Shown: piece by piece, positions 1 through 64,000 of the stretch
How positions within the stretch are numbered: the first letter of the stretch is position 1
How the letters are laid out: each line of letters opens with the position of its first letter
Source: Antedon mediterranea
Taxonomy: Eukaryota > Echinodermata > Crinoidea > Comatulida > Antedonidae
Assembly (NCBI RefSeq): GCF_964355755.1
Contig: NC_092676.1
Coordinates: 19,078,288 to 19,142,287, forward strand
Reading direction: 5' to 3'
Length of the DNA: 64,000 nt
Program-made: the position numbers and the translations under genes
The notes under the pieces: generated by a model
Seen by the model: only the letters and a program-made list of their open reading frames with translations
What the model was told of the DNA's origin: nothing
Database searches by the model: none

Positions 1-6269
<6,269 letters not shown>

Positions 6270-7218
6270 AAAAAACACTAACATATTCTTATCATTGTAA
6301 AAAACATGACCGGCAAACTTTACTTATTCATATTTCAACAAATAGCAACTGAATGGTTTTTTTTGTAAAGAATGTTATTTCTCATAAAAAAGATAATTTT
6401 CTTTATAAAGCATTTTTATCAGAATTGTTTTAAACTACATTTTTAACCAAAAAATTGTTTTTTATTGTTTTTAATTTCATAATCTTTATTTGAAAATGAT
6501 ATTGTTGTTTTACTGTCAGGGTAAAAACAAATTTAGTTTTAATAAGATCTTATGTACTGTATATATATAAAAAGTGTTTAATTTTTGTTTAGAAGTTAAC
6601 TGTTGATAATATAAAATGTACATTATGCTTATTGTGTCTAGTGTTTTATTATTTTAATAAGTATTTAGTTCTCAGAAACATAAAATTATGGCAAACATGT
6701 GGCGATTTTATTGTATTATGGTCTAACTGCTTGGCAACTCAACCCAGAGACATACAGTATATAGCTTTTCTGCCTCTATACTATTGTGTTAACTACCATC
6801 AACTGGCCAGCCTACCACATAATACTGAAGCATCTTCTATAATTCTTCACACAAAAAAAAACAACAAAACATAATTACATCTATTATACATTTATTCTAT
6901 TAGTAACTCTCAGTGTATCTAGGCAATTTCTTTCGACAGAGCAGGCACATTCCATTACTTAATAAATGTAACATATGACGCTGTATCATAGAACTTTCCA
7001 AAGACACTGAACAAATTAATATACAGTTTGGAGAATCGTACGATTCTATATTGTACAGATATGTTTACAAATTCTATCTATTTACACAATAATATTTTAA
7101 CATTCCAGATGTACAGCAACAGTATATATTTTATTTGATAAGCTGCATTGGCATAAGAAGAAACCAAAGCGATACTTTATATATGAAACGCAACATAATT
7201 TTTACAAATTTGTCCTGC

Positions 7219-7559
7219 TTAAAGATGTATTGTCCCACTGAAAAATTTTTTTTTTTTCTAAATTTTTGGTTGAATATGCCATTTTAATGTCACATAATAG
7301 TTATCCACTTTGACCAAAAATTGGATCGAAAAGAAATTTATTTATTTGAAAAAAACGTAAAGAAAAATAGTCAAATTGGCTGCCAGCCAATAGGTTTTTT
7401 TGTTGAATTTAACCATTTATTTTCTCATTTTATAAGTGAAAACGGATGTTTTTTCCAAGTTTTCTACTGAAGTGATTAACGTTATTAAAACTACAAAATA
7501 ACCTATTCAAAGTCTGATTTAATTAATCTTCATGTTTTTGGGGGACAATACATCTTTAA
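7219..7559 (+). mobile_element. MITE family B, copy 3 (best preserved)
   Basis: It starts TTAAAGATGTATTGTCCCAC and ends GGGGGACAATACATCTTTAA, so the terminal inverted repeat and TTAA edges are clear. It is about 340 bp, with the same internal body as the other copies and no ORF. Confidence 0.8.
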
Positions 7560-7718
7560 ATAAATTGGCATTAAATACCAAAATTAGAGGGACGGACACT
7601 TGGAGAGCGCAAACCTAAATATTCAAACAGCATTAAATACCAAAACTAGAAGAGCACTCAGAGAGCACAAACCTCTGCCTATAGGCACATAGGTTTCCAT
7701 ACAGCTATAAAACTATCC

Positions 7719-7929
7719 TTTACAATTTTATGAAATCGGACAATAACTTCTTGAGTAATCCTTACAATTTTATGAAATCGGACAATAACTTCTTGAGTAA
7801 TCCTTACAATTTTATGAAATCGGACAATAACTTCTTGAGTAATCCTTACAATTTTATGAAATCGGACAATAACTTCTTGAGTAATCCTTACAATTTTATG
7901 AAATCGGACAATAACTTCTTGAGTAATCC
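7719..7929. repeat. 42-bp minisatellite, 5 copies
   Basis: Five essentially identical units contain TTTTATGAAATCGGACAATA and CTTCTTGAGTAATCC. Because 42 is divisible by three and the unit lacks stops in some frames, both strands show apparent repetitive ORFs of 70-100 codons. These are by-products of the repeat. Confidence 0.95.
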
Positions 7930-9924
7930 TGCTAACTAAAACTATATAGAAAAAAACAAGCATATAAACACGCGTGATCAAGCACATAAACTCTGGCCGA
8001 GGTAATCATATGTTGAACTTGCATTTACTATTTAAATATTTCTATGGTGTTATAATATAACCAGAATAATTGATATTACTGTACGTCATTTCTGAACAAA
8101 CATACACACAGATGAGGTATAACATTAAGGGAGGTAATAAATTCATTCAGACATATTAACATTTATGTAAATAGACCATAGAGAATCATAGAACCTTTAT
8201 CTGCATATTAACCTAAAAGGAACTTTCCATAGAAGATTTCAGAATGATATGAAATTAATACAATGTACACATTTACATAACATTAACAATTATTATATAA
8301 TTGTAAACAGCACATTTGTATACAGTATATACAAAAAGATAAATTTTTATTTAATATTTACAATGATATCGGTTATGTTTAAAATAAAGTCATGTTTTAA
8401 TTTAGTCACAAAAAAATTCAAGTTGGCATGCTTTTGATGATACTGGCCACCTAAAAACAACCTACTTTACACAGGGAGTTGTAATTAACAACTCACTGCT
8501 TTACATAAACATAAATATCCCTCTAGGTCATGGTAAAAAGGTTACAATAAAATGCATATCTACAGGAGATCACACAAAATGCTATTAGTTTAATTTATCA
8601 TGACTAAAATAAAACACAACACATTTCATCATTCACCATTAAACCAAGTGGCTGGAATTATTATTTTACACCAATTAAATTCTTTATACACAAGCACCAC
8701 TTAAATAATTGTAATTGTAAAAAATATTAATACCAGTTTGCCTGCATAAAATTATTTATAATTCCTTTCTATGGATAAATATTTAGGAATATTTTTTATA
8801 GTTTTCGCATTCATATTTTTAATTGTAAAAAATTATTTACGAACATTTTATTTCACAAAAATATCTACCATTTGAATTATTTATCTATTACGCGACTATT
8901 GCGTTTTTACCTAAGAGAATGTACTAACTCAAGCATAGCCCCACTAAAGGTAAGATTTTTAAAATGTAGTGATCACATGATAGGCACCTTTAACCACTCT
9001 TAAATGATTACCTAACTATATATTACTGTATTATCTTACTTACATGCATCATTTAACAAGATGCAGTTCGATATTGATATGTTGCTCATTTGCATAATTT
9101 AATCGACTTTCACACTTTGTTTGGTCATGTTAAAACTTTATCAAGGAACGCTTCAATTATTTCTTGACGCAATATTTTTGACAGATTGTAAAATATTATA
9201 TCTAAAATAATAAATTGAAATCATTTTTCTATTTTGATGGAAATAAAATTGATGCAGTAGATATTTCAGTCCGTTTCCTTCCAGAGACACCATCATATCC
9301 TATCGCCATCATTCTTAATAATCATTTTTCTCTTCTTTGGTATCAATATTACAACACCCCCACCCCCCCCACAAATCACCTCATTTGTCAAGTAAAAAAT
9401 TTTAAAAACAAAAAATATTAAAAATGTGTATACTGGCCTCCAGATCATATTTTAATAATTATATGTTTGGTTTAAAATTGCATTGTCTCTTAATGCCCAT
9501 CTATAATAAATAATATACTTATTATTTTATATACACAGTTTTACATGACAAACATCTTTTGTTCCACGTAACAAAACAATATACTACTAACTCTTTTGTA
9601 TTGAACACAGAAAGGTATTGGATAATTCCTTACCTCCACCGAATGTTAGCATACCTACTGGTTTAAATACATGTAATATTACTTTTGTTTAAACAATTTC
9701 ATCAGCTGTCTGGTAATAATCTAGTTAGCACAACGGCAGCCATTATCAAAAAATAAATTATAAAAATACTACTGAGCAAAAACAGAGCAAATAAATACAT
9801 CTAAACTGTTTAGTTTAATTCAAATAAAAATATTTTATAAATAAATTGCATTTGAAAAAAAGTATTTGAATAAAAATAAAAATTACAGCTGCATAAAATA
9901 TTGAAATATGGACTAATAATAAGT

Positions 9925-10110
9925 TATGTACTGCGTTTTATAAAGCAGACTCTTCGCTAAACTGACCAATAAGTGATTGCGTTTTATAAAGCAGACTTAT
10001 GTCAAACTGGCCATAGGTGACTGCGTTTTATAAAGCAGACTTATGTCAAACTGACCAATAGGTGACTGCATTTTATAAAGCAGACACTTGAACAATTAAA
10101 ATAATTTGAA
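9925..10110. repeat. ~45-bp tandem repeat, 4 copies, in presumed PNPLA2 3' UTR
   Basis: The motif TGCGTTTTATAAAGCAGAC recurs at about 9932, 9978, 10022 and 10067 with intervening AAACTGACCAATAGGTGA. A partly inverted degenerate copy follows (TTCTATAAAATGCAGTC near 10131). It lies 100-290 bp past the PNPLA2 stop codon, so it is probably transcribed. Confidence 0.85.
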
Positions 10111-10210
10111 TACATTTTGTAAAGTAGACGTTCTATAAAATGCAGTCGCTTACTGAAATTTGTGATATATACATTATAAGTTTGAGTTTAGCCGATTAAA
10201 TTCTACGCCC

Positions 10211-13200
10211 TTACACTTCTTGCACACTTATGTGCGACTCTTTGGTTTCGTGATTTACAATTTGATTAACATGTAAGTAATGGCATTCAGCTGCACTTTC
10301 TGTTACATTCGCCAACTTAATTGTATAATCAAACGTGTCTTGCGCATTCCGCCGCGGGACTGGTGCTACGCTCGATGGTGATGCAATATCCTCACACATG
10401 TCAAATGAATCAATTACCGAATCTGGTAAATCCGACGCCATTTCCATTTCAAAGTGGAAATTGAAATTGTGAAGCTTCTTCGGCGCCGTAGCTATGTCTA
10501 ATGCCTCTAGACTACAGGTGTCGCAGTCGGTGATTGCAGAAGCGTGTCCAACGGACGTCATCGGGTAGCCTGCCAAGGGCTTAAGAAGGTCTTCAGTGAC
10601 CGCCAATTGACATGAAAATCTAAAAATATTTACCATAGTGCTTTTAGAATTATTTAATAAATTAATAAAGTGAAACAAAGCATAGGCACACTTAAATGCA
10701 AAGATTTTCATTTTTTTATACTTATAATAAATAAAATGAAATATCAAAAATTTAAAACTTGCTGTGTACTCCCAAATAAAAACGCGAAATAAATAACATA
10801 CAAAAAAATAATAATACAGATTTCTAGAGCGCATCTTGCAACAAATGTGCTCACAGCGCTTTTGAATGCTTATAGTATGCACTCACCTCAGATTAAATGC
10901 ATTATAAAATTGCGAATTTAAAATGGAAAGAATTAGGCATATGATTATGTATAAGCCTGGGCAAAAAGATGAGTTTTTAATAATCTTTTAAAAATCCTTT
11001 AGATTCAACATTTATTGTAGTTTTTTTTTTCAAACAAGGAGACATACTAAATAAATTAGCGGTTATTAATTATCTATCACATGTATCAAAAAGTAGTTCA
11101 TAATTTCATTTTAGCTGTCAAAAGTTCGAGCCTAAGTGCAACACTCCCCACGGGATCCAGCCCTGTTTGATATTTTGGAAGGCTGTAACTATTTACCTGG
11201 CACTGAAGTCATGTCTGCCAGAGTTAAGGTGGTCTATAATATACTTGATGAGACTTCCTAGTCCACACAAGAACCACTGCGAGTCAGCTGGTAAGTACGG
11301 CAACCATTTGGCAAATCTGGGTAAACAAATTTGATTTTAAGTACACTTTTAAAAAATAGTAATAAAATTTCATTTGAATTTATTAAGTAAACAATTGTTC
11401 TTTCTTAACCTTTTGTTGTCAATATTCTTATTTTATAACTATTATCTTGAACGGAAATTATTAGCAGATAAACACACACTTGTCAAGTAACCTTTGTATC
11501 ACAACTTATGTGAATGAAATGGGGTGATTTTGTGGTCAGCATGTTGAAATTATGTCCTACTACTTTATAAACTTCTAACCTTTGACCCCACTCACAATCG
11601 CAGGAAATATGGATACTTGAGTCTGTTAATTATCAACTACCTTGTTTGTATTCTTACATTTAAAAAAAGTAAAAATTACAGCTCATGTTGAAACTAAATT
11701 AAGTAATAATCTAAATGCATATGGTAAAAATATTTATTTTAAAATATATTATATTTATTAACCATTGTTCGTAAAGCTCTATGAAATGCATCCTTAATAA
11801 TTTCAACTGCATAAAAGAAATATTCGTACAGTACATGACAATTTTCTTTACATGAATATAAAGCTCTGTCTACACTATCAAACTTTATGTGACAAAAAAA
11901 ATGTGATATGCCCATATATGGACACGATGACATCGTATATCACTACCATATTTGGACACATCACCCTTTTAGTTGATAAGTGTAGACAGAGCTTAAGACA
12001 CAGTATAATCCTTATATGCACTAGTTCAAGGCAAACAATTCTAATTTTGGATTAATTTCCTAATTGCCTTAGTGTTAATTAATATCATATTTCCTTCATC
12101 AGGTACTGTACAACTACAAGATATAATCTTGTTTTTTAATTTCTATAATTCAATTGGTAGTCCGTACAAAAAAGAGCGACAAAACATAAACTTATCAACT
12201 AGCAATTTTCATAATAAATTATTGCGCAACTGCTGTAGTTAGCAAGCTCTCGTAGGTGTCAGAATGCAATGCCAACGCATTTTAGTGACATGCATTTGTC
12301 ATAAATAATAAATGTGAACACATTAAAAGACAGTAACACGCTATTAATAAATAATATGTCGATTCAGCTGAATTGGCCTCGCTTGAACATTAGGACAGAT
12401 AAATTTACTTAATGTAAATTGACAACTGAATATATTATACTTCTAGTGCTCAAATGTGTGACTTGTTTAATAACTATATTATAATTTAACTCTTTGGTAA
12501 AGTACATTTTGATATCTTTTTTGGTATTTGTCTGTATTAATTAACTATTTGTATGCCTAGTGTATAAACATTATTGACATAATTTCATAAACATCTTCAT
12601 GTCGTACAACTACTCGTAACATTTTTTCTCAACTTTCTATCATCTAAAAGTCGTAGTTAGTCATGCCTCGGGTCACATTCTATGGTCATCGTACAGGTAG
12701 GCTACTACATTAGTACTTCTATGAATGGATGACTAGCCGGTGACAATAACGCTAGTTGGTCATACCCAGTACCGTTTTGATTTTACGATCATTCGGGAAA
12801 CCACCTCACGACAATCGAACAAAACTGCATTGTATTTTATGTTTTATATTAGATTAAAACTAAAACTGTTCCAATGTCGAAGTAAAAATAATATATTCGT
12901 TTATTATTAACAGTTTATTGTTAGTCCAGTTAGTATTTCGACAATAATCATAGAATGTGTTCTGAAACTATTAATTGTAGAAGCAAAGAAATAGGTAATA
13001 ATAACTATTGGAATAAAAACAAACTAAAAACAGTGACTGTTCATAAAAACATTGTAATTTAAAACAAAACTACTACAACAGGTACAAAAACATTGGATTT
13101 TGCTATCTGAAATAAAACTCCTCTCCCTCCATTGGTCTCCAACCACACTCTCCACCTGTCCCCAAACAGTCCACTTGGTCCCCCTCCACTCTCTTCACCA

Positions 13201-16200
13201 GTCCCCAACCATCCTACTGGTCCTCCAGTCACTTTCTGTACTTAACTGGAGTCACAAATGAAATTAATTTGTAACAAGATCTTACCTTACAGAATAGGTT
13301 ATAGCCGTTTCAATTGGTAGAATATACGGTAACGTAAATAATGAAATTGCTTGGTATAATCTATTGTTGTAAATGTAATTCATAAGGCCCTTATTAACTG
13401 CATTACTGGCTTCTTCTAGAGCTGTAAAAATAGATTGGTTATTATATTGATTAGATTTTTTTATAATAAAGTTGTTTAAAGAAAAGCTTTTATTAGCAAT
13501 GACATGACAGCAGAGAATTATGTAAAACATATATTGCTTGCCCTTCATTCATTTCAAAAGTAATTAATACGGTGTCCCATAAGGGTTCTATACTTATTTG
13601 TTTACACCCTGCTCCCTTTAGCAAACATATTTTTATATGCTTAACAACTACTGTAGATCAGGCCTAAACTAGACTAGTAATTATTTTGCTTTTAGATCCT
13701 TATTCTTACCTGCAGTGACCTGAGGTGGCAGCTTCTTGTTAACCTTCAAATGATGCGTATGTTTTTGGCAATCTTCGCAATGATGCGTAGCATCCCCGTC
13801 TACCTCGTCATCTTCCTCCTCGCTAAAGAAGTCATCATTCGACCACTCCATCCACGATTCTTCTTTCTCGCAGATATCCGGCAGATCCCGCCCTAGAAAC
13901 TCTCGTAGAATAGCCAATTCATTATTGTTCACAGTGTCCGAATCTCTGGAAAAAAGTCTTCTCTTTGGCGATTTAGATTGTTTAATCTGTTCCTTCTCAT
14001 CTAAATCTTCTTGCGTTTGGTTTAGTTTATGACCAGTAGTCAAGTTAGCGATGTTAGGCGTTGATGCATTCCGCGGGAGAGATTGATGCAGTTTGCGAAG
14101 TTCCTTTTGTTGCTGAGTGCTAATATCTAATGATGGCACAGATGCTGATCTGTAGTACTGTATATGCTTGTTACATGGAATTATAGCTGAAAAAAAAAAA
14201 CATTATATTGTTTACTATAGAATTAAAACTTGTTTTCATAAAGTAGAAAACTGTTCAAATTACTCATTGAATTGGAAGATGATTACGAATGTAAGCTGAT
14301 GCTATTGATTCGTGCAAACCAATTTGCCTAGTGGAAAACAGGCTTACAGTATGATCAATCCTTTCCTAAATTGATTGGTGACAGTGGCTTAGGCTGCTTT
14401 TGTGCTTTCCTGGCAGCTAGTTAATTTTATATTTTCTTGCCTTGCATCGTGTTTGTTTAATTTGTTGATTTGTATTATATTTTCTAATAACAACAATAAA
14501 TCCATGAACTATACTAGGCTGTACTACTGTCGTATTTTCCTACTAATACTATAGAGTAATTTTGTAATAGAAAAACACTGTAGCATAGGGAAACAAAATT
14601 AATATGAACAGTATTTCAAATCCACCCCAAGTATATATCTTGAAAATGAGGAAAGATTAATGAACAGCTCCAGTGAACATCTATTGAAAATCAATTGTTG
14701 TACTGGCTATTCACACTTTACAACAGTTGGCTACACTACTGTAGCATCACACAACAACCTGTCTAGAATGCATTATTGTATATTATATAACACCTATATA
14801 AATTCCTGTCATTTGATTGGACGAATGTGGGTCACATGGCGTGCAATAGTACGCACTATTCAACGATCGTTAAATAGTACTTTTTGAAACATTTTTGTGT
14901 ACGAAAAAAAAACGTCTAGATGTTATATAAAACAAATAATGAATGTTTTGTATTCGTGTAATGGTACAAATAATGGCACTTGGTGAATGATGAAAGGTTA
15001 TATCAACTCGGCTTTGCCTCGTTGATATAACCTTTCATCATTCACCTCGTGCCATTATTTGTACCATTGCACTCATAAACATTCATTATTTGTATACTAT
15101 AGGGCTTTTTAACTCACAAATACTTAATGATTGTGTCTTAATTAACATTTATACAAAGTTTCAGGGTTTTTAATTTCAAAGACAAAGAAAACTAATTTTA
15201 AAAACTTTGTTCTGTCACTGGAGAAATTTGTGCCTCCTGCCTTTTGACAGCCAAAATTAAAATGAACCACATTTTCAATAGAATATTTTATGTTGGCGCT
15301 CCCCTGTAATCCTATACATTAAATGACATTTAATAATATTCTGTATGGTATTTATGTACGATATTAAACATGTTTATTATAAATGACGATATTAAAGGCA
15401 TGTTTATATTATGGTATTATTAAAGACATGTTTATATTATACGGTAATTAAATTCATCTTAATGGTTTAAACACATCTAGAAATGTGTGTAGGCTGTATT
15501 TCAATGCCGATCGATCAACAAGCAGAAACCATCCATGCATATAAATATATGATCATTAGATTAAATGTTCCAATCTATAACATGATAATTGCTATCTATA
15601 TTTACTGGCTAATTTATTTATCAAAAGAAGACTTGTGCAATGATATTGATGAATTACCCTAGAAGGAAAATAAGATTTCATCCATGAATTACTGCTATTA
15701 ATATTAGATACCACAATTTAATGATTTTATGGTTTAATTATGGTATTTTATGTTACATTCTTCTTAATAGTAAAAGTTTCATACAGTTTTTTGTTTTTTT
15801 CCCTCTCCTATCTATGTGTAAACAATTCTTAAAATGTCTTTCGTGAACTACAGAGGCAATAAGTTTGATCTGCATCCAGATTTCGTTATGAAAATTTGAG
15901 AAAATGTTTAAAAAAATGAATAGGTTTCTTCTGCTTGAGGTTATTATATATTCTAGGCTAGGGAAACTTGTATCAAATCTGACCCCTAATTGTATTAATT
16001 AGAAATGCATGCTTTGTATAGGATTTAAAAAGGCTAAAAATTGGTGAAAAAGAGACTAATCCTAACGACTTTGTTTCGGACATTGTACAGAGTATTTCTG
16101 TCATGTCAGAAATAGTAGGGATAAATTTGTTGGATTTACTGTATTTTTAAAATTTGGAAAATATTTTTATGTTCGTAAACTTTTATTACACCATGTAGCT

Positions 16201-19200
16201 GATATCTATTTTATGAGATCTCCTTGCATTGTTTGCCTTCTATTCTAAGTGGCTTTTCAACTTATTCATTGATATAGTTGTTATTATACTGACTGTTGTC
16301 ATTGTTTTCTAGATTATCATTCTTTACTGTCATTATGTTTTATCTGATGATAATGACATGACAATGGTATTTTGCTTTTGAAACAGAACATGTTGGTTAG
16401 ATTTTTTTCTAGAATTTGAATAAATCTTTATAACAGAGAAGTGTGCTTTTATTATTATCAGTTATATGGCTAAATCACATCGACCATCAGATACATTGCA
16501 TTGCGTTGCTCACTAATAATTGTTTTGTTTTTTGCCAGGCATAACCATGACAAATCCATTCACTATCCATCTTAAATGTGGCAAACATATAGACAAGATG
16601 TTCTAATATAAACAAAGTCGTATTACAAGTCTTTGGGAGTGGAGTAAATTGTCATTAAAAAACATTCTGACTCTGAGGACTCGAACCCTGGACCCTTGGA
16701 TTGGTAGCCAAGCATAATTCATAACCACCAAACCATAACTTCACTCCAGTAATCCACCACTTCTGAAAATAAAAAGTCTGAAATAAAAGTTCACTTACTA
16801 TTTTTTTGTAAATATGTTAGTGTGTCGTCAAAGCCTTGTTGGCACATCTTTCGAAGGATCTCTGGATCAGGAGGAAAGAGCGCCCTCGATAAGCGATATA
16901 AATTACTCGGTGTTATCTGAATGTAAGTGTTTGATAGAGACACCTGGAGGTAGCTACTAAAATCATCAGAGGGCGGACATATATCACTTTCACCAGAGAA
17001 CGGTGAAACAGTAATGGTTCCTTCACCAAGAGACGGCAGGTTGTCACTTATACCACCATCAACATATTTCTAAAGTAATATAAAATAATAAAATTTGTTA
17101 AGCACACATATCCATTGTTTGAAGGCTTGCATGGCGAAATCAAATATTTATATTTTAAAGTTTGCGGCACCATGTATATTTAGTTAGTGAAAAGAACTGT
17201 CAAGTTTCTGGATATTTCACACAATCCACCAAAGTTCTCAAGGCGCAATTTAAGGTGAAAAAGTTTAATACAGTAATTTCTCATTTCAGTCTAAAATTAT
17301 TTTTTTTATAAATATCTTGGCGAGTCCTGATTGTTATTTTAACAATATGTATTATGACATTGGCGCCGCTGTCAAGGTTTTCAAACAACAGGCAAAAAAA
17401 AAACAAAAAAAAAGAGAACAATGGTATTCAAGAGGTCACTTTCAACATCTTCCACTGATTATATTTATCATAAAACAATCAAACAACTACAATAGGCCAT
17501 TGTTAATTTTCACTACTGAGTACACATGATATAATTTTTCAATCCTAAAGGTACTTACCACGCCTTTATATGATGGTGGGATGATTCCAGAGTAAAACGG
17601 AATAAACGCACTACATAGTAATACCTAGAATATTGTAAAGAAAATTGTGTTAACTGTTAATATACAAAATTATCGACAGTTTTAGGGGTTTTGTTTTAGA
17701 CAATGGGTTGCCTTATCAGGAAATCAATTATCATTATGAGTATTGTGTTACTTAATTGTTTAGTTTATAAAATATAAAATTACGGACAGTTAGGTTTTTT
17801 TTTCTTCGAAGGGCAGAATTACCGTACCTCCCAATGATTTATAGTTTTTAGATAACTAATAGTTTTTGGGGACATACTACAATTGGTATTGTGGCACAGT
17901 AAAAAATCTTATGGAAAAGTAGGGGTATAACCCGGTGTAAAATGTCTTTCACACCTGTTCAGGCACAGTTCCGGACCGGCTCTCCATGTGACTATGCGCC
18001 AATCGATATGCGCATAGCCTCGTGAAAACAAAACATTGACGTTCCATTTGATTTGTTGGCCCCGAAACTGTGCCGGCACAGGTGTGAATTAAAGACCCTT
18101 ATGTTCACCTCAGCCCCTGTCATTTTGTGGACAGATGAATGAGTGCCAATTGATTGATTTTTGATCATTTTCGAAAAGCACTATATTATAGAACACACCA
18201 ACCTGTATCAGGTCTTCATTGCTTTCAAACTCTGATATGATTACATTTTTCCGATTGGATAATCTAGTCAGTGAGATGAATATTCTGCCAGAAACCTTCT
18301 TGTAAGCATCATCTGGCAGCACCCGCAGTAGACCATCTTTGAGGATTTTCTGTACATTAAAGCTAGGATGCAATGGACCCAGTGTTCTGGAACGAGCCTG
18401 CCTTGCCATGTTTAAAACATCTTGCGTTATAGAACCTAAAACAGGAAAAAGTCCCCTAATTAGATTTAAGTTTATCACTGTAGGTAAAAGTTGAGACAGC
18501 ATTCTGATTGTCTATATATACTGTACTGTAGGTCAATTTCTGTTGAGTGCATATTGAGTTCACAATCATATGAGGACATGTCTGCATAATTACGCTTACA
18601 GACATGTCAGTTGTCCTCAGTGTAAACTTTATTATTATACAGTCAAGGCTCATTGTACTCATACTGTTCAGTATGATCCTGGTGGTGTACCACAGTAGAC
18701 AAGATCAGGCGCCCAGAACATCATAGTTTTAAATTTCGATTCAATAATTTCCCTCCAAATACAGTACTATAATTAGCACTGACGAAGGTAGTGTTAACCG
18801 AAAACTATTCTTTCTGGCTTTTTTAACTTCATAGTTTGATTTTGCTTTTTTTCTCCATTGAGATCCAGCCACAGCATTTTTGCCTTTGAATACTAATATT
18901 ATATCAAAATAATATAATAGGTTTTGTCACTGTCAGTGTCAGGTCATGAACTGATAATATCACCTCATTATTGTAGGCAATACCTTTTTAAAAATAATTG
19001 TTATCTAACATCACACCATCATGAACAATGTTGATGATATAAATTATCCTAAGTAATATAATAATGATATCTATCTGTTCTTGTTAAAATTATCTTCTGT
19101 ACATAAAAGAAATCAAAAGCAAACACTTTTAGTATGTAGGCCTAAAATTAATTTATTGCAAGGTCATGTCATTGTCAGACAATATTCCTATCTGTATGAT

Positions 19201-21160
19201 ATGCTTTATGATCTATTATTTTGGTCAAAGGTCAAAGATACTGCAGTATTGAGTATGGTATTCTAATGACTGTATAAAAAAGTTCAATAAAATAACCTGA
19301 CCTTAACCTTAATTAGAATAGAATATGACGTATGATGAGACAAAATACAAAAAAGAGTCCACCTTGCCTAAAATACAATTTTGGAGCCTCTTCAATTCAA
19401 TTCAAAATTCTTTAATTTGATCATCCCACACGGGGCAATTCAAATAAAAAGGTCTGGATTAAAATGATCTTACAAAATATACAAAATATCACAATACACA
19501 GTACAGTACAATATAACAAGAGTTAAAGTTCAAGAATTTAAGAGTTGGATGGCAACTGGCAAAATGAATTTCTTTTCCGTATCGTATTTTTCTTGCCTTA
19601 TATTCAATTATAATACTAAAAATAAAGTAAATCAATTCGTTGAAATGTTAATATTACATAATACAGTAAAATAATAATATACTATAAAAATATATATAAA
19701 TAAAAACAGCTTCCATTTTCTATTTTTATCTTTTAATTTATGTATAATGTATAATTATTGACGATGTACATATTCATTTTATCATAATTGTAAGAATGAT
19801 TAATTATAAAAAAAAGCATAAGAAAAAGACAAAAACAGAAAATTTGGTTGCAAAGAAATGTTTGAAATATGATATTATTCTTTCTAAATTTACTGAAATG
19901 AAAATAAAGAGTGTATCTCACAAAAGACAAAAAAAAGTGTATAATCATAATAACAATAATTACAATAATTAAAAATAATAATAACTACTACAGTAGTAAT
20001 GACTATAATTTTTAGGTGTTTAAATTTTAAATGTAAATATGTATAATTATGTTTGTATGATGTTGTATGTTTAAGCGGATATTAGCCCTTGATGGCATTT
20101 CAGCAATAAAGAAATTGAATTGAATTGAATAAATAAATGAAAATAAATTAAATATTGATGACCAGGTGTGATGGGTTACGCATTTGCGTTTGGTTTTTGG
20201 CCAAACTCACATTTAAAGAAGTTCCTGTTCCCTTAAGCCAAAAATAGCCCTTGTGAATAGGGTGGGAAATATTTTAAACTCAACCAAATAAGGATAACTG
20301 ATTAATCGGCCGTTTATACAAATACTGTAGTACAGTCGGTCTAGGCAGGATACGGTACAGTATACTATATTATTAATTTCCACATGAGTCATGAATCAGA
20401 GACAGTCACTTGACAGTACATCATTTAAAAATAAACTAGATACAGTAGTTGATCTGTTTCTATTTGGTAACCTGTTAAATTTACAGAGAGGGAGATGGAC
20501 AATATGCTACACAAATCACTATAATTCACATTTTGTTATTACCATTGTGTTTGGTAAATTCAATTATTAATGCAATATCGAAGTATACTCCCACAACGGT
20601 TTTTTTTTCTGGGACCATTATTTTATACTCGTTATCATATAAAAAATGACGTTATTGTTAATTAAAAAAATTTTATAATAAATTAAGGGTTTGTCGGTCT
20701 TCACCGAATCAAACATGTTTACTTTATAACCTTATTAAAATAATTATTAGGTACAGAATAAACAGAAACTTTAAACCAATCTGAAAATAAACAGTATACA
20801 GAGTAAACCCTGTTGGGTGTGTTTATAATAATAGCAAAACGACACACCCACAAAATGGCCAATGGACAGCCAGATATCGAGGGCTCGTCCCCACCCAAGT
20901 CAGACGACAAAGAGAATGTTCACGGAATATTCAAACTTTAAGAATACTGTTACTAACTAGATAAATAAAATAAAGTACAAATACACACCAAGTTCCATAT
21001 CACATGCTAGTATACAAGCGGCTAAGGCACCAGCTGAAGCCCCACATGATTTTGTAATCAAATGGGGAGCATACTGACGAAAAGCACTGGCCACACCGAT
21101 GTGATACACGCCAAGAAAACCACAGCCAGCAAACGACACTTCCATCGATGATGAATTCAC
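10211..21160 (-). CDS. PNPLA2: Adipose triglyceride lipase (patatin-like phospholipase domain protein 2)
   Basis: Eight exons join in frame on the minus strand: 21160-20989, 18435-18203, 17624-17559, 17069-16799, 14186-13710, 13421-13286, 11316-11197 and 10619-10211. They give 627 residues; vertebrate ATGL is near 500. The patatin domain (about 8-180) has the oxyanion glycine loop [11 protein letters not shown], the nucleophile motif GASAG (Ser42) and the DGG motif (Asp161), spaced as in human ATGL (Ser47/Asp166). Family role: first step of triacylglycerol hydrolysis on lipid droplets. Residues about 407-452 ([20 protein letters not shown]) correspond to the hydrophobic lipid-droplet-binding region. 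Exon 5 (residues 248-406) is an insertion rich in Ser and acidic residues, with a His/Cys cluster at 382-393. A second Met at codon 6 is an alternative start. PNPLA3/5 are less likely given the C-terminal match. Confidence 0.92.
11859..11996. mobile_element. MITE family A, copy 3
   Basis: It runs from TAAAGCTCTGTCTACACTATC to GTGTAGACAGAGCTTAA, with the family core CCCATATATGGACA and TCACTACCATATTTGG. It lies in PNPLA2 intron 6. Confidence 0.85.
13085..13250. repeat. Pyrimidine-rich imperfect repeat
   Basis: A C/T-rich tract repeats variants of GTCCCCAACCA and CCACTCTC in PNPLA2 intron 6, ending about 36 bp downstream of the exon 6 donor (minus strand sense: purine-rich). No unit is well conserved. 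Confidence 0.4.
14932..15093. mobile_element. Hairpin MITE, ~75-bp arms
   Basis: The left arm ACAAATAATGAATGTTT ... GGTGAATGATGAAAGGTTAT ATCAA is matched by an almost exact reverse complement ending AAACATTCATTATTTGT, with only about a dozen bases of loop. It lies in PNPLA2 intron 4. It is non-coding, and no other copy was found in the window. Confidence 0.8.
16525..16749 (-). mobile_element. tRNA-derived SINE (minus orientation)
   Basis: On the minus strand a tRNA-like head carries TGGTTTGGTGGTTATG (box A region) and GGGTTCGAGTCCT (box B). It is followed by the body ACTCCACTCCCAAAGACTT and GATAGTGAATG. The body matches the plus-strand copy at 24443-24690, which shows it is a SINE and not a tRNA gene. 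It lies in PNPLA2 intron 4, ending about 50 bp from exon 4. Confidence 0.8.
17944..18096. mobile_element. MITE with CTTTCACACCTG ends
   Basis: The left end GTCTTTCACACCTG...GGCACAGTTCCGG pairs with the right end CCGAAACTGTGCCGGCACAG GTGTGAATTAAAGAC. The element is about 153 bp in PNPLA2 intron 2. The centre is GC-richer than its surroundings and non-coding. Confidence 0.7.
18775..18895 (+). mobile_element. Dispersed retroelement fragment with hammerhead-like core
   Basis: It begins CTGACGA (18779-18785), then a short GGT/ACC stem with loop, then GAAA (18800-18803). It is followed by TTCTGGCTTTTTTAAC and CTCCATTGAGATCCAGCCAC. The tail is shared with 31008-31175 and 58150-58275. The CUGANGA ... 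GAAA order is that of a hammerhead ribozyme core, known from Penelope-like elements and retrozymes. The assignment to that class is an inference. Confidence 0.45.
19390..20130. mobile_element. Possible retroposon pair with inverted TTGAATTGAATTGAA ends
   Basis: The left edge reads TTCAATTCAATTCAAAATTC and the right edge AATAAAGAAATTGAATTGAA. Such GAATT-repeat tails end some LINEs. The inverted arrangement suggests two insertions in opposite directions or one inverted-repeat element. The interior is very AT-rich and has no reverse-transcriptase-like ORF. Confidence 0.35.
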
Positions 21161-21938
21161 TTAAACTAGGCTGTTTATTTTAGTACGAAAACTCAAAATT
21201 CCTTTAGTATAATATTATTGATTATTTTTGTATAAAGATCGCTGAATAATTTGACATTCATATGTGCTATAGTAAAAAGCAATATAATATCAACCCGTCA
21301 CACTTCCATACTGTTTATATTCGTACGTCGTGTTTACATTTGGACAGGAAGCGTAGTAAATTCGGTATCAAACAAAAATCATGTGATTTCCGGGGGACAA
21401 CACTCCTAACAATTAGTTGACTATATTTTTCTACATTTTATCATCCTACTCAAAATTTAAGACACTTATACTAATAACTATAAATATTTGTAATATAATA
21501 TTTACATTGTTAACACTAATTAATATAATAAAGTTAGTTTTATTATAACTTCTTTGACAAGTCTTTGAGACTCTGTACAGCCGGGGTTATATAAAGGTCT
21601 CCTACGTGGGCCATAGGGGGCGACAAACTCACTCATTGATAAATTTACTCTTTGTTAAAAAAAAAAAAAGAAATGCCCTGGGATTCAATTAAGCTGGCCT
21701 ACACTTCCTAAATTTAATAAATACAATAAATAGAAAAATAACAAATGTTAAAAAGAGCAAGACACTCAAAACCCTTTATAGATAAATACTATAAATAAAT
21801 GAAAATTGAAATTTGATATAAATTCAAGTTAATTTTGTAAAAACAAATAAGGGGCCTATTTTAAGTTTCTGCATGTCCCAATGATTGATTTATTCTATTG
21901 TTGATTATAAATATATATATATATTTTCTGATTCTTAT

Positions 21939-21969
<31 letters not shown>

Positions 21970-22685
21970 TTTGGCGCATGATAAGGTATACATGATTGTC
22001 AACAAATTTTTTAATAAATATTAAAAAAAACGGAGTCTTGATTTAAAACTAACACGAAATAGAGGCCCCTCCCACCACCTTCCCACCAAAAAACATGAAA
22101 AAAAAAAGAAGATTAATAAAAAATAAAAAAAAAATAATTTGATAATTTCAATTGTTTTCAATTCGGGGGACAATAAGCAAATTATACAACTTTTGAATTG
22201 TACACTTACTTACTCTTACTGCTAAAGTAATAAGTAATAAAATATTTTCATTTATTAATAATTAATTAATAATATTAAAGTATTTATTACGTACCGTACG
22301 TGATATGAATTATTTAAATAATTACAATACTGTACTTTAATATTATATATATATTTAATTATTTGTTTTTCCCTATTTTGTATAATAATAATATTTTGAA
22401 ATAAATATGAAAATTAATTACATAACAAATAAAATCATGTCAACATTAATTTAAATCATGTGTGTACCGTAATAATAAAATTCCTAATACATATGATGGT
22501 TATACAATAAGAGGTTATACAATATTAGAGGTTATACAACACATTTTAATAAATTAAAGCCGGGCATATCCATTTTATTTATTGACGGATCTTGCGCTGC
22601 TAATCACTTTTTTTTAACGCATTTAAATTTCAATAGCGACCTCTCTAGACTGGACAGACTGGACGAAAAAAAATTGGAACTCAAA
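21161..22685. promoter_or_regulatory. Divergent promoter region PNPLA2 / RUVBL2
   Basis: The two start codons are about 1.5 kb apart and point away from each other. The PNPLA2 side holds an E-box/M-box-like ATCATGTGATTTCCGG at 21379-21394. The RUVBL2 side ends in AAAATGGCGGC. The middle is AT-rich with a (TA)n tract at about 21908-21966. Core promoter positions cannot be fixed from sequence alone. Confidence 0.5.
21908..21966. repeat. (TA)n microsatellite
   Basis: Two TA dinucleotide runs are separated by a short TTTTCTGATTCTTAT interruption, in the region between PNPLA2 and RUVBL2. Confidence 0.9.
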
Positions 22686-31587
<8,902 letters not shown>

Positions 31588-34469
31588 TTGCTAAGTAAAT
31601 TCATCTATTGAGAACATTCCAAGAAGAGGTAAGATGGTCTGCCTAGCCTCTGATTGCCCAGGTTGCCTATTTATGCTTACCTAGACTCTGTCTGTCCAGC
31701 CAACCCACCAACAAGATGTTATTTTACATGATGTAACTATAATACCATATTCCACTTGATATACTACTAGATGTAAACATATCAATAAAAATAAATTAAT
31801 ATTTAGTGTTACAGTTATATTAAAGCATTATACTGTATATTTTTATCCTTTTTTTTGTTGTTGAACTGCTGTCAGTGTTCCAAATCTAAAAATCTCTTTT
31901 TATACTACCTGTAAATGTCTAGTGTTACATTAGTTTAATAACATATTTGTGTACGTGTATTCTAGGTAAAAGCCACTAGACCTACGTTTTTTAACCTCAT
32001 TTAAGGTCACACTACATTTTCGTTTTAAATGGTTAATGTGAAAAATAAGTTGATTCTAATCATTTAAGTGGCCCACTATATACTAGATTGCATCGCATTT
32101 TCATATTGTGATGCAATGCACCCAATTTTCGATCGATCGTGAAAGGGTAAACGAATAAAAATTTTCACCGAAAATACCAGGTCTTTCTGTATTAAAAGAT
32201 TCTGCCCAAAAAGGAAAGACAATTAATTCAGCAATGAGACAACGCCGGTCTATGCCTATAGCTAGCATACTGTACGACGATGAGCTCTTTACTAGCTAGG
32301 GCTACACGACACAATCTACTTAGATAGTGTATTGTTTCTCTCTTTTATCATAATTTACCATATAATGTACATTGAAGACAAGGAATGACCTGGTTTAATG
32401 TTTTAGAGTTTAAATATTATTTTTACAAATTGCAGGTCTAGTGTCTTTAGCTATAGTACAATTAATATTGATATTTAATTTTTTGTACACTTATGAGTGG
32501 CATGATCCTGACATTTCAATTTAAAAGAATAAATAGTTCAACAATTTCATTTAATCAGAGATACAAAACTGGGTGGCAGTACGTTTGTCTGTTCAGTAAT
32601 TTGAAGTGTACAATTGAAATAAATGTGATTTTTTGTATCAATTTGAATTTGTTGTTGGTTTCAAACCTTCAAACCACAGACATTGTTATAAATCTGTATG
32701 AATAGAACTCTGCCAAATTAAACTAACTTTTTGCATTTCCAAATTATTGGTTGGATATATAGTTGGTATCAATAAGATATTTGGCTTAACGATTATCCAC
32801 ATTTTGTTGTTTGGTATAAACACAATAGACGGGTATACCTCAGTAAGCACAGTAGAATCACTCCTTTGTGATAACCTTATTTAAGGGACTCCCATGTTTA
32901 AACGTCTTACACCTGCTTTGGTCAGACTCCAGCAAATAAAATCGCATCTCAATGTTTCATTTTTACGACACTCTTACACGTTTATGCATCAATCTTTTTA
33001 CTTGATATGCTTGTAGCACCTGACGCACAATCTGACGCGAACCTGAAGCTGACCGGAGCTGGAGCGAAAGACACATAAAGCAACACTTTCCTGTGCAAAA
33101 ATGTAGGGCAATATGGTTTACACTACAGACAATCCCTATTCAGGAAACACATTTTGCTTTACGATTCTTTAATAAAAACTAACCAGAACAATTTATTAAT
33201 CCAAGTACTGTACAAACGACTGAAATGTATGCTGGACCGAACTACAAAAAGTTGTTTGCGCGGAAAACTTGGTCACAATTACAAAACAAAGCAACTTCCG
33301 CTCTATAAAATTTCTCAGCAGACTGAACGCATCCTCACCAAAAAAGGTGGCCAATGCGAGAGTAGACAACAATATCACTCAGACAAACTAATATGTACAG
33401 CGTACTACTATATTTGTTTAATGTTACAAATGTATTCAATGGTTACTTCAAACTTAATGTTTAACACTACTTATTGCTAAATTTGTAATATAAATAGGTA
33501 TTTAAATGTTTCACAATAATGCACACTTTGTAACAGCAATGCTTAAAACTTGAGATGTTTAATAATTAAAGGAATGCTTTATAAGATAAAAATAGCTACT
33601 AAATTTAATTTCAGTTTCCATATGAAACCAATCTTTGGATAAGATAGATATTTCAAGCACAACTGTACTATACAAAAAGGGTGAATATTGAGCGTAGTCC
33701 TATGCAATTATTTATTCAACTTAGTTATTCTATTTATTTTTTGAATTAAATCTGTAATTTACCCGTAACATAAAGTATGTTGGAACTAATGTAAATCTAT
33801 AAATCTAATTTCTATCTGTATGTAAATTTATAATCAAAATATGCATATAGAGGTGGAAGAAAACATACCTTCTATCAGCTTTTCAGGGGAAAAAACAATT
33901 AACCTGCTCTACTCATCTTTTACTGTTGTTGCTGATATATCCAGTGTTAGAAATCTGTATAATACCATTATATGATTAAGTATAGTCCCAGATAGACTTG
34001 TCCCAAGTCTGTAGTTATTGTCTTTTTATGTTAGTCGGCTTTTCGATTTTTGTCTGAAAATGTGAGCTCAAGTATTATATGCATTAAGCGCCATATGTGC
34101 CAACATATTTATCTTTTACTAATTTCGGTCTAGAACGTAGACCAAGTCTCAGGGATTAAGAAACTCTTGTGTTCCAATTTAGCCTAAATTGGGGGTGAGG
34201 AGTTTATAAACTGTAGCACCTTATTCCATATATTGTAAACCTACTGCAATGAATGTCTCCAATATGTAGAAATCAATCATCAAAAACAAATCTTACTCTA
34301 GCTAATCTATACAAAATTATAAAAATACACGTCATTTGTCAAATTATAAAATTCAGAAGCTTCAAATTTAAAAAAAATACTATAACCTAAAGTTTCGAAT
34401 TAAGCTAAATGGAAACGTTTTTGAGCGTAAATTAACAGGCATGATTCTGGCAATATTTACAAATTGTCT
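31588..34469. other. Intergenic region between RUVBL2 and the SDR gene (convergent)
   Basis: No coding exon is recognised. It contains the RUVBL2 3' UTR (an AATAAA occurs near 31785) and the SDR 3' UTR. A 108-codon frame at 33154-33480 shows no recognisable family. A dispersed repeat lies at about 33865-33998. Confidence 0.5.
33865..33998. repeat. Dispersed repeat, copy 1
   Basis: It contains CCTGCTCTACTCATCTTTTA, ATCCAGTGTTA and AAGTATAGTCCCAGATAGAC. The same series occurs in the same order at about 36190-36330. Class unknown. Confidence 0.65.
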
Positions 34470-37400
34470 TTATTCTTGCTTTAAATTAGCGTTTTTTGTA
34501 TTTTCTTGTGCTTTTTTGTTTCCGTTTACAACCGCGTCTACCATGTCTGATTTTGTGATCAACGTCCCTGAAAAACTAGCCATAAAATCAAGAATCGGAC
34601 TCGGTAGATGGTTAAACAGCCATGCGTAAACAGGTGCTAAGAAGCCGCAGGCATACCGCGTCTTCGGACGTCTGGCTAGAAGAGCATGGATTATAGTTTC
34701 CGACACTGGTGAAATATCGGTTTCCAGTCGGGAATCGTTTTCTGTGTAGAAACGACTAGACATGTTTTTGAAGTAATGGTCGCCGTAGATGGGACGTAAG
34801 TTAACTGGAAGTTGCTCTTGTAGTTCTTTAAGTGTTTTTTGCATCAAACCTGAAGTTGTGGCAGCTGAAAAAAAAAAAATACAGGAATAAACCATGGAGA
34901 AATTAGAATAAAATAAAATGTGTTCAGGTAGACAACTTAACTTCCTCAAAAAAGTTTTCTGCAGTTTTCCTTAGTTTATCAACTGGCCTACACAAACTTT
35001 GTACAATTTTTTCTTGCTTGAGTTTTCAATTAAATAACTGTCTGTTATTGATATTTCTTACCAGTTTTGAAACCACCTGGTTCTACTGCCGACACCTTTA
35101 TTCCCCATTTTGTCATTTCATTGCGTAGAACGTCTGTGAACATGTCCGCTGCGGCCTTTGAGGAGCAATAGGCCGAAAGACTTGGCATAAATAACAAAGC
35201 TGTATAAATAAATAGATTCATGTTGTTAATTTGTCTGACATGACAATATAACCATTCCATACTGCATAGACAATTTAGTAGAGAATTCTGCGGTGCTGAC
35301 TTCACGACGGTAGGTGACGCTGCGTGGACGGCATTGTTGTTGCTAGCTAACCAAAAAATGCGTTCAACCTGCTTGAGTGACTCAAAGGTCACCAATAATT
35401 TGGAATTGGCTTAGTCATTTTAAAACTTAATAATTTTCAATAAAAACAAACTAAAATTTCAAAAGATCACTAAATATTTGTTTTTAATCTATTTCTTCAA
35501 CTACAGTTTAGTTGAAGTTAAAAAAAATAAGTTAAAAAAAATCAATCTAAGATACATAATTTGATACAAATACAGATCTATATAGTTTATCAACATAGTA
35601 GCGTTGAACACATTTTTGGGTTGGCTAGCAACCATGCAGCGCCATCTATCGTTGTGACGTCACACTGCAGAACTCTATGTTGGTAAAATATTTAACCAGA
35701 GTGTTGAAACCTCTAATGCTGTGTCCCTGGCTCGAAATATTTTATTTACATTTTTTGTTTTCTGATAAAAAATATATATTTTAAAAATCCAAATGGTATT
35801 TTGAATCACTTTTTTTTCAACTCTACTCCAAAAGGTAGATAGTAACTTACCACATAAACTTGTGACGTTTACAATTCTACCTTTTGATTTTCGAAGAAGC
35901 GGAAGAAAGGCCTTCACCATCCGTACTTGCCCTAGAAAATTTACATTCCATAATTTTTGGAATACTTCTAATGAGCAGATCTCAGTCTCTGCCATTATGC
36001 ACTGTCCAGCATTGTTTACAAGACCCCAGAGTTCTAAAAGATAACAAAGATTTCATATTTATGATTATTATTACAATATAGTGCTTTATGATAGAAACAA
36101 ATAAGTTTAAGATTACGAAGTAAAGTTTACATTACTACTTAATGTTTGAACTTTACAAAATGACCTATGCCCCTTTTAAGGTTGACAATACATTCTATCA
36201 GCTCATACTCCATGATCAGCTGAAATTAGCCTGCTCTACCCATCTTTTATCATTGTTGTTGACATTATCCAGTGTTATTTAAGAAATCTGCATATATACC
36301 ATATATGATCAAGTATAGTCCCAGATAGACTACGAAGTAAAGTTTACATTACTACTTAATGTTAATTAATGTTAATTACTTAATGTTAATGACGTATGCC
36401 CCTTTTAAGATTAACAAAGTGATTGTTATATGAGATTGAGTTCTTACAAACTAAAATTCTGGTCTTATATTAATGTTGAGGCTCCCACTTCCAACCTAAA
36501 TTGCTGATCCCCATAACAAGGTTGGCTTCTCATCAACTAAATTTGTAGTCCCATCAATTAATATAGTCTTAGTACATAAAGCCTCTGATTTGAATACTTG
36601 ATGTCTAGGAACTTGTTTTACTAATACAAATTTTGACTTTTTATTTAGTAGAATAGTTTTTATAACAAAAATTTTTTAATTTTCCATAGTCACCTTTTTT
36701 AGAGAGTTGATGTTTAACAATGTCCAAAGCCTTTTTCACTTGGTCATCACTGGTGACGTCCAATTGCAGAGTGACCAGTCGATTCGAACAATTGGCTACA
36801 AGAGCTTGTTCACCATCGCCACCTTTCTTTAGACACCCAGCGAACACCCGGAAGCCGAGGGCATCCAGTTGTTTAGCCGTCTCATAGCCAAACCCACTAT
36901 CACATCCTAAGTAACAAAATTGTTAATAATTGTTACTGTATCAATCATCATGTCTGCACAAATGTATTCATTATTTTATAATTATGATTTATTATATGAT
37001 CATTTTCATTTCATTATAAAAAATGGCCTTAGGAATGTAATAATTGCCATATTCAAGTGAATTGGAAAACCTTATGATCTACAGAAAATATTAAAATGTT
37101 CAAAATGCTATGACTATGTTAAGCAATGAAATGATTATAATACAGTACTTTATTTTAATTAAATACTTAACTCAAATATGCCATACTGATAAATTATAAA
37201 ATACAGCTAAATAATTTTAGTTCTTTTATTAAAACTTAATAAATAAAAAGCTGGTATTACCTGTAATCAACACCGCTTTCTCTTCAACTGGAAGATATCC
37301 CTGAGGAAGATTATTAAAGATGTAATAGCAAGCAGTTGCAAAGACAATCAGGCCAAGTATGCCTCCCAAGATGAACTGGCTAAGAGGTTGGAGAACAGTA

Positions 37401-37567
37401 GGTAAGATGAGGAGCAAAATTGATGGGAAATTTAACTCTAGTTCATTACTTAGATAGCGAGATAAAGCCGCACCGCTAAACACTATCGTTATCGTCGAAT
37501 ACGATAATAGATATAAATGATACAAAGACATTATACTTAAAATATTAATAAGTTTTTCTACAAACAA
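34470..37567 (-). CDS. Membrane-anchored short-chain dehydrogenase, SDR9C type (BDH1/RDH-like)
   Basis: Five exons join in frame on the minus strand: 37567-37261, 36906-36694, 36033-35851, 35199-35062 and 34864-34470. They give 411 residues from the first Met, or 399 from codon 13. Residues about 45-85 hold hydrophobic segments (FPSILLLILPTVLQPL; ILGGILGLIVFATACYYIF), suggesting membrane anchoring ahead of the catalytic domain. The Rossmann motif is TGCDSGFG (102-109), the NNAG motif 180-183, the catalytic Ser232, and Tyr245-x3-Lys249 (YCSSK). The VEPGGFKT motif after strand 6 is typical of SDR9C. Family members oxidise or reduce retinoids, steroids or 3-hydroxybutyrate with NAD(H)/NADP(H). 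The closest look is to BDH1 (LWGLVNNAG, CDSGFG, VFAGCL), but the substrate cannot be read from sequence. It is transcribed away from the protease-inhibitor gene. Confidence 0.88.
36114..36363. repeat. Dispersed repeat copy 2 flanked by 33-bp direct repeats
   Basis: The block TACGAAGTAAAGTTTACATT ACTACTTAATGTT occurs at 36114-36146 and again at 36331-36363. It flanks a copy of the repeat also seen at 33865-33998. It lies in SDR intron 2. The direct repeats may be a local duplication linked to insertion. Confidence 0.65.
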
Positions 37568-37976
37568 AAATAGCTAGCCTAGCTAGGCCTACGAACACGA
37601 ACCAACTGAAGTCAATCGCGGTAAATAAACCAGCGATTATCTAGAAATACCATGGTTCACTAAGCACGAATACTTATTTTTAGAACAACGAACTTCCGGT
37701 ATTTACGTTCTACAATTCGTATGGCGCGCCAGGCCCGTCTTTCACAAAAATACTTTTTAAGTCGCGGGTAATATCGGTTATTTATTATAATTTATGTTAA
37801 TACGACAATAATTTGTAATAATGTGCTTGTCGAAATAACATCGTGATAATATTAGTAACTTTAAAAAGTATATTTAAAGTATTGACATTTGTTTATAGTA
37901 AGGTAGTTTCGGCGTGTAATCACATCTATTTGCCCTAGTTGGAGTTTTGTTTTCATCGTCATCCGTATATGGTACC
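37568..37976. promoter_or_regulatory. Bidirectional promoter region, SDR / inhibitor gene
   Basis: Only 409 bp separate the two divergent start codons. The stretch includes a GC-richer patch with GGCGCGCC near 37723 and an ETS-like ACTTCCGG near 37691. No TATA box can be assigned with confidence for either gene. Confidence 0.5.
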
Positions 37977-40900
37977 ATGGCTAGATTAAATGCATTATTA
38001 ATCATTTTGTCATTACTTGTAGTAAGTATTACTTTATTATTAATATATAGTGATATATTCAAAATTGTTCATTTTATAATCAGATTGATAGTTTAATGAT
38101 TATTTAATAAATATTTTTGGAAATAGCTAGGCCTAACTAAATGATATTAATTTCTAGGCCAAAGTAGTTGTTGATTTCAGAAGTTGTTTCGCCAGAATTA
38201 TTTGCCACTAAGTCGTTTCGCCCCTATCTATTGCTTATAAATACATAAACTCACTTATGTTAAACAGAATCATCCATGAACCGGCGTGAAGTTGGTTACT
38301 TATTCCTTATTCGATATTCAATTTTTTTTGTGAAGTTGGATCCTTATTCGACATTCACATTCACATGTATGGGGCGCAATATGTGTAATATTTTAATTAA
38401 ATGATTTTATACTTACGGCTTAGATTTACTAGGGCTATGATTTATAGGGCTATAACTTCGTTATAAACAGCATGGACCGGGATGACGATACATGGGTTGG
38501 GGCTAGTAGGGTCCAGTCGTTTCAGAAAATACCACTTGCCCCGGTCCATGCCGTCTAGCTGTCATTTTACGCCATTTTAAAACCTTACTACAATTTAACG
38601 TTTTTTAAAATAAAAAATGCAATATAACCGGATGATTTATAGTGCTATAATTACGTGATAAACGGCATGGACCGAGATGACGATACATGGATTGGGGCGA
38701 GTAGGATCTAGTCATTTCAGAAAAATACCACTTGCCCCTGTCCATGCCGTCTAGCTGCCATTTTACGCCATTTTAAACGTTACCACAATTTAAGTTTTTT
38801 TTAATAAAAAATGCAATATAACCGTATGATTTATAGGGCTATAATTACGTTATAAACGGCATGGACCGGGATGACGATACATAGGTTGGGGCTAGTAGGG
38901 TCCTGTCGTTTCAGAAAAATACCACTTGCCCCGGTCCATGCCGTCTAGCTGCCATTTTACGCCATTTTAAAACGTTACTACAATTTAAGTTTTTTTTAAA
39001 TAAAAAATGTAATATAACCGGATGATATAATAGGGCTATAATTACGTTATAAACGGCATGGACCGGGATGACGATACATGGGTTGGGGCGAGTAGGGTCC
39101 AGTCATTTCAGAAAAATACCACTTGCCCCGGTCCATGCCGTCTAGCTATAATTTTACGCCATTTTAAAACGTTACCACAATTTAACGTTTAAAAAAAAAA
39201 ATGCAATATAACCGAATGATTTATAGGGCTATAATTACGTTATAAACGGCATGGACCGGGATGACCATACATGGGTTGGGGCTAGTAGGGTCCAGTCGTT
39301 TAAAAAAAATACCACTTGCCCCGGTCCATGCCGTCTAGCTGTCATTTTACGCCATTTTAAAACGTTACTACAATTTAACGTTTTTTTAAATAAAAAATGC
39401 AATATAACAGGATGATATATAGGGCTATAATTACGTTATAAACGGCATGGACCGGGATGACGATACATGGGTTGGGGCGAGTAGGGTCTAGTCATTTCAG
39501 AAAAATACCACTTGCCCCGGTCCATGCCGTCTAGCTGTAATTTTACGCCATTTTAAAACGTTGCCGGTACTACAATTCAATTTTTTTAAATAAAAAAATG
39601 CAATATAACCGAATGATTTATAGGGCTATAATTACGTTATAAACGGCATGGACCGGGATGACGATACATGGGTTGGGGCGAGTAGGGTCCAGTCATTTCA
39701 GAAAAATACCACTTGCCACGGTCCATGCCGTCTAGCTGTAATTTTACGCCATTTTAAAACGTTGCCGGTACTACAATTTAATTTTTTAAAATAAAAAATG
39801 CAATATAACCGAATGATTTATAGGGCTATAATTACGTTATAAACGGCATGGACCGGGATGACGATACATGGGTTGGGGCGAGTAGGGTCCAGTTATTTCA
39901 GAAAAATACCACTTGCCCGGTCCATGCCGTCTAGCTATCATTTTACGCCATTTTAAAACGTTACCACAATTTAACGTTTAAAAAAAAAAAATGCAATATA
40001 ACCGAATGATTTATAGGGGGCTATAATTACGTTATAAACGGCATGGACCGGGATGACGATACATGGGTTGAGGCGAGTAGGGTCCAGTCATTTCAGAAAA
40101 ATACCACTTGCCCCGGTCCAGGCCGTCTAGCTGTCATTTTACGCCATTTTAAAACGTTACTACAATTTAACGTTTTTTTAAATAAAAAATGCAATATAAC
40201 AGGATGATATATAGGGCTATAACTACGTTATAAACGGCATGGACCGGGATGACGATACATGGGTTGGGGCGAGTAGGGTCCAGTAATTTCAGAAAAATAC
40301 CACTTGCCCCGGTCCATGCCGTCTGGCTGTAATTTTACGCCATTTTAAAACGTTGCCGGTACTACAATTTAATTTTTTTAAATAAAAAATGCAATATAAC
40401 CGAATGATTTATAGGGCTATAATTACGTTATAAACGGCATGGACCGGGATGACGATACATGGGTTGGGGCTAGTAGGGTCCAGTAGTTTCAGAAAAATAC
40501 CACTTGCCCCGGTCCAGGCCGTCTAGCTGTCATTTTAGGCCATTTTAAAACGTTACTACAATTTAACGTTTTTTTTTTTATAAAAAATGCAATATAACCG
40601 AATGATTTATAGGGCTATAATTACGTTATAAACGGCATGGACCGGGATGACGATAAATGGGTTGGGGCAAGTAGGGTGCAGTCAATTCAGAAAATTACCA
40701 CTTGCCCCGGTCCATGCCGTCTAGCTATCATTTTACGCCATTTAAAACGTTACTACAATTTAACGTTTTTTTAAATAAAAAATGCAATATAACAGGATGA
40801 TATATAGGGCTATAATTACGTTATAAACGGCATGGACCGGGATGACGATACATGGGTTGGGGCGAGTAGGGTCCAGTCATTTCAGAAGATTTTCTCTTGC

Positions 40901-43900
40901 CCCGGTCCATGCCGTCTAGCTGTCATTTTACGCCATTTTAAAACGTTACTACAATTTAACGTTTTTAAAAATAAAAAATGCAATATAAATGCATGATTTA
41001 TAGGGCTATAATTACGTTATAAACGGCATGGACCGGGATGACGATACATGGGTTGGGGCGAGTAGGGTCCAGTCATTACAGAAACATACCACTTGTCCAG
41101 ATCCATGCCGTCTAGCTGCCATTTTACGCCATTTTAAAACGTTACTACAATTTACGTTTTTTTAAAATAAAAAATGTAATATAACCGGATGATATATAGG
41201 GCTATAATTACGTTATAAACGGCATGGACCGGGATGACGATACATGGGTTGAGGCGAGTAGGGTCCAGTCATTTCAGAAAAATACCACTTGCCCCGGTCC
41301 ATGTCGTCTAGCTGCCATTTTACGCCATTTTAAAATGTTACTATAATTTAAGTTTTTTTTTGTAAAAAATGCAATATAACCGGAAGATATATAGGGCTAT
41401 AGTTACGTTATAAACGGCATGGACCGGGATGACGATACATGGGTTGAGGCGAGTAGGGTCCAGTCGTTTCAGAAAAATACCACTTGCCCCGGTCCATGCC
41501 GTCTAGCTGGCATTTTACGCCATTTTAAAACGTTACTACAATTTAACGTTTTTTTAAATAAAAAATGCAATATAACAGGATGATATATAGGGCTATAATT
41601 ACGTTATAAACGGCATGGACCGGGATGACGATACATGGGTTGGGGCGAGTAGGCTCCAGTCATTTCAGAAAAATACCACTTGCCTCGGTCCATGCCGTCT
41701 AGCTGTCATTTTACGCCATTTTAAAACGTTACCGGTACTACAATTTAATTTTTTTAAATAAAAAATGCAATATAACCGAATGATTTATAGGGCGATAATT
41801 ACGTTATAAACGACATGGACCTTGGTGACGATACATGGGTTGGGGCTAGTATGGTCCAGTAGTTTCAGAAAAATACCACTTGACCCGGTCCATGCCGTCT
41901 AGCTGCCATTTCACGTCATTTTAAAACCTTACTACAATTTAACGTTTTTATAAAAAATGCAATATAACCGGATGATATAAGGCTATAATTACGTTATAAA
42001 CGGCATGGACCGGGATGACGATACATGGGTTGGGGCGAGTATGGTCCAGTCATTTCAGAAAATTTTCTCTTGCCCCGGTCCATGCCGTCTAGCTGTCATT
42101 TTACGCCATTTTAAAACGTTACTACAATTTAACGTTTTTAAAAATAAAAAATGCAATATAAATGCATGATTTATAGGGCTATAATTACGTTATAAACGAC
42201 ATGGACCGGGATGACGATACATGGGTTGGGGCGAGTAGGGTCCAGTCATTACAGAAACATACCACTTGTCCCGATCCATGCCGTCTAGCTGCCATTTTAC
42301 GCCATTTTAAAACGTTACTACAATTTACGTTTTTTTTTAAATAAAAAATGTAATATAACCGGATGATATATAGGGCTATAATTACGTTATAAACGGCATG
42401 GACCGGGATAAAGATACATGGGTTGAGGCGAGTAGGGTCCAGTCATTTCAGAAAAATACCACTTGCCCCGGTCCATGCCGTCTAGCTGCCATTTTACGCC
42501 ATTTTAAAATGTTACTACAATTTAAGTTTTTTTTTGTAAAAAATGCAATATAACCGGAAGATATATAGGGCTATAATTACGTTATAAACGGCATGGACCG
42601 GGATGACGAGACATGGGTTGGGGCTAGTAGGGTCCTGTCGTTTCAGAAAAATACCACTAGCCCCGGTCCATGCCGTCTAGCTGCCATTTTACGCCATTTT
42701 AAAACGTTACTACAATTTAAGATTTTTTTTAATGAAAATAGAATATAACCGGATGATATATAGGGCTATAATTACGTTATAAACGGCATGGACCGGGATG
42801 ACGATACATTGGTTGGGGCGAGTATGGTCCAGTCATTTCAGAAAAATACCACTTGCCCAGGTCCATGCCGTCTAGCTATCATTTAACGCCATTTTAAAAC
42901 GTTACTAAAATTTAACGTTTTTTTTATAAAAAATGCAATATAACCGAATGATTTATAGGGCTATAATTACGTTACAAACGGCATGGACCGAGATGACGAT
43001 ACATGGGTTGGGGCTAGTAGGGTCCAGTAGTTTCAGAAAAATACCACTTGCCCCGGTCCATGCCGTCTAGCTGTCATTTTACGACATTTTAAAACGTTAC
43101 TACAATTTAACGTTTTTTAAAATAAAAAATGCAAAATAACTGGATGATATATAGGGCTATAATTACGTTATAAACGGCATGGACCGGGATGACGATACAT
43201 GGGTTGGGGCGAGTAGGGTCCAGTCATTTCAGAAAATTTTCTCTTGCCCCGGTCCATGCCGTCTAGCTGTCATTTTACGCCATTTTAAAACGTTACTACA
43301 ATTTAACGTTTTTAAAAATAAAAAATGCAATATAAATGCATGATTTATAGGGCTATAATTACGTTATAAACGGCATGGACCGGGATGACGATACATGGGT
43401 TGGGGCGACTAGGGTCCAGTAATTACAGAAACATACCACTTGTCCCGATCCATGCCGTCTAGCTGCCATTTTACGCCATTTTAAAACGTTACTACAATTT
43501 ACGTTTTTTTTAAATAAAAAATGTAATATAACCGGATGATATATAGGGCTATAATTACGTTATAAACGGCATGGACCGGGATGACGATACATGGGTTGAG
43601 GCGAGTAGGGTCCAGTCATTTCAGAAAAATACCAGTTGCCCCGGTCCATGCCGTCTAGCTGCCATTTTACGCCATTTTAAAACGTTACTACAATTTAACG
43701 TTTTTTAAAATAAAAAATGCAATATAACAGGATGATATATAGGGCTATAATTACGTTATAAACGGCATGGACTGGGATGACGATACATGGGTTGGGGCGA
43801 GTAGGGTCCAGTCATTTCAGAAAATTATCTCTTGCCCCGGTCCATGCCGTCTAGCTGTCATTTTACGCCATTTTAAAACGTTACTACAATTTAACGTTTT

Positions 43901-46900
43901 TAAAAATAAAAAATGCAATATAAATGCATGATTTATAGGGCTATAATTACGTTATAAACGGCATGGACCGGGATGACGATACATGGGTTGGGGCTAGTAG
44001 GGTCCTGTCGTTTCAGAAAAATACCACTTGCCCCGGTCCATGCCGTCTAGCTGTCATTTTACGCAATTTTAAGACGTTACTACAATTTAACGTTTTTTAA
44101 AATAAAAAATGCAATATAACAGGATGATATATAGGGCTATAATTACGTTATAAACGGCATGGACCGGGATGACGATACATGGGTTGGGGCGAGTAGGGTC
44201 CAGTCATTGCATAAAAATACCACTTTTCCCGGTCCATGCCGTCTAGCTGTCATTTTACGCCATTTTAAAACGTTACCGGTACTACAATTTAATTTTTTTA
44301 AATAAAAAATGCAATATAACCGAATGATTTATAAGGCTATAATTACGTTATAAACGGCATGGACCGGGATGACGATACATGGGTTGGGGCTAGTAGGATC
44401 CAGTAGTTTCAGAAAAATACCACTTTACCCGGTCCATGCTGTCTAGCTGCCATTTCACGCCATTTTAAAACCTTACTACAATTTAACGTTTTTATAAAAA
44501 ATTCAATATAACCGGATGACATATAGGGCTATAATTACGTTATAAACGGCATGGACCGGGATGACGATACATGGGTTGGGACGAGTAGGGTCCAGTCATT
44601 TCAGAAAAATACCTCTTACCCCGGTCCATGCCGTCTAGCTGTCATTTTACGCCATTTTAAACGTTACTACAATTTAATTTTTTTTTAATATAAAAAATGC
44701 AATATAACCGGATGATATATAGGGCTATAATTACGTTATAAACGGCATGGACCGGGATGACGATACATGGGTTGGGGCTAGCAGGGTCCAGTCGTTTCAG
44801 AAAAATACCACTTGGCCCGGTCCATGCCGTCTAGCTGTCATTTTACGCCATTTTAAAACGTTACTACAATTTAACGATTTTTAAATTAAAAAATGCAATA
44901 AACACGTATGATTTATAGGGCTATAATTACGTTATAAACGGCATGGACAGGGATGACGATATATGGGTTGGGGCGAGTAGAGTCCAGTCATTTTGGAAAA
45001 ATACCATTTGCCCTGGTCCATGCCGTCTAGCTGTCATATTACGCCATTTAAAAACGTTACTACAATTTAACGTTTTTTTTAATAAAAAATGCAATATAAA
45101 TGGATGATTTATAGGGCTATAATTACGTTATAAATGGCATGGACCGGGATGACGACAAATGGGTTGGGGCTAGTAGGGTCCAGTCGTTTCAGAAAAATAC
45201 CACTTGCCCCGGTCCATGCCGTCTAGCTGCCATTTTACGACATTTTAAAACGTTACTACAATTTAACGTTTTTATAAAAAATGCAATATAAACGGATGAT
45301 ATATAGGGCTATAATTACGTTATAAACGGCATGGACCGGGATGACGATACATGGGTTGGGGCCAGTAGGGTCCAGTCATTATAAAAAAAGACCACTTGCC
45401 CCTGTCCATACCGTCTAGCTGCCATTTTACGCCATTTTAAAACGTTACTACAATTGAACTTTAAAAAAAAATGCAATATAAACGCATTATTTATAGGGCT
45501 ATAATTACGTTATAAACGGCATGGACCGGGATGACGATACGTGAGTAAAATGACTGGACCCTACTTGCCCCAATCAATGTATCGTCATCCCGGTCCATCC
45601 CGTTTATAACGTAATTTTAGCCCTATAAATCATGCGTTTATATTGCATTTTTTATTTAAAAAAAAGTTAAATTGTAGTAACATTTTAAAATGGCGTAAAA
45701 TGGCGGCTAGACGGCATAGACCGGGCAAGTGGTATGTTTATAAAATCACTGGACCATACTCGCCCCAACCTATGTATCGTCATCCCGGTCCATGCCGTTT
45801 ATAACGTAATTATAGCCCTATAAATCATGCGATTATATTGCATTTTTAAATTTAAAAATCGTTAAATTGTAGTAACGTTTTTGGTTTTAAAATGGCGTAA
45901 AATGACAGCTAGACGGCATGGACCGGGGCAATTGGTATTTTTCCGAAATTACTAGACCCTACTCGTCCAAACCCATGCATCGTCATCCCGGTCCATGCCG
46001 TTTATAACGTAATTATAGCCCTATAAATCATACGTTTATAGTGCATTTTTTATTTCTAAAAACGTTAAATTGTAGTAACGTTTTAAAATGGCGTAAAATG
46101 ACAGCTAGACGGCATAGACCGGGGCAAGTGGTACTTTTCTATAATGACTGGTCCCTACTCTCCCCAACCCATGTATCGTCATCCCGGTCCATGCCGTTTA
46201 TAACGTAATTATAGCCTTATATATCATCCGGTTATATTGCATTTTTTATAAAAACGTTAAATTGTAGTAAGGTTTTAAAATGGCGTGAAATGGCAGCTAG
46301 ACGGCATGGACCGGATCAAGTGGTATTTTTCTGAAACTAATGGACCCTACTAGCCCCAACCCATGTATCGTCATCCCGGTCCATGCCGTTTATAACGTAA
46401 TTATAGCCCTATACATCATACGTTTATATTGCATTTTGTATTTTAAAAAATTAAATTGTAGTACCGGTAATGTTTTAAAATGGCTTAAAATGACAGCTAG
46501 ACGGCATGGACCGGGGCAAGTGGTATTTTTCTGAAATGACTGGACCCTACTCGCCCCAACCCATGTATCGTCATCCCGGTCCATGCCGTTTATAACGTAA
46601 TTATAGCCCTGTATATCATCCTGTTATATTGCATTTTTTATTTAAAAAAACGTTAAATTATAGTAACGTTTTAAAATGGCGTAAAATGACAGCTAGACGG
46701 CATGGAACGGGGTAAGAGGTATTTTTCTTAAATGACTGGACCTTACTCGCCCCAACCCATGTATCGTCATCCCGGTCCATGCCGTTTATAACGTAATTAT
46801 AGCCCTATATTTCATCCGGTTATATTGCAATTTTTATTAAAACGTTAAATTGTATTAATGTTTTAAAATGGCTTAAAATGACAGCTAGACGGCATGGACC

Positions 46901-49900
46901 GGGGCAAGTGGTATTTTTATGAAATGACTGGACCCTACTCGCCCCAACCCATGTATCGTTATCCCGGTCCATGCCGTTTATAACGTAATTATAGCCCTAT
47001 AAATCATACGTTTACATTGCATTTTTTATGAAAACGTTAAATTGTAGTAACGTTTTAAAATGGCGTAAAATGACAGCTAGACGGCATGGACCGGGGTAAG
47101 AGTTATATTTCTGAAATGACTGGACCCTACTCGCCCCAACCCATGTATCGTCATCCCGGTCCATGCCGTTTATAACGTAATTATAGCCCTATAAATCATT
47201 CGGTTATATGGCATTTTTTATAAAAAAAACCCGTTAAATTGTAGTAACGTTTTAAAATGGCGTAAAATGATAGCTAGACGGCATGGACCAGGGCAAGTGG
47301 TATTTTTCTGAATTGACTGGACCCTACTTGCCCCAACCCATGTATCGTCATCCCGGTCCATGCCGTTTATAACGTAATTATAGCCCTATAAATCATACGT
47401 TTACATTGCATTTTTTATGAAAACCTTAAATTGTAGTAACGTTTTAAAATGGCGTAAAATGACAGCTAGACGGCATGGACCGGGGCAAGTGGTATTTTTC
47501 TGAAATGACTGGACCCTACTCGCCCCAACCCATGTATCGTCATCCCGGTCCATGCCGTTTATAACGTAATTATAGCCCTATATTTCATCCGGTTATATTG
47601 CATTTTTATAAAAACGTTAAATTGTAGTAAGGTTTTAAAATGGCGTAAAATGGCAGCTAGACGGACGGCCTGGACCGGGTCAAGTGGTATTTTTCTGAAA
47701 CTAATGGACCCTACTAGCCCCAACCCATGTATCGTCATCCCGGTCCATGCCGTTTATAACGTAATTATAGCCCTATAAATCATTCGGTTATATTGCATTT
47801 TGTATTTAAAAAAATTAAATTGTAGTACCGGTAACGTTTTAAAATGGCTTAAAATGACAGCTAGACGGCATGGACCGAGGCAAGTGGTATTTTTATGAAA
47901 TGACTGGACCCTACTCGCCCCAACCCATGTATCGTTATCCCGGTCCATGCCGTTTATAACGTAATTATAGCCCTATACATCATACGTTTACATTGCATTT
48001 TTTCTGAAAACCTTAAATTGTAGTAACGTTTTAAAATGGCGTAAAATGACAGCTAGATGGCATGGACCGGGGTAAGAGGTATATTTCTGAAATGACTGGA
48101 CCCTACTCGCCCCAACCCATGTATCGTCATCCCGGTCCATGCCGTTTATAATGTAATTATAGCCCTATATATCATCCGGTTATATTGCATTTTTTATAAA
48201 AACGTTAAATTTTAGTAAGGTTTTAAAATGGCGTGAAATGGCAGCTAGACGGCATGGACCGGGGCAAGTGGTATATTTCTGAAATGACTGGACCATACTA
48301 GCCCCAACCCATGTATCGTCATCCCGGTCCATGCCGTTTATAACGTAATTATAGCCCTATAAATCATTCGGTTATATTGCATTTTTTATTAAAAAAACCG
48401 TTAAATTGTAGTAACGTTTTAAAATGGCGTAAAATGATAGCTAGACGGCATAAACCGGGGCAAGTGGTATTTTTCTGAATTGACTGGACCCTACTTGCCC
48501 CAACCCATGTATCGTCATCCCGGTCCATGCCGTTTATAACGTAATTATAGCCCTATAAATCATACGTTTACATTGCATTTTTTATGAAAACCTTAAATTG
48601 TAGTAACGTTTTAAAATGGCGTAAAATGACAGCTAGACGGCATGGACCGGGGTAAGAGGTATTTTTCTTAAATGACTGGACCTTTCTCGCCCCAACCCAT
48701 GTATCGTCATCCCGGTCTATGCCGTTTATAACGTAATTATAGCCCTATATTTCATCCGGTTATATTGCATTTTTTATAAAAACGTTAAATTGTAGTAAGG
48801 TTTTAAAATGGCGTGAAATGGCAGCTAGACGGCCTGGACCGGGTCAAGTGGTATTTTTCTGAAACTACTGGACCCTACTAGCCCCAACCCATGTATCGTC
48901 ATCCCGGTCCATGCCGTTTATAACGTAATTATAGCCCTATAAATCATTCGGTTATATTGCATTTTGTATTTTAAAAAATTAAATTGTAGTACCGGTAACG
49001 TTTTAAAATGGCTTAAAATGACAGCTAGACGGCATGGACCGGGGCAAGTGGTATTTTTCTGAAATGACTGGACCCTACTCGCCCCAACCCATGTATCGTT
49101 ATCCCGGTCCATGCCGTTTATAACGTAATTATAGCCCTATACATCATACGTTTACATTGCATTTTTTATGAAAACCTTAAATTGTAGTAACGTTTTAAAA
49201 TGGCGTAAAATGACAGCTAGACGGCATGGACCGGGGTAAGAGGTATATTTCTGAAATGACTGGACCCTACTCGCCCCAACCCATGTATCGTCATCCCGGT
49301 CCATGCCGTTTATAACGTAATTATAGCCCTATATATCATCCGGTTATATTGCATTTTTTATAAAAACATTGAATTGTAGTAAGGTTTTAAAATGGCGTGA
49401 AATGGCAGCTAGACGGCATGGACCGGGGCAAGTGGTATTTTTCTGAAATGACTGGACCCTACTCGCCCCAACCCATGTATCGTCATCCCGGTCCATGCCG
49501 TTTATAACGTAATTATAGCCCTATAAATCATTCGGTTATATTGCATTTTGTATTTTAAAAAATTAAATTGTAGTACCGGTAACGTTTTAAAATGGCTTAA
49601 AATGACAGCTAGACGGCATGGACCGGGGCAAGTGGTATTTTTCTGAAATGACTGGACCCTACTCGCCCCAACCCATGTATCGTTATCCCGGTCCATGCCG
49701 TTTATAACGTAATTATAGCCCTATACATCATACGTTTACATTGCATTTTTTATGAAAACCTTAAATTGTAGTAACGTTTTAAAATGGCGTAAAATGACAG
49801 CTAGACGGCATGGACCGGGGTAAGAGGTATATTTCTGAAATGACTGGACCCTACTCGCCCCAACCCATGTATCGTCATCCCGGTCCATGCCGTTTATAAC

Positions 49901-52900
49901 GTAATTATAGCCCTATATATCATCCGGTTATATTGCATTTTTTATAAAAACGTTGAATTGTAGTAAGGTTTTAAAATGGCGTGAAATGGCAGCTAGACGG
50001 CATGGACCGGGGCAAGTGGTATTTTTCTGAAATGACTGGACCCTACTCGCCCCAACCCATGTATCGTCATCCCGGTCCATGCCGTTTATAACGTAATTAT
50101 AGCCCTATATATCATCCTGTTATATTGCATTTTTTATTTAAAAAAACATTAAATTGTAGTAACGTTTTAAACTGGCGTAAAATGATAGCTAGACGGCATG
50201 GACCGGGGCAAGTGGTATTTTTCTGAATTGACTGGACTCTACTTGCCCCAACCCATGTATCGTCATCCCGGTCCATGCCGTTTATAACGAAGTTATAGCC
50301 CTATAAATCATAGCCCTAGTTAATCTAAGCCGTAAGTATAAAATCATTTAAATAAAATATTACACATATTGCGCCCCATACATGTGAATGTGAATGTCGA
50401 ATAAGGATCCAACTTCACAAAAAAAATTGAATATCGAATAAGGAATAAGTAACCAACTTCACGCCGGTCATCCATGAGTGTGTTGCTATATAATTTGTAT
50501 TTCCTATTTCTTGGGCTTATAATTTTTTTCAGACTGTAGAATGTTACAGAAATCGTGAAATTCAAATTGGTATGTCTTTTTTTTTCGTTTTTTTTCAGTT
50601 GCAGCATTTTTCACTTTTTATTCTGCGCTACTGGAGGAAATAATCAATAAATTTATTTATTTCCTCCTTGCGTTCCTCGTAACAAAAAAGAGGCATTGCA
50701 CATCTTTACATTTATACATATGTGTATAAATATAGCGCCCTCTATATAATGTGTTGTATATTTTTATTGTTATACTACCCTCTATATAAACTTTACATCT
50801 CTTTATTTACTTCATATCCTATACAATGAGGAAAACAATTTTTATTAATAAAATAATAATTATTATTATTTTTCAGTGAGTAAGGAAGGACGTTGTCCAG
50901 ATGTGTCGGATGGTCAAGTTGGCATCTGCGCTATTACATGTGACAATGATCTGAGCTGTGACAATGAAAGGAAATGCTGTGGGAATGGTTGTGGAGGTTA
51001 TGACTGTATGCAACCTATTGAAGGTTACAATAAAATTAGTTTTTTTTAAAGATGAATCAGTGCATGCATGTAATTGTGTTATGAGGAAAATATCTTCCAC
51101 CCACTCAGACCCAAAAGCTTATTTATGATTTTCCAGCCATCATAATTGCACCATCCATTCCAAGAAACCTCTAGGTAGCTGAAAATATTGTTTTATTTTG
51201 TTTATCTCATTACATCTCTCTGTCTGTGTGTAACATGAAAATTGTTATTACATAGCACTAACATAGTACAGTAGAACCTTTATTTCACGTATGGTACGGG
51301 ACCGAAAGGCGTACGTAAAGCACGGGATTCGTAAAACACAGGTTCTACTGTACTGTACTGTACTGTACTTGTTTAAATCCTTCTGATCCCCAATTGAGCT
51401 TGGGCAGCTGTACTTTTACTGTATGTCCACTGTTTTATTTCATAGTACCCTATTCCGCTTTATTTTTCCTTTTTACAAAATATAAATTTGCCAATTTTAT
51501 AGTACTTGCTTTGTTTGTTTGTTAGCATGATAGCGCCCACAATTGTCAAGTTATTCTGAATTTTTCGGTGTAAATAGCTATTTACTTACAGAACATGCCT
51601 ATTGAAATTCATTAATAACTTTAAGCAAAATTTGTATTTTTTCAACATGAAATATTAACATTCTGTGGCAATATTATTACATTTTCAACTCATTTTACAC
51701 TTATTATTGAAGATTCTGCAATATAAAATAATGAAACAGTTTGGTCTGATAAAGTCCCAAAAATTCTCCTTTTGACTGCCGGAATAACCACAAAAAGCTC
51801 TATCTGGCCCTTTGTCTAAAAAAGTTGTGGACACATAACATAAGGAGTTTAGTCAATAGTTTTACTGCATATTTTCATTGTCATTTATTTGATTAATTCT
51901 CAGAGAGAATGTGTCATATTCCTTGCCCAAGGATATATGAACCTGTGTGTGGTTCGGATGGCCAGACGTACAGTAGTGAATGCATGCTAAACTTCACAAC
52001 ATGTTCACGCAATCAGGAGTTTGTACACAGGGTGCATGATGGTACATGCCAAGAAAGGGATTTGAACCGAGGAAGTGAAGCCCTCCTGCGTAAGTAGATT
52101 GGATTTTAATGTTATTCCTACGTACTTTACACTTAAATACAAATGCTTACCGTATTTATTCGAGGGAGGAGTGTATTCGGGAGCAGCATTTATTTCTTTG
52201 GGTGTTATATGGTAGCATGTATTATAATCAAATAAATAAATATGAAAAAATACAACACATTTAATATTGAAAAGTGAAAAAATGCAGTAAAAATTGTATC
52301 AAAATTATTGGTAAATTGTAGATCATGAATTCTACTACAAATAGAAATGTGTGGTAATACAGTATTGTGTATATATGCATGTAGTGGGGTGTTTATTCGA
52401 GAAATAAATAAAGGCCAAGAGCGTTTATTCGAGGAGGCATTTATTCCAACTGATATTCTATGGGGGGGGGGGGCGTTTATTCAAAATGATGTTCTATGGG
52501 GGAGGGGGGGGGGCGGCATTTATTCAAAATGATGTTCTATGGGGGGCGTTTATTCATGCTGTTTAAAACTTTTGCAGGTGGTACATGTGAAAGTAGAAGA
52601 AAGGAAGCTGAGAAAAAGCCAATGATTGGAGCACAGGTACCACAGTGTGACAGTGATGGTAATTATGAAGCAATGCAATGCTGGGGGTCTGTTGGTAAAT
52701 ATTAATACATAATATGGTTTCTTTATATTTATAACATTTTTACCAGAACACAAATTCTGAGATATATATATATATATATCAGTGTACCATGTCCCGCATA
52801 CCTGGCTCAATGTTTTATGCCAGTTCTGCGGTACATTTCATTTTGAAACCTGAGCTGTACTGACGAGATCTAATAAGATCGAAACAATACTGTCTGCAGA

Positions 52901-53864
52901 TTAGATATATATATATATGGTAACAGGACGATTCGGCCCTTGGACCATTCGGCCCGGGACGATTTGGCCCTGAGACGATTCGGCATACTTAAATTTAACG
53001 GCTTTGATATGCATTTTATAAAATAAGCTTTTACCCAAACTTTATTTTCAGAAACACGATAGGGTAGTCCTACTAGGAATAAAGATGCAATAAAGCAAAC
53101 ATTTTGAAAACATTGTCGAAAATGATCATTTTTTAGTCACGCGAACGATGTAAACAAGTTACGCCCTCTGTTGGCCGCAACAGAAACAAGGTTTTCGAAG
53201 TAATAAATTGAATATAAAATTACGGTTTTTTAATTTATTATATATATTATATCAAGATTGTCAATATCAATAAAATACGGATTGTTTTAAACACCTTTAA
53301 AAACTTGATAAATACCAACAAAAATTAATATGAATTTGATCTAAAGTGAGACGTTTCGGCCCACAAAGTGGGATGTTTCGGCTCAAAAGTGGGCCGAATC
53401 GTCCCATCAAAAAGGCCGAATCGTCTTATGGCCGAATCGTCCTGGAACCATATATATAGAGGAGTGAGTGGCCAAGTGTTTTTGAACCGTAATCTGTATC
53501 CCGATGGAGGAGGCTCACTCGTTCCATGGTTCTGGTGGTAAACGAGTCTTTTCGAATAAGGACTATAAACCGTAGGTCCCGTGTACACACTTTAAAGAAC
53601 TTGGTACATCTTAGAAGATGAATAGAATGTTACCCTGGTGTAATAGCTCATACAACCACTGTCATAGACAGACAAAGAAGCATGTAGTTGAATAGTGTAA
53701 CATCTAAGTCCACAGCGCCATGAGCAATTGGAATTTCTAATATTTTCTCAGGTATGTGTTGGTGCGTTGATGAGCAGGGGGAGAAACTGTCTGAACCAGA
53801 GAGAGGTACACTTTCAGCTGAACATTGCCAGAAATTGAGAAACAAACTTGAAAACAGTCCTTAA
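37977..53864 (+). CDS. Secreted WAP-Kazal-thyroglobulin type-1 protein (putative protease inhibitor)
   Basis: Six exons join in frame: 37977-38021, 50533-50569, 50877-51023, 51904-52089, 52578-52694 and 53752-53864. They give 214 residues. Exon 1 encodes a signal peptide ([15 protein letters not shown]). Exon 3 encodes a WAP four-disulfide core with all eight Cys (CPDV...CAITC...[17 protein letters not shown]). Exon 4 encodes a Kazal domain ([20 protein letters not shown]) with Arg at the predicted P1 site after Cys-Pro, which would suit trypsin-like enzymes. Exons 5-6 encode a thyroglobulin type-1 domain ([21 protein letters not shown]). The introns between the domain exons are phase 1, as expected for shuffled modules. 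Likely role: extracellular protease inhibition; target unknown. Intron 1 is 12.5 kb because of a giant foldback element; without it the intron would be about 313 bp. Confidence 0.9.
38271..38279. repeat. Target-site duplication, left copy
   Basis: CATCCATGA lies directly before the terminal ACCGGCGTGAAGTTGG and is repeated exactly at 50469-50477 after the inverted end. Confidence 0.9.
38440..45545 (+). repeat. Left arm satellite array, about 37 units of ~195 bp
   Basis: Units recur with a mean spacing near 195 bp and share TAGGGCTATAATTACGTTAT, AAACGGCATGGACCGGGATG, ACGATACATGGGTTGGGGC, CGGTCCATGCCGTCTAGCT and TTTTACGCCATTTTAAAACG. A variant carrying TTTTCTCTTG instead of TACCACTTG occurs near 40890, 42063 and 43237, about 1,173 bp (six units) apart, and near 43826 (three units on), which shows higher-order repeats. 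An insertion variant with ACCGGTACTACAATT marks other units. Confidence 0.95.
45546..50320 (-). repeat. Right arm satellite array, about 25 inverted units
   Basis: The same ~195-bp unit lies in reverse orientation (CATCCCGGTCCATGCCGTTT, ATAACGTAATTATAGCCCT). The segments 48918-49112 and 49502-49696 are identical or nearly so at a 584-bp offset, and 47754 relates to 48918 at 1,164 bp, so the array is built of 3- and 6-unit blocks. The outermost units of both arms share ACTTCGTTATAA in place of the internal ATTACGTTATAA. Confidence 0.95.
50469..50477. repeat. Target-site duplication, right copy
   Basis: CATCCATGA follows the terminal CTTCACGCCGGT. The exon 2 acceptor of the host gene lies only 55 bp further on. 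Confidence 0.9.
51267..51352. mobile_element. pogo/Tigger-like solo MITE
   Basis: It runs from TACAGTAGAACCTTTATTTC to ACACAGGTTCTACTGTA, with the internal GTACGGGACCGAAAGGCGTA also found near 26350-26375 on the opposite strand. It is followed by a short TACTG microsatellite. It lies in intron 3 of the inhibitor gene. Confidence 0.75.
52140..52560 (+). repeat. G-rich GCGTTTATTC repeat region
   Basis: Variants of GGGCGTTTATTCAAAATGAT followed by GTTCTATGGGGG recur, about 50 bp apart in the last 120 bp, with runs of up to ten G. A weaker relative (GCGCCTTTATTCGAG) lies near 1040. It lies in intron 4 of the inhibitor gene, ending close to the exon 5 acceptor. Confidence 0.75.
52919..53449. mobile_element. 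Inverted-repeat element with repeated ACGATTCGGCC ends
   Basis: The left end GGTAACAGGACGATTCGGCC is followed by further CGATT(C/T)GGCC copies. The right end carries the reverse complement, ending GGCCGAATCGTCCTGGAACC. Both edges sit in TATATATA. The element is about 530 bp with no coding capacity, in intron 5 of the inhibitor gene. Confidence 0.75.
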
Positions 53865-56800
53865 ATCTGCAACAGAATTATGCATCCAGAATTCAATACT
53901 TGTCAATGTCCTAAATTAACAAAATTGATCGCTACAATATATTTTCTAGCTTATTAACTATATATGGTGTATAATTATAAATGTAAAATGCAGATAACCA
54001 AATTTCAAATTTTTAATTAGGAGATCTAGATAGGATGGCAAGTCTACCTTGAAAGTAATTTTAGTTGTACATTATGTATGAATGTCATACGTGAGCGTTG
54101 ATGCAAGTTTAACTATAGGTATGACACGCCATCTATGCCAAAATGCTTCTCTTTTTACAAGTATTAATCTACAACTTAGACTCTAGGCATTATTATTCAC
54201 TCTACTATTTATACAATTACTGTATGTAATATTCTGGTGATTTTAGGTGATAGTAGCCTACTGTGTTAAAGGGAGGTCTTATTATACATTGCACACCTCC
54301 CAACCCTCCAGATGGCGGGACTCTCCCAATATTTTGAGTCATCTCCCGCTCTCCAGTTAAAATGCAAGTTCTCCCGATATTTTGGATAAACCAAAACAAT
54401 TGCCCGATATGCATAAATTCTAATACTCTAGAGATTGGATAAGGGAATAAAAAAGATACTAATATCGGTAATATTAACTTTAATAAGTGAATATAATGCC
54501 CTTGGCACGCCTAACATGCCCTTGTTTATTAGATACCAATATTTTTAGCTTTTATATAGCGCCCTCTATGGTTTGATATACTGTTATAGCACCCTCTATA
54601 ATTTTATAAAACCTCCCATCATTTTTCCGAGCTGGATGGTCTGACATTGCCAAATTGTCGATTATACGAATGTTTTGATTGCATACAAAAGTATAGAAAA
54701 AGATTTTTAATAAATTTTACCGGCGTTTTGGTATTTTTTTTTTTTTTAGATAAGTTACTGTATTTCTTGTAGATTTTATGTTGAGGTGCAATAGGGAATG
54801 CCCTAATTTATAATAATACCTGCTACTTTATAGTAATAAAAGTATATTTCTTAAAAAATTAATATTGTACGAGTCATTTTTCGCGCCGCTGCTCTAGCCA
54901 GCTATGTCCCATGAGGACATTATTCATTAATAAGCTGTTATCTTAGACCGACAGTTTTGCGAATTTGGAAACTCGACTATAATTTATAGGTCCCAGCTGC
55001 TGGACCCAAAAAACGTCTGGGAAAAGACAGTCTATGAGGTATCACGGTTGAACAATTTTGGATTCTTGCCCTTTGATTGGTTGACGCGAATCAGCAGATT
55101 GTAGAAGAATTTTCACTTGTACCACACACGTTGTCTCTTCAGTTGCATGCCTAGAAACAGTTCAGGTTCGGGTTGAGGTCACACACAAACAGGCTACAGC
55201 ACATTTAAGTTCAAAATTGACCATTTTTAAATGCCATTTTTGAATTAGTAGATTAATATTTGTTGGCAAGTAATACATTGTTGGAAATGTACAGGTACTT
55301 TCAAATGCTGTGTATACAATTAACTAGTACAAAAATGGGCATGTGATTCATAATTAAATAACTATCTGTGATTTGTATGTATTTTTGCGATTAAAGGACA
55401 TCTTTTTAATACTTAATAATAAATTAATCAAAAGAAAAATGATTAATTTTAAAATGTCTAGCGGCGTTTTTTGTAAGAAATATTACTTGTTTAACCAATG
55501 TTAATATGTATTATATGACTCACTGTCTCTGTATTCTAGAAAAAAAAGGTAGAGCTTTCATTGCATAAAATTCTTATTTGTAAAAATAATAGTATCATTC
55601 ATTTGTATATTATAGCAAAATATTATTGTGTATTTCCTTATACTTATTTTACACCACAGTACAAGTAAAAATGTGTTGAGTTGATCCGGAATTGTGTAGC
55701 CCTAATTCCGGATTAATAAAGTAGATGTAACAAATTCATTCATTCATTCACATTTATTTAGTTTTACATAAAAATAAAACACAGCCTAAATAAAATAACA
55801 ATCTTGAAACGGGTTTATTTTAGATCGGCAATGTAACAGATTAACTGATTGAGAAGGAGTCCCAGTTAAAGCTTAGTTCACACTAGAAGAAAATTCTGCC
55901 GCAACGTAAGAATATACTCTTCTACCAATTTCGCGTTCCCTCTTACGAGAAGTTGAATCTTCGAAGCAGAAAACGGTGTTCAATATAATACAGTACGTCT
56001 ACCGGCACCGTGTTTAAAGCGTGGTTCCCACTAGAGCGCAACGCAGCGACGTATATCGACGCAAAGTGCTGTATTGCGTAATCACAAGTGGGAACCGACG
56101 ACGCAATAGTGCTGCAAACATCGAAGGTTTGATTTCACGCAGGCGGGGGAAAACACAATTATTGGAATGGTATTTTCTTACGTTGCGTAGGTTGCGTCGC
56201 TAGTGGGAACCAAGCTTTACGTTGCGTCTAGGTCTTCTTGGTTCCCACTAACAGGCTTACCCCTTTCACACCAAAACTCCGCAGTGATCTCCGGAGACAA
56301 CCCGAGATTTTTGATCATCAAGACGTCGATAAACTTCGCAACGCAAGGACAATCACAACGCAAGCGAGTTGACCAATCACAAGTGACTGTTCCAATAATG
56401 AATCACTTGTGATTTTTTAAGCTTAGTTCCCACTATGACGCAACGCATGGACGCAAACGTGTTGACCAATGACAAGCGACAGTCGAATAAATCCATCGCT
56501 TCGCTTGGTCAAATCCCTTAAGCGTGGTTCCCACTAGCGACGCAACACAAGGACGTAACGCAACCCAAGTGAATTGACCAATCACAAGCGATGGCTTATT
56601 CGCTTGTGATTGCTAACTGTCTATAACTTCGCTTTTCATTGATTAAAACGTTCGCGTTGCGTTTACGTCCTTGCGTTACGTTCTAGTGGGAACCACGCTT
56701 TACGTTGCGTTACGTCCTTGCGTTGTGTCTCTAGTGGGAACCAAGCAATTGTTTACGTTGCGCTAACGTCGTTGCGTTACATCCCAGTGGGAACCAAGTT

Positions 56801-57149
56801 TTTAGTGGGAACCAAGAAGAAGGCTACTCATATATATAGGCCTATATATACCGGTACAGTATATATATATTGCATATCAAGTAGGCGGTCTGAGTTCGAG
56901 TCTCGGCTGGGGCGACTTTTTCTCATTCTCACAGATTTCCTCATCTTTATCGTTTCAAATTAATTAATTAAATTTCAGTATATCATCACCGGGCGGTTTC
57001 GAATTATTGTTCATTGCCTAATGTGTTTATATATAATATATGTAAAAGGTGGAATTGCTTAAAGTTTATGGCAATGGCTTAACCTTCCTGACTTGCATTC
57101 AGATTGAAATGTTGAGAAACAATGTTTTGGTATGTTTAAAAAAATGATA
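53865..57149. other. Region between inhibitor gene and peptide gene 1
   Basis: No coding exon is recognised. It includes the inhibitor 3' UTR, a region near 54290-54380 with repeated CTCCC(A/G)ATATTTTG motifs that is probably a degraded dispersed repeat, a small ATCCGGAATT/AATTCCGGAT hairpin near 55684-55714, and the MITE C cluster. Confidence 0.45.
55866..56815. mobile_element. Cluster of nested MITE family C copies
   Basis: Motifs such as AAGCGTGGTTCCCACTAG, GACGCAACGCAAGGACG and TTGACCAATCACAAG occur many times in both orientations, with ends CTAGTGGGAACCAAGCTT. Several copies appear to be inserted into or fused with each other. Single copies lie at 58735-58932 and 62985-63157. Confidence 0.75.
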
Positions 57150-57296
57150 CGCTGTGCTAAATCCTTTTGATATTCAAATCTTATTGTTAATAATCAGTAT
57201 AAGTATAACGTCGTTGTCAATGCAGTCCTGTTGGTTCAACACACTGATACTAGCGCTTCATTCCTGTTACTCCGACAGTCTCCTCAATTGTAAAAG
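57150..57296 (+). promoter_or_regulatory. Promoter and 5' UTR exon of peptide gene 1
   Basis: The block TATTCAAATCTTATTGTTAA and a downstream TATAAGTATAAC are conserved upstream of both peptide genes (here and 60325-60448). In each case a conserved GTAAGAGATA splice donor follows (57297 here). The next acceptor ends at 58349, 29 bp before the start codon. TATAAG near 57199 is a plausible TATA box. Confidence 0.6.
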
Positions 57297-57514
57297 GTAA
57301 GAGATACGATTTTTTTATTCCAAAAACTTCTTTAAAAGTTGTAACAACTGTGCGTGTAGGAAAAGGAAAGCAAAAATTGTCAAATATAATACAGAGACCG
57401 AAAATAAATGGAATAGAATTATAATGGCCTTACTTACACATGTATTTATAATGTAAATATAGGTTTAAGCAATCTACTGTTTGCTTCGTCATATCATAAT
57501 AGGCCTATATCGTT

Positions 57515-57704
57515 AAGGCCAATTTACACAGACGAGCGGTAAGGTAAGCGTGATTGTCTCGCGTAGAATCTGTATCAAGCGCCCGTCTGCTCCGTGTTTC
57601 GTACGCGTCATAAGAAATAACATAATAGAGGAAATATATACATAGATTCTATATTTTTGTTGTCCGCTTTAGCTTTACCGCTTGTAATGTGTAAATTGGC
57701 CTTT
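57515..57704. mobile_element. MITE with GGCCAATTTACACA ends
   Basis: The left end AAGGCCAATTTACACAGACG AGCGGTAA pairs with the right end TTACCGCTTGTAATGTGTAA ATTGGCCTTT. It lies in the presumed 5' UTR intron of peptide gene 1. Confidence 0.8.
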
Positions 57705-58149
57705 ACAAATGACTTCATACTGCTCTGACGAGATGTATGGCTAACGAATATTCGATTTCTATAGGCCCTATGTGCCTTATTTGACGAAAAAGTTTAAAAG
57801 AGTTATCTAATTTTTGTTTTTAATTATCATTAGTACATCATGTCTGTCAATGCAGTCCAAGTTAAGAGTTCAGTACGTACGAATACGAACTATAATCTAT
57901 ACTTCTTCGATATACGTAATTGTTGGTTTGATAAATTATATAAATCATTTTCCGTAAATCTATTCATATTGGTATTTCCAAGGCCGGATAACATACACTT
58001 TTCTGGGATTTACATATACAATACAATAATAAACATAAAAACCAAAATGCATAGGGGTATAGAAGGAGATTAAGCCACGTCAAGACCTGCAGTACGTTAA
58101 CATTTTTCACATTTTATGATGGAAATTGTTGTCATCATGAAGGACTCTA

Positions 58150-58275
58150 CACATTTTTCTGGCTGTTTTACTTTATCGTTGATTTAGCTGTTTCATTCTG
58201 TATATTCATTGAGATTCAGCCACTGATACCCACAGTATTGTCGGGTTTTCCCACAGTTATTTGCCTTTTGCAAAC
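58150..58275 (+). mobile_element. Dispersed retroelement fragment, copy 3
   Basis: TTTTTCTGGCTGTTTTACTT, CATTGAGATTCAGCCACTGA and ATTTGCCTTTTG match the tails at 18775 and 31008. No hammerhead-like core remains at its 5' side. Confidence 0.55.
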
Positions 58276-58378
58276 AAGTAGTAATATTTTTAGATATAGA
58301 AATTGCATATTATACAATTATTTGTATATCAACACTCTTTCATTTACAGTTGGCTAGGCCTAAAGAAGATTAAGTGAA

Positions 58379-59674
58379 ATGGATGTCCGAATAACTGTTT
58401 TATGCGTACTATTAGCACTGGTTTTTGTGGGCGTACAAGCCCAACCCCCGCCAGGCTACTGTAGGTAAGTAGGCCTAACCATTTTTATTATACATTGACG
58501 GTGGCGAATCAAGGATTGTAAGGGGGTTTGGTGTGGGTTTCTTTAGTGCCTTTTGCATTTAATAAAAAATATCAAAATATTGAAGTTTAATTGAACATAT
58601 TTAATGTTTGTGAGTAGAATGCTTATTTTCAACTAGCGAAAATTAGAGCTGGTTACGGTGGTTGATTCCCATTGAAAATAAAATGTTGATCATGTAAAAT
58701 TGGATTTTGACCACTGGAGTTGGTTTCCTCTAAGCTAAGCTCAATTGACGATGGTTTTGACTAGGACGCAACAACCCCACGACGTAAGCGCACCGCAAGT
58801 AACTTGACCAATCACGACGCGCTGGATTATTTGAACTGTCGCTTCGTGATTGGTCAACTCACTTGCGTTGCGCCTACGTCGTGCGTTGCTCCTACATCGT
58901 CGTGTTACATCCAAATTGAAACCAATCTTAAGTAGACTGGTAGATTGTTGCATTGTTAAAATGGGAGATAAAAAGAAAGAGAAAAAATAGACATGTGATA
59001 TGAAAACTTAACAATGGTAAAACTTAAAATATATATGATACGAAATTAACTTAACAATGGTAAAACTTAAAATATTTGATACGAAATTAACTTAACAATG
59101 GTAAAACTCTATTATATGGGAACCTACTATCTTTTCCGTTGGCAATGTTTTGACCGGGACTAAAATGGAATAGCCTTTTTCAAGGATGCTGTCTATGTGG
59201 CTAAAATTTTTTTCTCGAGAATACGAGCCGTAGTGATCTAATAATGTATATACTAATTATACAAGACGTGTTTTTTACTTCAGTTTTTTTTTTACTTTTA
59301 TCAGTGGCATCACCGGCAATCGCCCACCAGAATGCACTGGTCTGATAGGTAAAAAGAGTCTATTACACGCATTACTCCAAAGGTTCGTCACAATTTTTAT
59401 TTCAACTTAACCGATTAAACAACGATTATTTGGATAGATATTTTAATTTGGTTGAACTTCTTATCAAACATAATCAAAATATTTTAGGTTATTGGAAAGA
59501 CAAGAGGAGGAGGAAGAGAAAGAGGAAAAAGAGGAGCGTAATGCACCGGTAAATGAAAGACATTACCATGCCCAAGACACAAGAGAATATGACGTTGAAC
59601 AAGAACAGGAAATTCGTCTTTTAGATTTTCTGCTTGCCAACAATGGAAAGAGAAACTTCTATAAAAAGAAGTAA
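58379..59674 (+). CDS. Putative amidated cyclic peptide precursor 1
   Basis: Three coding exons (58379-58464, 59305-59382, 59488-59674) give 116 residues. Residues 1-21 form a signal peptide (MDVRITVLCVLLALVFVGVQA). Cleavage would expose Gln22, which can form pyroglutamate. The predicted 22-residue peptide (22-43) begins QPPPGYC, has Cys28 and Cys39 ten residues apart, contains GITGNRPPEC and ends TGLI before GKK (44-46), a Gly amide donor plus dibasic cleavage site. A Glu/Lys-rich linker (about 58-70) follows, then a C-terminal block with DTREYDVEQEQEIRLLDFLL. The architecture is that of a neuropeptide or peptide-hormone precursor; I do not recognise the family. Exon phases are identical to those of the paralogue downstream. 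Alternative: a small secreted cysteine-bridged defence peptide. Confidence 0.75.
58735..58932. mobile_element. MITE family C copy
   Basis: TTGACCAATCACGACGCGCT and GTGATTGGTCAACTCACTTG form the central inverted repeat, with degraded CTAGGACGCAAC-like ends. It lies in intron 1 (between coding exons 1 and 2) of peptide gene 1. Confidence 0.7.
59005..59108. repeat. ~42-bp tandem repeat, 2.5 copies
   Basis: CTTAACAATGGTAAAACTTA recurs at 59007, 59050 and 59091 (last copy partial), joined by GATACGAAATTAA. It lies in intron 1 of peptide gene 1. Confidence 0.8.
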
Positions 59675-60324
59675 TGAGATCAAACAAAAGTATACCAAGA
59701 CACTAGACAATCTGACGATAGATACTTTTATTCACAGATAGGACATTTTGATGAACTTTTTGTTGAAGAAATATCATCTTATAGTATACATTTCATTAAT
59801 ATATGAAATTTCTTCTTGGTGGTGGGAACGACTAAGGTAAAAGATTCGAAGTGTTACTATTTTTGTGTTTATTTGACACGGCACAGTGCTTGAATGTATT
59901 GACAATCATCGATATATTTGTAGCTCATATCAACTCTATTTTATTTGGTCAAAAGGCCCAACAATGAGAACTTTTAACTGTAAAATCCTAATACTTATAT
60001 GTTTATAATTATTATAGGCCTATATTTCCTAAATGTATCCGTTACTGTATTTTAACCATCCTGCTATTGGCGTTGGGTTTTGTAATTTAAAATTTCGAAA
60101 ATAAAAATGAAAAACAATCATTTTACATTAGACAACTTTCTATTTGTTTTAACGGGGCTTCTTTAATTTAGAGGTTAGCGCACCTCTGGCGGAGATATGG
60201 CTGAGATTTCCTATACATTTAGGTTAATGCAAAACTCATTTTAGTATTCCAAAATTGCTTTGGATGACGTAAGCAGTTTTGGTGGAAAGTTCAGAAACGA
60301 CTTGTATGGGTAGGATACACACCT
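59675..60324. other. 3' UTR of peptide gene 1 and spacer
   Basis: A GGTGGTGGGA stretch near 59818 matches one at 62917 past the second gene, so the 3' flank was part of the duplication. An AATAAA near 60099 is a plausible poly(A) signal. Confidence 0.5.
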
Positions 60325-60448
60325 GTACTGAAACCTTTTCATATTCAAATCTTATTGTAAATGATCAAAATATAACAGTCGTCCTATTCGACACACACTG
60401 GTTCTGTGTCATATCCCGGTTGGCGGTTGCGTTCTAAACTCCTCTCAG
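60325..60448 (+). promoter_or_regulatory. Promoter and 5' UTR exon of peptide gene 2
   Basis: CATATTCAAATCTTATTGTA and AAATATAACAGTCGTC align with 57170-57215. The donor at 60449 (GTAAGAGATA) matches the one at 57297. The partner acceptor ends at 61341, 18 bp before the start codon. Confidence 0.6.
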
Positions 60449-61359
60449 GTAAGAGATAAAGACGTATTTTTTTTAAATTCAAAATGTCTTTAAAATGTTT
60501 TCGACTAATTGTAAAGACTGCACGTATAGCAGTAAAGTGCAAATTGTCAAATATATACACAAATAAAACGTAAAGTAACGCACCCCCTACAGGATAGTGG
60601 AATGAAAATGCATTGATAATGTAGGCATATATGCAACATTTCAAGCCACTTTCTTTTAAAGAACGCTTTGTCGTAGGCCTATATTTTACTTCTGGTTTCG
60701 TGTATCTCATTTGTATTATATATTATATTGTATAAGTATACAGTGCCTAATGGTAATGTGAAAAGAATATTTGATTTTTATTGTAGAACTATCAACTAAA
60801 AAATGGTTTCTTAAGGCCCATGGCCTACACAACGATTGACGATAAATAGGCTAGATAAACATACATTTTTGTTGAATAAAACAAAGGAAATTAGAACAGT
60901 TTTCATTCTAGAACTATAGGATAATCGTGCATGCTGTATTTGATAAAAATAATATTTTTGAAAATCCAATCAAATGACGTCCATCTATAAAACTAAAATC
61001 GTTGTATTGTAACTGTAGTATTGCTCTTACTAATCATGACGTCATTTGATTGAACGTGTGTAAATATTATTGTTTAAAATGTATATTTCTTATTATAAAT
61101 ATAAACGTTTATATATTATAATCGCAATAATAACTTCTTTAGTTCGTTTGCTCGTAAATCGCACGGGAAAAAAAAATGGTAGATTTAAAAAAACCGATAC
61201 AAAACGTAAAAACTACAAAAAAATCATGTGACAACACACATAAATAGTATACTAATGACCAAATAATTTGAAGTTACCATTCATTTTTTTTTTGTCTTGA
61301 AAAATATTTAAATAATCATGGACCACTGTTTCATTGTACAGTAAAGAAAATCAAGCAAA

Positions 61360-62779
61360 ATGGATTTTAGAATAATTGTTTTGTGCGTAGGCCTATTAGC
61401 TCTGGTTTTTGTTGGCGTAGAAGCTCCACCTCCGCCAGGCTGGTGTGGGTAAGTATAAAGCCTGTTTTCCTGTCGACGTTATTCGACACTATTGTCGTTG
61501 ATCGATAACGACGATCGTTTGTAAACGATCAAGTTGAAATGATAATGATAGCGGGTACCTTTTCCTGTAAATCGTTAACAATTCAATGTTTACGTAGAAG
61601 ATCGCCGATTATTGTTAACGATAACGTCGAATAACGTCGACAGGAAAACAGGCTTAAGATAAAAATACATCTTCAATGTATATATTTATATTGCTGAATA
61701 AAATACCATACTGAAGTCTAAAGCTATGTCGTATCAAACTATTTTTTGATATACAGTATATACTGTTTTCCCAAATATGGTAGTTATATTTGACGTCATC
61801 GTGTCCGTATATGTACACATCACTTTTTTGTTACATACAAGTTTGATAGTGTAGACAGACCTTAATGTTTCATTCAATTAAAATATTAAAGATAATATTT
61901 AAGTTTAATTAAAGGTAATAATATTAAATAATGTTTATGTATGAGTTAAATGAACGCAAAATATTCGAATAACCAATACAAAACACCCATTCATTATTTT
62001 ATGTTTAAAAGGGTGTTTTTTTTTTTTTTAGAATACGAGATGTATTTTTATTAATGTATGCACCATTATCCATTATCATTTTTTCTTTTGTTAACAGCGG
62101 CATCGCCGGGCATCGCCGGCCAGGATGCACTAGTCAGTGGGGTAAAAAGAGCACATTAGACGCATTAATTGAACAGTGAGTGTAGGCATGTTTATTTCAA
62201 CCTATATATTACTTAAAGATGTATTGTCCCCAAAAACCTACAGATTAATAATTAGAATTTGAGTATACTATTAATCACTTCCGTAGAAAAAGTAATGTTT
62301 TCACTTATAAAATGACAAAATAAATGGTTAAATTCAACCAAAAACCCATTTACGCGCAGCTAATTTGACTATATTTTCTTTAAATTACATACATAAATAC
62401 ATTCTTTTTCAATCCTATTTTTTTTTAAATGGCATATTCAACAATAACAATAATAATCATTTTTTCAGGGGGACAGTATATCTTTAATAATGATTAACGA
62501 CAATATAACTATATATAATTGGTTGGACATAAACTTATCGAAATCTAATCAAAAATATTTTTGTATAGATTAATGGCAAGAAAAGAAGTGTTGGAAGAAG
62601 ACGAAAAAGAAGCAGCAGCAGCGAAGGATCGTGATGTGGTAAATGAAAGAAAGGGGTTGAATGAACCGAATTACCAAGACACCAGAGAATATGACGTTGA
62701 ACAAGAAAAGGAAATTCGTCTTTTAGATTTTCTGCTTGCCAACAATAAGAAAGACCTAAATTATGAAAGTAAAGATTAA
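61360..62779 (+). CDS. Putative amidated cyclic peptide precursor 2
   Basis: Three coding exons (61360-61448, 62098-62175, 62569-62779) give 125 residues. The signal peptide is residues 1-22 (MDFRIIVLCVGLLALVFVGV then EA). The predicted 22-residue peptide (23-44) starts PPPPGWC, has Cys29 and Cys40 ten residues apart, contains GIAGHRRPGC and ends TSQW before GKK, so a C-terminal Trp-amide is expected. Pro, not Gln, is at position 1. A charged linker (EEDEKEAAAAKD) precedes the C-terminal block DTREYDVEQEKEIRLLDFLL. Both introns sit at the same codons and phases as in the upstream paralogue, which shows tandem duplication. Family not recognised. Intron 1 holds MITE F and MITE A copy 11, and intron 2 holds MITE B copy 4. 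Confidence 0.78.
61458..61655. mobile_element. MITE family F with AAGCCTGTTTTCCTGTCGAC ends
   Basis: The left AAGCCTGTTTTCCTGTCGAC GTTATTCGAC is matched by the right GTCGAATAACGTCGACAGGA AAACAGGCTT. Inner AACGAT/ATCGTT motifs extend the pairing. It begins about 10 bp after the exon 1 splice donor of peptide gene 2. Confidence 0.85.
61719..61865. mobile_element. MITE family A, copy 11
   Basis: The left TAAAGCTATGTCGTATCAAA CT has lost part of the CTACAC motif. The right GTTTGATAGTGTAGACAGAC CTTAA is clear. It lies in intron 1 of peptide gene 2. Confidence 0.75.
62213..62487 (-). mobile_element. MITE family B, copy 4
   Basis: It starts TTAAAGATGTATTGTCCCC and ends GGGGGACAGTATATCTTTAA. The internal sequence runs in the opposite direction to copies 1-3 (GTTAATC-like ACTTCCGTAG, AAATGGCATATTCAAC). 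It lies in intron 2 of peptide gene 2. Confidence 0.8.
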
Positions 62780-62984
62780 TAAAATTAACCAAAGGTATAG
62801 GCCTTCCAATATACTAGAAAATATTACCGTATGGACACTAATTTACAGAAATATGCCTTTTTAATAAATGTTTGGAGATTTAATTTAATATTTTACCTAC
62901 CATTAAATTTCTTTTTGGTGGTGGGACCGAAGTGGTCCACTGCGCTTTTTTGATACAGTGTTTATATTGTAAACGCGCACCATA

Positions 62985-63157
62985 CGTGAAGCTTGGTTTC
63001 TACTTGAACAACGCAACGCAAGTTTTACACGCAACGCAGGCAATTTACCCAATCCGAAGCGAAGGACTTTTTACTGTTGCTTGTGATTGATTAAATTACG
63101 CGCGTCGCGCGTATGTCCATGCGTTGCGTGCTAGAGTGGGAACCAATCAAGCTTTAG
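62985..63157. mobile_element. MITE family C copy
   Basis: The left end GAAGCTTGGTTTCTACTTGA (followed by ACAACGCAACGCAAG) and the right end GCTAGAGTGGGAACCAATCA AGCTTTA are inverted. It is about 170 bp with internal CAATCCGAAGCGAAGG and GCTTGTGATTG. Confidence 0.75.
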
Positions 63158-63754
63158 TGTAATAATCCCTATTGCACGGCTCAAACGAAGCTTGCTTTAC
63201 TGGGATTAGGTGCAAGTGCAGTCCCCCATAACGGCTGTAATAACAAGTGGCTGAATTTGAATCAGAAAACCCTTACCATTTATACGCTGCAGGTTTTAGT
63301 TCAAAGTCGGTGTTATACAAGTTACATTTGGACTTCATAGCATTTGGTATTGTTAAGCCTGCTATGATTAGTATAGTAATACAATACTAAGCTTACCGTA
63401 TTTATTATTACATTAGTAGTATTGTAACACTATGGGGTGTACATGCACTATAAGCCATAGTTGGCCTAATCATGAACTTTACAGGCCACGTCTGTAGCAA
63501 GCATGTATCTGATGTGTTAGTGGTATAGCGCTCGTGCTTTAAATCGTATTAGGCCTACAATTATTACCAACAAATAAAAAAAAAAATTTCAAATTACAAA
63601 CGCATTTAAAAAGGATGGTGGTGAAATTAAATGCGACTATTGGAAGTAACTATGCAATGTTTGAAAAATTAAGATGGAAAAATAAATAAATAGCTTTGAT
63701 ATTGTTTTTGTATGATTTATGAAATGCTTTACTTCAATTGCTTCCATTGGTATG

Positions 63755-63875
63755 TGTTATATCGGAGGTACATCGGATATATCGGCCGACATCGGAGTTA
63801 TATCGGAGGTAGGGCCTACATCGGATATATCGGCTGACATCTGAGTTATATCGGAGTTATATCGGCGTTTAGATT
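63755..63875. repeat. TATATCGGAG-type short tandem repeat
   Basis: ATCGGAGGTACATCGGATAT, ATCGGCCGACATCGGAGTTA and later variants repeat a 10-15 bp ATCGG-centred motif about ten times. Confidence 0.8.
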
Positions 63876-64000
63876 TGCCTTAAGTCTGTAGTTTTTATGT
63901 TTCAGTCTTTTATTCCTTTTTCGTGGAATTTATTCAACACATAACATAATAGACTAAACTTAAGATACGTAGTCCACCAGCCGACGTCTGGACACTACAA

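Follow-up and report, generated by a model that had tools for sequence, protein, structure and literature searches.

The usual view is that satellite arrays form where they lie and that transposons contribute, at most, their first monomers. The window, a stretch of 64,000 nucleotides of the Antedon mediterranea genome, contains a palindrome of tandem repeats that the first-pass annotation described as a satellite packaged as a mobile unit. This locus raises the question of whether entire satellite arrays can be carried by a transposon and, if so, what moves them and how they change in size.

Layout of the palindromic element

The element lies on G000:C7 near 19.12 Mb, measures 12,189 bp (38280-50468) and has exact boundaries (Table 1). 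As the first-pass annotation had claimed, its ends are exact inverted copies, flanked by a perfect 9-bp duplication: the two ends show no difference over their outer 116 bp, and the ~280 bp that follow differ at scattered positions only. Analysis with TRF identified 36.3 copies of a 196-bp unit in the left array and 24.4 copies of a 192-bp unit in the right array, while an HMM scan counted 37 monomers on the + strand and 25 on the - strand, in agreement with the announced ~37 and ~25 units of ~195 bp. The head-to-head arrangement was also recovered, with an abrupt orientation switch at ~45540-45548 and no foreign spacer at the switch point.

Table 1. Features of the palindromic element (positions in the window)
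Feature	Position	Strand
Target-site duplication, left copy, 9 bp, CATCCATGA	38271..38279	
Left terminal domain, ~157 bp, non-satellite, starts ACCGGCGTGAAGTTGGTTACTTATTCC	38280..38436	+
Left arm, ~37 head-to-tail monomers of ~196 bp (right limit 45540)	38437..45540	+
Head-to-head junction GATACGTGAGTAAAATGACTGG, common to this element and four other copies, in both orientations	45536..45557	+
Right arm, ~25 monomers of ~192-196 bp, orientation opposite to the left arm	45548..50311	-
Right terminal domain, inverted relative to the left one and the same as it over the first 116 bp	50312..50468	-
Target-site duplication, right copy, 9 bp, CATCCATGA	50469..50477	

No coding frame was found in the element, the longest stop-free frame spanning at most 89 codons. 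The monomer carries an inverted repeat of ~15 bp and, compared with shuffled sequence, shows better folding (z -3.6); a search of Rfam gave no match at a curated threshold. Once joined, the flanks of the element form a single-copy sequence meeting at the duplication, and a genome search with these joined flanks matched their own locus only, with no empty paralogue of the site.

Elsewhere in the window, an exon of a short-chain dehydrogenase gene was identified at 35045-35395 on the - strand (Pfam adh_short match). From the reading of frames, positions 37229-37567 (-) look like the first coding exon of this gene, which would place the element ~0.7 kb upstream of it. Two very regular minisatellites were also detected by TRF at 5269-5779 (56 bp x 9.1, 98% matches) and 7715-7930 (42 bp x 5.1, 99% matches).

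Two families of dispersed copies and a proposed founder palindrome

The searched genome comprises 354 Mb in 18 contigs, and all counts obtained from these searches are lower bounds. With the terminal 162 bp as query, 42 places were found, 22 of which form 11 +/- pairs spaced by 12.0-24.4 kb, corresponding to the window copy and 10 more complete copies (family 1). Perfect 9-bp duplications, mutually different in sequence, flank 10 of these 11 pairs (the window copy and nine others), and the 11th shows a 9-bp duplication with two mismatches. A chance structure is excluded, since ten further paired copies exist and since, at the window copy, single-copy flanks meet at the duplication. The terminal domain is present at 22 of the 22 ends with a mean identity of 98.8%, and the two ends of one copy are no more alike than the ends of different copies, which suggests a recent burst of family 1.

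In the six fully read copies, the left and right arms contain 9/69, 36/59, 51/39, 43/79, 34/68, and 36/24 near-complete monomers. Each of these copies has one orientation change and no more, and the greater length of the longer copies corresponds to more monomers. No gene or middle domain was found in any copy, six being read fully and the others sampled at spots, and satellite was present at 33 of the 34 spot samples inside the remaining copies of both families. The exception, at C7:30287000-30287299 (L092), is a non-satellite sequence within a family-1 copy, possibly a nested insertion.

Family-1 sequence also occurs at other loci. A degraded copy at C10:11434841-11439962 (L044) has two + ends, 2.8 kb apart and with nearly the same upstream flank, one - end, few monomers and no matching duplication; a similar stretch found at L044:4868-5029 and in L047 could encode KNVTVDNVHGFVNILKNKIEKFIIISLVGCPRSRLGSDVDLGSIII, with no Pfam match. 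On C6 (10673500-10678500, L048), about 15 monomers of the family-1 satellite in one orientation (~3 kb) lie between unrelated flanks, and the terminal domain is absent on either side. This block suggests that these elements may leave free satellite behind or may have been fed by it, much as reported for Tetris.

With one end of a more distant match as query, 8 further pairs with a spacing of 7.8-20.4 kb were revealed, referred to as family 2. The terminal-sequence search suggested in the first-pass annotation gave a strongly positive outcome, and this second family appeared in addition to the further copies of the first. The ends of family 2 are related to those of family 1; shifted outward by one base from the position initially taken, they read AGCGCCGTGAAGTTGG. 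With this boundary, perfect 9-bp duplications were read from the flanks of 7 of the 8 copies. The family-2 satellite differs from that of family 1, with a period of ~186 bp and a 371-bp dimer, and the two consensus units have in common only a 45-bp core of 82% identity. Two family-2 copies display a common junction, in opposite orientation.

Allowing up to 3 mismatches, a 29-bp core of the ends was counted 61 times genome-wide versus none for the reversed control, and a looser 21-bp pattern 182 times versus 3 for the control. Short inverted pairs among these matches, such as C8:22622787-22623453, look like MITE-sized relatives. The surrounding interval (C8:22622650-22625650, L066) contains, at about 134-810, an element of ~0.67 kb with inverted repeats, the related end CGTGAAGTTGGTTACTAGTTCC, and internal repeats. 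A candidate third satellite at C4:12969 was rejected as an unrelated high-copy repeat, and three core sites of chromosome 3 (L068, L069, and L072) look, from the reading of frames, like a segmental duplication with host-like genes.

The copy at C4:3.18 Mb has the window copy's junction unchanged, and those at C5:10.0, C8:16.2, and C11:21.9 have its reverse complement; a pattern search recovered these five copies and no others. Both orientations are expected, because two alike ends let the element insert either way. Beside the junction, homologous arms of the window, C8, and C5a copies are ~97-99% identical monomer by monomer over 7-8 units, compared with ~91-92% for non-homologous arms. Between C8 and C5a, the 12 monomers nearest the end are alike at 98.9%, about equal to the divergence of the ends. 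The + arms of the window and C4a copies do not match beside their common junction (~92%), which we read as later reshuffling, and other junctions are found in the copies C1, C5b, and C10:19.1. The simplest account of the common junction and the orthologous monomers would be a founder palindrome multiplied whole by transposition, and the presence of both in different insertions supports the view that the satellite is packaged in mobile form. Overall monomer identity is ~92-93% within as well as between elements; the array would therefore have been long and diversified before the burst.

Head-to-tail duplicated blocks within an arm reach 30 monomers (~5.9 kb) with ~99.5% identity, as expected of unequal exchange or slippage. 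Blocks of 14-16 monomers, also with ~99.5% identity, are common to the opposite arms of one copy. These would need inverted exchange or conversion, for which the foldback would provide the opportunity. In these comparisons, one match was kept per place, since the inverted repeat of the unit otherwise matches both strands.

Candidate transposase and rival explanations

None of the copies read encodes a protein, so that a transposase would have to be supplied in trans. The duplication, constant at 9 bp, speaks for Mutator, the superfamily argued for Tetris (PMC4079207) and reported for Tm1 (PMC3169594), and falls within the 8-11 bp range of MULE target duplications (PMC6446971). The transposase is thus probably of the Mutator (MULE) superfamily, judging from the duplication length and from the MULE-domain genes of the genome; as MULEs, the elements pass the duplication test only. 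The full-length relative with a transposase that the first-pass annotation had proposed to look for did not appear in genome searches with PF10551 and PF12762, which were incomplete and gave no transposase gene adjoining any element end: none of the 36 MULE-domain (PF10551) matches lies beside a matching end, and none of the 11 Merlin-type (IS1595; PF12762) matches beside an end. One MULE group is represented at five genome places by the same match in a 651-aa open frame (including C5:1625300-1629300, L113), which suggests recent activity of this group; similar ends were absent from the one MULE copy inspected. A C4 end located 20 kb from a MULE match was inspected and looks unrelated. The locus L070 (C2:20075250) is probably not an autonomous partner: it has a MADF exon, followed by frames that read as gypsy-like.

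Assembly is difficult for both long palindromes and satellites, and the elements are known here from assembled sequence; inverted or chimeric long reads could have created false palindromes from a satellite array. We nevertheless regard such an artefact as very improbable. A fold-back read would yield mirror-image arms, whereas the observed arms are unequal and built from different monomers; one junction recurs at five loci in both orientations, and the 19 loci lie in unique surroundings, each with two conserved ends, 17 of them with perfect 9-bp duplications. Target-site duplications at independent loci also contradict the idea of an ordinary satellite array inverted in place and bordered by chance by similar sequences, to which we give practically no credence. 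The interior is indeed satellite and the C6 block without terminal domain does exist, but the same ends, head-to-head layout, and 9-bp duplication are found at many loci, and the single-copy flanks of the window copy meet at its duplication.

A non-Mutator enzyme (P-like, Merlin or undescribed) moving elements whose foldback form is convergent is a rather unlikely but serious candidate. Merlin-type transposase genes are present in the genome, Merlin duplications are 8-9 bp long, and no autonomous copy was found in the genome searches. However, the Merlin matches are few and none adjoins an end with CGTGAAGTTGGTTACTTATTCC-type sequence, and exactly 9 bp in 17 copies fits MULEs best. The foldback form does arise in the P superfamily, as Galileo shows, but Galileo duplications are described as 7 bp (PMC3573991).

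The reading we favor, and hold to be highly probable, is that of a non-autonomous foldback DNA transposon, of which a founder palindrome was multiplied with its arrays inside by a transposase that is probably a MULE. The enzyme, supplied in trans, would recognize the ~157-bp terminal domain at each end, and a 9-bp staggered cut at insertion would generate the target-site duplication. The interior between the ends consists of two opposed arrays of one satellite and nothing else. During multiplication by transposition with the arrays inside, or between transpositions, blocks of many monomers would be gained or lost, making the arms grow and shrink, and sequence would be copied between the two arms, able to pair as a foldback. 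The elements may be active at present.

Structurally, these elements resemble foldback elements: their terminal inverted repeats are long and contain tandem repeats in variable number, and the copies are discrete, dispersed and bordered by target-site duplications (perfect at 10/11 and 7/8 copies in the two families). A classical satellite is a head-to-tail array without defined ends, whereas here the ends are defined and each fully read copy contains one reversal. Helitron-type elements make no target duplication, and Helitrons and Helentrons lack long inverted ends; the 9-bp duplications and inverted ends observed here do not fit this type.

Comparison with known elements and significance

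The FB elements of Drosophila melanogaster have long inverted repeats containing tandem repeats and 9-bp duplications; their repeat units are short, the elements are smaller, and some copies carry the NOF gene. The crinoid elements are alike in their inverted repeats with tandem units and in the 9 bp, and differ by their ~195-bp units and by the absence of any gene in the copies read or sampled. Sea urchin TU elements, set beside the crinoid elements by description only, have tandem units of ~15 bp and 8-bp duplications.

Tetris of D. virilis is non-autonomous, with inverted repeats formed of an outer domain and ~220-bp tandem repeats, and 8-10-bp duplications from whose length Mutator was suggested; its repeats also occur as free satellite-like arrays (PMC4079207). 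All these structural traits (non-autonomy, outer domain and tandem repeats in inverted repeats, free arrays) are shared with the crinoid elements, but Tetris has terminal repeats of up to 1,735 bp, 3-4 units in described copies, and a middle domain (PMC4079207), whereas the crinoid elements harbor 9-79 units per arm in 12-24 kb, lack a middle domain, and have whole arrays in common between insertions. Galileo, similarly foldback-like, contains ~210-bp tandem repeats in group F inverted repeats, with a repeat number that differs between the arms of one copy, as it does here; it belongs to the P superfamily, with 7-bp duplications, at most 3 tandem units, and terminal repeats of up to ~1.26 kb (PMC3573991). 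Tm1, a Mutator/Foldback element of root-knot nematodes, also has composite inverted repeats with variable tandem units, mostly 9-bp duplications, and a predominance of non-autonomous copies, but its units are of ~14 bp, 1-9 per arm, in elements of 0.17-2.5 kb, and a transposase-encoding copy is known (PMC3169594).

Rehavkus, compared by description only, shares 9-bp duplications, inverted ends and a minisatellite within the element, and is distinguished by a PHD-finger transposase, terminal repeats of 26-400 bp, and its reported occurrence in arthropods and annelids (PMC6446971). In the Pacific oyster, a non-autonomous mobile element likewise carries satellite-like arrays; these Helentrons are Helitron-type, and opposed arms are not described in the accessible part of the source (PMC7492417).

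By analogy, the crinoid elements would work like FB, Tetris, Galileo, and Tm1. Their kind is already known from these four; within the open-access literature, what is new is the 9-79 repeats per arm, versus 1-9 there. The arms of the crinoid elements exceed those of Tetris, Galileo, and Tm1 several-fold to many-fold in length, and a middle domain is absent. The first-pass annotation knew of no described element of this size and composition, which holds within the open-access literature searched, with Tetris as a smaller foldback-satellite precedent (PMC4079207).

More speculatively, and with doubts of our own, we can envisage a lineage of self-enlarging palindromic satellite transposons, whose ends would stay conserved while the satellite diverges and whose arms would copy each other as a foldback around transposition. 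If so, a self-enlarging element would reach 10-25 kb without any gene, and transposition would be both the birthplace and the dispersal route of satellite DNA.

Under the favored reading, whole arrays of tens to more than 100 satellite units would have reached several chromosomes en bloc, junction included, and the passage from founder to resized descendants can be traced monomer by monomer. Satellite spread, array growth, and the survival of long palindromes thereby become testable in one natural system.
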